Notes under the pieces: model-generated | The model's input: the letters and a program-made list of their open reading frames with translations, nothing else | What the model was told of the DNA's origin: nothing | Database searches by the model: none | Source of the DNA: Haloferula sp. BvORR071 | Lineage (GTDB): Bacteria; Verrucomicrobiota; Verrucomicrobiia; Verrucomicrobiales; Akkermansiaceae | Reading direction: 5' to 3' | Assembly: GCF_000739615.1 (NCBI RefSeq) | Contig: NZ_BATP01000022.1 | Location: 124,001 to 188,000 of the forward strand | Length of the DNA: 64,000 nt | Made by a program: the position numbers and the translations under genes | Shown: positions 1 to 64,000 of the stretch, piece after piece | Numbering within the stretch: position 1 is the first letter of the stretch | Layout of the letters: every line of letters begins with the position of its first letter

Positions 1-342
1 GTCGCCGGTCTTGGCGAGCACGACGCCAGTGCCGGCAATGGTGCCGGCGCCATCGAGCACGTAGTCGTTGAAGCCGGTGGAGGAGAAGGTGAGCTTGGCC
101 GGGCTGAAGGTGCCGTTGAGATTGACGCCGAGGACACCAGTCGTGTTGGGGAAGACCAGCTCATCCGCGGCGGCGGGGGCAGCGGGGTTCCAGTTGCCGG
201 CTGTGTCGAAGTTGGAATCCGCGCCGTTGCCGGTCCATGTCACGGTGGCGGCATGGGCGGAGAAGAGGCCGAGTGCGGTGCTGCCGCCGAGCAGCCAGCG
301 ACGGGTGAAAGAGGAGCGCTTGATGCGTGCGATGTTCATCAT
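1..342 (-). CDS. Autotransporter-associated beta-strand repeat protein, N-terminal fragment
   Basis: Reading leftward from an ATG at 342 gives an open frame to the window edge, so only the first 114 residues are present. A basic N-terminus (MNIARIKRSSFTRRW) leads into a hydrophobic, small-residue stretch ending near AHA, which looks like a signal peptide. After it comes VTWTGNGADSNFDTAGNW, followed by a Gly/Asn/Thr-rich beta pattern ending GTGVVLAKTGD. The WTG...W.TAGNW opening and the L.KTG ending are typical of the autotransporter-associated beta-strand repeat proteins that are abundant in Verrucomicrobiota. The likely role is a secreted or surface beta-helix protein with unknown ligand. 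There are two adjacent ATGs (342 and 339); the choice matters little. Confidence 0.72.
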   Translation of the reverse strand, partial: MMNIARIKRSSFTRRWLLGGSTALGLFSAHAATVTWTGNGADSNFDTAGNWNPAAPAAADELVFPNTTGVLGVNLNGTFSPAKLTFSSTGFNDYVLDGAGTIAGTGVVLAKTGD

Positions 343-516
343 GATGCAGTGCGTCGAGTTCAGGAGAGGGGGAAGGCGGGCAGACCCAAGTGCCCGCAAT
401 TCCAAGCTGAGGAAGACCACATCGGACGGCGCGGTGCCAGTCCGCCGGTCCCGCCAATCTGCATGGCTCAGCATGGCAGTTTGACATCCGCAGGTCGGCT
501 CGCATGATTCCGACTC

Positions 517-1593
517 ATGGAATCGCTGCGCCGGATCACGCTGGTGGATCAAGCTGAGGCCGCCCTACGGGAGGCGCTCCGCGAGGGGCGCTTCGGCGAG
601 CGCTTGCCGGGGATGCGGCCGCTGGCGGAGGCGCTGGCGGTGAATGCGCTGACCGTGGGCGAGGCGGTGTCGCGTCTGGTGGCCGATGGCACCTTGGTAT
701 CGGAGGGACCGCGCAAGAAGTTCCGGATCGCGCGGCACGGGCGCGGCGGCAAGTCAGCCACGCGGCGCAAGGTGCTGTATCTCACCGCCGAGCCGATGCA
801 CGAGATGAAGCCGGTGGCGCTGGAGATCCTCTCGCTGCTGCTGTTGGAGCGGCCCGACTGGGATGTGAAGCACCGCGCGATCGGGCGCAGCGAGGGCCGC
901 ACCGACCGGCGGCGCTGGGATGGATTGCTGAAGTCGGAGGAAGCGCGGCACCTCGTTTACTTCGGCGGGCATCCGGCCTTCGCCAAGTGGTCCTTGGCGC
1001 GCGGGGTGCCGACGGTCTTCCTCGGCGGCGATACGGCCCGTGAGCCGGTGCCGATGCTCGGGGTGAATGCCGCGCTGATGATCGAGCAGGTAATGGAGAA
1101 GCTGATCGCGCTGGGACACACGCGGATCTGCCATCCAATCTGCGGGATGCCGGAGGGCTTCAGCGAGCGGCAACGGCGCTCGATGGGGAAATGCCTAGAG
1201 GCTCATGGCTTGCCCTTTGTGCCGAACTATCATGCGCCGATCGTTCCGAAGCTGGATCCGGACGAGTTCACACGCGCGCTGGCGGAGGTGTTCAAGGTCC
1301 GGCGACCGACCGCGCTGGTGGTCTTCGACTGGGAGCACTTCATCACAGCTTCGTGCATGCTGCGGGAGATGGGCTTGAAGATTCCCCGCGATGTGTCGGT
1401 TGCGATTTTATCTCCGGACCGGCATATGGCCTGGCACCGGCCGCAGATCGCACATTTCCGCTATCCGGTGGGGCCGATCGTGAAGACGCTGACGAAGTGG
1501 ATCGAGGCGCCGCCGGAGGATTTGCGGGTTTCGATTTCGCTGCCGCTGGAGTTGTTTGAAGCGGATTCGCTGGGGCGGGCGTCGAAGGGGTAG
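517..1593 (+). CDS. GntR/LacI hybrid transcriptional regulator
   Basis: This 358-residue protein has an N-terminal GntR-type winged helix (about residues 10-70, including LPGMRPLAEALAVNALTVGEAVSRL split over the recognition helix). A LacI/periplasmic-binding-like sensor domain follows (about 85-350), with the typical C-terminal RDVSVAILSPDR block. This fusion is common in Verrucomicrobiota and Planctomycetota, where such proteins usually respond to sugars. It is transcribed away from the surface-protein gene at 1-342, so it may control that gene, but the 174-bp gap shows no clear operator. The inducer cannot be inferred. The domain assignment is secure; the target is not. Confidence 0.82.
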   Translation: MESLRRITLVDQAEAALREALREGRFGERLPGMRPLAEALAVNALTVGEAVSRLVADGTLVSEGPRKKFRIARHGRGGKSATRRKVLYLTAEPMHEMKPVALEILSLLLLERPDWDVKHRAIGRSEGRTDRRRWDGLLKSEEARHLVYFGGHPAFAKWSLARGVPTVFLGGDTAREPVPMLGVNAALMIEQVMEKLIALGHTRICHPICGMPEGFSERQRRSMGKCLEAHGLPFVPNYHAPIVPKLDPDEFTRALAEVFKVRRPTALVVFDWEHFITASCMLREMGLKIPRDVSVAILSPDRHMAWHRPQIAHFRYPVGPIVKTLTKWIEAPPEDLRVSISLPLELFEADSLGRASKG

Positions 1594-1664
1594 CAGCTCC
1601 CCTCCCCTCTTCTTCGCATCTTCCGGGAACTTGCATCCAAACGAATGAATGAATTCCCTGAGGG

Positions 1665-2180
1665 ATGAGTCTCAGGGTCATGATCTTCCATCGCGTGATT
1701 CCGCTGTTCCTTTCGGCGCTGGCGCCGTTGACGGCGGCTGAGTTTCCCAATGTCCCCGGTTCGGACCGGGTTTTGACCACCATGGAGGTGAAGAACTTCT
1801 GGGTGAACCACTTGCACAATCAGCCGCTGGCGCCGGAGCCGACGAGGCTGCATCCGGAAAAGGCGGAGGCGCGGAGCCATGAGATCACGCGACGACGGGA
1901 GCTGATCAAGGCGATCCGGGCGGGCCAGCATGATTTGGCGGCGCGGCTGGTGTGCTTGAGCCACAATGTGGAGGCGTGGACGCGCCAAGGTGACACTGGG
2001 AAGGCGCATGAGTCGGAGCGGCAGTTGCTACTGGTGCGGGAGCACGTGGCGAAGATGGCGGCACTGGAGGCGCAGCGGGAAGCGGCGGTGAAGATCGGGA
2101 ATGCGGCCGAGCAAGTGGCGCAGATGGATGCGGAGTTGCAGCGACTGCAGCAGTTGCAGACGCAGTTGGTGCAGGAATGA
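1665..2180 (+). CDS. Secreted coiled-coil protein, unassigned
   Basis: A protein of 171 residues with a hydrophobic N-terminal segment (IPLFLSALAPLTA, then AEF), consistent with a signal peptide. The rest is charged and helical, rich in Glu, Gln, Arg and Ala, and ends in a heptad-like Q-rich stretch (ELQRLQQLQTQLVQE), so the mature protein is probably a periplasmic coiled coil. A second ATG at 1680 gives a tighter signal peptide and cannot be excluded. It follows the regulator on the same strand after about 70 bp. I do not recognise a family and assign no function. Confidence 0.55.
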   Translation: MSLRVMIFHRVIPLFLSALAPLTAAEFPNVPGSDRVLTTMEVKNFWVNHLHNQPLAPEPTRLHPEKAEARSHEITRRRELIKAIRAGQHDLAARLVCLSHNVEAWTRQGDTGKAHESERQLLLVREHVAKMAALEAQREAAVKIGNAAEQVAQMDAELQRLQQLQTQLVQE

Positions 2181-2213
2181 GGAGAAGTGGATTGGTTGAT
2201 TGTGCGGGCCTCT

Positions 2214-2254
2214 GATTTAATCGCGAAAAGACGCGAAAAACGCGAAATTTGAAC
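2214..2254. repeat. Dispersed CGCGAAA intergenic repeat, copy 1
   Basis: The gap between two convergent genes holds three consecutive CGCGAAA-type words (TCGCGAAAAGACGCG, then AACGCGAAATTTGAAC). The same pattern, on either strand, recurs at 4019-4142, 30940-31020 and 48119-48155, always outside genes. It can fold back on itself only weakly. No function is assigned. Confidence 0.7.
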
Positions 2255-2330
2255 AGCCGGGAGAGGCACGAGAGGAGGTGGAGATTGTGGGACCGTTCTT
2301 GCGGCTTTCAAAGCCGCTCTCCCCATTGAT

Positions 2331-3932
2331 TTACCAGCCGGCCTTTTGGAGGATGGCTGCGACTTCCTCGATCTTGGAGTAGTCGTTGCGCCACGTGGTA
2401 TACATGAAGCCTTTGACTTTCTTCACCTTGGCGGCGGAGGCGAGCCAGGCGGAGACGTTTGCCACGGGCTCGTCGTAGAAACCGGCGATGATTTGGGCGT
2501 GGCCGCGCTTTTCGAAGAAGGCGAGGCTCTCGTCGCGTTTGCCGAAGTTCCAGTTCATGATCTCGACGCTGGGATCGAGGCCTTCCCATGAGCCTTCGAG
2601 GCTGCCGTTGACCAGGTAGTAGTCCTTCACCGCGTTGTGGTGCGGGTCGAACATGTCGTTCCAGACAAGGATGCGGCCGCCGGGGACTTTGTCGCTGAGG
2701 AGTTTTGTGCAGAAGCGGAGGTTCTTCGCGGCGATGCCGCCAGGAGTCAGGCCGCTCTTTTTGCAAGACTCATCCCAGCCGAGGAGGCGCCACTCGTCGT
2801 GGGCCATGAGGTGGGTTTTGCTTTCCCAGAGGGAAGGCACGCGGTTGGCCTGGTCGCGCAGGAGCTCCTGGAAGGCGGGTTCCTCCACGCAGCCGGAGAC
2901 TTGGCCGTCGTAGATGATGTGCGTGTGGTAGTACGAGATCCGCAGTATGTCGCCGTCCTTGAGAGTCTTGAACTGGATCACGGGCGGCTCGTGCCAAGGG
3001 GTGAATTCTTCGGCCCATGGCTTGGTGCCCATGTCCTTGTCTTCAAGCTTGCCGAAGTCTTGCATCTCCACGAGATCGCGGCCGCCTTCGAGTTTCGCCA
3101 CCAGCGGAGTGCCGGGGCGGCGGAGGAGATTCACCGGGCCGCATTCCTCGATCTTGGCATCGTCCCAGCACAGGGTTCCGCGGTGGCCACCCCAGACGCC
3201 GAAGTAGAGGCTGACTTCATTAGAATCGAGGGAGTTGAAGGTCACGTCGTGCTGGATCCAGTCCTGGTCGGGCTTGACCTTGACGTAGCACCACTGGAGC
3301 TGGCGGCCGTTCTTGCCGATCGCCTTGATCTCGGCCATGCCGCCGCCGAAGCCCTCGGACTTGATCCGGACGGAGACGTGATACTGGCGGAAGGGGGAGA
3401 CCTTGAGCGGCTTCTGCAGGCGGGCATTGCCATCGGTGGGTGCGGAGCGCATCGCCCCGTTTTCCACCACCATGTTGTCATCGATGAAGCCCCAGCCGCT
3501 GCGGTCATTCATTTCGCCGCCGGGCAAGGACACCGGTGGATCGGCGACGATGGTGGCGACGCCGCTTTTGATCACGAACTTCGCGTCCTTCACCGGCAGG
3601 CCTTCGGCGAGATTGGGGTCGTGGAAGAGTGCGTCGTTCGAGTAGCCGACCGGGAACATTGAGGGCACGATCTCGATCTTCGCTTGCTTGGCGGCGGCTT
3701 TTACCTTCGCAACGTTGGGGGCGTAGTTCGACGCGACTGTGGCGAGGCGGCTAAACTTGGAGTCCGCGATGAGGGCGTGGGTGTAGCCGGATTTGCCAGC
3801 CCGCTCGAGGAGCTTCGCGACTTCGGCGGCTTTCTCGTCTGCTTGGAAATTCGCGGGGATGTAGATCCAGCGCTCCTTGGTTTGAGCGGTGGCGGTGGCT
3901 GCCAAGAGAGCGAGGAGGAGGAAGGGTTTCAT
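2331..3932 (-). CDS. Secreted TIM-barrel, glycoside-hydrolase-like protein
   Basis: This 533-residue protein opens with a clear signal peptide (MKPFLLLALLAATATAQ). The next part (WIYIPANFQ..., then SGYTHALIADSKFSRL) looks like the first strands of a TIM barrel. An inserted beta-sandwich of about residues 135-270 (GWGFIDDNMVVENGAMR...) resembles a carbohydrate-binding module. The barrel then resumes with DILRISYYHTHI, HLMAHDEWRLLGWDESC, ILVWNDMFDPHHN and GFYDEP. The acidic residues in DEWR, WDES and NDMFD could be catalytic or ligand-binding, as in GH20- or GH-like barrels, but I cannot assign a family. It is probably exported and acts on polysaccharide. Confidence 0.6.
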   Translation of the reverse strand: MKPFLLLALLAATATAQTKERWIYIPANFQADEKAAEVAKLLERAGKSGYTHALIADSKFSRLATVASNYAPNVAKVKAAAKQAKIEIVPSMFPVGYSNDALFHDPNLAEGLPVKDAKFVIKSGVATIVADPPVSLPGGEMNDRSGWGFIDDNMVVENGAMRSAPTDGNARLQKPLKVSPFRQYHVSVRIKSEGFGGGMAEIKAIGKNGRQLQWCYVKVKPDQDWIQHDVTFNSLDSNEVSLYFGVWGGHRGTLCWDDAKIEECGPVNLLRRPGTPLVAKLEGGRDLVEMQDFGKLEDKDMGTKPWAEEFTPWHEPPVIQFKTLKDGDILRISYYHTHIIYDGQVSGCVEEPAFQELLRDQANRVPSLWESKTHLMAHDEWRLLGWDESCKKSGLTPGGIAAKNLRFCTKLLSDKVPGGRILVWNDMFDPHHNAVKDYYLVNGSLEGSWEGLDPSVEIMNWNFGKRDESLAFFEKRGHAQIIAGFYDEPVANVSAWLASAAKVKKVKGFMYTTWRNDYSKIEEVAAILQKAGW

Positions 3933-4364
3933 GGGTTACCACATGAACGGAGGGAGAAGGGTGCTTATTTCCGGTGGGTTTTGTGGGGGCCGCGTGGTTG
4001 GGGAGGAGTTTGGTTTCTACCGCGAAGAGATGCGAAATTTAAAAGGCAAGGAAGAGGGCGCCCCACGCAGATCCAATCGCTCCAAGCTCGGCGTGTCCGT
4101 GGCTTTCCGGCTGTTTAGATTTCGCGTTTTTCGCGGTTGAAGACGAAACCTGTAGCGGGGATCGAGCGGAACTTTAAAGGGGGAGCTCTCGCGGTGCTTC
4201 ACGGCAGCAGGGCTGCCTGCCGGAAAGCGGTAACAGGCTACACGCAGCCCAAAGCGGCGGAGCCGCGAGGAGAAGGCCGAGAGGTGAAATCGGCTGGGTC
4301 GGTGGCTTCGTCCGCCTGAAGGCGGGACTACTTACCACTGAAGTCGGAGCCGCTCTGACTACTT
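3933..4364. repeat. Gene-free stretch with dispersed repeats
   Basis: No convincing gene lies here. It holds two copies of the CGCGAAA-type repeat: CCGCGAAGAGATGCGAAATT near 4020, and an opposite-strand copy ending TTTCGCGTTTTTCGCGGTTG near 4120-4140. The second copy is preceded by a GTCCGTGG...CGGCTGTT block that matches the copy at 30940-31020. The remainder contains short inverted words such as GGCAGCAGGGCTGCC and CCGCCTGAAGGCGG. This looks like a landing area for repeats. Confidence 0.55.
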
Positions 4365-5381
4365 TTAGTCCTGCTTTTGAAGCTTCAGGTCCTTGGCCTT
4401 CTCGAAGAAGAGATTCAGGTCGCCGCCGCATTCGGCGAGGAGCTTGTGGAAGGCGGGGACATGGTGCTGGTAGGTGGTGAGGGCCACCAGGTGGGCGTTG
4501 TTGATGTCCTCCTTCAGCCAGTTCTCCAGACCGCGCCCACCCCAGCGACGGCGAAGCTCGCGGAAGTTGTCCTGGAGCTGGTGGAAAATCCGGGCCTTGT
4601 CCCGACGCATTTCCGCTGGCGGCTTGTTAGAAGCGTAGAGGGCCTTGAGGTCGGCGCGGGTGCGGTCGATCTGGTCGTAGAACTGCCCGCGGCGGACGAG
4701 GCGCGCCTCGTAGTTCTTCAGGTCCCCGGTGCGCTTGTGATAGCGCAGCCAACGCTTCACGCTTTCCTCCGCGACGGCATTGGCGAGGCTTTCGTTGAAG
4801 GTGGTATCGCCATTGCGGAAGAGCCGACGGTGGGTAAGCTCGTGGAAGATCAACTCTGCGAGGTCGATGTCGGAGGCATCGACGAAAGTGTTCAATACCG
4901 GGTCGTGGAACCAGCCGAGGGTCGAGTAGGCATCGGTGCCGCCACTCTGCACATCGTAGCCCTGGGCGCGAAGCTTGAGGGTGAGTTCATCCGCCTCTTC
5001 CTTCTTGAAGAAGCCGCGGTAGTCGAGCTTGCCGAGGGTGGGATACCACCAGGTCTTCGGCTCCAGGGAGAACTCCGGCGCGGCATAGAGGGTCCAGACC
5101 ACATAGGGTCGGCCGAGGTCGGCATACTTGCCGTAGCTTTCGTCGCCCGGGAGGGTCAGGTGCCCGGTGGCGAACTGCCGGATCTCCTGCACGGACTGCA
5201 GTTGCTTTTTCAGCTTCGGCGGAGTCGCCGGATCGGCGATGATCGGCGGGATCGGCTTGCTCTTCTGGAAGATCTCCACCTGACCGCTGACCGCCTGTGA
5301 GTAGAACTGCACGGTCTGGCAAGAGGCCAGCAGGAGCGTAAGCGGCAGGGCCAAGCCCAGCGATGGAAGAAAGCGCGGCAT
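4365..5381 (-). CDS. Predicted lipoprotein zinc aminopeptidase
   Basis: Starting at the ATG at 5381 gives a 338-residue protein with a lipoprotein signal (LTLLLASCQTV; Cys is the expected lipidation site). The centre contains LIFHELTHRRLF, a zinc-protease HExxH motif, and 13 residues further the NESLANAVAEE block that supplies the third zinc ligand. This matches the predicted aminopeptidase family (Pfam Aminopep). It is probably anchored to a membrane facing the periplasm. A longer frame begins at 5420 but would overlap the upstream gene and hide the lipoprotein signal, so I prefer 5381. It lies 17 bp downstream of the DUF5069 gene and may be co-transcribed with it. Confidence 0.8.
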   Translation of the reverse strand: MPRFLPSLGLALPLTLLLASCQTVQFYSQAVSGQVEIFQKSKPIPPIIADPATPPKLKKQLQSVQEIRQFATGHLTLPGDESYGKYADLGRPYVVWTLYAAPEFSLEPKTWWYPTLGKLDYRGFFKKEEADELTLKLRAQGYDVQSGGTDAYSTLGWFHDPVLNTFVDASDIDLAELIFHELTHRRLFRNGDTTFNESLANAVAEESVKRWLRYHKRTGDLKNYEARLVRRGQFYDQIDRTRADLKALYASNKPPAEMRRDKARIFHQLQDNFRELRRRWGGRGLENWLKEDINNAHLVALTTYQHHVPAFHKLLAECGGDLNLFFEKAKDLKLQKQD

Positions 5382-5398
5382 CAGCTCAGTCGCTACTC

Positions 5399-5851
5399 TT
5401 ACTTCCAAGCGTCGCGCCACATTTCCGGATGCCAGCGGCCCTCATCCATCTCGATGAGGTCGAAGTCGGTGATCAGCCCGGCATCCTCCGGCAGGCCGTA
5501 GTCGCGGATGGCCTGCGGGATGAACTCGGCGGTCTCGTCATCCCGCCAGCCGCGTTTGCTCATGAAACTGTTGTAGATCAGGATCTCCTCCGCGGTGAGG
5601 CGCCGGCCGGTGGCGAAGCACCATTCCAGCACCGTCTCATCCTCCTTGCCGGCGAGGACTTGGACCTTCACGTCCTCATAATTCACGGCGAGGTAGCGGC
5701 AGGTGCGACCGTCGAAGCCGTGGCCAAGCATATCGAAATAGCTTTCCGGCAGCTTGCCCGCCGCGTGCAGGCGGATTTTCGAGCACATGCGGGCGAAATA
5801 GAACATGCCGAGCGTCTTGTCGTAGCAGCCGCGGATTCCTTCGATCTTCAT
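5399..5851 (-). CDS. DUF5069 family protein
   Basis: A small soluble protein of 150 residues with the N-terminal pattern IRGCYDKTLGMFYFARM.SKIRLHAAGKLP and the GHGFDGRTCRYL block, both typical of DUF5069. This family is common in Verrucomicrobiota. No biochemical role is known. There is no signal peptide or membrane segment, so it should be cytoplasmic. It is followed on the same strand by the lipoprotein aminopeptidase gene, but nothing links the two functionally. Confidence 0.8.
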   Translation of the reverse strand: MKIEGIRGCYDKTLGMFYFARMCSKIRLHAAGKLPESYFDMLGHGFDGRTCRYLAVNYEDVKVQVLAGKEDETVLEWCFATGRRLTAEEILIYNSFMSKRGWRDDETAEFIPQAIRDYGLPEDAGLITDFDLIEMDEGRWHPEMWRDAWK

Positions 5852-5928
5852 GGATGGTGGATTCGGGCTCTAACGTGGCGCGAACCCGGCGGCTTGCCGA
5901 ATGGTTTTTTTCTGCTCCCGCGGAATCG

Positions 5929-6480
5929 TCAGAGCGGCGCATCCCTCTGTGACAGTACCGCCGCGTGGAGGCTCTGGAGCGCCCCTTGGAGGGCCGAGGC
6001 GACGGCCGGAGTGTTCACCATTCCATCCTCGTCCAAGCCTGAGCCGACCAAGGAAATCGAAATCGACGCAGGCTCAACGAGATCGGCCGACATAGTTTTG
6101 AGGATTTCCCGCAGCGAGGCATCGGCATGGCGGGCACTGGGCGAGGCATTCAGGACGCCGACCGGCATCCCGGGAAAGGCCACGTCGCTCACCAGCCAAT
6201 CCAAAGCGTTCTTCATCACCCCGGTGATGCCGTGGGCATACTCGGGGCTCGCGATGAGCAGGGCATCCGTCGCGGCCACCTGTCCGCGGAGGCTTCTAAC
6301 CGCGGCGGGCGGATCGACCTCCAGATCCGGATTGAAGAGCGGCAGCTCACCGAGACCCGCATAGATTTCGACCGAGGTTCCAGGCGGAGCCAAACGGACC
6401 GCCGCCCTTAAAAGCGCTGAATTGATGGAGACCGAGCGCAGGCTTCCCGAAATCGCCAGAATCTTGACGGTGGATTTCAT
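5929..6480 (-). CDS. NADPH-dependent FMN reductase
   Basis: Translation from the ATG at 6480 gives 183 residues of a flavodoxin-fold reductase. The N-terminal ISGSLRSVSINSALLR is the FMN-phosphate loop, and SPEYAHGITGVMKNALDWL is the family signature of the YieF/ArsH-like reductases, which reduce quinones, chromate or azo compounds with NAD(P)H. The protein has the usual family length. A longer frame starting at 6576 lacks homology-like sequence and is less likely. It stands alone, with no redox gene next to it, so the natural substrate is unknown. Confidence 0.87.
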   Translation of the reverse strand: MKSTVKILAISGSLRSVSINSALLRAAVRLAPPGTSVEIYAGLGELPLFNPDLEVDPPAAVRSLRGQVAATDALLIASPEYAHGITGVMKNALDWLVSDVAFPGMPVGVLNASPSARHADASLREILKTMSADLVEPASISISLVGSGLDEDGMVNTPAVASALQGALQSLHAAVLSQRDAPL

Positions 6481-6676
6481 TCGCGACGATGGATTCCGCA
6501 GCAAAGGCGCCTGCGGAATGGTTCGCGGCGAAGCTCTTGTGCCTTGCCGCCGGCGTCGAGCGATTCCCGGTGGCAAAAGAAAGGCGAGGAGATCCGGCAG
6601 GCTTTGATCTATCGGACGCCGCGATGTTTGACGGGGAGGCGCCCTGCCGGAATGGCGCAGCCATGCCGCTACGATG

Positions 6677-6711
6677 CAAAAAGGCAGCGGAGGGACGGGC
6701 CCGCCGCTGCC
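6677..6711 (-). terminator. Intrinsic terminator of the 6740-7576 gene
   Basis: On the minus strand an 8-bp stem (GGCAGCGG/CCGCTGCC, 6683-6690 with 6704-6711) is followed by TTTTT, about 30 bp after the stop codon of the upstream secreted-protein gene. Confidence 0.8.
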
Positions 6712-6739
6712 ATTGGGGTAAGGTCTGTCGGTTTTTCAA

Positions 6740-7576
6740 TCACTCCTCCTCGCGCACCCGGTAGAAACGGCGGGTGACGGTGGCGGGGACGTTCTGCTCG
6801 ACGAAGGAGGTGGTCGGACCTTCGGTCGAGGCGGCGACTCCGGTGGCGATGGTATCCCAGCCACCAGGGGTGCTGGAGGCATCGATGGCGTAGGTGGTGC
6901 CACTGGCAGAGGTCCACTCGATGGTGACCTTTTCCTCGGCGCCGTTGCGGATGAGCTTGGTGATCTTGAGCGACTCGGCACCAGCGGCCGCGTCGTAATT
7001 GTAGATCATCGAGATGGTGGCGGTGAAATTGGCGGCCAAATCGGTGACGTTCAGGTAGTCCACCTTGACCCCGCTATTGAAGGTCAGGGTGATCGGGCCG
7101 CTGCCATTGACCGAGGTGAGGAGCGCCGGGTTGTACATCATTCCGGACTGCGCAACTTGGAAGACCTGCTCGAAGGGCTGGATCGCGAAGGGGACGTCGA
7201 TCGGCTCGCCGGTGAAGATCAGGTTGTCCAGGCTGCCACCGCCGCCACCCGTGCCGGTGCAGGTATTGCCATCGATGGCGAAGGCACCACCCAAGCTGGC
7301 GGAGACTGCGGCGCTATCCGTGTCCGTGCCGACGCTGCCGACCATTTTGCCATTCAGCACGCATTGGATCGCGAAGGACTTGAGCGTGCCCAGTGAGGAA
7401 TTGAAGGGCTGGAAGGTGGCGGTGAAGAAGCCGTCGTTGTTCGCCACGAGCTGGGAGCTGCCATAGCCTTGGTAGAGATCGCCAGTGTTGGACTTGGCGA
7501 AGTTCGCCGCCTGAGGGACGGAGACCGCCAGCAGGGGTTGGGAAGCAACGACGAGGAGCAGGGCTGTCGATTTCAT
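6740..7576 (-). CDS. Secreted beta-rich protein with Fn3-like C-terminus
   Basis: The start at 7576 gives a signal peptide (MKSTALLLVVASQPLLAVS) and a 278-residue protein. The middle is rich in Thr, Ser, Asn and Gly with alternating hydrophobic residues, suggesting a beta-sandwich, and includes a glycine run (GTGGGGGS). The last 70 residues (VTIEWTSASGTTYAIDAS..., ending RRFYRVREEE) form an Fn3-like module often found at the C-terminus of exported Verrucomicrobiota proteins. It is probably extracellular or outer-membrane associated. No enzymatic motif is visible. The longer frame from 7759 runs into the divergent promoter region and is unlikely. Confidence 0.62.
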   Translation of the reverse strand: MKSTALLLVVASQPLLAVSVPQAANFAKSNTGDLYQGYGSSQLVANNDGFFTATFQPFNSSLGTLKSFAIQCVLNGKMVGSVGTDTDSAAVSASLGGAFAIDGNTCTGTGGGGGSLDNLIFTGEPIDVPFAIQPFEQVFQVAQSGMMYNPALLTSVNGSGPITLTFNSGVKVDYLNVTDLAANFTATISMIYNYDAAAGAESLKITKLIRNGAEEKVTIEWTSASGTTYAIDASSTPGGWDTIATGVAASTEGPTTSFVEQNVPATVTRRFYRVREEE

Positions 7577-7784
7577 TGGTTGGATTCGGGTAGGAATTTT
7601 TTGGTCCGACCCTGCGAAAGCAGGCCCGGGGCCAGCCTGAATGGCATTTCCAAATACATTCGGAAACGCGGCGAACTGAATCCGCGGGCGAAGCTTACCC
7701 AAAATCGCAAAAACTTGGCGGCTGGCGGGGTTGCAAGCCGAAAGGGAATTCGCTACCACTCCGTATCAGAGCGACACCAAAAAG

Positions 7785-9182
7785 ATGAACCTCGACGAAA
7801 AAGTGATGAATTCCGACTCCGGCCGCCGGACTTTCCTGAAGACCATCGGCGGCGTGGGAGCCGCGCTCGCCGCCGCCACGAGCCGGGGCGCAGCCCAAGG
7901 ATCGCCGGACCGTGCGTCCGGGGCCAAGTACATGGGTGACTTCGCCGCACCGAAGCTGGAGAAGGTGAAGGTCGCAATCATCGGCGTCGGGGCCCGCGGG
8001 TCCGGCCATGCGGCCCAGCTGGCCTCGATCGAGGGAGTGGATTTCGTGGGTGTCTGCGACCTGGTGGAAGGCCGCGCCAAGAAGGCCGCCGATGGCGTCA
8101 CAAAAAAGGGCCACAAGCCGCAGGTTTACTTCGGCGATGACAATGCATGGAAGAAGATGCTGGCCGAGACCAAGCCGGACGCCGTCTTCGTGGTCACGCC
8201 GTGGAACCTGCACGCACCGATGGTCATCGAGGCGATGAAGTCCGGCGCACATGCTTTCTCCGAAGTGCCGATCGCCTACACCGTCGAGGAGATGTGGGAG
8301 ATTGTGGACACCTCCGAGAAGACCGGCCGTCACTGCATGATGATGGAGAACGTCAACTACGGCCGTGAGGAGCTGATCTACCTGAACATGGTCCGCCAGG
8401 GAGTGCTGGGCGACCTGCTGCACGGTGAGGCCGCCTACCTGCACCCGCTGCGGGAGCAGATGGAGAACAACGACTCGACCGGCTCCTGGCGCACCTTCCA
8501 GTATGCCAAGCGCAACGGGAACCTCTATCCCACCCACGGCCTCGGCCCGGTGGCGCAGTACATGAACCTGGGCCGCACCGAGGACACCTTCGGCCGGATC
8601 GTTTCCTTCTCCTCGCCGGCGAAGGGCCGTGCGCTCTACGCGCAGAAGTCCACCAAGCTGACCAATCCGGAATTCAAGACCCTGGACTTCAAGGGCGGCG
8701 ACCTCAACACCTCGATCATCAAGACGGCGCTCGGCCGCACGATCATGGTGCAGTGGGATGAGACCACCCCGCGCCCCTACTCGCGCCACAACTACATCAT
8801 GGGCGTGAAGGGCGCACTGGCAGGCTTCCCGAACCGCATGTCCATCGAGGGCGTGACCAAAGACCACAGCAAGGGCTGGGCCGAAGACGAAGAGTGGGAA
8901 GCGATCGCCTCCAAGTATGAGCACCCCTACTTCAAGCGCATGGGCGAGCTGGGCAAGAAGATGGGCGGCCACGGCGGAATGGATTTCCTGATGCTCTACC
9001 GCATCATCGAGTGCCTCCGCGAAGGCCAACCGCTCGACCAGAACGTCTACGAGGGCTGCTTCTGGTCCGCCGTCGGCCCGCTGAGCGAGAAGTCGGTCGC
9101 GGAAGACGGCATGCCGCAGGTATTCCCGGACTTCACCCGCGGTGGCTGGAAGACCACCAAGCCGCTGGCGATCATTTCGTGA
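7785..9182 (+). CDS. Gfo/Idh/MocA oxidoreductase, GH109-like, Tat-exported
   Basis: The N-terminus carries a twin-arginine signal (SGRRTFLKTIGG, then an Ala-rich stretch). The Rossmann domain follows with VAIIGVGARGSGH as the NAD-binding turn and VGVCDL at the end of strand two. HAPMVIEAMKSGAHAFSEVP is the dinucleotide-domain signature. HGEAAYLHPLR and NGNLYPTHGLGPVAQYM fit the GH109 subgroup, whose members cleave alpha-N-acetylgalactosaminide bonds by an NAD-dependent redox mechanism. Length (465 residues) is normal. A second ATG at 7806 also keeps the Tat signal. The substrate is inferred only from subgroup similarity; an inositol or sugar dehydrogenase is the alternative. Confidence 0.83.
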   Translation: MNLDEKVMNSDSGRRTFLKTIGGVGAALAAATSRGAAQGSPDRASGAKYMGDFAAPKLEKVKVAIIGVGARGSGHAAQLASIEGVDFVGVCDLVEGRAKKAADGVTKKGHKPQVYFGDDNAWKKMLAETKPDAVFVVTPWNLHAPMVIEAMKSGAHAFSEVPIAYTVEEMWEIVDTSEKTGRHCMMMENVNYGREELIYLNMVRQGVLGDLLHGEAAYLHPLREQMENNDSTGSWRTFQYAKRNGNLYPTHGLGPVAQYMNLGRTEDTFGRIVSFSSPAKGRALYAQKSTKLTNPEFKTLDFKGGDLNTSIIKTALGRTIMVQWDETTPRPYSRHNYIMGVKGALAGFPNRMSIEGVTKDHSKGWAEDEEWEAIASKYEHPYFKRMGELGKKMGGHGGMDFLMLYRIIECLREGQPLDQNVYEGCFWSAVGPLSEKSVAEDGMPQVFPDFTRGGWKTTKPLAIIS

Positions 9183-9238
9183 GCTGATCGGGAAGACCGA
9201 TCACATCACACGTTAACATTTCCTTGTTTGTTGGGTTT

Positions 9239-9276
9239 GGCGGCCGTCCTAGGGGTAGGGCGGCCGCCGCTTTTTT
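9239..9276 (+). terminator. Intrinsic terminator between convergent genes
   Basis: GGCGGCC (9239-9245) pairs with GGCCGCC (9262-9268) and is followed by GC and six T residues. It ends the GH109-like gene and separates it from the convergent rtcR gene, whose stop codon is 9 bp further on. Confidence 0.85.
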
Positions 9277-9284
9277 GGAGTGCT

Positions 9285-10889
9285 CTAACGGCAGGCGCTG
9301 AAGTCGAGGCCGAAGCGGGCCAGATACTTCTTCAGGCGATCCGCATCGTTCGCTACCGCTCGCTTGGTCCGTGAGATTGCAAACAACTCGCGCCCCGCAT
9401 CCGAGAGGCTCTTGCTGCGCCGGCACACGGCCACGACATGTGCGAGTTGGACGCGATCAAAGGGATCGATTTCATCCAAGGCCTCGCCTAACAGATTCTC
9501 CAGGTCGCAGGTCTCCACGCTCGCCGTGGCGCTGCCCGGCCGCTGCCAGCTTTCACGCAGGCGCGTGATCTCTTCATCCACTTCCTCCACGCGGATGCGG
9601 CCGCGCGGGGCGAGGGTGGCCATGCGGGTGACGGCGGCATTCAGGTCGCGGAAGTTGCCTGACCATGGGGTGTCCGAGGATTCGGCGAAGCGCAGGAAGG
9701 CCTGGCGGGCTTCCTTGTTGATCGCGGCCTGGCGTCCTTGGCTACCACTGAAGCGCTCGAGCTCGAAGTCGAGGTTTGGCGCGATGTCTTCCCGCCGTGC
9801 GGCCAGCGATGGCAGCGCGAAGGTCCAGAGATGGATGCGGGCTAACAGGTCTTCGCGGAAGGTCCCCTTCCCCACCGCCGCGCGGAGGTCGCGGTTCGTG
9901 CCAGCGATGAGCTGGAAGTCGCTCTGCACCGGACGGTCGGCACCCACGGGCAGGAAGATCTTGTCCTCCAGCGCGCGTAGCAGCATCGCCTGCTCATCGA
10001 GGCCGAGCTCGCCGATTTCATCGAGGAAGAGCAGGCCGCCATCCGCTTCGCGCAGGAGACCGGGCCGGTCCTTCTGTGCGCCGGTGAAGGAGCCCCGCAC
10101 GTGTCCGAAGAGCGCGGAGGCCGCGGTATCGCCGCTCAAGGTCGCACAGTTCACCTCCACGAAGGAGCCACGCAGGCCGCCGCGCTGCTTGCGCAGCTCG
10201 AAGATGCGGCGCGCGAGGTGGGACTTCCCGGCACCCGTTGGGCCGGTGAGCAGCACCGGGGCCTGTGAGCGCAAGGCCACCTGTTCGATGCGGTCGATGA
10301 GGTGATTGAAGGCCTTGTTCCGCGTGGCGATGCCGCTCTTGAGGAAATCCGTGGTTTCCTCCTGGTCGCTGGCGAATCGAGTACTAAGTGCATCGTACTT
10401 CGAGAGATCCAGGTCGATCAACGCATAGCGGCCCGGCACCTTGTGGCGCGGGCGCGAGCCGCCCGGGGGAGGCGAGGTCTGGATCAGCTTGCCTGGCATG
10501 AATCCGGCCTCCACCAGCAGGAAGAGGCAGATCTGCGCGATGTGCGTGCCGGTGGTGATATGGATGAAGTATTCCTCCCGCTCCGGATCGAAGGGGTAGG
10601 CCCGGGCCCAATCCTGCAGCGCGCCATAGACCCGCTCGAGGTCCCAAGGATCCTTGCCGAAGTCCACCGCGTGGTGCCGCAAGCAGGTCTCCGGGGAGAT
10701 CAGGGCGATGTCTGCCGCCACCTGTTCGCTCAAGTTTTGATGGAGGTCTTCCGACAGCAGCTCGAAGCGGTCGAAGACCAGATCCTCGTGCTGGAAGAGC
10801 GAAATCGTCGGCCGCCAGTCCTCCCAGCGAGAAGGTTGGGTGCCACCGTCAAGGCGGACGCCCAGCAGACCAATCACCACTCGCTTCAT
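9285..10889 (-). CDS. rtcR: RtcR, sigma-54-dependent activator of RNA repair
   Basis: The 534-residue protein has the RtcR architecture. Residues 1-180 form the CARF-like sensor that, in studied RtcR proteins, binds RNA fragments carrying 2',3'-cyclic phosphate ends. An AAA+ domain follows with Walker A GPTGAGKS (216-223), GSFTGA (266-271, a variant of the sigma-54-contacting GAFTGA loop with Ser for Ala) and Walker B LLFLDE (286-291). A short C-terminal helical region should contain the DNA-binding HTH. It is divergent from the rsr-rtcBA operon, which has a sigma-54 promoter at 11027-11044, so it almost certainly controls that operon. Identity is very secure; the exact ligand in this organism is inferred. 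Confidence 0.95.
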   Translation of the reverse strand: MKRVVIGLLGVRLDGGTQPSRWEDWRPTISLFQHEDLVFDRFELLSEDLHQNLSEQVAADIALISPETCLRHHAVDFGKDPWDLERVYGALQDWARAYPFDPEREEYFIHITTGTHIAQICLFLLVEAGFMPGKLIQTSPPPGGSRPRHKVPGRYALIDLDLSKYDALSTRFASDQEETTDFLKSGIATRNKAFNHLIDRIEQVALRSQAPVLLTGPTGAGKSHLARRIFELRKQRGGLRGSFVEVNCATLSGDTAASALFGHVRGSFTGAQKDRPGLLREADGGLLFLDEIGELGLDEQAMLLRALEDKIFLPVGADRPVQSDFQLIAGTNRDLRAAVGKGTFREDLLARIHLWTFALPSLAARREDIAPNLDFELERFSGSQGRQAAINKEARQAFLRFAESSDTPWSGNFRDLNAAVTRMATLAPRGRIRVEEVDEEITRLRESWQRPGSATASVETCDLENLLGEALDEIDPFDRVQLAHVVAVCRRSKSLSDAGRELFAISRTKRAVANDADRLKKYLARFGLDFSACR

Positions 10890-10899
10890 GGATATATTC

Positions 10900-10915
10900 T
10901 TATCCCATCGGATAA
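10900..10915. promoter_or_regulatory. Candidate RtcR upstream activating site
   Basis: TTATCCCATCGGATAA is a perfect palindrome with 6-bp arms and a 4-bp centre, in an AT-rich gap 10 bp upstream of rtcR. It lies about 115 bp before the sigma-54 promoter, within the distance usual for activator sites of this class. Binding by RtcR is inferred. Confidence 0.55.
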
Positions 10916-11026
10916 ATTATTTGAAAGCCTGAAGTTCTTCGTCAGCGACCAGGATCAGGTGAATCAAATTATTTTTCACTTAAAATCAAGTACTTACCAT
11001 CATTTCGATCGACTCCAAAACCCCAC

Positions 11027-11044
11027 TTGGCACGCCGGGTGCAA
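11027..11044 (+). promoter_or_regulatory. Sigma-54 (-24/-12) promoter of the rsr-rtcBA operon
   Basis: TTGGCACGCCGGGTGCAA matches the sigma-54 consensus TTGGCACG-N4-TTGCA, with GG at 11029-11030 and GC at 11041-11042 in correct spacing. Only one T of the -12 element differs. It points into rsr, whose start codon is about 55 bp downstream, and the neighbouring activator RtcR is of the matching class. Confidence 0.88.
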
Positions 11045-11098
11045 TCTCTATCCCGTCCGCTGCGCAACGCACAAACCAACCCGGCGGGCACTTCACAG

Positions 11099-12673
11099 AT
11101 GGCAAACAAGAACCTATTCCAATCCCTGCGTGGCGCCCTCGTCCCGCAGGCCACGACCCGGAACGATGCCGGCGGGGCCGCCTACGAGCTGTCGCCCAAG
11201 GCGGCTCTCGCCCGGATGGCGGCGACGGGTTGCTTCGGCCGGACCTTCTACGCCACCCCGGAGCTGCAGCTCGAGCGCGTGCTCGAGGCCGCCCGTCAGG
11301 TGGACGATGACTTCCTGGCCCGCACCGCGCTCTACGCCCGGCGCAAGGGTTTCATGAAGGACATGCCGGCCCTGCTCTGCGCGGTGCTCGCCACCCGCGA
11401 TCTCGACCGGCTCGCCGAGGTCTTCCCGCAGGTCATCGACAACGGGAAGATGCTGCGGAACTTCGTGCAGGTCCTGCGCTCCGGCGTTACCGGCCGCAAG
11501 TCGCTCGGCTCCGCGCCGAAGCGCCTGGTCCGCCAGTGGCTCGAGCGTGCCAGCGAGCGCCAGCTCGTCGACGCCACCGTGGGCAATGCGCCTTCGCTCG
11601 CCGATGTGGTGAAGATGGTCCACCCGCGCCCGGCCGATGCCACGCGGGAAGCCTTCTACGCCTGGCTACTAGGCAAGCCATACCAGCTCGACCAGCTGCC
11701 GCAGACGCTGCAGCGCTTCGAAGCCTGGAAGGCGAACCGCGAGGGCGAGATCCCGGAAGTCCCCTTCCAGATGCTGACCGCGCTGGAACTCGGCGAGCGG
11801 GAGTGGGCGATGATCGCAGGCGCAGCCTCGTGGCAAACCACGCGGATGAACCTGAACACCTTCGCCCGTCACGGTGTCTTCCGTTTCGGCGGAATGGCGG
11901 AGAAGCTGGCTGAACGGCTGGCCGATCCCGAAAAGGTCCGGCGCGCCCGGGTCTTCCCCTACCAGCTCATGGTCGCCTACCTGAATGCAGGGAAGGACGT
12001 GCCACAGAAGGTGCGGGAAGCGCTGCAAGACGCGATGGAAGTCGCGCTCTCGAACGTGCCTGAGATCAACGGCTCGGTGGTCGTCTGCCCGGACGTGTCC
12101 GGCTCGATGCACAGCTCGATCTCCGGTTACCGCAAGGGCTCGACCTCGGCCGTGCGCTGCGTCGATGTCGCGGGCCTGGTGGCCGCCGCCTTCCTGCGGA
12201 AGAACCGGGACGCCCGCATTATCCCTTTCAAGGAGGATGTCGTGAACCTCACGCTCAACCCGCGGGATACCGTGATGACCAATGCGACCAAGCTCTCGAG
12301 CCTGCCTCCGGGCGCGACCAACTGCTCGGCACCGCTGCGACTCCTGAACCAGGAGAAGGTGGCACCGGATCTGGTGGTCTTCGTCTCGGACAACGAGTCT
12401 TGGGCTGATCCCAAGGCCGGCCGCGGAACCGCGATGCTGGAACAGTGGGAGAAGCTCAAGAGCCGTAACCCGAAGGCCCGTCTCGTCTGCATCGACCTAG
12501 TGCCAAACACCACCGCGCAGGCGCCGGACCGCAAGGACATCCTGAACATCGGCGGCTTCAGCGATACCGTCTTCGATCTCGTCGCCGCTTTTGCGGACGG
12601 CGCGGACGGAACGGATCATTGGATCCAAGAGATCAACCAGCAGCCGCTGACCGAGCGTCGGCAGACTGCCTGA
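11099..12673 (+). CDS. rsr: Rsr, bacterial Ro60 (TROVE/vWA) Y-RNA-binding protein
   Basis: The 524-residue product starts MANKNLFQSLRGAL. Residues 25-310 form the helical HEAT-like TROVE ring (SPKAALARMAATGCFGRTFY, FVQVLRSGVTGRKSLG). The C-terminal von Willebrand A domain has a complete metal site, DVSGSM at residues 332-337. Ro60 rings bind Y RNAs on the outside and the 3' ends of misfolded RNAs in the central hole, and can tether PNPase. Here the gene sits directly before eight Y-RNA-like units, the expected partners. A longer frame starts at 11027 inside the sigma-54 promoter and is excluded. The sigma-54 promoter upstream predicts co-expression with rtcBA under RtcR. Confidence 0.95.
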   Translation: MANKNLFQSLRGALVPQATTRNDAGGAAYELSPKAALARMAATGCFGRTFYATPELQLERVLEAARQVDDDFLARTALYARRKGFMKDMPALLCAVLATRDLDRLAEVFPQVIDNGKMLRNFVQVLRSGVTGRKSLGSAPKRLVRQWLERASERQLVDATVGNAPSLADVVKMVHPRPADATREAFYAWLLGKPYQLDQLPQTLQRFEAWKANREGEIPEVPFQMLTALELGEREWAMIAGAASWQTTRMNLNTFARHGVFRFGGMAEKLAERLADPEKVRRARVFPYQLMVAYLNAGKDVPQKVREALQDAMEVALSNVPEINGSVVVCPDVSGSMHSSISGYRKGSTSAVRCVDVAGLVAAAFLRKNRDARIIPFKEDVVNLTLNPRDTVMTNATKLSSLPPGATNCSAPLRLLNQEKVAPDLVVFVSDNESWADPKAGRGTAMLEQWEKLKSRNPKARLVCIDLVPNTTAQAPDRKDILNIGGFSDTVFDLVAAFADGADGTDHWIQEINQQPLTERRQTA

Positions 12674-12684
12674 ATAAAGAATTA

Positions 12685-12773
12685 CCGGCACGGCGGATGC
12701 CAGGAGGACTACACGCTCAAAACGTTCGAGCCTAACACGCTCGCTGTCTTCCGAATCCTTGCCGCCGTGCCGG
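12685..12773 (+). ncRNA. Y-RNA-like unit A (no tRNA body)
   Basis: A perfect 12-bp outer stem (CCGGCACGGCGG, 12685-12696, with 12762-12773) encloses an internal loop (AUGCCA opposite GAAUCCUUG). A 7-bp inner stem follows (GGAGGAC 12703-12709 with GUCUUCC 12746-12752), and then UACA. The apical part folds into a small CGAGC/GCUCG hairpin, not a tRNA-like body. It begins 12 nt after the rsr stop codon. The layout equals that of the units downstream and fits a minimal Y RNA with the Ro60-binding helix only. Confidence 0.82.
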
Positions 12774-12827
12774 CATTCCATCGCAAACTTCGCACCCCCA
12801 TGAACCTCACCTGAAACACTTTCCCAT

Positions 12828-12910
12828 CGGCGTGGCGGATGCCCGTGCGTGACTACATTTCGATTGTTACTCGACACACATGTCACGCCACTCCTTTTGC
12901 CGCCGCGCCG
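12828..12910 (+). ncRNA. Y-RNA-like unit B (no tRNA body)
   Basis: An 11-bp outer stem (CGGCGUGGCGG 12828-12838 with CCGCCGCGCCG 12900-12910, one G-U) is followed by AUGCCC opposite UCCUUUUG. The inner stem pairs GUGCGUGAC (12845-12853) with GUCACGCCAC (12882-12891) around one bulged C. UACA follows as in all units. The apex is a short UCGA/UCGA hairpin. Both stems differ in sequence from unit A but pair equally well, which argues for a conserved RNA fold. Confidence 0.8.
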
Positions 12911-12934
12911 CTGGGAACCATCACTTTCATTCAC

Positions 12935-13058
12935 CTGCCGAATGCGGTTGGGACTACATTAGGAAACCGAAGGCAGCGGGTTCGACTCCCGCCCTGCGCA
13001 AGCGGAGTGGAGCAACGGTAGCTCGTCGGTCTGGCGTCTCACAAATACTTGTCGGCAG
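12935..13058 (+). ncRNA. Y-RNA-like unit 1 with permuted initiator-Met-like tRNA body
   Basis: Outer stem CUGCCG/CGGCAG (12935-12940, 13053-13058), loop AAUGC opposite CUUGU, inner stem UGGGAC/GUCUCA (12949-12954, 13036-13041), then UACA. The body runs in permuted order: anticodon-stem 3' strand ACCGA (12966-12970), T arm with loop UUCGACU (12976-12992), an acceptor-like stem capped by the GNRA loop GCAA (12998-13001), D arm GAGC-AACGGUA-GCUC, and anticodon-stem 5' strand UCGGU (13026-13030), which pairs with ACCGA. The AGCUCGUCGG and CCGAAGG words match bacterial initiator tRNA. There is no closed anticodon loop and no free acceptor end, so it cannot be a working tRNA. Confidence 0.87.
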
Positions 13059-13064
13059 CCTCTT

Positions 13065-13183
13065 TCACGAATGCAGGGAAGACTACATGCAACCATAGGT
13101 CGCCGGTTCGAATCCGGCCCCGCGAGAGCGGGTAGCTCAGCCAGGTAGAGCAGTGGAAAATGTCTTCCCGCCCCTTGTCGTGA
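13065..13183 (+). ncRNA. Y-RNA-like unit 2 with permuted tRNA body
   Basis: Outer stem UCACG/CGUGA (13065-13069, 13179-13183), AAUGCA opposite a loop containing CUUGU, and a perfect 8-bp inner stem GGGAAGAC/GUCUUCCC (13076-13083, 13162-13169), then UACAU. The tRNA body has a T arm with loop UUCGAAU (13102-13118), an acceptor stem CCCGC/GCGGG sealed by the GNRA loop GAGA (13124-13127), and a D arm with GCUC/GAGC and the conserved GG in its loop. The imitated tRNA species is unclear. It starts 6 nt after unit 1. Confidence 0.88.
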
Positions 13184-13205
13184 TCCCCTTTCAGCTCATC
13201 CATTC

Positions 13206-13304
13206 ATGCTGAATGCCTGCGTGACTACATCTGGTAACCAGCTGGTTCAAATCCAGCACCGGGCTGCAAGGCCCGGAGTTTGTCTCGCAACTTCTTGTCA
13301 GCAT
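13206..13304 (+). ncRNA. Y-RNA-like unit 3 with permuted tRNA body lacking the D arm
   Basis: Outer stem AUGCUG/CAGCAU (13206-13211, 13299-13304), AAUGC opposite CUUGU, inner stem GCGUGAC/GUCUCGC with one U-U mismatch (13219-13225, 13282-13288), then UACAU. The T arm (13241-13257, loop UUCAAAU) is followed by a perfect 7-bp acceptor stem CCGGGCU/GGCCCGG capped by GCAA (13266-13269). The strand then returns straight to the inner stem, so the D arm is absent. This is either a reduced member or a deletion derivative. Confidence 0.83.
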
Positions 13305-13314
13305 CCTGCCCCTT

Positions 13315-13430
13315 TCGCGAATGCAGGAAAGATTACATTGGTCGTCGGTTCAAATCCGACCCGGTCCACTTTCAGGGCCGGTAGCTCAGTGGTAGAGCAG
13401 TTATTACGGATCTTTCCCCTCTTGTCGCGA
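13315..13430 (+). ncRNA. Y-RNA-like unit 4 with permuted Lys-like tRNA body
   Basis: Outer stem UCGCG/CGCGA (13315-13319, 13426-13430), AAUGCA opposite CUUGU, and a perfect 8-bp inner stem GGAAAGAU/AUCUUUCC (13326-13333, 13410-13417). The usual GAC before UACA is GAU here, and the partner changes to AUC, a compensatory change. The T arm is at 13344-13360, a 7-bp acceptor stem CCGGUCC/GGGCCGG is closed by a 7-nt loop (13368-13374), and the D arm is GCUC-AGUGGUA-GAGC. The UUGGUCG and GUAGAGCAGUU words resemble lysine tRNA. Confidence 0.87.
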
Positions 13431-13458
13431 TCACTTTCACCATCCCATCGACACCGCG

Positions 13459-13926
13459 ATGACCACGGAAATCGAAGTCAAACAACGCCCATCACAATTC
13501 CTCCTCTCCCGGATCGAGAATCTGGCAGCTGCCTTTACGTTCTTCTCCAGGCAGAGCGATCGGAAGGTCGCCTTCTTGCTGCAGCTCGACTTCTGGGATT
13601 GGGAGATGGACGAGATGATCTTCGCCGTCAGCAATTTCGCCGAACGTGAGAAGGCTTGGCGGGTCAGCGGGCGGACTGCGGATGACATGCTCCGCGCCGA
13701 GGGCATCGTCCTGAAGAACAAAGTCCGCAATGCCTATGGCCCCTCCACTCAGGTCAACCCGGTAAGCGCTCCGAACGCAGAACTGGCCAGACTGATCGCC
13801 ACGTGGAACGACCTGCTCAACGCATGCAACGAACTGCTCGACGTGAAATGGACCAAACAAACCTCCAAAGCCGGAGGCAAGGCGCAGCTCGATCTTTCCA
13901 AATACCGCAAACCCCTTTCCTCATGA
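13459..13926 (+). CDS. Small unassigned protein encoded inside the Y-RNA array
   Basis: A 155-residue soluble protein inserted between RNA units 4 and 5, 28 nt after one and 14 nt before the next. It has an aromatic, acidic segment (LLQLDFWDWEMDEMIFAVSNF, which spans two helices) and a later helical stretch (NAELARLIATWNDLLNACNELL). It has no signal peptide, membrane segment or catalytic motif that I recognise. There is no good Shine-Dalgarno sequence before the ATG. Because the flanking RNA units are intact and in the same orientation, it should be co-transcribed with rsr and rtcBA. A role in RNA handling is inference from location only. Confidence 0.7.
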   Translation: MTTEIEVKQRPSQFLLSRIENLAAAFTFFSRQSDRKVAFLLQLDFWDWEMDEMIFAVSNFAEREKAWRVSGRTADDMLRAEGIVLKNKVRNAYGPSTQVNPVSAPNAELARLIATWNDLLNACNELLDVKWTKQTSKAGGKAQLDLSKYRKPLSS

Positions 13927-13940
13927 CATAAGGAAGACAC

Positions 13941-14069
13941 CCCGCGAATGCCGGTGGAACTACATCATTCATAATGACCAGGTCGCCGGTTCGACTCCGG
14001 CCCGGGTTGCCTCGCAGCCCGGTAGCTCAGTGGATAGAGCAGGTAAGTTTCACCAACCCTTGTCGCCGG
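13941..14069 (+). ncRNA. Y-RNA-like unit 5 with permuted Arg-like tRNA body
   Basis: Outer stem CCCGCG/CGCCGG with one C-C mismatch (13941-13946, 14064-14069), then AAUGCC opposite CUUGU. The 8-bp inner stem is GGUGGAAC/GUUUCACC (13953-13960, 14047-14054). The conserved GAC is AAC here and its partner is GUU, a second compensatory change. The T arm is at 13985-14001 (loop UUCGACU). A perfect 9-bp acceptor stem CCGGGUUGC/GCAGCCCGG has a 3-nt loop CUC (14011-14013). The D arm (GUGGAUAGAGCA) and GGUCGCCGG words resemble arginine tRNA. Confidence 0.87.
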
Positions 14070-14091
14070 CTTTTTCCTTTCCAGAAACCTT

Positions 14092-14239
14092 TCGAATCGT
14101 GAATGCCGCAAAAGACTACACTTAGGGAGTGAGTAGCGAAAGCTGTGTGGGTTCGAGTCCCACCGGGTCCGCCGAAAGGCCGGACCCGTGGCGGAATGGT
14201 AGACGCGCTTTTGTCTTAGCAATCCTTGTCACGATTCGA
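14092..14239 (+). ncRNA. Y-RNA-like unit 6 with permuted Leu-like type II tRNA body
   Basis: A perfect 10-bp outer stem UCGAAUCGUG/CACGAUUCGA (14092-14101, 14230-14239), AAUGC opposite CUUGU, and inner stem AAGAC/GUCUU (14112-14116, 14213-14217). The body contains a long variable arm with an AGC-GAAA-GCU hairpin before the T arm (14147-14163). The acceptor stem CGGGUCCG/CGGACCCG (14164-14171, 14181-14188) is extended by CC-GAAA-GG, and the D region is GUGGCGGAAUGGUAGACGC. These are hallmarks of leucine (type II) tRNA. It ends 18 nt before the next gene. Confidence 0.89.
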
Positions 14240-14257
14240 TTCCACCTCACCCGGGCC

Positions 14258-14713
14258 ATGTTCTCCTACGAGGAACACCGTAAACAGACCATCGCCTGCA
14301 TCGAGGAGGCCTTTCTCCCAGACAGACCGGCACACGCCCTCGACCCCCACGGCGAAAAGCTCTGGCAAGAAGTCTCCGGCGACGAATTGGATGAAGCCTA
14401 TAAGCAGTATGCGTTTCTCGGCCAGCACAGCCTCCGCTTCTACCTGCCAGCGCTCATGCGCCGCAGACTGGAGGAGCACAGTGCAGGATCGGGAAGCTTT
14501 GATGCAGACTACATTCTTCTCGGACTTTCCTGCGGCCCGGGCTTCTTCCACTGCGGGCCATCCAGCTTCTTCCGTCCGGAAGAGGAAACCGCCATCGCTG
14601 CATTTCTCTTCTTCATCTCCCGCAACGGCCATGATCTCGAACAGCAAACCGCAGCAGCTGCCCTGGAAATCGGATGGTGGAAGCACCTTCCGGAATTCGC
14701 ATTCTCAGACTGA
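14258..14713 (+). CDS. Unassigned protein, paralogue of the C-terminal domain of its neighbour
   Basis: Starting at the ATG 18 nt after RNA unit 6 gives 151 residues. The helix IACIEEAFL, the QYAFLG block and RFYLPALMRRRLEEH align with IGMIEEAF, SHFAGISW and RFHLPAYMRHALK in the next gene, so the two share one domain. I believe this is a family of unknown function (DUF6714-like), but I am not certain. An upstream in-frame extension to 14129 would read through the RNA and is rejected. It lies within the RtcR-controlled operon; a stress role is inference. Confidence 0.72.
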   Translation: MFSYEEHRKQTIACIEEAFLPDRPAHALDPHGEKLWQEVSGDELDEAYKQYAFLGQHSLRFYLPALMRRRLEEHSAGSGSFDADYILLGLSCGPGFFHCGPSSFFRPEEETAIAAFLFFISRNGHDLEQQTAAAALEIGWWKHLPEFAFSD

Positions 14714-14745
14714 CTTGATACTTCCTTCCTTGTCCGTCTCACCCC

Positions 14746-15534
14746 ATGCCCGAAACTCGTCATCCCTGTCCCTGCTGCGGCTACCGCACCTACCTCCGGC
14801 CAGCCGGCGGGACGATGCAGCTATGCCCGGTGTGCGCATGGGAGGATGCGCCGGGAGAGGCTACCTACAATCACTCTAACAGCGTGGACCTGGCTGATGC
14901 CCAATACAACTTCCTGGCTATGCGGGCGGCGGAGCCCGACTTTATCGACGTCGTGCGGGCACCCCAGCCGGAGGAGGCACGCTCCCCGGACTGGCTTTCG
15001 ATCGAAGACTTCCGCGTGAAACTGATCGGGATGATCGAAGAGGCCTTCCGCAAGACGCGGCTCGAGGGCGGGGTGACACTGCACCAAAGCCTCGAGTTCG
15101 ACTGCCTCGGTTACCCGAGCGACTCGATGCTCGCCGAGGCAGCGGCCAAGGATCGTGAAGATCGCTGGCAGGATATCCCTGAGGAAAAGCTTTCCCACTT
15201 CGCGGGAATCTCCTGGTCCATCATCTATCTCGATCCGGCGGGCTTCCGCTTCCACCTTCCCGCCTACATGCGGCATGCGCTGAAGACCCTCGGCTGGCGG
15301 CATACCGACGGCGAGGGGGAATGGATCATCTTCGAACTAGAGGGTGGACCATTGTCGAAGCGCATGAAGAACCGGGTGGAACTGCTGGATCGCCAGCAGC
15401 GGGCCTGCGTCGCCGCCTTCCTCCACTTCTTCGCCCGCTATCCGGAGAACCCATGTCACCCGAGCGCCGTGAAGGGCCTCGATAAAGGCTGGGATGAATG
15501 GACTCCCCCATTCGTCAAGCTAGCCGCCCTTTAA
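14746..15534 (+). CDS. CPCC cysteine-rich domain fused to the paralogous unassigned domain
   Basis: The 262-residue product begins with a CPCC zinc-ribbon-like module: HPCPCCGYRTY, then LCPVCAWEDA, giving two Cys pairs that probably bind zinc (residues about 7-35). After a linker the protein repeats the domain of the previous gene, with IGMIEEAF, LSHFAGISWSIIYLDPAGFRFHLPAYM and AFLHFFARYP. CPCC modules are often found in small proteins near toxin or immunity genes. Position just upstream of rtcB makes co-expression with the RNA ligase likely. Substrate and activity are unknown. Confidence 0.75.
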   Translation: MPETRHPCPCCGYRTYLRPAGGTMQLCPVCAWEDAPGEATYNHSNSVDLADAQYNFLAMRAAEPDFIDVVRAPQPEEARSPDWLSIEDFRVKLIGMIEEAFRKTRLEGGVTLHQSLEFDCLGYPSDSMLAEAAAKDREDRWQDIPEEKLSHFAGISWSIIYLDPAGFRFHLPAYMRHALKTLGWRHTDGEGEWIIFELEGGPLSKRMKNRVELLDRQQRACVAAFLHFFARYPENPCHPSAVKGLDKGWDEWTPPFVKLAAL

Positions 15535-15571
15535 TTCTTCCCCACCAAGCACCCTTTTCCCAATTTTCATC

Positions 15572-17056
15572 ATGCACACCATCCACAAGACCGATGAAGC
15601 CTTCGGCTTCATCCCGCTCCCGGGCGATGCCGGCAAGCCGATCACCGTGGTCGGAACCGACGCGATCCGCGATACCTTCGACGAAACCTGCCTCCAGCAG
15701 GCCGTCAACTCGCGGATGGCCCCGGGTGTTACCGAGCTCGTCTTGAACCCCGATGCGCACGCCGGCTACGGCGCGCCGGTCGGCTGTGTGATGGTCTCGC
15801 CGACGCACATTTATCCGGGCCCGGTGGGCGTGGACATCAAGTGCTCGATGAGCCTACTTCAGCTCGATGTGCCGGAGGATGCGATCCAGGACAAGGCGGT
15901 CCGCCGTGCGCTGATCAATGCGATCATCGAGCGTACGCCGACGGGTGCGGGCAAGGGCCAGCGCTCGGTGAAGAAGGCTCGTCATGTCGATGAACTGGTC
16001 GGCGTGTCTGCCGTGACCGAAGGTGCGACCCAGCGCGTGTGCCAGGCACTCGGCATCCCGCCGGAATGGGCAATCCGCTGTGAGGACTCGACCCATACCG
16101 GCCACGATGGGACCTACGATGCCCTCCGTTCTCGCCTGGAGTGGATCCTGGCGCAGGGGCGCATCCGCAACTTCGTGGACAAGCTCCAGCAGCTCGGGTC
16201 CTACGGCGGGGGCAACCACTTCGGCGAGTGCGAGATCACCAAGGTCACCGACCGTCCGTGGGCGCGTGATACCGCGAAGTCCTTCGGACTGAAGGATGGC
16301 CACGTGTCCTTCCTCAGCCACTGCGGATCGCGCGGCTTCGGGAACCTGCTGGCGCAGGGCCAGTTCCGGGACTTGGAGAACAAGTTCCGCACTTGGTCCA
16401 CGCCCTTCCCGGCGGCGGACAAGCAGCTCGTCTACGCGCCGCTCGGAACCCCGGAGGCGGATGCCTACCTCGATGACATGGCGCTCGGCGCGAACTTCGC
16501 CACGGTGAACCACCTCCTGATCAATGCTCTCGTGTTAGAGGCATTCCAGGAAGTGTTGCCGGGAGCAAAGGGCCAGCTCGTCTATTTCATCTCGCACAAT
16601 ATCGCGCGGGAAGAGATCCACGAGGGCCGCAAGTCCTGGGTCCACCGCAAGGGCGCAACCCGCGCGATCCCGGGCGGCCACTTCTCGCTGGCGGGAACGC
16701 CCTTCGAGAAGACCGGCCACCCGATCCTGCTGCCGGGCAACCCGCGCGACGGCTCCGTCGTGATGGTCGCCCGCGCCGGGGCCGAGCGCACCGCCTACTC
16801 CGTGAATCACGGGGCGGGCCGCCGCATGGGCCGCAAGCACGCGGCACGCACCCTCGACCAGAAGGCCGTGGATGCCGACTTCGACCGCGACGACATCCTC
16901 AGCAACTGCCGCAAGTACCCGATCGACGAAGCGCCGGACGCTTACAAGAGCTTCCCGGAAGTGCTCCGCAGCGTGGAAAGCGCAGGGCTTGCCGAGACCG
17001 TCGCGAGTTTGAAGGCGCGCTTCGTCATCAAGGACGAGACGGCCGCCGATGACTGA
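15572..17056 (+). CDS. rtcB: RtcB, GTP-dependent RNA ligase
   Basis: The 494-residue enzyme joins 2',3'-cyclic phosphate or 3'-phosphate ends to 5'-OH ends through a guanylylated histidine. The metal and active-site landmarks are present: HAGYGAPVG (63-71), GVDIKC (86-91, Asp and Cys ligands), GGGNHF (212-217), SHCGSRGFG (249-257), ISHN (340-343), HRKGATRA (358-365) and NHGAGRRMGR (412-421), with His413 as the expected nucleophile. Many RtcB proteins have D-x-N-C; this one has D-x-K-C, which is worth noting. It is the expected effector of an RtcR-controlled operon and lies 37 bp after the CPCC gene. Confidence 0.96.
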   Translation: MHTIHKTDEAFGFIPLPGDAGKPITVVGTDAIRDTFDETCLQQAVNSRMAPGVTELVLNPDAHAGYGAPVGCVMVSPTHIYPGPVGVDIKCSMSLLQLDVPEDAIQDKAVRRALINAIIERTPTGAGKGQRSVKKARHVDELVGVSAVTEGATQRVCQALGIPPEWAIRCEDSTHTGHDGTYDALRSRLEWILAQGRIRNFVDKLQQLGSYGGGNHFGECEITKVTDRPWARDTAKSFGLKDGHVSFLSHCGSRGFGNLLAQGQFRDLENKFRTWSTPFPAADKQLVYAPLGTPEADAYLDDMALGANFATVNHLLINALVLEAFQEVLPGAKGQLVYFISHNIAREEIHEGRKSWVHRKGATRAIPGGHFSLAGTPFEKTGHPILLPGNPRDGSVVMVARAGAERTAYSVNHGAGRRMGRKHAARTLDQKAVDADFDRDDILSNCRKYPIDEAPDAYKSFPEVLRSVESAGLAETVASLKARFVIKDETAADD

Positions 17057-17061
17057 CTAAC

Positions 17062-17094
17062 AGATCGGTCTGATCCGACGGATCGGACCGATCT
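17062..17094 (+). other. Long hairpin between rtcB and rtcA
   Basis: AGATCGGTC pairs with GACCGATCT (17062-17070, 17086-17094) and GATCCG with CGGATC (17072-17077, 17079-17084). One T/G wobble separates the two parts and the apex is a single base, so in practice the top pairs open. It starts 5 nt after the rtcB stop. A pyrimidine-rich stretch (TCTTCTTCTCTTTTCC) follows. It could be a processing or stabilising site, or a weak attenuator that lowers rtcA relative to rtcB. Confidence 0.78.
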
Positions 17095-17107
17095 TCTTCT
17101 CTTTTCC

Positions 17108-18118
17108 ATGAAAGCAATCCAACTCGACGGCAGCAGCGGCGGTGGCCAGATGCTGCGCACCGCCCTGTCCCTGGCGATGGTCACGGGGCAGCCCTTCCGC
17201 ATGACGAATATCCGCGGCAAGCGCCCGCGGCCTGGCCTGATGCGCCAGCACCTCACCTGTGTGAAGGCCGCCTGCGAGATTTCCGGCGGCACCGCGGATG
17301 GCGCGGAGATCGGCTCGACTGAGCTCGTTTTTCGCGCCGGGAAAGTACGAGGCGGATCGTATCAATTCGCCATCGGCACCGCGGGCAGCACCACCCTGCT
17401 GCTCCAGACGCTCCTGCCAGCCCTTTGGCAGGCGGAGGAGCCCGCTACTCTCGCCCTGCAAGGCGGCACGCACAACCCGATGGCGCCGCCCTTCGAGTTC
17501 ATCGACCGCGTCTTCCTCCCGGCCATGGCTCGCATGGGCGGGGCTGCTACCGTGACCCTCGCTAGCGCCGGCTTCGCACCCGCCGGTGGCGGCGTGCTGC
17601 ATGCTTCAATCCAGCCCTCGCCAAAGCTGCAATCCATCGACCTGATGACCCGCCCGGAGTCCGGCGAGTCGCGCATCCGCGTGCTCAGCCGCCACCTGCC
17701 ACTTTCGATCGGCGGACGGATGCTCGATTCAGCCCTCGCCCTGATGCCCTGCAAGGACGCCGCGGTGGAAAGCTGCGAGCCCGGCCCCGGTGCCGGCATC
17801 TGCTGCCTCGTCGAAGCTGAGTTCGGAGAGCTCCGTGAGATGACCAGCAGCTTCGGCGAGCAGGGCGTCAGCGCGGAGAAAGTCGGGAGACATGCGGCGA
17901 AGACCATGCTCGACTTCATCGGCTGCCGCGTGCCCGTCGGTCGCTGCCTCGCGGACCAGTTGCTGCTGCCCATCGCGCTCGCCGGCGGTGGTCGCTTTGC
18001 CACCATGGCCCCTGATGCCCACGTGCCGACGAATATCGCCGTGATCGAGAAGTTCCTGCCGGTCCGCTTCAGCATCCGGAAGGAGGAGCGGGGAGTTCAC
18101 GTGGTCGAAGCCGGGTGA
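17108..18118 (+). CDS. rtcA: RtcA, RNA 3'-terminal phosphate cyclase
   Basis: The 336-residue protein opens with the family signature IQLDGSSGGGQMLRTALSLAM and contains RGKRPRPGLMRQHL and GTAGSTTLLLQTLLP. Near the C-terminus, DAHVPTNIAVIEKFLPVRF places the nucleophilic His at residue 305. RtcA adenylates RNA 3'-phosphates and converts them to 2',3'-cyclic phosphates, the ends that RtcB can join. It is the last gene of the operon, separated from rtcB by a hairpin. Length and motifs are complete. Confidence 0.95.
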   Translation: MKAIQLDGSSGGGQMLRTALSLAMVTGQPFRMTNIRGKRPRPGLMRQHLTCVKAACEISGGTADGAEIGSTELVFRAGKVRGGSYQFAIGTAGSTTLLLQTLLPALWQAEEPATLALQGGTHNPMAPPFEFIDRVFLPAMARMGGAATVTLASAGFAPAGGGVLHASIQPSPKLQSIDLMTRPESGESRIRVLSRHLPLSIGGRMLDSALALMPCKDAAVESCEPGPGAGICCLVEAEFGELREMTSSFGEQGVSAEKVGRHAAKTMLDFIGCRVPVGRCLADQLLLPIALAGGGRFATMAPDAHVPTNIAVIEKFLPVRFSIRKEERGVHVVEAG

Positions 18119-18770
18119 CCACTGGGTGCGCCAACCGGAGCGCAGCGGAGCTGGTCCGCGACTTCACTCCACTTTCTGCGGACAACTTTAGCCGGCTCAA
18201 TTGAATCATCACCTTGTGGACTATGGCCCTCCGATCCGAGCGGGCTACAGCTCAATGCCTTTAGGGATTGGGATGCTTTCATCCCTGTGTGCTCTCTGAT
18301 GGAAGCCGCAGGCCCTCGGACTGCTGTGATGATTCACAGCTTTCGAGTGCATCTTGCTGCGCGCCTGCTCGATCGAAATGAACCGGCCCACCCGCTCCGA
18401 CACCGCCGGCCAATTCGTGCGCTTTCCACCGCAAGATCAACGCGGCTCCCGATTCGACCTTCTCCCTTCTATCCACACCATCTGTGGTGTCCTGATATTC
18501 GCGGCTCTGCTTCCGGCCCCGATCGTCACCGCGATGGAAAGATCCATATAGTGGATCACCACCGGAGGCTTGCGCCGATGGCGCGCCGGGAGATCGCTTC
18601 GTGCCGCTCTGGGATGCGTGCCTCACCTTGCATTCGAGAGCTGTGGATGACCCCAGCAGTCCGAGGGCCTGCGGCTGTCATCGGGCGGACTTGCAGGGGA
18701 GGATCACGCCAGTCCTTATCGAGCCGGCTAAAGTCGGCGCACCCCGTGGCGCAAGATGGAGCCGCATCTT
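18119..18770. repeat. Gene-free stretch made of two inverted composite repeats
   Basis: Two related elements face each other. One reads leftward from about 18480 to 18115, the other rightward from about 18560 to 18770. Each contains an ATTCGAGAGCTGTG-like block, a small palindrome (GCTGTGA-TGAT-TCACAGC in the left copy), then AGCAGTCCGAGGGC, and later GAGCCGGCTAAAG with a nearby GCGCACCC...TGG. The same central block occurs at 41425-41520, and GCCGGCTAAAG...GCGCACCC at 49315-49345. Weak open frames crossing this area encode the repeat itself and are not counted as genes. Confidence 0.7.
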
Positions 18771-18813
18771 TCCCCTCGCCCCCGTGCCACTCACTCCCTT
18801 TCATCCGCCCGCG

Positions 18814-19476
18814 ATGACTCCTACCACTGCCGGCCTGATCTTCGACCTCGATGGCACCCTGATCGACTCCCTACCCGGCATCGCCGCGTCCCTCAACCGC
18901 TCCTTGGAGCGCCAGGGCTTCGATCCGCACGGCCACCCCGACGTCCGCCGCTTCATCGGCAATGGCTCCTATGAGCTTTGCCGTCGCGCCTTGCCGGAGG
19001 ATTCTCCCCACGAGTTGATCCTCGCGGTCGAGGAGGGCTTCAAACAGGACTACGCCCATACTTGGCCGGAGGGCACTGCTCCCTACCCCGGAATCCCAGA
19101 GCTATTGGACCAACTCGCTGTTAGGAAGCAGCCCTTGGCGATCCTCTCCAACAAGCCCCACCCCTTCACGGTCGAGATCGTCGCCCGGCTTTTCCCCCGC
19201 ATCCCTTTCGATCCGGTGACCGGCCAGCGCGAGGACCTGCGCCGCAAGCCCTTCCCGGATGCCGCCCTGTGGATCGCCCGGAAGTGGGATTTAGAGCCAA
19301 ACGCCTGTTGGTTCATCGGTGATTCCACCGTCGATCTGGAAACCGCCCGGGCCGCCGGGATGAAGCCGGTGATCACCGCTTGGGGCTACCATGACCCGGC
19401 CGCCCTGTTGGAGGCTGGGGCCGCTCAGGTGTTGGAAAAAGTGAGCGATCTAGCCGCGGTCCTAGGCTTTCCCTGA
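18814..19476 (+). CDS. HAD-family phosphatase, phosphoglycolate-phosphatase-like
   Basis: A 220-residue HAD hydrolase: motif I FDLDGTLIDS (Asp nucleophile and general acid), a helical cap, motif II ILSNKPH, motif III Lys in RRKPFPD, and motif IV GDSTVDLETARAAG. The cap type and spacing suit Gph-like enzymes that dephosphorylate 2-phosphoglycolate, but related phosphatases have the same layout, so the substrate is open. A longer frame begins at 18601 inside a dispersed repeat and is not credible. The gene is probably monocistronic, as hpf begins 184 bp downstream with its own ribosome-binding site. Confidence 0.85.
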   Translation: MTPTTAGLIFDLDGTLIDSLPGIAASLNRSLERQGFDPHGHPDVRRFIGNGSYELCRRALPEDSPHELILAVEEGFKQDYAHTWPEGTAPYPGIPELLDQLAVRKQPLAILSNKPHPFTVEIVARLFPRIPFDPVTGQREDLRRKPFPDAALWIARKWDLEPNACWFIGDSTVDLETARAAGMKPVITAWGYHDPAALLEAGAAQVLEKVSDLAAVLGFP

Positions 19477-19660
19477 GCCTAGCAAGGGCCGGTAGCTACA
19501 ATCGAAATACGCGATCGCCGCTCATCCCAAGCGTGTCAAGGGATGCCGCGATTTTCTCAAGAACTGGATAGCCTTTTGGCGAAATCCAGTCCATCCTGCA
19601 TGGTGGATAAGGCGGATAGAACCGCCGTCCTTCACCCCTAAACAAAACAGGAGAATAGAC

Positions 19661-20257
19661 ATGCAAACTGCAAATGTGAACCTGCCCATCACGGTGACCG
19701 TTCGCCACGAGTCCGTGACTGAATCCCTGCGCGACTACGCTCAAAAGAAGATCGAGGGTCTCCATCTCGACTACCCGCGCATCATCGAGGCGAAAATCAT
19801 TCTAGACGTTCAGAAGAATCGGCACATCGCCGAAATCATTCTCTTTTGCGCCAACCACATCACCATTGAGGCGCACACTGAAGGGCAGGACATGTATGCT
19901 GCGATCGACGAGACGATCGACAAGATCGCCCGCCGCATGCGCAAGCACAAGACCCGCCTGATGAAGAAGAAGCGGCCGCACCGCAACGACTCCATCCGCC
20001 ATCTCGATGAGCGCTTCTTCCGTGAAGAGATCATCGACCACCCGGAAGAATCCGAGAAGGATCCGGAACCCTTCATCGTCCACCCGGACAACTACCGGCT
20101 GCGCACGATGTACAAGGAAGACGCCGTCATGGAGCTCGAGCTCTCCGACCGTCCCTTCGTCCTCTACAAGAGCGCCCGCCGCGGTTGCCTCACCATCATC
20201 TACCGCCGCAAGGACGGCGACTATGCCGCGATCGACATCAAGGATGGCCCCAAGTGA
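19661..20257 (+). CDS. hpf: Long-form ribosome hibernation promoting factor
   Basis: The 198-residue protein has an N-terminal HPF/RaiA domain (ITVTVRHESVTESLRDYAQKK, IEGL, then the helix DMYAAIDETIDKIARRMRK) and a basic linker KKKRPHR. A C-terminal dimerisation domain (about 135-195, MELELSDRPFVLYKS, IIYRRKDGDYAAIDI) mediates 100S ribosome formation in long HPFs. A strong AGGAG lies 8 nt before the ATG. A terminator follows at 20304. It acts on 70S ribosomes in stationary phase. Confidence 0.92.
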   Translation: MQTANVNLPITVTVRHESVTESLRDYAQKKIEGLHLDYPRIIEAKIILDVQKNRHIAEIILFCANHITIEAHTEGQDMYAAIDETIDKIARRMRKHKTRLMKKKRPHRNDSIRHLDERFFREEIIDHPEESEKDPEPFIVHPDNYRLRTMYKEDAVMELELSDRPFVLYKSARRGCLTIIYRRKDGDYAAIDIKDGPK

Positions 20258-20303
20258 ATGGCAGCCGGCTTATTGACGCGTTCAGCGCGCACGGTTGATC
20301 CAA

Positions 20304-20336
20304 AGCCCGCCACGGAAGTCCCGTGGCGGGCTTTTT
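20304..20336 (+). terminator. Intrinsic terminator of hpf
   Basis: A perfect 12-bp stem, AGCCCGCCACGG with CCGTGGCGGGCT, encloses a 5-nt loop and runs into TTTTT. It is 46 bp after the hpf stop codon and is oriented for the plus strand. Confidence 0.93.
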
Positions 20337-20462
20337 GTGGAGTGCGGTGGCACGTCACCGCTTTGGCTCCGGGTAAATGCCGCTATTCTTTTCGGCCACG
20401 AATTGGCGTGAAGGATGCGACCCCCAAGCCAAAGCGGCGTCCTGCCGCCGCACTCCATCGCT

Positions 20463-23400
20463 CTAGACCCCCACCAAGCTCTTCAACTTCGTCGAAACCA
20501 TCCAGCACTTCACCGGCACCCCCAGGCTCTTCTCCAAGACCTCCCGGTAAGCCTCCATCTGCCCGCGATAGCGCTCGAGCAACTGCTCCTCGCTGCCCAC
20601 TGCATCGGTCTTGAAATCGATCAACTCCGCGGACTCCGCCTTGCCTGTCGCATCGCGAAATACGTGCAGCCGGTCGATCACACCGCTCAGCCATTGATCC
20701 CCGTGGATCGCCTCGACCGGTTGTTCCCGGTGCAAGTCCACCGCTCGTCCATTGCGCACGAAGAGGCTGCGGATCTCCGGCATTCCCAGCAACTCCTTCA
20801 CCAGCCTACCCGCTCCACTTCCGGGCAGCTCCGGCGCAGCCTCATCCAGCCACCCGATTCTCTCAAAAGCTGCATGCACCTCCGTGCCGAAGGCCATCCC
20901 TGCCGGTGAGGCCGCGAACTCAAAGCTGTTCTTCTTCTCCCCCGAGGGACTCGTCCGCGCGCGCCGCTTCAAGCCCGGCCCCAGCAAGACCGGCGCAGCC
21001 TCCTCCTCCACCGCCGTTTCCTTCGACTCCACCCGCAAGAACCAATCCGGGTCTCCCGCTTGATGCAGTGTCTGCCGCTCGCGGCCGTTCCAAGTCACTT
21101 CGCCCAAGCCCGAAGCCCCAAGCGCCTCCCGGATCCACAGGTCGTAGCGCCGGGTCGAACTCGGCTTCGCTGGTGCCTTCGGCAGCAGCACGTAGCTCCC
21201 GTGCTTCGCCCGGGTCAGCGCCACGTAAAGATTGCAGAAACGTTCGTAGCATTGCTCCGCCGACCACGCCTCGAAGCGCTCGCGCAACTGCGGATCCGCC
21301 TCTAACAGTTTCCGCCCCGGCGAGAGCAGCAGCCCTTCCGTCCGGCCGCTGTCGTCCTTGAACTCCAGAATCCCAGCCTTCGAGGGGTCATCGAAAACGC
21401 CGCCCGCCAAATCCGGAAGGATTACCATGTCGAATTCCAGGCCCTTCGCCTTGTGAATCGTCATCACCTGCAAGGCGCCCTCGGCGGAATACTCGCGCTG
21501 TTTCAGCGTCTCCAGCAGCGCCACCCATTCGTCAAAGTCGCGCCGCCCGGATTCATCATACTCCAGCGCGGCCCGCAGGATCCCGGTGAAGCGCCCTTCC
21601 AAGAAGCCGTTCAAGGTCTCGTGCTTGCGCAGCCCTTCCGCGAGGTCCTGCAGCAGTCCGGCCATCCCCTCCGCCAAGACCCGCTTGCGGCACTCATGCC
21701 AGACCCGCATCGGATTCGGCTCCTCCACCCACTCGTTCAGCACCTTGCCCAGCGGCGTCGCCATCACGTGCCCCGCCGCCAGCTTGTCCGCAGGATGCGC
21801 CAGCCAGCGGAACAGATCGGTCAACGCCACACCGGCCGGATTGTCCAGCGCCAGCTCCACCTCCGCATCCATCTCCACCGGCATCGCGGGGAATTCCTTC
21901 CGCAGGTAGTCCACCAGCTTGCGCGCCTTCGCGTTCGCCCGCACCAGCACCGCACAGCTCAGCCCGCGCTCGATCGGCCGGACTTCCGCCAGCAGGTCGC
22001 GCAGCGCACCATCCACGCCGCCAATCTCATCGTCATCTTCATCCGTCTCATTCTCCGCGGTGTCCACCACCACGGCATAGCCTACCAGCGGCTTCTCACG
22101 CGGCGCGCTACGGTGCACGGCGTAGTTCCAGCGCGCCACCGCCGCAGCCGGGAAGAGCCCGCGCAGCACCGCCGGGTCGCAGACGGTATTCACCAGATCC
22201 AGCACCTCCGCTGCCGAGCGCCACGAAGTCTCCATCCCCCAAGGATCCATCCGGTCCTTCCAGCCCGGCCGAGCCAACAGATCATCGAAAAGCCGCGGCT
22301 CGCCACCACGCCAGCCATAGATCCCCTGCTTGGTATCACCCACCACGAAGAGCGAGCGAGCCCCCTCCGCATCCAGGATCGCTTCATCCACCAGACCTTC
22401 GAGAACATCCCACTGCCCGCGGCTGGTGTCTTGGAACTCATCCAGCAGCCACTGGCCGTAGCGGGCATCCAAACGCGATTCGATCCGCGCCCGTCCATGC
22501 TCGGTAAGCCCGCCGTCTGCCAGCAGCCGCGTCACATCCGCGAAGCCCAAGCCACCGCGCCGCCGCACCTCTGCCGAGTAAATCGTCTCATAGGCCCACA
22601 GCAGCGACCACAGGCCCAGCGTGCGCGTCGCCCGCGCCTCGATCTCCGCGCGCACATAGCCGCCGATCAAGCGGGTCATCGCTCCTGCCAGCTTACCAGA
22701 GATGCGGTGCTCCATGTTTGAGAACACATCCACCGCATAGCCGCGCGAGAGCTCTCCCAGCAGCGCCATCGAGCGCTCGATCGCGGTCTCGGTCTTGCGG
22801 CCATCGCCCGGCGAATAGATCGCAAACCAATCCACCGCCTTCTCCCAGCCCTTGATCCAGGTCGCATGCGGCTTCTTGTCCACCTGCACGGTAGGCAACA
22901 AGACCAGCACCTCCCGTGCGGCAGATCCGAAGTCCTCGATCTCCCCCCACGGGCAGCCATCCGGCCAGATCAGATCCAGATTCCCCCACTGCGTCCGCTC
23001 CGGCGAAGCCAGATAGCGCTGGTGGTGCTTGTCCAGGAACTCATCCAGCAAGCGGCACAGGCGGTTGTGCTCCTTGCCATGCGTCGCCAGCCGGAAGGCC
23101 CCAAGAAAAGCCTCACGCTGACGGTCCGGCACCTCACGGAAAATCCGTGCCAGCACCTGCGCCTTCTCCGCCTGCATCGCGTCCTCTTCCAGCAAACGAA
23201 ACTCCGCCAGCCCCAGCTCGTAGGGATAGCGCTTCACGATCCGCACGAAGAAGCTGTCCAAGGTCCCCAGCGAAACCCGGTGCAGACCCGCCACCAGATT
23301 CTCTAACAACTCACGGAAGCGCCCCAGATCCGGCTGGATCTCCCCGCCCCCCGGGAACAGCGCCGGCATCTGTGTCTCCGCATCGCCACCCAGCGTGGCC

Positions 23401-23639
23401 GCCAGCTCCTTCGCCAGCCGCGCCGCCCCCGCCTCGTCCAGTGATCCCTTCGCCAGCCGCGACAGGATCCGGTCCGAGAACTCACCCGCCGCCTTGCGCG
23501 TGAAGGTCAGCGCGATCAGCGCACCCGGCTCCACTCCCGCCGCCAGCAGCGCCAGGAAGCGGTTCGAAAGCTGGAAGGTTTTTCCCGATCCCGCGGAAGC
23601 GCGGATCATCAAGCTCTTGAGATCCCGCATGCCGCTCAT
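20463..23639 (-). CDS. AddA-like UvrD-family helicase with C-terminal nuclease
   Basis: The 1058-residue protein has the superfamily 1A motifs in order: Walker A ASAGSGKT (14-21), LTFTRKAAGEF, Walker B LLDEFQDTSRGQW, VVGDTKQGIYGWRGGE, MTIHKAKGLEFDMVILPDL and LYVALTRAKHGSY. At the C-terminus a PD-(D/E)XK nuclease is visible: GTEVHAAFERIGW, IDRLHVF, ELIDFKTDAV and RGQMEAYREVL. This is the layout of AddA and RecB, which unwind and trim double-strand breaks for RecA loading. It overlaps the upstream nuclease gene by 4 nt, so translation is coupled, and the two products probably form a heterodimer. Confidence 0.87.
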   Translation of the reverse strand: MSGMRDLKSLMIRASAGSGKTFQLSNRFLALLAAGVEPGALIALTFTRKAAGEFSDRILSRLAKGSLDEAGAARLAKELAATLGGDAETQMPALFPGGGEIQPDLGRFRELLENLVAGLHRVSLGTLDSFFVRIVKRYPYELGLAEFRLLEEDAMQAEKAQVLARIFREVPDRQREAFLGAFRLATHGKEHNRLCRLLDEFLDKHHQRYLASPERTQWGNLDLIWPDGCPWGEIEDFGSAAREVLVLLPTVQVDKKPHATWIKGWEKAVDWFAIYSPGDGRKTETAIERSMALLGELSRGYAVDVFSNMEHRISGKLAGAMTRLIGGYVRAEIEARATRTLGLWSLLWAYETIYSAEVRRRGGLGFADVTRLLADGGLTEHGRARIESRLDARYGQWLLDEFQDTSRGQWDVLEGLVDEAILDAEGARSLFVVGDTKQGIYGWRGGEPRLFDDLLARPGWKDRMDPWGMETSWRSAAEVLDLVNTVCDPAVLRGLFPAAAVARWNYAVHRSAPREKPLVGYAVVVDTAENETDEDDDEIGGVDGALRDLLAEVRPIERGLSCAVLVRANAKARKLVDYLRKEFPAMPVEMDAEVELALDNPAGVALTDLFRWLAHPADKLAAGHVMATPLGKVLNEWVEEPNPMRVWHECRKRVLAEGMAGLLQDLAEGLRKHETLNGFLEGRFTGILRAALEYDESGRRDFDEWVALLETLKQREYSAEGALQVMTIHKAKGLEFDMVILPDLAGGVFDDPSKAGILEFKDDSGRTEGLLLSPGRKLLEADPQLRERFEAWSAEQCYERFCNLYVALTRAKHGSYVLLPKAPAKPSSTRRYDLWIREALGASGLGEVTWNGRERQTLHQAGDPDWFLRVESKETAVEEEAAPVLLGPGLKRRARTSPSGEKKNSFEFAASPAGMAFGTEVHAAFERIGWLDEAAPELPGSGAGRLVKELLGMPEIRSLFVRNGRAVDLHREQPVEAIHGDQWLSGVIDRLHVFRDATGKAESAELIDFKTDAVGSEEQLLERYRGQMEAYREVLEKSLGVPVKCWMVSTKLKSLVGV

Positions 23640-26452
23640 GGTGCCCTCCTTCCCGCATCCCAGTCATCCGCCACATGGCGCAAGGCTTCCACCAGCGGGC
23701 CGCTCACCGCCTGCTCCAAACCGTCCGGTGCCAGCAGCGCAAAGTCATCGTAGCCTGCTTCCCCACCGGTCAAGGCCACCGGCGGCCAGTGCAGCCCCGC
23801 ACGCATCGCCCGGATGATCTCGGTGGACCACTGCATTGCATTGTCCAGCTTGAAGGCATCGAAGTCCTCCCACATCTCAAAGCCTACATCGTTCAGCGTC
23901 GCAGGCAGGTTCACGTAGCCGATCTTCGGCACCTGATCGAGGCCCTTCCACCCTTGCACAAAGGCCGCGTAAAGAGGCACCTGCACATTCTTCCACACCT
24001 CCGGAGCACCGCGGCTTGCCGGTAGCCCGGCCCCGAACTCACGCCGCTTCTCCGATGAACGCCGTAGATGCGCGGAGCGCGGCACATCCGCCCGCGCGGA
24101 GGTCTTGTAGTCCAGCACGCGCCAGCCCAGTTCCGGGTGAAAGTCGATCCGGTCGATCTGCATCGAGATCGATTGCCCGTCGATCTCCCACTCGATGTCC
24201 TTGCCGATGTTCAGCTCGACGTTCTTCGTCCGCCAGCCCTCGTGGCGCTGCCCGATTTCCAGCTCGGCGAAGCGCTCCATCCGAGTCCGCGCCGCCTCGC
24301 GCTGCACCATCAGCGGCAGCGACAAATTGGATCCATAGCGCGCCAGCCGCTCGTCCATCGTGTCCCATAGGAACTGCCGCAGTACCTTGAAATCAAGCGT
24401 CTCCACGATCGCCGGCTCCTTGCCCATCCGCTCCAGCGCATCGTGGCACAGGTTACCGAAGTCCAGCTCGTCCATCTCCAGCTTGCCCGCATCGTGCGGC
24501 TGCCACTTGAGCACCCGCTTCAGGTAGAAACGGAAAGGACAGTAGAGATAGTCCCGGATTGCCGATGGACTCAGCTTCCGTTCACCGTTGAGGTAGGGCT
24601 TCAGCTCATCCTTTAGGTCCAGCAGCCATTCCCCGCGCTCCCAAGGCAACAAGCGCCCGGCGGACGAAGGTGGACTCGCCGAAAGCTGGATCACCCGCTC
24701 CGCCAGCTCCAAGCCCTTCGCCGAGAGCAGCAAGCGCGATGGCCGCCGCGGCTCGCCCACCGCATCCACCTTCGCCACGATCACATCCGTCTCGTGCGAA
24801 GCCACCAGCGCATGGAAGAGATAGGCATCACGCACATGGCGGCTGTTAGGATCGCGCAATTTCAGCCCTTCCCGCACCACCTGCGGCAGGAAGGAATCAT
24901 CCAAGTTACCATCGGGCACGCAGCCCTCATGCATCCCGGCGAGAACCAGCCTCGCCCCGGGCGCATGGCTGAGCTCCAGCCAGCCCGACAAATCGATTAC
25001 CGAGTCCTCTCGCCCGCTTGCCGAGCGTAGCGTCTCCAGCGAAGCCAGCACCAGCTCCAGTGCTTCGCCCGGCCCTTCTAACAAGCCCTTATCCTCCAGC
25101 CTCTCCACGTGCGGCACTGCCTCCGCCAAGGCCTCGAGCAACTGCCCTTCCGCCGCATCGTCAATCCGTCTTGCCCGCATCGCCGCCAGCCATCCCGCCA
25201 GCGCATCCGATGGCCGTCCCGAAGCGAAACGCTCGCGCCACGACTCACACCAGCCGAGCACCTTCAGCAGCTTCTCCGCGCCTTCCTCCGGCTTCTCCGC
25301 CAAGCGCGCCGCACAAATCTCCGTCACTCGCGCCAAGCTCGCCGGCAGATAAGCCTTCTCGATCTCATCCAGCACCTTCAGCGCCGCATGAAATTGCTTC
25401 CGGCCCACAATCTCCGGCAGCAGCGGACTCCGCAAAATGGTTGCTACCGGCTCCCAGATATCCCTGCGCTGTGCCAAGGCCGCGAAGCTCCGCAGCATCA
25501 AAATCATCGCACTCCCCGCCGTGCGTCCTTCCGGATTGAAGGCCGGCCATCCCGCCTCCGTGAAGGCCGACTCCAGCGCCGGCCCGAATACCGGATCGCA
25601 AAGCCCCAGCGTTACCTCCTTGCTCGCCTTCCCCGAAAAACACCGCAGCGCCTGGGCCGCCAACTCCGTCGGCCCCGCCACCAAATGCACCCGCTCCTTG
25701 AGCAGAGGCGTCGGCCGCTTGGTCCACGCGCTATGCTCGCCATCCTGCGGCCGCCCCCATTCATCGAAACCCTCGCTCTCGCCCACCGGCGCGTGCACCA
25801 GCACCTTTACCGGCACTCCTGCTCCACCCAATCGCGCCCAGACCTCCACCGCCAGCGGGACCGGATCCGGCACCCCAGCCACCACGATCTCCCTCACCCC
25901 CGGCGGCAATTCAAACCCCGCCGCCGCCTCCAGCTTCGCCGCCAGCGGATCTGTTAGCTTCCAGCGCGAGAAGCGTGCCTGCACCCGCCGCTCGATCTCG
26001 ATCATATCGCCCCAGCGGTCTTTCTCCGGGCTAAACCCGCGCGCCTCCGCAAAATCCTTCGAGCTCTCCGAGAGCGTGTTCCGCACCTTGTCGATCTCCT
26101 CCGCCACGCCCGCGGCCCAGGCAAAGGACCGGTCCACCGGCTCGACCGGAAACAAAGCCGGCGTCGAGCCCGCATCCATCCCGCGCAGCACCTCGATCCA
26201 CGCGAACCGCGACTCCAGCCGCGACGCGATTCCATCCTGCGATGCGGGACGAAAGAAGTGCTCTGGGGTCACCACTCGCGGCGCGATCAAAGCTCCAGCG
26301 GCCTCCGCAAGAGCCTCGCGCAGCAGCCGCCCGGCCTGCGCCGTCGGCACCACCACCAGCATTCCCGCCAGGTCATCGCACCGCTCCAACAGCCACGCGC
26401 TCAAGAGCGGAAGCAGTGGTCGCTCCCATCCCAAAAACACGCGCTCCGGCAT
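23636..26452 (-). CDS. AddB-like PD-(D/E)XK nuclease subunit
   Basis: The 938-residue protein begins with an inactivated-helicase-like region (LLVVVPTAQAGRLLREAL is similar to the AddB start, without a usable Walker A lysine motif). The C-terminal third contains the nuclease: LSPSAIRDYLYCPFRFYLKR, FGNLCHDALERM, and the catalytic RIDFHPELGWRVLDYKT, then VPLYAAFVQ. Classic AddB has an iron-sulfur cluster made by one Cys before and three Cys after the nuclease core. Here only the first Cys (in YCPF) is present and no Cys follows the core. It is therefore a cluster-less AddB relative. It is translationally coupled to the helicase subunit. Confidence 0.8.
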   Translation of the reverse strand: MPERVFLGWERPLLPLLSAWLLERCDDLAGMLVVVPTAQAGRLLREALAEAAGALIAPRVVTPEHFFRPASQDGIASRLESRFAWIEVLRGMDAGSTPALFPVEPVDRSFAWAAGVAEEIDKVRNTLSESSKDFAEARGFSPEKDRWGDMIEIERRVQARFSRWKLTDPLAAKLEAAAGFELPPGVREIVVAGVPDPVPLAVEVWARLGGAGVPVKVLVHAPVGESEGFDEWGRPQDGEHSAWTKRPTPLLKERVHLVAGPTELAAQALRCFSGKASKEVTLGLCDPVFGPALESAFTEAGWPAFNPEGRTAGSAMILMLRSFAALAQRRDIWEPVATILRSPLLPEIVGRKQFHAALKVLDEIEKAYLPASLARVTEICAARLAEKPEEGAEKLLKVLGWCESWRERFASGRPSDALAGWLAAMRARRIDDAAEGQLLEALAEAVPHVERLEDKGLLEGPGEALELVLASLETLRSASGREDSVIDLSGWLELSHAPGARLVLAGMHEGCVPDGNLDDSFLPQVVREGLKLRDPNSRHVRDAYLFHALVASHETDVIVAKVDAVGEPRRPSRLLLSAKGLELAERVIQLSASPPSSAGRLLPWERGEWLLDLKDELKPYLNGERKLSPSAIRDYLYCPFRFYLKRVLKWQPHDAGKLEMDELDFGNLCHDALERMGKEPAIVETLDFKVLRQFLWDTMDERLARYGSNLSLPLMVQREAARTRMERFAELEIGQRHEGWRTKNVELNIGKDIEWEIDGQSISMQIDRIDFHPELGWRVLDYKTSARADVPRSAHLRRSSEKRREFGAGLPASRGAPEVWKNVQVPLYAAFVQGWKGLDQVPKIGYVNLPATLNDVGFEMWEDFDAFKLDNAMQWSTEIIRAMRAGLHWPPVALTGGEAGYDDFALLAPDGLEQAVSGPLVEALRHVADDWDAGRRAP

Positions 26453-26507
26453 GGCGTCATTCCAAGCGAATGATGCCCCTAGCGGAAGGGCAAAAAGCGC
26501 CCCCCGC

Positions 26508-26801
26508 TTACCTATCCATCAAGTCCTGCAGCCAAGTCAGTTTGAACGCGTTGGTCTTCGCCGGCACATAGATGTAATCCTCGTTGTTCACCACGATCAG
26601 CGGCTTCGGGCCGGCGTCGTCCACTTTCACCAGCAGCGTCTTCTGTGGCTTCAGCCGGTCGACATAGCCCTTGATTTTCCCGCCCTGCACGACGGTGATC
26701 TTCTGCGGCTTGCCGGTATCATTCTTGATCGCGATCTTCGCGGCGCTGGCACTGAGGGCAGTGGCGAAAAGCGTGGTGGCGATAAGGAGTGCTTTTTTCA
26801 T
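26508..26801 (-). CDS. Small exported protein, unassigned
   Basis: The start at 26801 gives 97 residues with a signal peptide (MKKALLIATTLFATALSASA) and a mature 77-residue basic beta-like domain (KIAIKNDTGKPQKITVVQGG). A frame opening at 26885 would add 28 hydrophilic residues before the signal and is unlikely. It contains no Cys. It stands between the nuclease operon and the YyaL-like gene. I recognise no family and infer only a periplasmic location. Confidence 0.62.
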   Translation of the reverse strand: MKKALLIATTLFATALSASAAKIAIKNDTGKPQKITVVQGGKIKGYVDRLKPQKTLLVKVDDAGPKPLIVVNNEDYIYVPAKTNAFKLTWLQDLMDR

Positions 26802-26833
26802 ACGCTCGTTTGACGGGCATATGGACCGCTTAT

Positions 26834-28903
<2,070 letters not shown>

Positions 28904-28959
28904 GGAGAGAAGAAAGCATCAAAACCACGGAACACACGCGAGCAATCAACGCGAAGCCC

Positions 28960-29220
28960 TCAACGTTCGTAATGAAAACGGCAATGCATGATGATTAGCA
29001 CATCTCCATCGACCCGATAAACCAAACGGTGCTCCTGTGTGATTCGTCGTGACCACCAGCCCTTGAGATTCCCCTTCAAGGGCTCAGGCTTGCCAATCCC
29101 CTCGAATGGAGTCCTGAGAGAATCACGGATGACCTCGTTGAGCCTTTGCAAGATTTTTCGATCGGTCGCCTGCCAGTGGAGGTAATCCTCCCAGCCCGTC
29201 GGCAACCACATCAATCGCAT
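28960..29220 (-). CDS. yoeB: YoeB-type ribosome-dependent mRNA interferase toxin
   Basis: At 86 residues this is a full-length Txe/YoeB protein. The catalytic set is present: Glu in GKPEPLKGNL, Arg in WWSRRITQEHRLVYRV, and His/Tyr in CRFHYER at the C-terminus. YoeB toxins bind the ribosomal A site and cleave mRNA. The gene overlaps the antitoxin gene by 10 nt, the usual arrangement. Confidence 0.93.
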   Translation of the reverse strand: MRLMWLPTGWEDYLHWQATDRKILQRLNEVIRDSLRTPFEGIGKPEPLKGNLKGWWSRRITQEHRLVYRVDGDVLIIMHCRFHYER

Positions 29221-29462
29221 AGCTTACCCTCTTGCAGCTTCCCGGCCTGATAATCGGCCAAGCCTCGCTCGATCCGTTCGGCGTTCGCCGGTGTGGAGAA
29301 CAAATGCAAGGTGGCCTCCATCGCGGCATACTCTTCTGCCGCAAGCATCACCACCTCCCCCGTTCCATTCCGGGTAATAGTGATGGGCTCGCGATCCCGC
29401 AATGCCGTCTCCATTAGACCGGCAAGGCCGTTGCGAGCGTCGGTGTAGGAAACCGTCTGCAT
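29211..29462 (-). CDS. yefM: YefM-type antitoxin
   Basis: The 83-residue protein from the ATG at 29462 starts MQTVSYTDARNGLAGLME, the DNA-binding Phd/YefM fold, and contains REPITITRNGTGEVVMLAAEEYAAME, with a C-terminal toxin-wrapping tail (TPANAERIERGLADYQAGKL). It neutralises YoeB and normally represses its own promoter together with the toxin. A longer start at 29477 adds five residues and cannot be fully excluded. Confidence 0.92.
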   Translation of the reverse strand: MQTVSYTDARNGLAGLMETALRDREPITITRNGTGEVVMLAAEEYAAMEATLHLFSTPANAERIERGLADYQAGKLQEGKLCD

Positions 29463-29503
29463 GACTAATTCAAGCACGGTGACAGAATTCTGTCAACCCG
29501 CCT

Positions 29504-30685
29504 TCACGCCGAATAAACTACCACCGGCCCGGTGCTCCCGCCCTGCACCTTCCTGAGCTTCTCCACCGCCTTCGCCACCGCCGCGGCCGCTTCCATCGCC
29601 TCCTCCATCGTGTTCAAACACGAGAATCCGAAACGCAAACTGCTCTTCGCCTTCGCGTCAGGAAAACCCATCGCCTTTTGCACGTGCGATGGCTGTTGCT
29701 TGCCCGTCATGCAGGCCGAGCCCGCCGAGCAAGCAACTCCGGCATCATCTAACAAAATCAGCAGCCCCGCCGCCTCGCATCCCGTGAAGGACAGGTGGCT
29801 CGTCCCCGGCAAACGATGCAGCAGGTCACCGTTCACCGTGGCACCCTGCACCAGCTCCACCACTTTAGCCTCAAAAGCATTCCGCAGCGCCCGCGGCGTC
29901 TCACCCGCCGCCAGTCTTGCCATCGCCAGCTCCGCCGCCTTCCCCAGACCTACGATGCCCGCCGTATTTTCCGTCCCACTGCGGCGGTCCTTCTCCTGCC
30001 CGCCACCTCGCAGCAGCGGCTCGAACCTTGCCCCGCCGCGAATATACAGCGCCCCCACGCCCTTCGGCCCATGGAACTTGTGCGCGGACAGCGACAGGAA
30101 ATCCACCGGCGCCGCCCGCACGTTCACCGCAATCTTTCCCACCGCCTGGATCGCATCCGTGTGGAAGGCCAAGCCATTCTCCTTCGCGATCGCACCAGCC
30201 TCCTCCACCGGCTGGATCACCCCGGTTTCATTGTTCGCCCACATCACCGAAGCCAATCCGCCACCCTCCTTCGCCGCCTCACAAGCCGCTTGATACTCAT
30301 CCAGCTTCAACCGCCCGCCCCCATCCACACCCGCCAGCGTCACCGGGTAACCCACTTCGCCGAAAGTCTCCACCGGCTTCAGCACCGCGCTGTGCTCGAT
30401 CGCGCTCGTCACCACCTTCCCCGTCTTCCGCCCAACCAGCCGCGCCAGCCACTTCAGCGCCGTGTTCGTGCTCTCCGTGCCACCGCCAGTAAAAACAATC
30501 TCATCCGGAGTCGCCCCGATCAAAGCCGCCACCTGAGCCCGCGCCTCATCGATCGCCTTCCGAGCCTCCTTCGCCCCGCGATAGCTCGCATTCGGATTGT
30601 GAAATCCCTCCCTCAGCCACGGCAGCATGGCGTCCAGCACCTCCGGCAAGAGCGGCGTCGTGGCATTGGCATCAAGGTAGATCAC
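29504..30685 (-). CDS. Cysteine desulfurase, IscS/NifS-like
   Basis: The 393-residue PLP enzyme has MIYLDANATTPL at its start, the HSAVLKP region, the PLP lysine in SLSAHKFHGPKGVG, RSGTENTAGIVG, and the active-site Cys loop VACSAGSAC. It converts cysteine to alanine and a persulfide for Fe-S clusters or tRNA thiolation. No iscU or other cluster gene is adjacent, so it could serve tRNA thiolation. The loop is of the short-spaced IscS/NifS type. Confidence 0.92.
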   Translation of the reverse strand: MIYLDANATTPLLPEVLDAMLPWLREGFHNPNASYRGAKEARKAIDEARAQVAALIGATPDEIVFTGGGTESTNTALKWLARLVGRKTGKVVTSAIEHSAVLKPVETFGEVGYPVTLAGVDGGGRLKLDEYQAACEAAKEGGGLASVMWANNETGVIQPVEEAGAIAKENGLAFHTDAIQAVGKIAVNVRAAPVDFLSLSAHKFHGPKGVGALYIRGGARFEPLLRGGGQEKDRRSGTENTAGIVGLGKAAELAMARLAAGETPRALRNAFEAKVVELVQGATVNGDLLHRLPGTSHLSFTGCEAAGLLILLDDAGVACSAGSACMTGKQQPSHVQKAMGFPDAKAKSSLRFGFSCLNTMEEAMEAAAAVAKAVEKLRKVQGGSTGPVVVYSA

Positions 30686-30783
30686 GCCGGAAGGCTAGAC
30701 CTGCCCGGGCCTCCGTTCAATGGTTTGGAGTTGAGTCTGGCGGAAAACTAGCTAAAGTCCCGCCATGCCTCGCGGGCGAGGAC

Positions 30784-30900
30784 GTGGACGAAACGTCCTA
30801 CCTGCTCTCCACTGCGGCAAATGCGGCTCTCTTGGCCGAAGCCCTCGGGGAATCCAAAAGTGGCAAGGCCATCGAAAGGGAACTCATCGAGGTGGAGGAC
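30784..30900 (+). pseudogene. Remnant of a YefM/Phd antitoxin C-terminus
   Basis: The frame reads DETSYLLSTAANAALLAEAL, then ESKSGKAIERELIE, which closely follows the C-terminal half of YefM-type antitoxins (ETxYLLxSPAN...L...xGKGxERxLIE). The N-terminal DNA-binding half is missing upstream, and no toxin follows. The frame instead runs into a dispersed repeat. This is best read as a decayed toxin-antitoxin locus. It is separate from the intact yefM at 29462. Confidence 0.6.
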
Positions 30901-30939
30901 TGCCCCCGCGGCAGAATAGGCCCTCCTGAGTTCAAGCAG

Positions 30940-31020
30940 GCCTTCCGTGTGGTCCGTGTATTCCGTGGTTTGACGGCTGTTCAAATTTCGCGGCCTTTCG
31001 CGTTTTTCGCGGTTGAACCC
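30940..31020. repeat. Dispersed CGCGAAA intergenic repeat, longest copy
   Basis: The sequence contains repeated CCGTG words (GGTCCGTGTATTCCGTGG), then GACGGCTGTTCAAATTTCG, then CGCGTTTTTCGCGGTTGAA. It matches the copy at 4074-4142 over most of its length, and shorter parts at 2214 and 48119. It ends just upstream of the exonuclease gene. Confidence 0.72.
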
Positions 31021-31076
31021 AACTCCACCCCAGCCCAAGCGGCATCCTTACCCTAACAACACCCCCATACACTCTT

Positions 31077-31595
31077 ATGAGCTACATCATGGTCGACATC
31101 GAATCTGACGGTCCCATCCCCGGCGACTACTCGATGATCTGCTTCGGCGCCGTCGTCGTCGAAGCCTCCCTCACCCGTACCTTCTACGGCCAGCTTCGCC
31201 CCATCTCCGATAAGTGGATCCCCGATGCTCTCGCTGTCAGCGGCTTCTCCCGCGAGGAAGCCCTGGCCTTCCCCGAGCCAGCGCAAGTCATGACCGACTT
31301 CGCCGCCTGGCTCAAGGAAGTCTCCCCCGACCGCCTCATGTTCATCTCGGACAACAACGGCTTCGACTGGCAGTTCATCAACTGGTACTTCCACCACTTC
31401 ACCGGCAAGAACCCCTTCGGCTTCTCCTCCACCAATCTCGGCTCCCTCTATAAAGGCCTCGTCAAGGATACCTTCCAGACCTTCAAGCACCTCCGCAAGA
31501 CCAAGCACACCCACCACCCCGTGGACGATGCCAAGGGCAACGCCGAAGCCCTGTTGACCATGAAGGAAGAGCTGGGCTTGAAGATCCGCCTCTGA
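31077..31595 (+). CDS. DEDDh-type 3'-5' exonuclease
   Basis: The 172-residue protein shows MVDIESDGPIPGDYSMICFG (first Asp and Glu of DEDDh) near the N-terminus, FISDNNGFDWQFINWYF (second Asp), and HTHHPVDDAKGNAEAL (His and last Asp). This compact single-domain form resembles Rv2179c-like 3'-5' exoribonucleases. It is cytoplasmic, with two metal ions expected in the active site. RNA is the more likely substrate, but DNA is possible. It is not part of the rtc operon. Confidence 0.83.
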   Translation: MSYIMVDIESDGPIPGDYSMICFGAVVVEASLTRTFYGQLRPISDKWIPDALAVSGFSREEALAFPEPAQVMTDFAAWLKEVSPDRLMFISDNNGFDWQFINWYFHHFTGKNPFGFSSTNLGSLYKGLVKDTFQTFKHLRKTKHTHHPVDDAKGNAEALLTMKEELGLKIRL

Positions 31596-31634
31596 ACAGC
31601 GCCCAACAAGTTGATGTGACAGCGCCACGGGAGG

Positions 31635-32717
31635 CTAAGGAGGCGGGTGCCGCTCCAGCATCCAGTTGTTCGCTGCGGCCTCCCCGAATGCCTTGAGCCG
31701 ATCCGAGTAAAGCATCCAATCGCTGTCGGGAACCGCAGGGTCTTTCATCAGCGCCGAAACGGCCACAGCGCTGCTTGAGAGCTCTTTGCCTTGGCTCTGG
31801 ATTTCATCCAGGCGGGCGCGGGCTTCGTCCGTGTCCAGGCCCTTCAACCCCCGTTTCTCCAAGTGGATGCCGACCAGCGAGTTCACGATCGCGGTTTGGC
31901 CTTTCTGTAGCATCCGGGTCAGCTCGAACTGGATTCCGAGCAGCTCGTCCGCCGCTTCCACATCACCGGCGGCAAGGTAATCCGCGCGGGCTTTTGACAT
32001 TTCGTCAGTGAGCCTCCGGAGCTGCATGACGTGGGGCGTGGCTTGCGAGTAAAGCGCGTTCATCCTCGCCTCCAGCGGTGGAATTCCCGAGGCGAGATAG
32101 GCTTCCTCGTCATTCTGGCTGGCGCTGAGAGTAAAGTCGTCGATGTGCTTGCCGGACAATGCCCGCAGTTCTGCGAGCGCCTCGGCCGGCTTCCCCGTGT
32201 CGAAGAGAGCCCGCGCCGCAATGCAATTCGCCAAGGCGTTCTCCGGATCAGCGCGCTTGAAGACCTCGATCATCTCCAGCCGCTTGGCGGGATCGTTCTC
32301 CGAGCGCAACGCCATCGCCAGGACCTGCGGGTCATTTGGGAATCGCTCCAGCGCCTCCTTCAGAAAGGCCTCATCCCCGCTGATCCGGAAGGCGGCGAGC
32401 AGCGAATCTACATTGCGCTTCCGGGAGGCCAGATAGGCATCGATCTCTTCGCGGCTAAGACGGAGGGGAGAAGACCTTAGCGCCGGGAGCCTGTCCGCAA
32501 GTGACTTCTTTTCAGCACGCGAACCCGCTCGCTCCGCTTTCTTGGATGGTGGCCCGGCTTCCGAAGACGACCGGGAGCTTGCCGGCGCACTCCCAAGGGA
32601 AGTGGAGGATACCGGCTTGGTTGGCGACTCTGGCAGCCACCACACGGTAAGTGCAGCGAAGACCAGGAAAAGCCCCGCCATCGCCGCCAGCCGGGATGGT
32701 TTTCTCCAGATACGCAT
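31635..32717 (-). CDS. Membrane-anchored helical-repeat protein, unassigned
   Basis: Using the ATG at 32717, the 360-residue product begins RIWRKPSRL and has one membrane segment (AAMAGLFLVFAALTVWWL). A Ser/Pro-rich linker (residues 30-75) follows, and then a helical domain with TPR-like features (ALERFPNDPQVLAMALR, ALANCIAARALFDTGKPAEAL). The C-terminal 150 residues are also helical. It probably projects into the periplasm. It has no catalytic motif and is transcribed divergently from the cardiolipin synthase gene. Confidence 0.62.
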   Translation of the reverse strand: MRIWRKPSRLAAMAGLFLVFAALTVWWLPESPTKPVSSTSLGSAPASSRSSSEAGPPSKKAERAGSRAEKKSLADRLPALRSSPLRLSREEIDAYLASRKRNVDSLLAAFRISGDEAFLKEALERFPNDPQVLAMALRSENDPAKRLEMIEVFKRADPENALANCIAARALFDTGKPAEALAELRALSGKHIDDFTLSASQNDEEAYLASGIPPLEARMNALYSQATPHVMQLRRLTDEMSKARADYLAAGDVEAADELLGIQFELTRMLQKGQTAIVNSLVGIHLEKRGLKGLDTDEARARLDEIQSQGKELSSSAVAVSALMKDPAVPDSDWMLYSDRLKAFGEAAANNWMLERHPPP

Positions 32718-32883
32718 GGATCCCAGCACCGGACGCTATCTTATCTCCTCCTCAGGTAAAGCCACATCTCTCCTCGCCCCCCGCCCCACCCTGGCTACTC
32801 CAACAACTCAAAGTACCCAGCTAGGGGTGCGGCCAAAAAGAGGGAGCTTGGCCCCGCGGATTCCCGCGCCTAACATCCTCCCA

Positions 32884-34317
32884 ATGCCCGACTTCCTCCA
32901 CTCCACCCCTTGGCTCATCGGCGCGGGCATCCTGCTCCTCCAGATCATCGGCATCTGCCACGTCATCCACGCCCTGATGACCGTGCGCACCTCCCAAGGC
33001 ACCGTCGCCTGGATGGTTTCCCTGATCGCCGCACCGTGGATCGCCGTGCCGCTCTACTGGGTCGCAGGCCGCAGCCGCTTCTCCGGCTACGTCCGCGCCC
33101 GCCGCAATGACGATGCCGAGCTCTTCAAGATCGCCGAGGACATGCACAAGCGCCTCCGCAGCTACGAGATCAAGCCGGACGATGCCTTCGGCCGCGCCGC
33201 CGAATACCTCGGCGGCCTACCCTTCACCCACGGCAATGAGCTGACCCTCCTCATCGATGGCGAGCAAACCTTCAAGGCAATCTTCAAGGCCATCGCTGCC
33301 GCAGAGAAATACCTGCTGGTGAACTTCTTCATCGTGAAGAACGACCGCGTCGGCACCCGCTTCAAGGATGCCCTCATCGAGCGCGCCAAGGCCGGTGTGA
33401 AGGTCTACTTCCTCTATGATGAGATCGGCTCCCACCGCCTGAGCCGCTCCTACCTCAAGGACATGGAGGACGCGGGCATCCAGTGCGCCTACTTCGGATC
33501 GAACCGCTTCTGGTGGTCTCGCCTTCAGATCAACTTCCGCAATCACCGCAAGATCGTCGTCGTCGATGGCAAGATCGGCTTCATCGGCGGCATCAACGTG
33601 GGCGATGAATACCTCGGCCGCGACCAGCGCTTCGGCGCCTGGCGAGATACCCACATGAGCATGCGTGGGCCCTCCGTCCAGGCGATCCAATTGGTCTTCA
33701 TCGAGGATTGGAACTGGGCCACCGACGTCGTGCCGGAACTCGAGTGGACCGGCACCGTCGAGCCAGCCAACCAAGTCGCCGCCATCATCCCCACGGGCCC
33801 TGCCGACCCCACCGACTCCTGGCAGCTCGTCGTGGCCGAGGCCGCGAACTCCGCCCGCGAGCGTCTCTGGATCGCCTCTCCCTATTTCGTGCCGGATGGT
33901 GGCGTCCTCACCGCCCTCCTTGCCGCCGCCATCCGCGGTGCGGATGTGCGCATCCTCATCCCGGAGAAGGCCGACCACCTCCTCGTCTGGCTCTCCGCCT
34001 TCACCTACTTCGAGCAAATCATCCCCTTCGGCGTGAAGCTCTACCGCTACCAGCGCGGCTTCCTCCACCAGAAGGTCATGCTCGTCGATGACAAGCTCGC
34101 CTGCGTCGGCACTGCCAATCTCGACAATCGATCCTTCCGTCTCAACTTCGAGATCTCCGGCTTCTCCCCCGACCCCGTCTTCGTCACCGAAGTCACCCGC
34201 ATGTTAGAGACCGACTTCGAGCACTCCGAGCCCGTCCAAGTGTCTGAGTTCACCGAGCGCCCCTTCTGGTTCCGCGCCGCCTGCCGCGCCGCCCGCCTCA
34301 TGGCCCCCGTCCAATAG
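32884..34317 (+). CDS. cls: Cardiolipin synthase (PLD family)
   Basis: The 477-residue protein has two N-terminal membrane helices (WLIGAGILLLQIIGICHVIHA split, and VAWMVSLIAAPWIAVPLYW) and two phospholipase-D motifs: HRKIVVVDGKIGFIGGIN in the first half and HQKVMLVDDKLACVGTANLD in the second. It condenses phosphatidylglycerol molecules (or related lipids) to cardiolipin at the inner membrane. An open frame reaches back to 32542 but this would include the promoter region of the divergent gene; the membrane helices follow directly from the start at 32884. Confidence 0.92.
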   Translation: MPDFLHSTPWLIGAGILLLQIIGICHVIHALMTVRTSQGTVAWMVSLIAAPWIAVPLYWVAGRSRFSGYVRARRNDDAELFKIAEDMHKRLRSYEIKPDDAFGRAAEYLGGLPFTHGNELTLLIDGEQTFKAIFKAIAAAEKYLLVNFFIVKNDRVGTRFKDALIERAKAGVKVYFLYDEIGSHRLSRSYLKDMEDAGIQCAYFGSNRFWWSRLQINFRNHRKIVVVDGKIGFIGGINVGDEYLGRDQRFGAWRDTHMSMRGPSVQAIQLVFIEDWNWATDVVPELEWTGTVEPANQVAAIIPTGPADPTDSWQLVVAEAANSARERLWIASPYFVPDGGVLTALLAAAIRGADVRILIPEKADHLLVWLSAFTYFEQIIPFGVKLYRYQRGFLHQKVMLVDDKLACVGTANLDNRSFRLNFEISGFSPDPVFVTEVTRMLETDFEHSEPVQVSEFTERPFWFRAACRAARLMAPVQ

Positions 34318-34340
34318 AAATACTCCTGCCTCTCGACCGT

Positions 34341-35300
34341 TCACCCGGAACTCTTCGCCATCTCCCTCACACACGCCACCGCTGCCGAAGCCAATCCCGG
34401 CGGCCAATACCCACCTTCCAAGGAAGCCACCACCTTTCCCCCCGCCCACTTCTCCGCCACGCCACACACCCGTTCTGTTAAACCCTCAAAAGTCTCATCC
34501 TCCCACTCCAATCCCCCCAGCGGATCCCTCACCCGCGCATCAAAGCCCGCCGATATCAGCACAAACTCCGGCTTGAACCCATCCAGCGCCGGCCCCGCAA
34601 ATTCATCCCAAGCCGCCAGCGCCGTCGTCCCTCCCGAAGCATGCTTCAAGGGCAAATTCAAAGCCCCCACCACTCCCTTCCCGGCTCCGCGATTCTCCGC
34701 CCGACCGGTAAAAGGATAAATCCCCGCCTCGTGCAGCGAGAGGTAAAACACCTCCGGCTCCTCGTAGAAGATCTCCTCTGTCCCATTCCCATGGTGCACG
34801 TCCCAATCCACGATCGCGATCCGCTTCAGACCATGCTGCTTGCGCAAATAATTCGCCGCGATCGCCACATGGTTGAAGATGCAGAAACCCATCCCCCGCG
34901 CCCTGGTCGCATGATGCCCCGGTGGCCGCACCGCACAGAAGGCCCGTAGCACCTCCCCACGCATCACCGCATCCACCGCCGCCAGCACCGCGCCGGAGGC
35001 CTCCAGCGCCACCTCATAGCTCTCCGGGCAGATATTCGTATCACCGGTCCTCAGCACATCCGAGCAAGAGACCACATCACGATACACCAGGTCGTGGTAG
35101 TGCGCCTCATGCGCCAGCAGCACCTCCGCCACCGTCGCCGTCCTCCGCGGCAATCTTGGAAACTCTTCCACCGGCAATTCCTCCAGCGCCGCCCTCAATA
35201 CCCGATAGCGCTCCGCCGACTCCGGATGCCCCGGCCCCGTATCGTGCGCCTCGTAGCAGGAATCGTAGTGAATGCCGGTGAGCTTGGATTTCATCGTCAT
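34341..35300 (-). CDS. Histone-deacetylase-family amidohydrolase
   Basis: The 319-residue protein from the ATG at 35300 has the class II-like deacetylase zinc site: RPPGHHATRARGMGFCIFNH, DWDVHHGNGTEEIFY and ISAGFDARVRDPLGGL. Bacterial members remove acetyl groups from protein lysines, polyamines or small molecules. Its start codon overlaps the stop of the upstream CoA-transferase/GNAT gene by 4 nt, so the two are translationally coupled. This pairing suggests they act on the same acetylation cycle. The longer frame to 35468 lies inside the upstream gene and is rejected. Confidence 0.9.
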   Translation of the reverse strand: MTMKSKLTGIHYDSCYEAHDTGPGHPESAERYRVLRAALEELPVEEFPRLPRRTATVAEVLLAHEAHYHDLVYRDVVSCSDVLRTGDTNICPESYEVALEASGAVLAAVDAVMRGEVLRAFCAVRPPGHHATRARGMGFCIFNHVAIAANYLRKQHGLKRIAIVDWDVHHGNGTEEIFYEEPEVFYLSLHEAGIYPFTGRAENRGAGKGVVGALNLPLKHASGGTTALAAWDEFAGPALDGFKPEFVLISAGFDARVRDPLGGLEWEDETFEGLTERVCGVAEKWAGGKVVASLEGGYWPPGLASAAVACVREMAKSSG

Positions 35301-37165
35301 CGTGCCGGGTCTTGGATTTTCTTGCGCGAGAGATAGCCCTTCCGCCAGCGCAAGATGCGGGACACTTCCATCTCGAAGTGAGTCTCCTCCTCCCCCGGCT
35401 CCGCCTTCCCTCCCGCCTGCGCCAGCAGCGCCGCCATTCCGTGATTGCCCGGCAGCACACTCGCCCACAATCGCTTCATCCCGCGCTCTCCCGCCGTCTT
35501 CGCCAGTTCGCCTAACAGGAATCCCGCCATCCCACCGCGCCGCGTCTCCTCGTGCACCACGAAGGCCACTTCCGCGCTACCGCCGTCCGGGTCCAGATAG
35601 TAGCGGCCGATCGCCCGCAATTCCTCTCTTCCTCCCGCCTCCGAAAAGATCCCCAGTGCGCGGTCCTTCACCTGATCGATCGCAGACAGCTTGTAAGCGG
35701 ACTCCCCGCTCATCCGGTCGCGCTGGTAGCCGTAGCGCAGCCGTACCGTTTCCTCGTCGTGCGAGTAGAAAAAGTCCTGCAGCGTGTGCATGTCACTCGG
35801 ATACAGCGGCCGCAGGCGAAACTTGCCGATCGAAAACTCGACCCAGCGCGATTCCACCCCGCTGCGCGTCCCGCCCGGCATGGTGTAAAACTTCGGCAAC
35901 CACCCGCGCGCCCGGGCGCCCTCCAAGAGCTTCTCCCGATGGTCGGGATGCGCGATCTCCACCAGCTTCGCCACCCGTTCGCGGATGCTCAGCCCGTAAA
36001 TACTAGCAATCCCGTACTCCGTGACCACGTAGTGAACGTCCCCGCGCCCTGTGCTCACTCCGCTGCCCGGCGAAAGGCCGTCCACGATCCGCGATTCATT
36101 CCCATCATCGGAAGTCGCCGTCAGCGCCACGATCGGCCGGCCGTCCTTGCTCCGCCCCGCACCACGGATGAAGTCCTGCAGCGCGCCGATCCCGCCGTAG
36201 AAGCGGTGCCCGCGCGAGTCCCGCACCACCTGGCCCGTCAGGTCGATCTCCCGCGCTCCATTGATCGCCACCATCCGCTCATTCCGCGCGATCCGGTAGG
36301 GATCATTCACCCAATCGCTCGGGTGCAGTTCCACATCCGGATTCCCGTCCACGAAGCGATACAGCTTCCGGCTGCCCATCACGTAACTGGCGATGATCTT
36401 ACCCGGCTTGTAGCTCTTCCGCGAATTGTCCACCGCCCCGCATTTCACGAGGTCCATCAACACATCGCTGAAGACCCCGCTGTGGATTCCCAAGTTGCGG
36501 TGCTTCTTTAGTGCCCGCACCACTGCCTCGGGCGTGTTGCCTAGTCCTACCTGGATCGTCGCCCCATCCTCCACCAGCTGCGCCGCATAGCGCCCGATCC
36601 GCTCATGCCGGTCATCAAAGTCCGGCTTCTCACACTCCGGCAGCGGCACCTTGTGATTCAGGAAGTAAGCAATCTTCCGCGCCGCCAGCCTGGTATCGCC
36701 ACAGGTCCGCGGCATCAGCGGATTCACCTGCGCGATCACCAGCCGCGCCGCCGCCACTGCAGGCCGCACGATGTCCACATTCACCCCCAGTGAGCAGTAT
36801 CCCTCCTCATTCGGCGGCGATACTTGGATCAGCGCCACATCCAGCGGCAGCCGCCCGTTGGTGAACAGCCCCGCAATCTCCGACATCGCACAGGGCGTGT
36901 AGTCCGCCTGCCCCCGCGCCACCGCATCCCGCAGCGTCGGCGTCAGGAAAAACGAATTCGTCCGCAGGATCCCATCATAGGCCGGATCGATCCACGGCGT
37001 CGGCCCCAGCCCATAGATGTGCACGATTTCCACATCCGTCAGCCACCGCGCCTGCCGCAGCAGAGAGGCCACCAGCGCCTGCGGCACCGAGGCTCCGCCG
37101 CCGATGAACACACGGCTCCCCGGTCGCAGCAAACGGGGCCAATCGCGTTCATCCAGTGGGCTCAC
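35297..37165 (-). CDS. Acetyl-CoA hydrolase/CoA-transferase fused to a GNAT domain
   Basis: Residues 1-440 form the two halves of a CoA-transferase/acetyl-CoA hydrolase (RPGSRVFIGGGASVPQALV, VSPPNEEGYCSLGVNVD, VGLGNTPEAVV, GGIGALQDFIRGA). Residues 450-610 form a GNAT acetyltransferase (FRLRPLYPSDMHTLQDFF, EVAFVVHEETRRGGMAGFLL as the acetyl-CoA loop). In related transferases the catalytic Glu is expected in a GIHSE/GIHTE block; here it reads GIHSGVFSD, so the usual Glu may be missing. It is coupled to the deacetylase gene. Joint control of acetyl-CoA level and protein acetylation is inference. Confidence 0.83.
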   Translation of the reverse strand: MSPLDERDWPRLLRPGSRVFIGGGASVPQALVASLLRQARWLTDVEIVHIYGLGPTPWIDPAYDGILRTNSFFLTPTLRDAVARGQADYTPCAMSEIAGLFTNGRLPLDVALIQVSPPNEEGYCSLGVNVDIVRPAVAAARLVIAQVNPLMPRTCGDTRLAARKIAYFLNHKVPLPECEKPDFDDRHERIGRYAAQLVEDGATIQVGLGNTPEAVVRALKKHRNLGIHSGVFSDVLMDLVKCGAVDNSRKSYKPGKIIASYVMGSRKLYRFVDGNPDVELHPSDWVNDPYRIARNERMVAINGAREIDLTGQVVRDSRGHRFYGGIGALQDFIRGAGRSKDGRPIVALTATSDDGNESRIVDGLSPGSGVSTGRGDVHYVVTEYGIASIYGLSIRERVAKLVEIAHPDHREKLLEGARARGWLPKFYTMPGGTRSGVESRWVEFSIGKFRLRPLYPSDMHTLQDFFYSHDEETVRLRYGYQRDRMSGESAYKLSAIDQVKDRALGIFSEAGGREELRAIGRYYLDPDGGSAEVAFVVHEETRRGGMAGFLLGELAKTAGERGMKRLWASVLPGNHGMAALLAQAGGKAEPGEEETHFEMEVSRILRWRKGYLSRKKIQDPAR

Positions 37166-37195
37166 CTTTTCAGCCTAACACAGCCGCCAAGCCCC

Positions 37196-37759
37196 TCACT
37201 TCTTTTTGTAGCGGAAGCAATCCACCGTGTGGTCATTCATCATCCCCACCGCCTGCATGAAGGCCTGCATCGTCGTGCTGCCCACGAAATTGAAGCCCGC
37301 CTTCCGCAGCGCCTTGCTCAGCGCGTCCGACTCCGGCGTCTTCGCCTGGATCTCGCCCATCCCCTTCGGTGAATTGACCTTCGGTTTCCCGCCCACAAAG
37401 CTCCACAGCCACTCCACCGGATCGCCCTCGCGCTGCGCCAGCTCCAGCCAAGCCTGCGCATTCGCTCGCACCGCCTCGATCTTCCCACGGTGCCGGATGA
37501 TCCCCGGATCGAGCACCAGCTTCTCCAGCTCCGCATCCTTCATCTTCGCCACCTTCTCCGGCGCGAAGTTGTGGAAGACCTTCCGGTAATGCTCCCGCTT
37601 CTGCAGCACCGTCCACCACGAAAGGCCCGCCTGCGCGCCTTCCAAGTTGATCATCTCAAACAAGTAGCGCGGATCCCGCGATTCCACACCCCACTCCTTA
37701 TCGTGGTAATCCACATAAAGCTCACGATCAGCAGGCAGCCAAGGACAACGGGTCTTCAT
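37196..37759 (-). CDS. tag: DNA-3-methyladenine glycosylase I
   Basis: The 187-residue enzyme starts KTRCPWLP and contains YHDKEWGV, FEMINLEGAQAGLSWWTVL and, at the C-terminus, GMMNDHTVDCF. The Cys of RCPW, the His of YHDKEWG, and the His and Cys of NDHTVDC are the expected zinc ligands of Tag. It removes 3-methyladenine from alkylated DNA by base excision. Length is normal. It lies downstream of the CoA-transferase gene with a 30-bp gap and could be co-transcribed. Confidence 0.95.
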   Translation of the reverse strand: MKTRCPWLPADRELYVDYHDKEWGVESRDPRYLFEMINLEGAQAGLSWWTVLQKREHYRKVFHNFAPEKVAKMKDAELEKLVLDPGIIRHRGKIEAVRANAQAWLELAQREGDPVEWLWSFVGGKPKVNSPKGMGEIQAKTPESDALSKALRKAGFNFVGSTTMQAFMQAVGMMNDHTVDCFRYKKK

Positions 37760-37776
37760 CTTCGATATTTGAAATC

Positions 37777-38435
37777 CTAAAGCGGCTCCACCAAGCGATA
37801 CCCGATCCCCGGCTCATTCCGGATCAGCAGCAAATCCCCCAGCTTCTTCCGCAGCAAATTCGCATACACCCGCAGGTAGTGTGTCTGCTCCTCCGCCTGT
37901 GGGCCCCACACCTCGCGCAGAAGTTGCCGCTGTGTCACGATCTTCCCCGCATGCCGCGCCAATGCACGCAGGAAGGCGAATTCCGTGGGGGTCAGCTTCA
38001 GCTCCTCACCGCCTAAGATCGCTTCGTGACGGTCCAGCCTCACCAACAGCGGCCCGAACACGATCTCCGGTGTATCATTGCCATGATGTCTCCTCTGGAT
38101 CGCGGTTAGACGCGCCAGCAGCTCGCCGGTGGCAAAGGGTTTGGTCACGTAGTCATCCGCGCCGCTCTCCAGCGCCGCGATCTTGCCCTTCTCCTCATCC
38201 CGCACGGACAGGATCAGCACGGGCACAGTGCTCCACTCCCGCAAGCGCCGGAGTACCTCGATCCCGTCCATGTCCGGCAGGCCTAGGTCTAGCAGCACCA
38301 CATCCGGCCGGTGCACCGCGCAAGCTTGCAGGCCAAGCTGCCCGTTTTCCGCCTCATGAACCTCATAACCACGCGACTCCAGCGCCAGCCGCAGCAAACG
38401 CCGGATCTGAATCTCGTCATCAATGATCAGTGCAA

Positions 38436-38439
<4 letters not shown>
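37777..38439 (-). CDS. kdpE: KdpE response regulator
   Basis: The 220-residue OmpR-family regulator has a receiver domain with the phospho-accepting Asp in VVLLDLGLPDMDGIEVL and a Lys in VTKPFATGELLAR, followed by a winged helix (LTPTEFAFLRALARHAGKI, VYANLLRKKLG). It overlaps kdpD by 4 nt. In this pathway KdpD phosphorylates KdpE, which turns on the kdp transporter genes under potassium limitation or osmotic stress. Confidence 0.95.
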
Positions 38440-41084
<2,645 letters not shown>

Positions 41085-41099
41085 AGGTTCAGCAAGCTG

Positions 41100-41279
41100 T
41101 CAGCACTCTTCAGCTTCCTCGCTGTTCCTCCCAGAAGCTTCCACCTCTTGGGGTGTTGGCGGTCTCATGACAGCCACTACTCTGTCGCCCGCCACGATTT
41201 CGACTGACTCACCTTTCTCGACCTGTTGGACAAGCGTGTAGAGAGCTTTCCTGAAGTCCTCGGTGCTAACCGTCCTCAT
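41100..41279 (-). CDS. Orphan Phd/YefM-like antitoxin inside the kdp cluster
   Basis: The 59-residue protein (start at 41279; 41285 is also possible) reads MRTVSTEDFRKALYTLVQQV, then GESVEIVAGDRVVAVMRPP, which is the N-terminal DNA-binding fold of Phd/YefM antitoxins. The tail is short and acidic. No toxin gene is next to it, and it stands between kdpD and a repeat-bearing gap. It may be a stand-alone repressor or a relic. Confidence 0.62.
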   Translation of the reverse strand: MRTVSTEDFRKALYTLVQQVEKGESVEIVAGDRVVAVMRPPTPQEVEASGRNSEEAEEC

Positions 41280-41563
41280 GGGCATATGATGGATTGCATC
41301 GCGGTGTGGTCAAGGCAGGTATCCGCGGGCGGGGTCAGGCTGGCGCGAATGGAAAGGCGGAAGGGGAATCCATGTGATCTGCCGGGATGCGGTGGTGGGA
41401 AGCAGACGAGTTGGCTGGCGGTTGCGCAGCGGGTAGGCTGGTTCATTCCGATAGAGCGGGCGTACCGTGAAATGCATTCGAGAGCTGTGAATAATCACAG
41501 CAGTCCGAGGGCGGCTGTGCCGCAGTCATAGGGGAACACGATTCGACGCCAGCCGGCCGGAGC
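41280..41563. repeat. Gap with composite dispersed repeat
   Basis: No gene is supported. From about 41380 to 41520 the sequence is a relative of the left composite element at 18310-18480, including GGTTCATTCCGATAGAGCGG, CATTCGAGAGCTGTG and AGCAGTCCGAGGGC. Translated in one frame both copies give similar peptides (WFIPIERAYREMHSRAV versus RFISIEQARSKMHSKAV), so the element might descend from coding DNA. It splits the transporter genes from kdpDE. Confidence 0.62.
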
Positions 41564-41962
41564 TCATTTCATGCCGTCCAACGCCAGGTTCAGCCTGGCG
41601 AGGTTGATGCGCTCGCCGCCGATGATGCGGGAGGGGTGCGGCTCGGAGGTTTCGTCGATCAGCTTGAGGATCTTGTCCCTGGCGGTGGCGTTTAGCTCGC
41701 GGACACTGAGGACCTCATCGACTTGGTCCCGGGCGGCGGCCGGGGAAATCCACAGGATCCCCTTTTCATCCGGGGTGCTGGCGTTGGGCACGGGATGGAA
41801 GTAGCGCGGACCGGTCTGGGATCCGGTGAGGACTTCCATCGCGACCTTCCTTTCGTCCGGAAGCGGTAGCTGCCCGGTATCCCTCCACCAGAACCATCCA
41901 CCCAAGGCCGCGAGCAGGCCAAGGGTCAAGCCGGCCAGGAAGATGCGGAACGAAGGCTTCAT
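41564..41962 (-). CDS. Truncated KdpC-like protein
   Basis: The 132-residue protein has one N-terminal membrane helix (IFLAGLTLGLLAALGGWFWW) and then GPRYFHPVPNAS, ISPAAARDQVDEVLSVREL and RINLARLNLALDGMK. These blocks line up with KYFHSRPSAAG, ISPANAALQAQRVATARKL and VNVLKLNLALDALPR in the neighbouring KdpC. It is thus a shortened paralogue that lost the central part. It overlaps kdpC by 4 nt and should be co-translated. It may modulate the KdpFABC complex, but this is inference. Confidence 0.75.
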   Translation of the reverse strand: MKPSFRIFLAGLTLGLLAALGGWFWWRDTGQLPLPDERKVAMEVLTGSQTGPRYFHPVPNASTPDEKGILWISPAAARDQVDEVLSVRELNATARDKILKLIDETSEPHPSRIIGGERINLARLNLALDGMK

Positions 41963-42549
41963 CGCGGCAAGGCGTCGAGCGCCAGGTTGAGTTTGAGGAC
42001 ATTCACGCCGGGGTCGCCGAGGATCCCGAGGTCAGCTTGGGCGGTGTGTTCCGCGATGAGGGCTTGGACCTGTTCGAGGGGCAGCTTGCGGGCGGTGGCG
42101 ACGCGCTGGGCCTGGAGGGCTGCATTTGCTGGGCTGATGTGGGGATCGAGGCCGCTGCCGGAAGCGGTGACAGCATCAGCAGGGACTTCCTGGTTGTCCG
42201 CGAGGCCGTTGGTGCTGCGGTAGGTGGCGATGCGTTCCTTGATTTGGTCGGCGAGCTTTTGCGAAGTCGGGCCGAGGTTGCTGCCGCTGGAGCTGGTGGC
42301 ATCGTAGCCGCTTGCACCGGCGGCAGAGGGTCGGGAGTGGAAGTATTTCTCGCCGGTGAAGGTTTGGCCAAGGAGGGACGAGCCAAGGAGCTTGCCGGAG
42401 GAGTCCTTGATGAGACTGCCATCGGCTTGGTCACGGAAGGCGGTGCGGCCGATGGCGGTCACGACCAGCGGGTAGGCACCGCAGCAGATAATGGCGAGGA
42501 CGAGGGTGGAGCCGACGGCGGCGCGGATCTGGGTAGCGAAAGAGTTCAT
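41959..42549 (-). CDS. kdpC: KdpC, potassium-transporting ATPase C chain
   Basis: The 196-residue subunit has an N-terminal membrane helix (STLVLAIICCGAYPLVVTAIG), FTGEKYFHSRPSAAG, SGSGLDPHISPANAA and the C-terminal LGILGDPGVNVLKLNLALD. KdpC stabilises the KdpA-KdpB complex in the inner membrane. The start at 42549 leaves 7 nt to kdpB. A longer frame from 42672 lies inside kdpB and is rejected. Confidence 0.95.
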   Translation of the reverse strand: MNSFATQIRAAVGSTLVLAIICCGAYPLVVTAIGRTAFRDQADGSLIKDSSGKLLGSSLLGQTFTGEKYFHSRPSAAGASGYDATSSSGSNLGPTSQKLADQIKERIATYRSTNGLADNQEVPADAVTASGSGLDPHISPANAALQAQRVATARKLPLEQVQALIAEHTAQADLGILGDPGVNVLKLNLALDALPR

Positions 42550-42556
42550 GATCGGT

Positions 42557-44578
42557 TCAGATGAAGTGAAGGTTGGAGACGAGGAGATCGACGGCCTTGA
42601 TGCCGGCGAAGGGCAGGAGCAGGCCGCCGAGGCCGTAGATGAGAAGATTGCGGCGCAAGATGGCCATGGCACCGAGGGGCTTGTAGGTAACGCCCTTCAG
42701 GGCCAGAGGAATCAGGGCGATGATGATGAGGGCATTGAAGATCACCGCGCTGAGGATCGCACTCTGCGGTGAGGCCAGCTTCATGATGTTGAGCGGGGCG
42801 ATGGCCGGGAAGGTGGCCATGAGCAGCGCGGGAATGATCGCGAAGTACTTCGCGACGTCATTGGCGATCGAGAAGGTGGTCAAGGAGCCACGGGTCATGA
42901 GGAGCTGCTTCCCGATCTCCACGATCTCGATGAGCTTGGTGGGATTGCTATCGAGATCGACCATGTTGCCAGCCTCTCGGGCGGCCTGGGTGCCGGTGTT
43001 CATGGCGACGCCGACATCGGCCTGGGCAAGAGCGGGAGCGTCGTTGGTGCCGTCGCCGGTCATGGCGACGAGATGACCGGCAGCCTGCTCGGCGCGGATG
43101 CGCTTGAGCTTATCCTCGGGCGTGGCCTGGGCCATGAAGTCATCGACACCGGCTTCCGCGGCAATGGCGGCGGCGGTCATGGGGTTGTCACCGGTGATCA
43201 TCACGGTGCGGATGCCCATCTTGCGGAGCTGGGCGAAGCGTTCCTTGATGCCCCCCTTCACGACATCCTTGAGCTCGACGACGCCGAGGACCTTCTTGCC
43301 ATCGGCGACAACGAGGGGAGTGCGACCTGCGCGGGAAGCGGCCTCGACGGAAGCAGCGACGTCTTGAGGGTATTGCCCTCCCTGTTGTTCGACCCAGGCC
43401 TTCACCGAATCGGCGGCACCCTTGCGGATGCTGCGGCCATCGAGATCCACACCGCTCATGCGGGTCTGGGCGGTAAAGGGCACGAAGACAGCGTGAGGCT
43501 GCTGGAGGTCGCGGCCACGGATGTTGAACAGCTCCTTGGCGAGCACCACAATGCTGCGGCCCTCCGGGGTTTCATCGGCGAGGGAGGCGAGCTGGGCGGA
43601 ATCGGCGAGTTCCTGTTCGCTGACGCCGGGAGCGGGCAGGAAGGCGGAGGCCATGCGGTTGCCAATGGTGATGGTGCCGGTCTTGTCCAAGAGGAGCACA
43701 TCGATGTCGCCGGCGGCTTCCACGGCGCGGCCACTAGTGGCGATGACATTGCGGCGGATCAGGCGGTCGATGCCGCTGATGCCGATGGCGCTGAGCAGGC
43801 CGCCGATGGTGGTCGGGATGAGGCAGACGAGGAGGGCGACGAGGACGGGAGTGGTGAACTCCATGCCGGCGTAAATACCGAAGGGCTTGAGGGTGATGCA
43901 GACCAGGAGGAAGATCAGGGTCATCGCGGAGAGCAGGATGGTCAGCGCGATTTCGTTCGGAGTCTTCTGACGCTTCGCGCCTTCGACCATCGAGATCATG
44001 CGGTCGATGAAAGTATTGCCCTTCTCGGAAGTGATCTGAATCACGATGCGGTCGCTGATGACCCGGGTGCCGCCCGTAACGGCGCTGCGGTCGCCGCCAC
44101 TTTCCCGGATGACCGGTGCCGACTCACCGGTGATGGCGGCTTCATCGACGCTGGCGATGCCTTCGATGACTTCGCCATCGGAGGGGATGATGTCGTTGGC
44201 CTCGCAGACAACGAGGTCGCCTTTTTCGAGGGCGGTGGCGGGAACTTGTTCTTCGGTGCCCTTCACCAAGCGGCGCGCGGTGGTGTCCTTGCGGGCCTTG
44301 CGGAGACTATCGGCCTGGGCCTTGCCTCGGCCCTCGGCGACGGCTTCGGCGAAGTTTGCAAAGAGGACGGTGAACCAGAGCCAGACGGCGAGTTGGGTGA
44401 TGAAGGATTGGTCGGCCTTGGTGGTGAAGATGGAGGTGGTGGTGAGGACGGCGGCGACCTCGGTGACGAACATGACGGGGTTCTTCACCATGAGGCGGGG
44501 GTCGAGTTTCTTGAAGGAGTCCCCGAGCGCAGGTAGGACGATTGCCTTGTCGAAGAGGGATGGAGCTTGAGTGGACAT
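42557..44578 (-). CDS. kdpB: KdpB, P-type ATPase subunit
   Basis: The 673-residue P-type ATPase has [17 protein letters not shown] in the actuator domain, the phosphorylation site [12 protein letters not shown], the nucleotide-binding KGAAD segment and the hinge [20 protein letters not shown]. Its membrane helices include [20 protein letters not shown]. KdpB hydrolyses ATP to drive potassium uptake through KdpA. Length is typical. Confidence 0.97.
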
Positions 44579-44611
44579 GGAATGACGAAATTTGAAATTT
44601 GAGAGGACGTG

Positions 44612-46375
44612 TTAGAAGAGCTGTCCCGCTTGGGTGAGGAAGTGTTCGACGATGGGGCCGAGGGCGAGGGCGGGGAGGAAGTTGAGGGCACCGATGAGGA
44701 GGACGGTGCCGATCAAGAGCACGGTGAAGGTGGTGCCGGAGACGGGGAAGGTGCCGGGACTGGGCGGGGCGATCTTCTTTTTCACGAGGGCCCCTGCCAT
44801 GGCCATGATGGGGACAATCATGAGGAAGCGGCCGATGAGCATGGCGAAGCCAAGGGTGACGTTGTAGTGCGGGTCGCCGTTGGCTGGATTCGCTGTCAGG
44901 CCGGCGAAGGCGCTGCCGTTGTTCGCGGTGGCGGAGCTGTAGGCGTAGAGGATTTCGCTGAAGCCGTGGGGACCGGCGTTGTTGAGGCCCGCTTGGCCCC
45001 AGGCGCTGACGGTGGCCCAAGCGGTGAAGCCGAGGATGGTGAGGGTGAGGACCAGAAGGGAGAGCATGGCCATCTTGACCTCGAAGGCGTTGATCTTCTT
45101 GCCGAGGTATTCGGGGGTGCGGCCAACCATGAGACCGGCGATGAAGACGGCGAGGACGACGAAGACGAGCATGCCGTAGAGGCCGGCACCGACGCCGCCG
45201 ATGACGACTTCACCGAGTTCCATCATGAAGAGCGGGATCAAGCCACCGATGGCGGTGAAGGAGTCGTGCATGGCATTCACCGCGCCACAGGAGGCAGCGG
45301 TGGTGATGACGGCGAAGAGTGAGGAATTGAAGATGCCAAAGCGGACTTCCTTGCCTTCGAAATTGCCGTCAGCGGCAGAGACCCCGAGGGCTTGGTGGAT
45401 GGGATTGCCATGCGACTCCGCCCACCAACAGGCGAGGGTACCGGCAACGAAGAGAATCATCATGGCGGACCAGACGGACCAGCCGTGGCCCTGATTGCCG
45501 GTGGACTTGCCGAGATACCAGGTGAGGCCGCTGCCAATCGCGAAGATCGAGAGCATCTGGACAAAGTTCGAGAGCGGCGTGGGGTTCTCGAAAGGATGGG
45601 CGGCGTTGGCATTCGCGTAGCCGCCGCCATTGGTGCCGAGCATCTTGATCGCGACCTGGGAGGCGACGGGACCCTGGACGATGGTCTGAGTGTCAATGGT
45701 GACAGTCTTGCCATCTTCGACCTGCACGACCTGGGGCTCCAGGACTTGGGCGGCGTCGTAAGACTTGAAGTTTTGGACGATGCCCTGGGAGACCAGAAAG
45801 ATCGCGAGGGCGGTGCAGATCGGCAGGAGCAGGTAGTAGGTGCTGCGGACGAGATCGACCCAGAAGTTCCCGATGGTGCTGGCAGTCTGCCGGGCGATGC
45901 CGCGGACGAGGGCGGCGGCGATGCCGATGCCGGTGGCAGCGGAGACGAAGTTGTGGAAGGTCAGGCCGACCATCTGGGAGAAGTACGACATGGTCGATTC
46001 ACCGCCGTAGCTCTGCCAGTTGGTATTGGTGGTGAAGCTGACCGCGGTATTGAAGGCGAGGGCGGGGCTGAGCGCGGGGAGCTGCTGCGGATTCAGCGGC
46101 AGCAGGTGCTGGAGGCGGAGGATGGCGTAGGTGAAGAAAACGCCGACAGCGCTGAAGAGGAGGATGGAGAAGGTGTAGGCTTTCCAGTCCTGCTCCCGGC
46201 GGGGATCGACGCCCATGAGCTTGTAGGTGAGGCGCTCAAGGGGGCGGAGGATGGGGTCGAGCCAGGTTTTGCCATCGGCATCGAGGACCTTGCAGAGGTA
46301 GATGCCGATGGGCTTGGTGAGCGCGGCGAGAATGCCGAGGAAGAGGGCGAGCTGGAGCCAGTCGTTGGGGTGCAT
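44612..46375 (-). CDS. kdpA: KdpA, potassium-binding channel-like subunit
   Basis: The 587-residue membrane protein contains the selectivity-filter repeats of the potassium-transporter superfamily: [47 protein letters not shown] and [11 protein letters not shown]. About ten membrane helices are visible. It binds and translocates potassium with very high affinity. It is followed by kdpB after 33 nt. Confidence 0.97.
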
Positions 46376-46399
46376 GGAGAGCGGGATGTGTTATGTTGC

Positions 46400-46483
46400 T
46401 TAGAACTTCTCCGGCCGGACCATGGCGGCGAAGAGGTAGGCAAGGAGGGCGATGGCGATGAGGCCGATGATGAAGGTTTCCAT
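46400..46483 (-). CDS. kdpF: KdpF, small stabilising subunit
   Basis: A 27-residue single-helix peptide, METFIIGLIAIALLAYLF, then AAMVRPEKF. The RPEKF ending is typical of KdpF. It lies 24 nt upstream of kdpA on the same strand. KdpF stabilises the complex in the membrane. The gene is often missed by annotation because of its length. Confidence 0.9.
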   Translation of the reverse strand: METFIIGLIAIALLAYLFAAMVRPEKF

Positions 46484-46494
46484 GGGAACGTGGC

Positions 46495-46578
46495 TTAGAG
46501 GTTGCCGCAGAAGCGGGCGTGGGAGAGGGCGGCACAGAAGAAGCCGGCGGTGAGGATGAGATAGATGAGATCGCTCAT
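46495..46578 (-). CDS. Small membrane peptide upstream of kdpF
   Basis: A 27-residue frame, MSDLIYLILTAGFFCAALSH, then ARFCGNL, forms one membrane helix and ends 11 nt before kdpF. Similar short single-helix peptides with a YxxLxxxFF pattern occur ahead of kdpF in other bacteria, so it is likely a real member of the operon. Its function is unknown. It is the first frame of the kdpFABC transcript. Confidence 0.6.
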   Translation of the reverse strand: MSDLIYLILTAGFFCAALSHARFCGNL

Positions 46579-46717
46579 GGCTATGGAGCCATGGTCCCAC
46601 GGGATCCGGAGAGCGGGAGTCAAAGGGGGGCGGGAAGGCGTCAAGAAAGTGTCAAAAAGCGGAGTCCCACGGGTGATTGGGGTTGCCCGGACGCGGGGAA
46701 GAGGCCATGGCAGCGGC

Positions 46718-48097
46718 ATGGACAGGGAGTTCGTCACCAAGGCGCTCGCGGAACTGCTGGCCGCGAGGAACTTCGTGAGCATCCGGGCTGCCTTCGGTGG
46801 CTTGAGCCCGGCGGATTCGGCTGAGGTGATCTCGGAGTTCGACTCGACCGAGCAGGTCGCACTTTTCCGGCTGCTGCCTGCGGAATTGGCGAATGAGGTT
46901 TTCGAATTCCTATCGGTGGAGGTCCAGGAGTCGCTGATCCAGGCGATGGGAGACGAGCGGGCAGCGGCGCTGCTGGATGCGATGTCCCCGGACGACCGCA
47001 CGGCACTGCTGGAGGAGCTGCCGACCCAGGTCTGCGCGCGGCTGATCAACGCGCTCTCTCCCGCGGAGCGGGCGGTGGCGCTGCGGCTGCTGGACTACCC
47101 GGAGGATAGCGTGGGGCGCCTGATGACCTCCGAATATCTGACGCTGCGGGACGAGTGGAGCGCTTCAGAAGCGCTGGACCACATCCGCAAGTACGGAAGC
47201 GATCGCGAGACGCTCAACGTGCTCTACGTGGTGGACGGCGGCGGCAAGCTGGTAGATGACGTGCGGATCCGGGAACTCCTGCTCTGCCCGCTGGAGACGA
47301 AGGTCCGCGAGCTACGCGACGGGGTCTGCATTTCGCTGAGCGCGACGGATGACCGCGAGACTGCGGTGGCCGCCTTCAAGAAGCACCACCGCACGGTGCT
47401 GCCAGTGGTGGATGGTCACGGCGGCCTGGTGGGAATCGTGACCGGTGACGACATCCTGAGCGTAGCCGAAGAGGAGGCGACCGAGGACATCCAGAAGCTC
47501 GGCGGTGTCGAACAACTCGACGAGCCCTACCTGGACATTTCGCTGGGCAGGCTGGTGCGGAAGCGGGCGGTCTGGCTGGTGATCCTCTTCGTCGGCGAGA
47601 TGCTGACGGCGACCGCGATGGGGCACTACGAGAATGAGATCGAGCGGGCCGCGATCCTGGCGGTCTTCGTCCCGCTGATCATCTCGAGCGGTGGCAATAG
47701 CGGATCACAGGCCGCCTCGCTGATCATCCGCGCCATGGCGATCGGTGAAGTGGGGCTGCGCGAATGGTGGCGGGTGATGCGCCGCGAAATCCTGTGCGGG
47801 CTTTCGCTCGGGCTGATCCTGGCGACGATCGGGGTGCTCCGCATTTCGGTGTGGTCGATGTTCTCCGACATCTATGGACCGCACTGGGCGCTACTGGCAG
47901 CGACGGTCGGGGTATCGCTGGTGGGCGTGGTGCTGTGGGGATCGCTATCGGGATCGATGCTGCCATTCCTGCTGCGACGGCTGGGTCTGGACCCGGCAAC
48001 TTCGTCGGCACCTTTCGTCGCGACGCTGGTGGATGTGACCGGGCTGGTGATTTATTTCGTGTCTGCGCAGGCGATTTTGAAGGGGACTTTGTTGTGA
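46718..48097 (+). CDS. mgtE: MgtE-type magnesium transporter
   Basis: The 459-residue protein has the MgtE order: an N-terminal helical superhelix (about 1-125, DRTALLEELPTQVCARLINAL), two CBS domains (about 130-255, RLMTSEYLTLRDEWSASEAL and HHRTVLPVVDGHGGLVGIVT), and five membrane helices with the pore signature LIISSGGNSGSQAASLIIRA. The cytoplasmic domains gate the channel according to magnesium level. An upstream in-frame extension from 46565 crosses the divergent kdp promoter region and is rejected. Confidence 0.94.
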   Translation: MDREFVTKALAELLAARNFVSIRAAFGGLSPADSAEVISEFDSTEQVALFRLLPAELANEVFEFLSVEVQESLIQAMGDERAAALLDAMSPDDRTALLEELPTQVCARLINALSPAERAVALRLLDYPEDSVGRLMTSEYLTLRDEWSASEALDHIRKYGSDRETLNVLYVVDGGGKLVDDVRIRELLLCPLETKVRELRDGVCISLSATDDRETAVAAFKKHHRTVLPVVDGHGGLVGIVTGDDILSVAEEEATEDIQKLGGVEQLDEPYLDISLGRLVRKRAVWLVILFVGEMLTATAMGHYENEIERAAILAVFVPLIISSGGNSGSQAASLIIRAMAIGEVGLREWWRVMRREILCGLSLGLILATIGVLRISVWSMFSDIYGPHWALLAATVGVSLVGVVLWGSLSGSMLPFLLRRLGLDPATSSAPFVATLVDVTGLVIYFVSAQAILKGTLL

Positions 48098-48118
48098 GGG
48101 TTTGACGGGTGGTTTTCT

Positions 48119-48155
48119 AGAACCGCGAAAGGGCGCGAAATCCGCGGAACACCCG
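48119..48155. repeat. Dispersed CGCGAAA intergenic repeat, short copy
   Basis: AACCGCGAAAGGGCGCGAAA is followed by TCCGCGGAACACCCGG. This matches the inverted copy at 30940-31020 and lies between two convergent genes. Confidence 0.65.
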
Positions 48156-48169
48156 GAAGGGCTGGAGAC

Positions 48170-49246
48170 TCAGGGGAGTTTCACGCGGTAGGCGCGGTAG
48201 GGGTAATCGGTTTTGTCTTCGCCGTTGTTGTAGTTGGGGCGGCGGTTGATTTGGGCGCAGGTGAGGTAGAGGTAGCCATCGGAGCCGATGCCGAGGGAGT
48301 CGGGCCATACGAGGCGCTCGTCTTTGACGAGGGTTTCGACTTTGCCGTCGGGGGTGACGTATTTCAGCGACTGGTTGGCGGAGTCGGTGATGTAAATGTT
48401 GCCCTTGGCATCGGCGACCATCCCGTGGCAGACGCCGGTCTCGGCGACGGTCTCGATGTGCTTGGCAAGGTCGTCGTTTGTTAGAGCGGGATCGGCGAGG
48501 TGACGGGTCTCGATGCGGTAGAGCTTGGTCTGGTTGATGGCACGGTAGTAGAAGTACTTCTCGTCCCGGGTGAGGGCGATGCCATTGACGTTTGAGGAGA
48601 AGGGGTGGCCACCGCCATCGACGACGTCCTTGCCATCGAGGTGGAGGACGAAGCCGGGAGTCGCGAGGGTGGAGGGATGGTCCTGGAGGACAACGCGGGA
48701 TTTGCCGCTGGCGAGGTCGAGGACGACGATGGCCTTCAGCCCAGGATCGGAGAGGTAGGCGAGATTGTGGCTGAGATCGACACAGACGTCATTGAGCGCG
48801 CTCTTGTCCTTGGGGAGCTCGGGGAAGTCGTAGGTTTTGACGACGGCGTTTTTGCCGAGGTCGATGTGGACCAGTTTGAAGTAGCCGCCTTTTTGGCCGC
48901 TTTCCTTTCCGAAGATGGAGGCGGCGGAGCCAGGGGCGGAATCAAGGACCCAGAGGTGATCGGCTTTATCGACGAAGAGGTCCTGGACGTTGATGAAGTG
49001 GGTATCCGGCGCGGTGGTGTCGTAGCGGTTCCACTCGGGGTCCGGGAAGGGCTGGCGCTCACCGCCGATGATTTCGGTGAGGGCGTGGAGGAAGGGCTCG
49101 CGGTGCGGGAAGGAGACGAAGACGCGATTTGGCCGGGAGGCGACGGCCATGCCGATGGGCTGGTTTTTGCCGAAGGCGGCGACTTGTTCCAGCTCAGCGG
49201 CTTGGGAGGTAGCGAGGAGGAGAAGAGCGAGAAAGGGGCGGAGCAT
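48170..49246 (-). CDS. Major-royal-jelly/Yellow-family secreted beta-propeller
   Basis: The 358-residue protein has a signal peptide (MLRPFLALLLLATSQAAEL) and the Yellow-type propeller motifs RVFVSFPHREPF, INVQDLFVDKADHLWVLDSA, NDVCVDLSHNLAYLSDPG and FSSNVNGIALTRDEKYFYY. Bacterial members are exported six-bladed propellers that may bind or oxidise small aromatic molecules. It is encoded alone, convergent with mgtE, so its role here cannot be inferred. Confidence 0.86.
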   Translation of the reverse strand: MLRPFLALLLLATSQAAELEQVAAFGKNQPIGMAVASRPNRVFVSFPHREPFLHALTEIIGGERQPFPDPEWNRYDTTAPDTHFINVQDLFVDKADHLWVLDSAPGSAASIFGKESGQKGGYFKLVHIDLGKNAVVKTYDFPELPKDKSALNDVCVDLSHNLAYLSDPGLKAIVVLDLASGKSRVVLQDHPSTLATPGFVLHLDGKDVVDGGGHPFSSNVNGIALTRDEKYFYYRAINQTKLYRIETRHLADPALTNDDLAKHIETVAETGVCHGMVADAKGNIYITDSANQSLKYVTPDGKVETLVKDERLVWPDSLGIGSDGYLYLTCAQINRRPNYNNGEDKTDYPYRAYRVKLP

Positions 49247-49314
49247 GGTGGTGGGAGGGGGAAGTTAGGTGGGTATTCCGGGAGCGCAAACTAGGCTTGG
49301 GAGCGCGTGGGCTC

Positions 49315-49345
49315 GGGCCGGCTAAAGCCAGCGCACCCAGTGGGC
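49315..49345. repeat. GCCGGCTAAAG...GCGCACCC repeat copy
   Basis: GGGCCGGCTAAAGCCAGCGC followed by ACCCAGTGGG matches the end part of the composite elements at 18119-18770. It lies about 100 bp upstream of glyS. Confidence 0.65.
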
Positions 49346-49445
49346 AGGCATTTGTGGGGCATTTTCGAGGCAGAATCGCGCCTTGCCGCGGGGGGCGGGG
49401 CCTGATTCCATCCGCGCCCCGAGCGAGCCGCTCGACCCTATTCCT

Positions 49446-51026
49446 ATGGCCAACAAGGACTTCACCGACCCCGCCCGCATGGAGAAAATCGTCTCCCTAT
49501 GCAAACGCCGCGGCTTCATTTTCCAAGCCGGTGAGCTCTACGGCGGTCTGAACGGCTGCTGGGACTACGGTCCGCTGGGCGCGGAGCTGAAGCGCAACCT
49601 GAAGGACTACTGGTGGCGCAAGACGGTGCAGGAGCGCGATGATGTGCTGGGCATGGACGGGGCAATCCTGACGATGCCGCAGGTGCTGAAGTCCTCCGGC
49701 CACCTGGATAGCTTCAGTGACCCGATGTGCGACTGCTTGCTCTCCAAGGCGCGGCTGCGCGCGGACCAGGTGCCGGCACAGGATGGCACGGCGGTGTATT
49801 TCAAGGGCGCGAAGCACGAGGCCACTGGCTGGAGCGTGGAGCGTGCCTTCGCAGTGCTGGTGGCGCCGGGCAAGGACCCGATCGAGTCGCACAAGACGGC
49901 GCGGAAATTCTACGGCGAGCTGATGCCGGACAAGAAGATCTCCCCGAAGGAGCTGGAGCTGATTGAGGAGCGTCGCGAGGAGGTGACGGGGACGACGTCC
50001 TTCAACCCGGACAATGGCAGCCTTCTCACCGAGCCGCGAGAGTTCAACCTGATGTTCAAGACGAAGATGGGTGCGTCCGCGGACGACAACGATCCATCGT
50101 CGGATGCTTACCTCCGTCCGGAGACGGCGCAGTCGATCTTCGTACAGTACAAGAACGTGCTGGATTCGAACCGGATCAAGCTGCCCTTCGGGATCGCGCA
50201 GATCGGGAAGTCCTTCCGCAACGAGATCAACCCGCGGAACTACACCTTCCGCAGCCGTGAATTCGAGCAGATGGAGATCGAGTACTTCTGCCGCCCGGAA
50301 GATGGCATGCGCCTGACCGACGAGTGGCTGGAAGCGCGCCTGAACTTCTACGGTGAGATCGGGATCCCGCGCGAGAAGCTGCACATCCTGGATGTGCCGG
50401 ATGGCGAGCGAGCCTTCTACTCGAAGAAGACCTACGACATCGAATACGAGTTTCCCTTCGGCATCCAAGAGCTGGAAGGCGTGGCGTATCGCACGGACTA
50501 CGATCTGGGCGTGCACCAGAAGGGCTCCGGCAAGCCGCTGCTCTACTTCGACGAGGAGACCAAGGAGAAGCTTCTGCCGCATGTGGTGGAGCCATCCGCC
50601 GGTTGCGACCGGACGATCCTCGCGCTGATCTGCGAAGCCTTCGATGAGGAAACCCTCACCGATGACAAGGGCAAGGAAGACATCCGCACCGTGCTGCGCT
50701 TTGTGCCGCGCATGGCCCCGATCAAGGTGGGGATTTTCCCGCTGCTGAAGAACAATCCCGAGCTGGTCCGCATCGCGAAGGAGATCCAGAAGCAGCTGCA
50801 GCCGTGGATGAATGTCTTCTACGATGAAGGCGCTGCGGTCGGCAAACGCTACCGCCGCCAAGACGAAATCGGCACGCCCTTCTGCGTGACGGTGGACTTC
50901 GATACGCTCGGCGAAAACGATCCGGCCAACACCGGCACGGTGACCATCCGGCACCGCGACTCGATGGAGCAGGAGCGGCTGCCAGTGGAAGGCTTGCTCG
51001 CTTGGTTCCTGGAGCGGGTGCGCTGA
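49446..51026 (+). CDS. glyS: Glycyl-tRNA synthetase, single-chain type
   Basis: The 526-residue class II synthetase of the alpha2 (eukaryote-like) type has FIFQAGELYGGLNGCWDYGP at the N-terminus, motif 2 in GKSFRNEINPRNYTFRSREF, QMEIEYFC, and motif 3-like EPSAGCDRTILALICEAF. A C-terminal anticodon-binding domain ends the protein (PIKVGIFPLLKNN, RRQDEIGTPFCVTVDFDT). It charges glycine tRNA. The start at 49446 matches the conserved N-terminus; the frame opens earlier at 49383 without support. Confidence 0.96.
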   Translation: MANKDFTDPARMEKIVSLCKRRGFIFQAGELYGGLNGCWDYGPLGAELKRNLKDYWWRKTVQERDDVLGMDGAILTMPQVLKSSGHLDSFSDPMCDCLLSKARLRADQVPAQDGTAVYFKGAKHEATGWSVERAFAVLVAPGKDPIESHKTARKFYGELMPDKKISPKELELIEERREEVTGTTSFNPDNGSLLTEPREFNLMFKTKMGASADDNDPSSDAYLRPETAQSIFVQYKNVLDSNRIKLPFGIAQIGKSFRNEINPRNYTFRSREFEQMEIEYFCRPEDGMRLTDEWLEARLNFYGEIGIPREKLHILDVPDGERAFYSKKTYDIEYEFPFGIQELEGVAYRTDYDLGVHQKGSGKPLLYFDEETKEKLLPHVVEPSAGCDRTILALICEAFDEETLTDDKGKEDIRTVLRFVPRMAPIKVGIFPLLKNNPELVRIAKEIQKQLQPWMNVFYDEGAAVGKRYRRQDEIGTPFCVTVDFDTLGENDPANTGTVTIRHRDSMEQERLPVEGLLAWFLERVR

Positions 51027-51047
51027 TTCCGACCGAAGATCGCGCTG

Positions 51048-51701
51048 CTATTTCGCGTGCTTGTCCGGGGCGACGAATTCGTCGATGGCCCGGAAGTCGA
51101 TGCGTTTGTTGGCGGGATTGACGAAGAGGAGGACGTAGGAGCGCATGTTCTTATCGACGGGCCAGCGGGTCTTGGTGATGGCCCGCTCGCCCGCTTCCTC
51201 CTGCGCGTTCATCGCGACTTCGTAGGCGTTGTCCTCGGCACCCTGGGGCTTGATGGCTTGGCCTTTGTTAGGTTCGAGGGAGAGCGTGGTGGTGCCGACC
51301 TTGCCGGTGATGGCTTTGTCGGTGTGATTGTAGAAGTAGATGTCTCCCGGTTTGAAGGAAGGATCCTTGGCGGGAATGGCAACGGGCGTGTAGGTGGCCT
51401 CGCTGGCGGTGACGAGGAGGACGATGAAGGCCTTGCCGGCGGCGGGCAGAGCCACGGAGGCAACGATTTCGTCCTTGCCCGCCTTACGAAGCTTGAAGCT
51501 GCGGGCCGGCGCGACGATGGGCTGGGAGATATTGGTGGTGGATAGATCGAAGGCAGCGGATTGATGCTTGTCCGCTACCATCTGGACCTGGCCGAGGCTA
51601 TCCGGCACGGACTCGGCAAGGAAGCTGACCTGCACTCCGGAATCCTGCGCACGCAGGATGCTGGCGAGGCACAGGGCCAAGAGAGAGATGAGGCGTATCA
51701 T
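51048..51701 (-). CDS. Exported protein, unassigned
   Basis: The 217-residue protein has a signal peptide (RLISLLALCLASILRAQ). The mature part is beta-rich, with VQVSFLAESVPDSLGQVQM, FIVLLVTASEATYTPVAIP and a domain with PGDIYFYNHTDKAITGKVG. It has no Cys in the mature part. I recognise no family. It is convergent with glyS and separated from the secreted-protein cluster by about 60 bp, so it may be a separate unit. Confidence 0.65.
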   Translation of the reverse strand: MIRLISLLALCLASILRAQDSGVQVSFLAESVPDSLGQVQMVADKHQSAAFDLSTTNISQPIVAPARSFKLRKAGKDEIVASVALPAAGKAFIVLLVTASEATYTPVAIPAKDPSFKPGDIYFYNHTDKAITGKVGTTTLSLEPNKGQAIKPQGAEDNAYEVAMNAQEEAGERAITKTRWPVDKNMRSYVLLFVNPANKRIDFRAIDEFVAPDKHAK

Positions 51702-51764
51702 GGTTTTTAACGGGATTCACCCGTTAGCATGATCGCCGCTTTGGCGCATCCAGCAATGAAATTC

Positions 51765-52394
51765 CTAGGCGTTGCCCGGGCGGCGGCGGGAGCGCAGCCA
51801 GGGGAAGAGGGCGAGGAGCGCGAGGATGGGCGCGCCGCACTCGGGAACATCCGAGGTTTCGATGCCGGTGTCGGCGAGCTCTTCGTAGGCCCAGTCGTGA
51901 ACCGTGCCGGTGCCATCGCTGCTGACGATGAGGCGCATCCAGCCGTAGTGTTCCGGGCCGCCTTGGAAGGTGATCATGCGGAAGGCGAGGAAGCCTTCCT
52001 CCCCGGACTGGAATTGGTTGGGGGCGGTGCCGGTATGGTTCTCGCTGCCGTTCTCGCCGGAGGCGAAGTCCATGTCAGGGCCGACGTATTGTAGGCCGAC
52101 GAGGCGCATCACGAGGCCATCGCCATTGCCGGTGGGCGGGGCCGTGATGAGGGGCTCGATGCGGATGCCGCTACCGATGGCGGTGCCTCCGAAGAAGAGG
52201 TTCAGCCATGGGCCGGAGTTCGGATCCGCCGGGGGCAGCGTGGTAGAAATGCCGCTCGCGACGTTGATGTAGACTCCGTTGTCATTCGCGGGGATGACGA
52301 TGTCCTTGAGGCCGGAATAGACTACCGCGGCGTGGCCGGCCTGCGCGCAGAGAAGGAGCAGGGCGGCCATGGACAGAAGGGCTAGACCTCTCAT
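51765..52394 (-). CDS. Exported protein with PEP-CTERM-like sorting tail
   Basis: The 209-residue protein has a signal peptide (LALLSMAALLLLCAQAGHA) and a Gly/Asn-rich beta domain. Its C-terminus is VPECGAPILALLALFPWL followed by RSRRRPGNA. This resembles PEP-CTERM, a Pro-Glu motif plus hydrophobic stretch plus basic tail that is cut by exosortase, with Cys replacing the usual second Pro. It should be sorted to the cell surface. It overlaps the upstream gene by 4 nt and closes the run of secreted genes. Confidence 0.75.
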   Translation of the reverse strand: MRGLALLSMAALLLLCAQAGHAAVVYSGLKDIVIPANDNGVYINVASGISTTLPPADPNSGPWLNLFFGGTAIGSGIRIEPLITAPPTGNGDGLVMRLVGLQYVGPDMDFASGENGSENHTGTAPNQFQSGEEGFLAFRMITFQGGPEHYGWMRLIVSSDGTGTVHDWAYEELADTGIETSDVPECGAPILALLALFPWLRSRRRPGNA

Positions 52395-53365
52395 GGCGCC
52401 GCGATGTTGAGATTCAGACGGAAGGCTTTCACGCTGGAGCGCCGGCCACCGATGAGGACGGGGAAGCGGACGCTGACGACTTCGAAGCTGCCGTCGTCGG
52501 CGATGACGGTGAGCGGCGTGGTGGCGTTCGGCCAGGCCAGCAGATCGCGGCTGAACTGCGGGGTGTATTGGAAGCGGGCGGCAGCGGTGTCCTTGCGGCG
52601 GATGTAGAGCACGCGGTAGTCGGAGACGTTCGGTGCCGGGAGATATTCGACCAGCGGCGTGCCGGGGCTGAGCAGATGATTGCCGGAGATGCGGAGGGGG
52701 GCCGCGCCGCTGTTGTTGTTGGCGGGATCGCTGCCATTCGAGAACTCGAAGAGATTGCTGACGCGGTCACCATCGAAGTCGTCATCGCGGCCGCCCTTGG
52801 GTGAGTTGAGTCCGAAGTACTGGATCTGCCATAGATCCGGCAGGGCGTCGCCGGCGTAGCTGCCGTAGTTGTCGGGGTCGGAGTTCAGGACTGTTAGAGC
52901 GAAGTCGTCCGAGAAGCCGCCGTGGGTGGCGCGGACGATGGCGGGTGCATCCTGATAGACGATGGCGGCGGTGGCGACACCTGTCGGCGAGATGGCGGAG
53001 AGAGGCCCGGAAGTGATTTCCCAAGCGAGGTCGCCGGGTGGAAGGGTGACGCTAGTGCCGTCGTCGAAGAGCATTTGCGCGGCGAGCTGGAGGCTCTGGC
53101 CTTCGGCGAGGTTTGCGAGCGGCGCGGAGAGGGTGATGCCCTGGACGGCACCGAGTTGCCCGGCGAAGCCGGTGCGGGCGGTGTAGTTCGCGGAGCTGCC
53201 TTGGCCTCCGGGGGTGGTGCTGGATGTCAGGAGGTAGCTGGCGCTGCTGCCATATCCCCCACCCTCTTCATTCGCCATCGGGTCGAGCGCATAGGCCGGG
53301 CCGGTGCCAGCGAGCGCGGTGGCTGCAGGCAGAAGCATGAGGGCGGCGACGACGCGGCGGGTCAT
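52391..53365 (-). CDS. Exported beta-rich protein, unassigned
   Basis: The 324-residue protein starts with a signal peptide (RRVVAALMLLPAATALAGTG). GSSASYLLTSSTTPGGQGSS lies near the start, and then comes a segment that resembles bacterial Ig-like folds (LQLAAQMLFDDGTSVTLP, GDLAWEITSGPLSAISP). FDGDRVSNLFEFSNGSDP, a calcium-binding thrombospondin-type-3-like motif, follows in the second half. It is probably a surface protein. Both ends overlap neighbours by 4 nt (ATGA), so it belongs to a tightly coupled operon. Confidence 0.7.
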   Translation of the reverse strand: MTRRVVAALMLLPAATALAGTGPAYALDPMANEEGGGYGSSASYLLTSSTTPGGQGSSANYTARTGFAGQLGAVQGITLSAPLANLAEGQSLQLAAQMLFDDGTSVTLPPGDLAWEITSGPLSAISPTGVATAAIVYQDAPAIVRATHGGFSDDFALTVLNSDPDNYGSYAGDALPDLWQIQYFGLNSPKGGRDDDFDGDRVSNLFEFSNGSDPANNNSGAAPLRISGNHLLSPGTPLVEYLPAPNVSDYRVLYIRRKDTAAARFQYTPQFSRDLLAWPNATTPLTVIADDGSFEVVSVRFPVLIGGRRSSVKAFRLNLNIAAP

Positions 53366-55140
53366 GGCTTCAAGCTATCTTCGAGGCGGCGCAGGCGAGC
53401 CTCCTGATCGGCGAGTTTCTCCTTCAGGGCCTTGTTCTCACGGTGGAGCTCCTGAATCGCGGCGGCGGAATAGATGGTGAGCGGATAGGTGTCGACCTGG
53501 AGGATCTCACTGCCATCGGGGAGCAGCTCGCCGCTGCCCTGGACGTGGTCCGGGAAGACCTTCGCGAATTCCTGGGCGATGACGTTCAGGTAGCGGCGGT
53601 CTTGCAGGCCGGGGTGCGAGGCGAGGTAGCTGCCAGTGTAGCGGAAGTCGACGAGGCGGACCTGATCGAGCCTTTCGAGCGCGCCGCTGAGTGGCTGGAT
53701 GTCGGTCTTGATGCGGCGGTCGGAATTCGAGAGCCAACTGCCGGCGGAGGACTTGCTGGCGTTGCCTTCGACTTCGAGGGAATTGGTGGCGGCGCTGCGG
53801 CGGATGCCGATCTTACCGGTGAAGGTGTTCGGCTGGTCGAGGCGTGCGACTTGGGCCGGCACGAGGTCGCTGTGGAGGGCTAGAACGTGGGAGTCACCGG
53901 CGGCGATAGACACGATCTGCACGGCATCGGCGGGGATCGTGGCCTGGCCATCGGAGGAATCGCCCCAGCAGACGATGCTGCCGTCGCTCTTGAGGGCGAC
54001 GCTGAAGGTGTAGCCGGCGGCGATGGCGCAAACGCCTGTTAGGGCGGGCGGGACGGTGGCCTGGCCGGCGGAGTTCTAGCCCCAGGCGACCACGCTGCCG
54101 TCGCTTTTCAGGGCGAGGCTATGGTAGGCACCGGCGGCGATGGCGACGACATCCGCAGTGGCCGCGGGAGGGACGCTGGCCTGACCGGAGTCATTGCGGC
54201 CCCAGGCGCTGACGGCACCCCCGGGACCGAGGGCGAGACAGTGATCGTAACCCGCGGCGATGGCGGTGAAGCCGGACTGCGGAGGCACCGCGGTCTGGCC
54301 GAAGGTATTGTCGCCGAGAACGGTGAGAGTGCCATCGGCCCGGAGGATCAGGCTGTGCTTTTCCCCCGCGGCGATGGCGCTGGCATCCGCGATCCCGGCG
54401 GTGGTGGACTGCCCGTAGCTGTTGTCGCCCCAGGCGGAGATCGTGCCATTGGAGCGCAAGGCGAGGGCATAATTCACACCGGCGGCGATGGCGGTCACGC
54501 CACCAAGATCGCCCGGGACGGCGGCTCCCCCACCCCAGCGGACGACGCTGCCATTCTTGAGGAGGGCGAGGCTGGTATTGCCCCGGGCGGAGATGGCGGC
54601 GGTATTCGCGCCGGAAAGTACGGGAGGCACCGTAGCTTGCCCTTGGAAATTCTTACCCCAGGCGACGACGGGCAATACCGGCGGAGCCTGGATGTCCTTC
54701 AGCAGCACTTGCTCGACCTGCGCCGCGACCAGGGCATAAGGCGCGGCGACGAGGCGCTGGTCCGGAGTGATCATCTGGAAACCGCGGCTGCCATCATTGA
54801 ACCAGACACGCAGGCGGACATCGGAATGCGTGAAGACATCCGCAGGCAGGGCCGTCATGCCGGCGACCGAAGCATCGCCGAGCTGCACCGAGTAGAGGCC
54901 GCGGGTGACGGGAAGCGAGATGATGCCCGCGGGCTGGCTGCCGGCGCTGCTGCTGCCGTCATTGCTCCAGTAGCTGATGCCGCTGCCGCCATCGACCAAG
55001 GCGAACTTGAACTGGCCGGTGCCATCGAAGGGCAGGCCTTCCACCGCCATGCGGCCCTGATGATGGAGCAGGCGCGGCACCTCCGCGCGGGCCGTGAGCT
55101 GAGCCGCAAGGACGAGCAGGAGAGGCAGGAGACGGGTCAT
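53362..55140 (-). pseudogene. RCC1-repeat protein with S74 endosialidase-chaperone tail, interrupted by TAG
   Basis: One reading frame of 593 codons runs from the ATG at 55140 to the stop at 53362, broken by a single TAG at 54076-54078. Before it lie a signal peptide (LLPLLLVLAAQLTARA), a tail-fibre-like domain and five or more RCC1-type blades (VVAWGKNFQGQATVP). The stop falls in the next blade, after VVAWG and before NSAGQATVPPALTG, where other blades have Lys, Asp or Arg. After it come two more blades, then WLSNSDRRIKTDI, the S74 intramolecular chaperone motif, and a coiled coil. Both gene ends overlap neighbours by 4 nt. Confidence 0.85.
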
Positions 55141-55715
55141 CGTTTCGCGCTAGCAGGAGCAGGAGGAGGAGACGGCGGGGAAGTATCTTGGGCGAAGGGC
55201 TGGGACTTTTCCGGAGCGCCGGGCTGGAAGCCACCGCCACTGTCCATGGCATAGAGCTTGGCGCCGCCCGCGGTGAAGATGAGCTGCATGCCACCCTGGC
55301 GGGCGACCATGGCCTGCGTGCCCTGCAGGTCGCGGATGAACCACGCGGGGGCATCAGCCGGGATCTTCACGGGTTTCTTCGTGCTCAGGCGGAAGGCATT
55401 GTCATCGCGCAGGTAGCTAAGCAGGGCCGGTGAGGGCTCGACCTCGAGGAACCACTGCCAGTGGCTGACATTGCCGGCATCCTGCCACTCGCGGCGCTCC
55501 GCATGGAGGATCTGGTCGGCCTCGGTCGGGCGCTTCCAGAAGGCGCGCTGGAAGACAGTGGCCGGATCGACATTCGTCACATTGGGGGCAGGTCCGGTTG
55601 GCACGCGCCGGACCTGAGGGGGCGGGGCTGGAGGGGCCGCGGGAAGCAACCGCCACGCGGCGAAGCCGGCTCCGATCAGGAGGACGGCTGCGAGCGTAAG
55701 ATGGCGGCGCTTCAT
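55137..55715 (-). CDS. Membrane-anchored protein, unassigned
   Basis: The start at 55715 gives 192 residues: KRRHLTLAAVLLIGAGFAAW as membrane anchor or uncleaved signal, then a Pro-rich linker (PAAPPAPPPQVRRVP). A compact domain of about 130 residues follows (FQRAFWKRPTEADQILHAER, WFIRDLQGTQAMVARQGG), with a Pro/Ser tail. It begins just after the stop of the giant secreted gene and overlaps the RCC1/S74 gene by 4 nt. It might help assemble or secrete the neighbours. A slightly longer start at 55733 exists. Confidence 0.65.
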   Translation of the reverse strand: MKRRHLTLAAVLLIGAGFAAWRLLPAAPPAPPPQVRRVPTGPAPNVTNVDPATVFQRAFWKRPTEADQILHAERREWQDAGNVSHWQWFLEVEPSPALLSYLRDDNAFRLSTKKPVKIPADAPAWFIRDLQGTQAMVARQGGMQLIFTAGGAKLYAMDSGGGFQPGAPEKSQPFAQDTSPPSPPPAPASAKR

Positions 55716-55722
55716 GAGACCC

Positions 55723-58700
55723 TTAGTTGCCACTATGGCTGTAAGTGCGGAGGAAGAGCTGGATGTCCTTCACACTGGCGGCGAAGCGGTTCAGGCCTTC
55801 CTGCTCGTTGTTCAGCAAGGTGTAGGCCGGGATCACCAGCTTCCACTGGCCGTTCCAGACGCTGCGGCCGACGAGGCGCGAGTTCGTGAACTCCGCGGGC
55901 ACGCTGCCGTAAAAGAAGGACGGATCATCCACGGCGCGGAAGGCCTGGTGCTTGCGGATGATCCAAGGCTTCTCGCTGAGAGTGCCATTGGCGCTGAAGA
56001 ACTGCGTGGCGTTGAAGTCATTCGCGCCAAGGTTGAAGGGCAGCGGCAGTGCCTGGTCTTCCACCTTCCACGAGCGGAGCTGATTGGTATCGCCCAGCGG
56101 CGGAGCGAGCATGAAGTCGAGGCCGCAAGGAATTAGATAGACATAGGGCGTGGCGGCCAGCGCATTCGGCGAACCGGAGGCGGGAGCCCCGGACTGGGGA
56201 TTACCGGCGGCATAGGCATCCATGCCGATATAGCCCGGCAGCGAGATCCCCGCGTCGTAGATCTTGGTGGCGAAGTTGCTTGGCGTGTAGGCGTGATCCC
56301 CTGCCGCCAGATCCAAGCCGAAGAAGTTCTTCCCGTGCTGGATGGTGGTGCTGAAGGGGATCACGATCCCCGGGACCGGAGTGCCGTCTGGCTTGCGGAT
56401 ATTGCGGCAGTAGGTCGCGACATCCGGATCGGCCAAGAGGTTCGCCGTCATGTGCTGCTCGAGGGTCTGTTGCCAAGCCTCGTCGTCACCGCTTAGCGAT
56501 TGGTCGGTGCGGATGCGGAAGAGCTCACCACGCATCGAGAAGACCGTGCCATTGTGGTCCGGATTATTGATCCCGAGACGGCCCTCCGCGACGGAGAAGT
56601 CGGCATTCAGCTTCGCGATCGACCCAGCCAGACCTGCATCTCCCAGAGAGCTGGTGGTGAGGTGCGGCGTGCCATCGCTGAGATCGCCCAAAGCACGGGA
56701 TGCGACGATGTTCTTGAAGACCGTCTGGCCCTGGGTGGTGCCGAGCAGGCCGGTCTCGTAGTCGTAGCTCTTCGCGGCCAGGTAGCTGTAGCGGCTGGCG
56801 AGATCGAAGAGGCTGCGATACTGCTCCAGCGCCTCATTGCGGAAGAGGCGGAAGGTCACGTCACGGGTGCGATAGCCCTGGATCACCGCGGCGGCACGCT
56901 GGCGGAAGAGCTCGCGGCTGCTGAGCACGCTATTCCCCTTCGCGAGGGTATTGCTGACATTCTGCAGAGCGCGCTGGTGATCGATGGTGAGCTGCATGAG
57001 CTCGTGCGAGTGCGAGGTGTAGTCGCGATAGGCGGCGGCAAACTCGGCGGCGGCCTGCTTCTCCTCACTGGAGAAACCCAGCTTGGTCACGGCCGTTTCC
57101 AGATCCTGCTCGACGGAGAGGATGCCGATGCCAGTGCCACCCGCGGCGGCCTCGCTGGCGATGGAGAGCGCCTTGAGCACCTTGCTGACCACTTCCGCAG
57201 TCGCCTTCGCGGCACCACGTGCGGCCGAGGTGGCGTCAGTCGCCAGACCCACGGAGCGCGGGAAGAACTCAGCCAAGGTGTCGCCGATGTCCTCCGAAGT
57301 CTCGGAGCCAGCATCCAGGCCAGCGGCGGCGGTCTCCAGCGCGAGCTTCACGCTCTCGAGGACGAGGATGGTGTCCTGGGCGGTGCCCATCTCGCTCAGT
57401 TGCTTGTCGTGCATCGACACCAGGTCATCGAAGACGAGGATCGACTGGCGCAGGTTGGCATTCTCCTTCGCGAGATTGGTCTTCGCCTCGGAGAGCGAGA
57501 GCCAGGTCTGCTGAGCATCGAGCAGGGCGTCCTGCAGCTCCCCGGTTTCCGAGCGAGCGCCGAGGCCACCGGACTTCCACACGTCATTGTATTGGACGAA
57601 GGAGGACGGGGATACTGTCACCGTGCGACTGGTAACCGCGGTGCCGCTGTCCAGGCCCTTCACGATGTCGCTGATCCGATTCGAGGAGAAGGCATTGAAC
57701 TCCTTCGCTTCATTGAGGGTGATGCTGATGCTCCGGCTGGTGTCCACCAGGTCATTCGGACGGTCCACGATGTACCAGTGGAAGAGGTCCGGACCTTCGT
57801 AACCCTGCGCGTAGGTCTTACCCGCACCCATGTCGCCCGCATAGGGCGCACCGAAGATGGAGACCAGTTCATCCGTGAAGGCATTCTCCTGCTCGACGAT
57901 GGAGGTGTTGAACTCATCAAGGTCGTTCTCCTGGGTGCGCAATGAACCGGTCATCACGGCCGCCTGGTTGAAGGCACCCGCGGCGTTGTTCAGGGCGGTC
58001 ACCGCACGCTCGGAGACTTGCTCGTAGTGGGAGACACCGTCTTCCAAATCGGCGCGCGAGATATCGAAGGCGATCGCATCCGGGCTCAGGCCGAGCGGAT
58101 TCAGATGCGCGTTGGCGCTATCGATCGAGGTCTGGAAGGTAGCAGCAGAAGCGGGCAACTGGGCGATCTCCGGCACGGTGCCGCGGTCGATCTTCTGGAT
58201 GCCAGTGTGGACACTGTCCTGCACCGGAAGCAGCGAGTTGGCCACCGCCCAATTGAAGAGCGCACCCTGGGTGCCGCGGCTGACCCACTCATCGAGGCCC
58301 TGACGGCGGGTCACGCCGGTCTGCGGGTTCGTGCCCTGCTTGTCGCGGAATTGGTTCCAACCGGAAGCGGAGGAATCCTGATACTGCTTGCGCCAGGTGA
58401 GACCAATGACCTGCTCGGTGGTGCGGGCGAGGTTGCCTGCGGCGGCGGCAAACTTGCGCTCGTCGAAGTAATCCACGGTCACCGGTTGGCCGAGAACGGT
58501 CACCGCCTCCGCACGCGGGGTCCAGGTGAAGTTCGAGTTCGTGAGCAGCTTGTAGTAGCCGCTCAAGGCCGTGAGGTAGTGACCGTAGGCATCACCGTGG
58601 CCCTGCGGGAACATCCGCTGCGCGTCAGCTTCATCGATCACACCATCGGCAGTGCTGCTGCCGACCTTTTCCTTGATGTTGTAGTTGAGCGCGTAGATCG

Positions 58701-61700
58701 CCTCCCCGCCATTGATGCCGCGGGTGTAATTCCAATAGAGGCGGTTGTAGGCAGGCGCGGCGGACACGCCCGGGCTGACGATGTCATCGCGGCCGCGGAG
58801 CAGCGCGATCTCCTCATCCAGCGAACTGGCGACCTGGCCCTCGAAGGAGAAGCGGCTGGTATTCACCGATGCCGCGCCATCCGGACCGTCGACCGAGATG
58901 GTCGGGTTCGCAGCGTCCGCATAGGCCTCATTGCCCAGGAGGGTGTAGAGGTCATTGAGATAGCCGGCGGCGAGGATCAGGGCGTTGTTGGTATCCGGAT
59001 CGTCGGTATTCGCATCGATACTCATCGCCTTCGCGCGATTGAGCAGGGTCTCGTAGATCTCGATCAGGCCGACGTCATTGATGTTCGAGAGCGAGAGGGC
59101 GACATCTCCTTCCCAACGGGTGCCAGCCTGGGTGATCGCGCTGACATCGGTATTCACCGAGTTGCCATAGAGATCCTTGACGCGTTGCTCGAAGGGATTG
59201 ATCGCGGCAAGCACGCGCTTGATCCAGCCCTCGACCAGCATCGGCGGCATCCAACGCGACCAATTGGTCGAGCCAAGCACATTGCCGGAAGAAGCCTTGG
59301 GGCGATAGCGCATGGTGAACCAGCGGTCATTCAGCACGAAGGCCGGGCCACCGAAGGGATTCTCCGGCGAGCCGCCGACGATGGCGATGTTGGTATTCTT
59401 GCCAAGCGGATCGGAGGTGGGCTGCCAGGTGCCACCAGCCGCAACCGCATCGGTCTCGGTCGCCGCTTCCAGACGGAAGTCGAGCGAGCTGGAGACGTTT
59501 TGATCGGCACCGGTGTAAACGGCCACCTCGATGGTATTCGCCCCGGCGGTGAAGTAGCTGGATGGCACCGGGAACTGCTGGGTCAGGCCGGCGGGCGAGA
59601 GGCCGCTGCTGGCATTCGACAGGGTGAAGAGCGACTCCGGCGCGCGGTAGGCGACGGCGGCCGTGCCATTCACATAGAGCACGAAGCCATCCTGCGTGCC
59701 GAGATTCGCGCTGAAGAAGATGTCACCGGGAACGCCGCTGCTGAAGTTGACGCCGGACTCGGACTTGAGAACCACGCCGGGCAGGCCCGCGGTCTTCTCA
59801 TCCACGGTATAGCCGGTGGGGCGGACATTCTGGATCCGCGGCAGCGGCACGGGTGCATTCGCGGCATACTGGACCGCGGAGGGCAGAATGGTGCCGGGAT
59901 CGGAAACCACGCGCCATTGCTCGGTACCATTCGCGGCATTGCCGATCCGCGTGCTGACCGAGGTGGTGTAGATCGCGGGGACGGTGGCGGCACCGGTAGT
60001 CCAGCGCCACTCGAACTCATAGTCCTCCGGCTTGCCGGCGAAGTCGGCACTGTGACGGAGAGAGACCTGCTCATCCAGCGGGTTGCTGGAAGCGACGACC
60101 TTGAGGTCGCCGGTGTAGAGCTGCGGAGCGACCTTGAATACCTTCACCTGCACCGGATCACCCTCCGGCGTGAAAGTGCGCCCATTGCCGAAGACCATGG
60201 TCACGTAGCCGGTGCCCTGACCGGTGGCGGTGATCGCGTAGCTGTCCACCGCAGTCTCCGGGCTGCCGATCACGGCGAGATCATTCTCGCCGACATCCGC
60301 GTTCCTGGCGGCATCCACAATGAAAGTCCCAGCAACAGCCGGGTTCTCCTTGAAGGTCTCGACGCGGGTATTCAGCGCATCGATGGCGGCATCCCACTTC
60401 GACTTGTCCGAATCCGAGTCATTGGCCAGGGCCTTCAGCGCGGCTTCGTCGTCAGCGCTCAGCACGTTGAGATCGAGGTAGTCCTCACCCGCAGCCACAT
60501 CGTGGAAGCTGCCGAGGAAGACCAGGCTGCCCTTCGCGCCACGGAGCGGATCGAGGTAGAAGCGCTGCTGGAGGTGCGGCGGCAGGCCCTGGAAGTAGGT
60601 CTTGCCCTGCTCATCGCTGGTGGCGATCGATGCCGGGATGCCACTTAGGCCGATCGCAGCTGCGTCCATGGCCACCACCTTTTCACGGGTGGGGTCGTGA
60701 AGCGTCACGCTGGTCTTGGTCAGGCCAGTGGCGGCGGCAGCCTTGGCGATCGACTGCTGATAGAGGATGGAGGCACTCGTCTGGCCACGCACCTGCGGCA
60801 GGCCGAACTTCGGCAGCGTGAGGGTCTCACCGACGCGGAGCTCCGGTGCCTGCTGGGGCCAGGCCGGGCGATAGATGATCGGCAGCGGCTCATCGGTCTG
60901 GCCATTGTCGATTGCCGAGAGGTTGAGCGTTTGGCCGCTGCGCGCCGCATTCCGCAGGAAGGGCAGGAGGGTGCCCGCCGCCGGCTGGCTGCCGAGGCCC
61001 GGGATGAAGAAGCTATCCTGCATCACATAGTAGAGCTTCATGGTCAGCGTGGGCGAACCCGTATTGTGGGGGCCACGGTGGATCCAGGTGAAGCCCTTGC
61101 GATCCTGGAAGGTGAAGCCGGTGTAGGCGCTATCGGAAGAGACAGTGCTATTGGTGGGGCTGTCGGCACCGAGGATTTCAAGGTCCTTCGAGCGCAGATT
61201 GACGCCGGTGCCAGTCAGCGGCAGCGGCATGAGCGGCAAGGGATAGGGCTTCACCAGCAGGGTGCCCGCGGTGGAGACGTAGTCGAAGTTGTAGGTCGCG
61301 TTCGAGCGGGACACCTTGTAGGCGTGCATCGCCGGGCGCAGGTCGACCGGATCCTTGTAGGCCACCAGCACACAGGGCTGGGAGCTGTAGTTCACGCCGG
61401 CGGTGACGTTCAGGTCATCGCGTAGGGCATAGGCGCGACCGGCGAGCATCAGGGCGTGTTCTTCGTTCGGATTGTAGCCCGGCAGGCTGGAGTTGTTCTG
61501 ATAGTAGACCGCGCCGGTCGACTCCGCGGGCGGCAGGTCATTGGTGCCGACGCCTTGGGCGATAACGATCTCCGGCGTGGTCGCGGCCGGGAAGGAAACC
61601 GTGTAGCGGCCGATCTTGCCGGGCACGTAGAGGCTCTGGAAATTCCCGCTGGGCGCGGTGACTTTCCTGAACCAGCGCACCGTGAGGGTGTTGTTGCCGG

Positions 61701-63768
61701 GGCGGGCATTCACCGGAATGATCGCACCGAGATTTGCCGCGGCGACGCCGGAGACGACCGGGTTGATATAGCCGGCGGGATAGTAGCCGGTGCCATCGGA
61801 GATGAGGCCGGCGAACTCATGCCCTGCCGGCGGCGCGATCCGCGTGCCGACCGTGGCGCTGGTATTGATCGCCGCGAGGCGATCCGACTGCACGGTGTGG
61901 CTGAGGGTGCCATTGATGGAGGGCACACGCTGTGAAAGGACATAGTGCGTACCATCCACGATTTGTACGATGGTCGCGGTACCGGTGATGCCGGTGCCGC
62001 TGACCACCATGCCGACTTCCAGCCCCGCGGTGGAGGTCACGGTCACGACGGTCGTGTCGGCATCCGGCGGATTGGCGGGCGAGGTGGCGGCCAAGTCCTT
62101 TTGCCGGGCCTCCGCCTGGGTGTAGATGTTCACGTACCAGACTTCATTGCCGCTGCTGAACTTGAGCAGTGAGCGATTGCGCTGGTCCGCGCCGGGGTTC
62201 ACGTAGAAGCGCTGGGTATTGACATCGAGCGCAGCCTCCGCCTGGGCGGGATCATCCTGATAGATGAGCTGCGGCAGGACACCATTCGAGAAGCTGATGC
62301 CGGTCTGCGCGGTGCTGCCACCGGCATCCACCGTGTAGTGGGCGTAATCGGCGAGGTCCGCGGACCAGCGCAGCCAGTAGCGGTCCTGGTGGTGGGGCCA
62401 CTTGATATTGAAGTCGGCAGGCTCCATCCAGTAGAAGACCACCTTGTTGTAGGCCTCGTTCGGGAACCTCGGCGAGTCGTCGTCCGGATCATTGGCGACG
62501 CTGGTCTCGCGCTCCGCGTAGTAGGCGAGGGTCTGGTCCGGGCGCACCGCGGTGCCGTAGTAGCTCGAGCCATTCTGCTGGCTGCTGAGCACCGGCGAGG
62601 CGACCAAGCTGGTATCCCCATTGCCCGGGCGGATCTCCTCACCGAGGCTCACCGCAGGGTAGTCGACCGAGGCGACGCGCTTGATCTCGACGACCTCCGA
62701 GCCGACGAACTCGTAGGTGCCGGTGGAGGAGCGCACATTGCCGAGGTACTCGACCAGCAGGCGGCCTTCCACGTTATAGGCCTGGAGCTGGCCCACGCCG
62801 TTGAACTTGTTGAAGGAAAGCGTTGTCAGGTTCGGCGAGGCGGGCGTGTAGCCGGGTATGGAAACTTCCTCCGGCACGGCCTTCGGCACCTGGTTGTTGT
62901 AAACCGGGCTGACGGTGGTGATGCGGCCATCGGTAATCTGGACCTTCGGACCGTCGAAGTTGCCTTCCGTCCAGAAAATGGTGCGGATAGGGCGCAGAGT
63001 ATTCGAGGAAACGGCGAAGGTCTCATCGCGGATCCCGTAGTTCGCGCCGTCCGGCACGCGGGTCACCCACTTGATCGTCACGCGGCCCGGCTGGTGGGCG
63101 AAGACTTTCTCCGCATGCGGGCTGTAGTAGTAGGAAGTGGCGGGAGTGATCGAGAAGCTGGTGGCGGAGCTGACCGTGGTCGAGGCATTGCCCGCCAGGG
63201 TCACGGTGTTTCCCGTCACGCGGGTGACGGGCTGACCGAGCAGGGTGGCGCCAACTACGAGTTCGGCGGGCACGCTGGCTACGGTGACCGTCGTACTATT
63301 GATCGAGGCGGAGCTTACGCTCACGCTGCCGAGCGGGACCAAGGCGCCGAGTCCGGGAACGATCTCGCCGGGGAATACCGGCTGCGGTCGCCAGTAATTC
63401 GCATCCGCGGCGGTGACGCCGTCCGCCTTCACCAGCGGTGGCGTGATGATGTCGCCGAGCGAGTAGCGCGGCACGCCGGCGGCGAAGGTATTGCCGATCG
63501 ATGCCTTCTGCAGCACGATCGAGTTGTCCGTATTCGAAGGAAAGCGGTCCGCCAGGATGGAATTCGTGGAGATCGGTCCGGCAGCTCCTGACAAGGGTGC
63601 GACCGAGGAAGCCTGGCCGCTGGTCGCGGGCGGATTCGCCACGAAGGGCGGTCCAGCCTGATAGATCGGGTTGAAGGACCCGGCCTTCAACTCGTACTGC
63701 GCCCGCGCCGAGCCCATGGCACAGATCAAGGCACAAAGCCCCGTGAGAAGTATCCGCGTTCGTTTCAT
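55723..63768 (-). CDS. Giant secreted multidomain protein, 2681 residues
   Basis: A signal peptide (RTRILLTGLCALICAMGSARA) is followed by about 1500 residues of beta-rich, Gly/Thr/Asn-rich sequence. Tandem beta modules (VTVASVPAELVVGATLLGQP; VVTVTSTAGLEVGMVVSGTG) and a carbohydrate-binding-like segment near residues 1330-1420 (DIFFSANLGTQDGFVLYVNG) are visible. From about 1650 on the sequence becomes helical, with LAKENANLRQSILVFDDL and a long coiled-coil region, then a globular end. The protein should sit on the surface or be released. It precedes the RCC1/S74 gene and others in one transcription direction, so the group may form one surface structure. No known family covers the whole chain. 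Confidence 0.8.
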   Translation of the reverse strand: MKRTRILLTGLCALICAMGSARAQYELKAGSFNPIYQAGPPFVANPPATSGQASSVAPLSGAAGPISTNSILADRFPSNTDNSIVLQKASIGNTFAAGVPRYSLGDIITPPLVKADGVTAADANYWRPQPVFPGEIVPGLGALVPLGSVSVSSASINSTTVTVASVPAELVVGATLLGQPVTRVTGNTVTLAGNASTTVSSATSFSITPATSYYYSPHAEKVFAHQPGRVTIKWVTRVPDGANYGIRDETFAVSSNTLRPIRTIFWTEGNFDGPKVQITDGRITTVSPVYNNQVPKAVPEEVSIPGYTPASPNLTTLSFNKFNGVGQLQAYNVEGRLLVEYLGNVRSSTGTYEFVGSEVVEIKRVASVDYPAVSLGEEIRPGNGDTSLVASPVLSSQQNGSSYYGTAVRPDQTLAYYAERETSVANDPDDDSPRFPNEAYNKVVFYWMEPADFNIKWPHHQDRYWLRWSADLADYAHYTVDAGGSTAQTGISFSNGVLPQLIYQDDPAQAEAALDVNTQRFYVNPGADQRNRSLLKFSSGNEVWYVNIYTQAEARQKDLAATSPANPPDADTTVVTVTSTAGLEVGMVVSGTGITGTATIVQIVDGTHYVLSQRVPSINGTLSHTVQSDRLAAINTSATVGTRIAPPAGHEFAGLISDGTGYYPAGYINPVVSGVAAANLGAIIPVNARPGNNTLTVRWFRKVTAPSGNFQSLYVPGKIGRYTVSFPAATTPEIVIAQGVGTNDLPPAESTGAVYYQNNSSLPGYNPNEEHALMLAGRAYALRDDLNVTAGVNYSSQPCVLVAYKDPVDLRPAMHAYKVSRSNATYNFDYVSTAGTLLVKPYPLPLMPLPLTGTGVNLRSKDLEILGADSPTNSTVSSDSAYTGFTFQDRKGFTWIHRGPHNTGSPTLTMKLYYVMQDSFFIPGLGSQPAAGTLLPFLRNAARSGQTLNLSAIDNGQTDEPLPIIYRPAWPQQAPELRVGETLTLPKFGLPQVRGQTSASILYQQSIAKAAAATGLTKTSVTLHDPTREKVVAMDAAAIGLSGIPASIATSDEQGKTYFQGLPPHLQQRFYLDPLRGAKGSLVFLGSFHDVAAGEDYLDLNVLSADDEAALKALANDSDSDKSKWDAAIDALNTRVETFKENPAVAGTFIVDAARNADVGENDLAVIGSPETAVDSYAITATGQGTGYVTMVFGNGRTFTPEGDPVQVKVFKVAPQLYTGDLKVVASSNPLDEQVSLRHSADFAGKPEDYEFEWRWTTGAATVPAIYTTSVSTRIGNAANGTEQWRVVSDPGTILPSAVQYAANAPVPLPRIQNVRPTGYTVDEKTAGLPGVVLKSESGVNFSSGVPGDIFFSANLGTQDGFVLYVNGTAAVAYRAPESLFTLSNASSGLSPAGLTQQFPVPSSYFTAGANTIEVAVYTGADQNVSSSLDFRLEAATETDAVAAGGTWQPTSDPLGKNTNIAIVGGSPENPFGGPAFVLNDRWFTMRYRPKASSGNVLGSTNWSRWMPPMLVEGWIKRVLAAINPFEQRVKDLYGNSVNTDVSAITQAGTRWEGDVALSLSNINDVGLIEIYETLLNRAKAMSIDANTDDPDTNNALILAAGYLNDLYTLLGNEAYADAANPTISVDGPDGAASVNTSRFSFEGQVASSLDEEIALLRGRDDIVSPGVSAAPAYNRLYWNYTRGINGGEAIYALNYNIKEKVGSSTADGVIDEADAQRMFPQGHGDAYGHYLTALSGYYKLLTNSNFTWTPRAEAVTVLGQPVTVDYFDERKFAAAAGNLARTTEQVIGLTWRKQYQDSSASGWNQFRDKQGTNPQTGVTRRQGLDEWVSRGTQGALFNWAVANSLLPVQDSVHTGIQKIDRGTVPEIAQLPASAATFQTSIDSANAHLNPLGLSPDAIAFDISRADLEDGVSHYEQVSERAVTALNNAAGAFNQAAVMTGSLRTQENDLDEFNTSIVEQENAFTDELVSIFGAPYAGDMGAGKTYAQGYEGPDLFHWYIVDRPNDLVDTSRSISITLNEAKEFNAFSSNRISDIVKGLDSGTAVTSRTVTVSPSSFVQYNDVWKSGGLGARSETGELQDALLDAQQTWLSLSEAKTNLAKENANLRQSILVFDDLVSMHDKQLSEMGTAQDTILVLESVKLALETAAAGLDAGSETSEDIGDTLAEFFPRSVGLATDATSAARGAAKATAEVVSKVLKALSIASEAAAGGTGIGILSVEQDLETAVTKLGFSSEEKQAAAEFAAAYRDYTSHSHELMQLTIDHQRALQNVSNTLAKGNSVLSSRELFRQRAAAVIQGYRTRDVTFRLFRNEALEQYRSLFDLASRYSYLAAKSYDYETGLLGTTQGQTVFKNIVASRALGDLSDGTPHLTTSSLGDAGLAGSIAKLNADFSVAEGRLGINNPDHNGTVFSMRGELFRIRTDQSLSGDDEAWQQTLEQHMTANLLADPDVATYCRNIRKPDGTPVPGIVIPFSTTIQHGKNFFGLDLAAGDHAYTPSNFATKIYDAGISLPGYIGMDAYAAGNPQSGAPASGSPNALAATPYVYLIPCGLDFMLAPPLGDTNQLRSWKVEDQALPLPFNLGANDFNATQFFSANGTLSEKPWIIRKHQAFRAVDDPSFFYGSVPAEFTNSRLVGRSVWNGQWKLVIPAYTLLNNEQEGLNRFAASVKDIQLFLRTYSHSGN

Positions 63769-63809
63769 GACGGCGGGAGGTAGGTGTTTCAGCCCCGGAC
63801 AAGGGAGGC

Positions 63810-64000
63810 TCAGCGGGGACCAACGGCGATGAAAGAAAGGCCAGCGGTATCGTTGCGGCCCGCGTCCTCGTCATTGGGAAGCTCCACATCGACAGAGGTA
63901 GCGCTGATGCTCGTGATCTTCGCAAAGGTACGTTCGACGCCGACGCCTTGAATCGGATTGAAGGTGAATGAAGGCGTATCGCTGAAAGCCGTGTTGAAAA
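63810..64000 (-). CDS. C-terminal end of a secreted beta-rich protein
   Basis: The frame enters from the right edge and stops at 63810. The last 62 residues (FNTAFSDTPSFTFNPIQGVG, then ERTFAKITSISATSVDVELP and GLSFIAVGPR) resemble the C-terminal beta-sandwich of H-type-lectin-like and tail-associated proteins. It precedes the giant gene by 41 bp on the same strand and is probably part of the same operon. The N-terminal part is outside the window. Confidence 0.6.
   Translation of the reverse strand, partial: FNTAFSDTPSFTFNPIQGVGVERTFAKITSISATSVDVELPNDEDAGRNDTAGLSFIAVGPR

What the first reader, a model, noticed from the sequence alone, without database searches (positions are those of the whole stretch)
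12685..14239. Array of eight Y-RNA-like RNAs, six carrying different circularly permuted tRNA bodies, inside an rsr-rtcBA operon
Seen directly: eight successive units, each with an outer stem of 5-12 bp, an internal loop with AUGC on the 5' side and CUUG (UUUG in unit B) on the 3' side, an inner stem ending in GAC/GUC, and UACA. Stem sequences differ from unit to unit while pairing is kept (GAC/GUC, GAU/AUC, AAC/GUU), which is strong evidence for RNA structure. Six units place the T arm first, a loop-sealed acceptor stem second and the D arm last. Known: YrlA Y RNAs pair their own ends and carry a tRNA-like module, and Ro60 binds Y RNAs. Inference: this is a repertoire of tRNA mimics that could present or compete for different tRNAs during RtcBA repair. 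Most described loci have one or two Y RNAs.
Basis: partly seen in the sequence, partly recalled or inferred. Interest (0 to 1): 0.96.

Follow-up and report, generated by a model that had tools for sequence, protein, structure and literature searches.

The report
Y RNAs carrying inside-out tRNAs with anticodons
Between two RNA-repair genes this bacterium encodes eight small Ro60-type Y RNAs, six built around tRNA pieces in rearranged order and two of them keeping an anticodon-like arm, a Y RNA form seen here across several bacterial phyla that could act as bait for enzymes that cut tRNAs.

Summary
Eight Y-RNA-like units lie between rsr and rtcB, behind a sigma-54 promoter and a divergent rtcR. 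Rfam YrlA hits six: three above and three below its gathering score. Seven units (not B) belong to classes found in related genomes, with compensatory changes. One correction: unit E has no D arm, so five units, not six, run T arm, sealed acceptor, D arm.

Units G and H keep an anticodon-like arm. The Ro-binding stem enters the 5' strand of the anticodon stem; two long-range pairs plus a three-pair hairpin make a 5-bp stem with a 7-nt loop. Ignoring loop letters, 47 such hairpins carry U33 in 45; outside the discovery set 27 of 29. The long-range pairs hold in 42 of 43, shuffled mean 17.9. Positions 34-36 are the most variable part of class G. The form occurs in Pseudomonadota, Acidobacteriota, Verrucomicrobiota, one Bacteroidota MAG and viral contigs. 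Other units open in the D loop.

New variant of YrlA. Best guess: Rsr-held baits for anticodon nucleases. No expression, binding or cleavage data.

The parts
9285..10889 (-). rtcR, sigma-54-dependent activator with RtcR sensor domain
   Evidence: Pfam RtcR 5.3e-75, Sigma54_activat 1.3e-49
11028..11043 (+). sigma-54 (-24/-12) promoter TGGCACGCCGGGTGCA upstream of rsr
   Evidence: 11 of 12 consensus positions; 83 of 112 rsr upstream regions of related loci (two locus sets that overlap) score 9 or more, 0.6 expected from letter shuffles
11099..12673 (+). rsr, Ro60 orthologue (ATG start)
   Evidence: Pfam vWA_Ro60 1.5e-18; TROVE 1.1e-4, just below its cut-off; NCBIfam Rsr 3.8e-31, 108 bits, far below that model's cut-off of 900
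12685..12773 (+). unit A: plain Y RNA, 12-bp outer stem, no tRNA module
   Evidence: fold z -5.49; class of 8 with 11 of 16 pairs changed on both sides; no Rfam match
12828..12910 (+). unit B: plain Y RNA, no tRNA module
   Evidence: fold z -3.92; lowest detector score of the eight, 15.0; no Rfam match
12935..13058 (+). unit C: YrlA with a permuted body nearest elongator tRNA-Met
   Evidence: Rfam YrlA 49.3 bits, below gathering; tRNA comparison; class C covariation 23 of 32 pairs; fold z +0.20
13064..13187 (+). unit D: YrlA, permuted body opened in the anticodon loop
   Evidence: Rfam YrlA 78.7 bits; class D 17 of 28 pairs
13206..13304 (+). unit E: minimal YrlA-like RNA, T arm and sealed acceptor-like hairpin, no D arm
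   Evidence: Rfam 36.6 bits; fold z -2.67
13314..13434 (+). unit F: YrlA with tRNA-Thr-like permuted body, no anticodon arm
   Evidence: Rfam 69.7 bits; fold z -3.27
13459..13926 (+). 155-aa ORF of unknown family between units F and G
   Evidence: no Pfam family; related ORFs in 2 of 40 family loci, L091 and L113
13941..14072 (+). unit G: YrlA with permuted cloverleaf including an anticodon-like arm
   Evidence: Rfam 72.1 bits; 23-sequence class, 22 of 35 pairs changed on both sides, 0 of 500 shuffles
13965..13979 (+). anticodon-like hairpin of G, UCA-[UUCAUAA]-UGA, plus CC that pairs with GG at 14042-14043; loop triplet CAU
   Evidence: helices 3 and 4 paired in 100% of lettered cells of 23 sequences; U33 in 23 of 23. 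Single-sequence folding instead draws a 5-bp hairpin with a 3-nt loop
14093..14238 (+). unit H: YrlA with tRNA-Leu-like permuted body, long variable arm and anticodon-like arm
   Evidence: Rfam 31.2 bits; four best tRNA matches are Leu; fold z -4.51 but MFE not tRNA-like
14119..14133 (+). anticodon-like hairpin of H, CAC-[UUAGGGA]-GUG, plus AG that pairs with CU at 14208-14209; loop triplet AGG
   Evidence: seen in sequence; relatives with the same kind of arm in L088, L089, L099; unit H itself was missed by that rule
14258..14713 (+). DUF6714 protein
   Evidence: Pfam 7.3e-11
14746..15534 (+). Cys-rich CPCC plus DUF6714 protein
   Evidence: Pfam 6.3e-16 and 1.3e-24
15572..17056 (+). rtcB, RNA ligase
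   Evidence: Pfam RtcB 2.3e-99
17108..18118 (+). rtcA, RNA 3'-phosphate cyclase
   Evidence: Pfam RTC 1.2e-73

Best explanation
Shown by sequence: a bank of eight Y RNAs in an RtcR/sigma-54 rsr-rtcBA operon. Each has a Ro-type double stem; six carry tRNA pieces in permuted order with the acceptor stem sealed by a short loop, and units G and H also keep a split 5-bp anticodon stem with a 7-nt U33 loop. The same anticodon-bearing form recurs in several phyla. Inferred mechanism: tRNA cleavage activates RtcR, the Y RNAs are made, and Rsr holds them. They are recognised by enzymes that read the tRNA elbow and anticodon loop, but should not be charged or used in translation because there is no free CCA end. 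They then work as a set of baits or competitive inhibitors for anticodon nucleases, while RtcA and RtcB reseal real tRNAs, and possibly nicked baits. Different bodies and loop triplets would cover different nucleases. The structural half is strongly supported; the bait function is inference.
For: Structure. Operon: in all 32 of 40 family loci that show both rsr and rtcB, every detected unit lies between them on the same strand; rtcR is also seen in 28; sigma-54 promoter. Loop, letters left free: Y32 47/47, U33 45/47, R37 43/47, A38 40/47, T background 0.216. It is a loop and not just a longer stem: over those 47, pair 31-39 shows AU 16, CG 14, GC 9, UA 7, but 33-37 is only U-A or U-G where it pairs (42 of 43) and 32-38 is C-A in 19, much as in the 50 host tRNAs (33-37 standard in 49, 32-38 in 17). 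Positions 34-36 are the most variable part of class G. Of 19 class-G seven-nt loops, 6 equal a real anticodon loop of the window genome, 1.8 expected. By eye, L101_2814 joins a Gln-CUG loop to a Gln-type D arm. PMC7790460 (passages) reports that RtcR binds 5' tRNA halves from anticodon-loop cleavage, that colicin D and VapC activate E. coli rtcBA, and suggests that YrlA may competitively inhibit the anticodon nuclease.
Against: In Salmonella, YrlA was not cut by the SOS anticodon nuclease (PMC7790460), though a review describes that RNA as mimicking D, T and acceptor arms only (PMC8394870, passage). Most tRNA-like units lack the anticodon arm: 55 of 247 T-arm modules pass the wide rule, with a shuffled mean of 12.8. 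L088_2580 groups with class G in the tree but has no such hairpin; I left it out of the class G alignment. Folding of single sequences draws G and H hairpins with five pairs and a 3-nt loop. A at position 34 is common (20 of 47), unusual for real tRNAs (recalled). The excess of loops identical to host tRNAs weakens outside the family (14 of 43 against 8.8; distinct loops 9 of 32, p 0.058). High variability at 34-36 also fits lack of constraint; the acceptor-sealing loop is nearly as variable (0.58 against 0.67). No expression, binding or cleavage data exist here.
Confidence: 0.42

Rival explanations
1. The tRNA-like parts are tethers: they bring PNPase or another tRNA-binding protein to Rsr for decay of damaged RNA, and the several bodies only add dosage or different partners. 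The anticodon arm is a structural leftover.
For: Known role of Y RNA in Deinococcus, where it tethers PNPase to Rsr, as summarised in PMC7790460 and PMC8394870 (passages). Most units lack the anticodon arm.
Against: A leftover arm should not keep Y32, U33, R37 and the split 5-bp stem across phyla while triplets change.
Confidence: 0.25
2. Sentinel RNAs: the anticodon-bearing Y RNAs are themselves cut, and their ends report nuclease attack to RtcR or engage RtcB, rather than protecting tRNAs.
For: RtcR senses cyclic-phosphate ends of 5' tRNA halves (PMC7790460); the array lies in the same operon.
Against: Cutting a permuted RNA does not give a normal 5' tRNA half, since the 5' piece carries the Ro stem; the RNAs are made from the operon they would report to (inference).
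Confidence: 0.1
3. Neutral paralogue growth: tRNA pieces captured from tandem tRNA genes drift in number and loop sequence, with only the Ro-binding stem under selection.
For: Neighbouring tRNA genes with the same anticodon already score about 43-45 bits against the YrlA model, so the arrangement arises easily. CCA stands exactly at tRNA position 74-76 in 20 of 215 modules, with A before it in 15 of 20. Class H of several species has lost both T-loop UUCGA and D-loop GG.
Against: T, D, acceptor and anticodon helices keep compensatory changes within class G, and most helices do within the other classes.
Confidence: 0.15
4. The hairpin after UACA is an ordinary 5-bp hairpin with a 3-nt loop and has nothing to do with an anticodon arm.
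For: Minimum-energy folds of window units G and H draw it so; 33-37 can pair in 43 of 47 and 32-38 in 22 of 47.
Against: Pairs 30-40 and 31-39 show all four Watson-Crick types, while 33-37 stays U with a purine and 32-38 is mismatched in 25 of 47; host tRNA loops show the same pattern. The two long-range pairs that complete a 5-bp anticodon stem hold in 42 of 43.
Confidence: 0.06
5. The array is decayed tandem tRNA genes, each apparent module being the end of one tRNA and the start of the next.
For: A tRNA-model match of 25.7 bits, below gathering, spans units C and D.
Against: Taking each 3' acceptor strand in turn, D, F, G and H pair best with their own 5' strand; E (7.0 own, 8.0 with G) and C (4.0 own, 5.0 with D) do not. 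Within-unit acceptor pairs covary, modules are framed by a Ro-type stem, and ARAGORN finds no tRNA.
Confidence: 0.02

Closest known systems
YrlA bacterial Y RNA (Rfam RF02553)
   Same: Ro-binding double stem with AUGC and CUUG loop letters, T arm, sealed acceptor, D arm; next to rsr and rtcBA. Six of eight units match the model, three over its cut-off.
   Different: The alignments to the model show the anticodon hairpin as an insert between positions 23 and 24. A review describes YrlA as similar to D, T and acceptor arms (PMC8394870, passage). G and H add an anticodon arm; H adds a long variable arm; units in other loci are opened in the D loop.
Salmonella rsr-yrlBA-rtcBA operon
   Same: RtcR activator of the sigma-54 type encoded divergently, rsr, Y RNAs, rtcB, rtcA in the same order (PMC7790460, passages).
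   Different: Two Y RNAs in its name, eight here; extra DUF6714/CPCC genes here.
Circularly permuted tRNA genes of other organisms
   Same: The 3' part of the tRNA is encoded before the 5' part (title and start of abstract of PMC3978253 seen; the rest recalled).
   Different: Those mature into working tRNAs. Here the Ro stem stands at the junction, the acceptor stem is closed, and no tRNA is expected to result (inference).

Membership tests
YrlA (RF02553) | covariance-model score at or above gathering (69 bits) | tested here: inconclusive
   met by D, G, F (78.7, 72.1, 69.7); not met by C, E, H (49.3, 36.6, 31.2); A and B no match up to E 1
YrlA (RF02553) | Ro-binding double stem with conserved internal loop | tested here: met
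   all eight units, covarying in seven classes; B not placed in a class
YrlA (RF02553) | tRNA-like domain with T arm, acceptor and D arm | tested here: met
   C, D, F, G, H; not E, A, B
YrlA (RF02553) | gene next to a Ro60 orthologue | tested here: met
   window; in all 32 of 40 family loci with rsr and rtcB in view, units lie between them
YrlA (RF02553) | RNA is made and bound by Rsr | not testable with these tools
   no transcript or binding data
anticodon arm as in tRNA | 5-bp stem, 7-nt loop, pyrimidine 32, U33, purine 37 | tested here: met
   class G Y32 and U33 23 of 23, R37 21 of 23, 7-nt loop in 19 of 23 by eye; geometry-only set U33 45 of 47; long-range pairs 42 of 43; pairing pattern as in host tRNAs; single-sequence folds disagree
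functional (permuted) tRNA | recognised by a tRNA finder as it stands, with a free 3' end | tested here: not met
   ARAGORN finds none; acceptor strands closed by a loop

The most novel reading that the evidence does not exclude
Bacterial Y RNAs are a fast-changing bank of anticodon baits: complete tRNA look-alikes, opened at different points (anticodon loop, anticodon stem, D loop) and hung on Ro60, whose loop triplets change under an arms race with anticodon nucleases, so the operon carries both a repair arm (RtcAB) and a protective decoy arm.
Probability: 0.3. Interest if true: 0.93.

Novelty: new variant of a known kind. Interest (0 to 1): 0.82.

Why it matters
[quoted passage not shown] Y RNAs that present an anticodon loop make that idea directly testable, because they could be bound or cut. 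The finding also gives a simple rule for Y RNA design: a closed tRNA can be opened at any of several points and hung on Ro60. Finally, it warns that neighbouring tRNA genes score well against the YrlA model.

Tried and rejected
ARAGORN on artificially closed modules with scanned cut points did not discriminate as a yes/no test: 156 of 218 modules gave some call, and three shuffled controls gave 144, 143 and 140. I did not use it as proof.

Weak YrlA matches elsewhere in the phylum were not taken as Y RNAs. Of 17 loci given to ARAGORN, the 9 phylum loci L285, L286, L287, L288, L290, L293, L295, L299, L300 (43-45 bits) each hold two neighbouring tRNA genes with the same anticodon; L124 and L127 hold tRNA clusters too. 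L280-L284 and L123 hold none. L284 (47.0 bits) and L123 (44.5 bits) gave no detector unit either and stay unexplained. The tallies 86 of 195 genomes and 44 of 288 are therefore inflated. Five of the 40 fetched family loci gave no true array (L123, L124, L125, L127 none; L126 one weak hit).

Loop identity with host tRNAs is only suggestive: 6 of 19 in the discovery family (p about 0.0045), 14 of 43 overall (p 0.0096), 9 of 32 distinct loops (p 0.058). Related species are not independent.

My wide closing rule both overcounts and undercounts. It has a shuffled mean of 12.8 and a maximum of 27 in 50 shuffles against 55 observed. Some hits look false (for example L193), unit H of the window is missed, and so are stems split after a different pair, as in L280 and L283. 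It named 23 of the named loci after identical units had been removed, so that is not a rate. In the geometry set of 47, four had no recognised D arm and were dropped before the long-range pair count. The variability figures used 10 genus units; one search repeats them with all 12 of the class G alignment that belong to the genus (0.67 for 34-36 in both).

Papers: Chen 2014, Wang 2018, Sim & Wolin 2018, Sim 2020 and Chen 2013 are not held, so I cannot say that no one has described anticodon arms in Y RNAs. Searches for 'circularly permuted tRNA' with 'Y RNA' (0 papers), 'Y RNA, Rsr, anticodon' (14 hold them, 13 listed), 'YrlA' (14) and three others listed no such paper by title; I read passages of three papers only (PMC7790460, PMC8394870, PMC7824862).
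Full report
Setting. The window lies in a 7.8-Mb genome (G000) whose genus in the held set includes Luteolibacter marinus and two Haloferula species (contig lengths of G108, G079 and G030 equal those of L130, L135 and L168). From left to right: rtcR on the minus strand, a sigma-54 promoter (TGGCACGCCGGGTGCA, 11028-11043, 11 of 12 consensus positions), rsr, eight Y RNA units with a small ORF between units F and G, two DUF6714 genes (one with a CPCC domain), rtcB and rtcA. Among 112 rsr upstream regions from two overlapping locus sets, 83 have a sigma-54 score of 9 or more; shuffled copies give about 0.6.

The eight units. A detector for the Ro-type double stem finds the eight units; its three other hits in the window are on the minus strand, and two of them (17.0 and 15.5) score as high as the weaker units. 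Rfam YrlA finds six. A and B are plain hairpins. C, D, F, G and H carry T arm, sealed acceptor and D arm in that order; E has only the T arm and a sealed hairpin. Compared with 50 distinct tRNA sequences of the same genome, F is closest to tRNA-Thr and H to tRNA-Leu (the four best are all Leu); C leads with tRNA-Met by 60 to 58; D, E and G give no clear winner.

Relatives. Of 40 loci fetched around YrlA matches in the family, 36 gave at least one unit at the loose threshold of 14, one of them (L126) weak and probably false. In all 32 loci that show both rsr and rtcB, every unit lies between them on the same strand. The tree of 134 units shows classes shared between species; I placed 91 by hand in seven classes that include seven of the window's units. 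Class alignments show both-sided pair changes. For class G (23 sequences) a structure with seven helices is paired in 97.7% of cells, with 22 of 35 pairs changed on both sides (shuffled mean 7.7, 0 of 500) and slid controls at 26-46% paired. I drew that structure from these sequences, so the percentage paired leans to it; the both-sided changes are the stronger part. One unit that groups with class G, L088_2580, lacks the hairpin and was left out.

The anticodon arm. In class G the sequence after UACA forms a 3-bp hairpin with a 7-nt loop (19 of 23 by eye), followed by two nucleotides that pair with the two nucleotides after the D arm. Closed, this is a 5-bp anticodon stem; the Ro stem enters it between positions 28 and 29. 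Position 33 is U in 23 of 23, 32 a pyrimidine in 23 of 23, 37 a purine in 21 of 23, and 34-36 differ freely: mean pairwise difference 0.67 among 12 units of the genus, with 8 different triplets, against 0.58 for the acceptor-sealing loop, 0.20 for 32-33 and 0.10 for the T loop. In the window, G has UUCAUAA (triplet CAU) and H has UUAGGGA (triplet AGG).

Test outside the discovery set. I took the best 80 of 575 genome loci and 72 viral loci found with an Rsr alignment plus the family loci; 386 units remained after removing identical cores. Requiring only geometry (3-bp hairpin, 7-nt loop, ending 7 nt before the T stem; any letters) gave 47 hairpins: U33 in 45, Y32 in 47, R37 in 43, A38 in 40; T background 0.216. 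Outside the discovery loci U33 is 27 of 29. The two long-range pairs are standard in 42 of 43 units with a recognised D arm, as CC/GG 20, CG/CG 18, GC/GC 2, CU/GG 1 and GG/CC 1; shuffling partners gives a mean of 17.9 and 0 of 20000 as high. Record titles for loci with this form include Cupriavidus, Massilia, Comamonas testosteroni, Hydrogenophaga, Rhodanobacter, several Acidobacteria and one Bacteroidota MAG (L161, which could be mis-binned); viral contigs L209, L230 and L257 have it too.

A loop, not a longer stem. Folding of single sequences closes the hairpins of G and H to five pairs and a 3-nt loop. The comparison speaks otherwise: pair 31-39 shows AU 16, CG 14, GC 9, UA 7, while 33-37 is U with A or G in 42 of the 43 that pair, and 32-38 is mismatched in 25 of 47. 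In the 50 host tRNAs 33-37 could pair in 49 and 32-38 in 17. So the letters behave as in real anticodon loops.

Other openings. Some units open in the D loop and keep a whole anticodon side, for example L169 (Methylibium, Leu-like with long variable arm), L201, L203 and viral L257; I judged these by eye. So tRNA bodies are hung on the Ro stem at three or more points. CCA stands exactly at tRNA position 74-76 in 20 of 215 modules; other offsets have 1-7, except offset 5 with 34. Neighbouring tRNA genes score about 43-45 bits with the YrlA model, which suggests how a permuted body could arise (inference).

How common. Among the 80 named rsr loci the detector counts 0, 1, 2, 3, 4, 5, 6, 7 units in 5, 5, 17, 27, 13, 7, 5, 1 loci on the rsr strand within the fetched stretch; only 1 of 80 has one on the other strand. 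Among 72 viral loci 22 have at least one, up to 10. These counts include some doubtful units, and the 80 are those most like the Verrucomicrobial Rsr.

Function. In Salmonella, anticodon-loop cleavage yields 5' halves with cyclic phosphate that activate RtcR; YrlA is not cut, and the authors suggest that it may compete for the nuclease (PMC7790460, passages). RNAs with an anticodon loop, no free CCA end and a changing triplet fit a bait role better than plain YrlA. I hold this at about 0.4. The PNPase tether role known from Deinococcus is the main rival. No experiment was run here.

Noticed in passing
14258-14713 and 14746-15534: Two DUF6714 proteins, one fused to a Cys-rich CPCC domain, sit between the Y RNAs and rtcB; the second has relatives at 7 of 40 family loci. 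A protective role against tRNA-cutting toxins is a guess.
   Followed up: partly
13459-13926: 155-aa ORF splitting the array between units F and G, no Pfam family, related ORFs in L091 and L113.
   Followed up: partly
L091, L092, L094, L096, L097, L098, L105, L111 (class H units): Of 12 class H units, the eight that lost the UUCGA T loop also lost GG in the D loop and the four that keep one keep the other, as expected if the tRNA elbow contact matters; the species are related, so few events.
   Followed up: partly
L208, L257, L268 (viral contigs): Viral contigs with rsr carry 10, 8 and 7 detector-called Y RNA units.
   Followed up: no
L285-L288, L290, L293, L295, L299, L300, L124, L127: Neighbouring same-anticodon tRNA genes match Rfam YrlA at about 43-45 bits or less; a trap for counts of YrlA.
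   Followed up: yes
L284 (47.0 bits) and L123 (44.5 bits): YrlA matches with no tRNA genes by ARAGORN and no unit by my detector; unexplained.
   Followed up: no
G000:C18:10279-10385 (L007): Weak extra YrlA match of 23.4 bits elsewhere in the same genome.
   Followed up: no
L280, L283: Units of another family of the same order seem to split the anticodon stem one pair further on, with loop UUCAAAA (by eye).
   Followed up: partly
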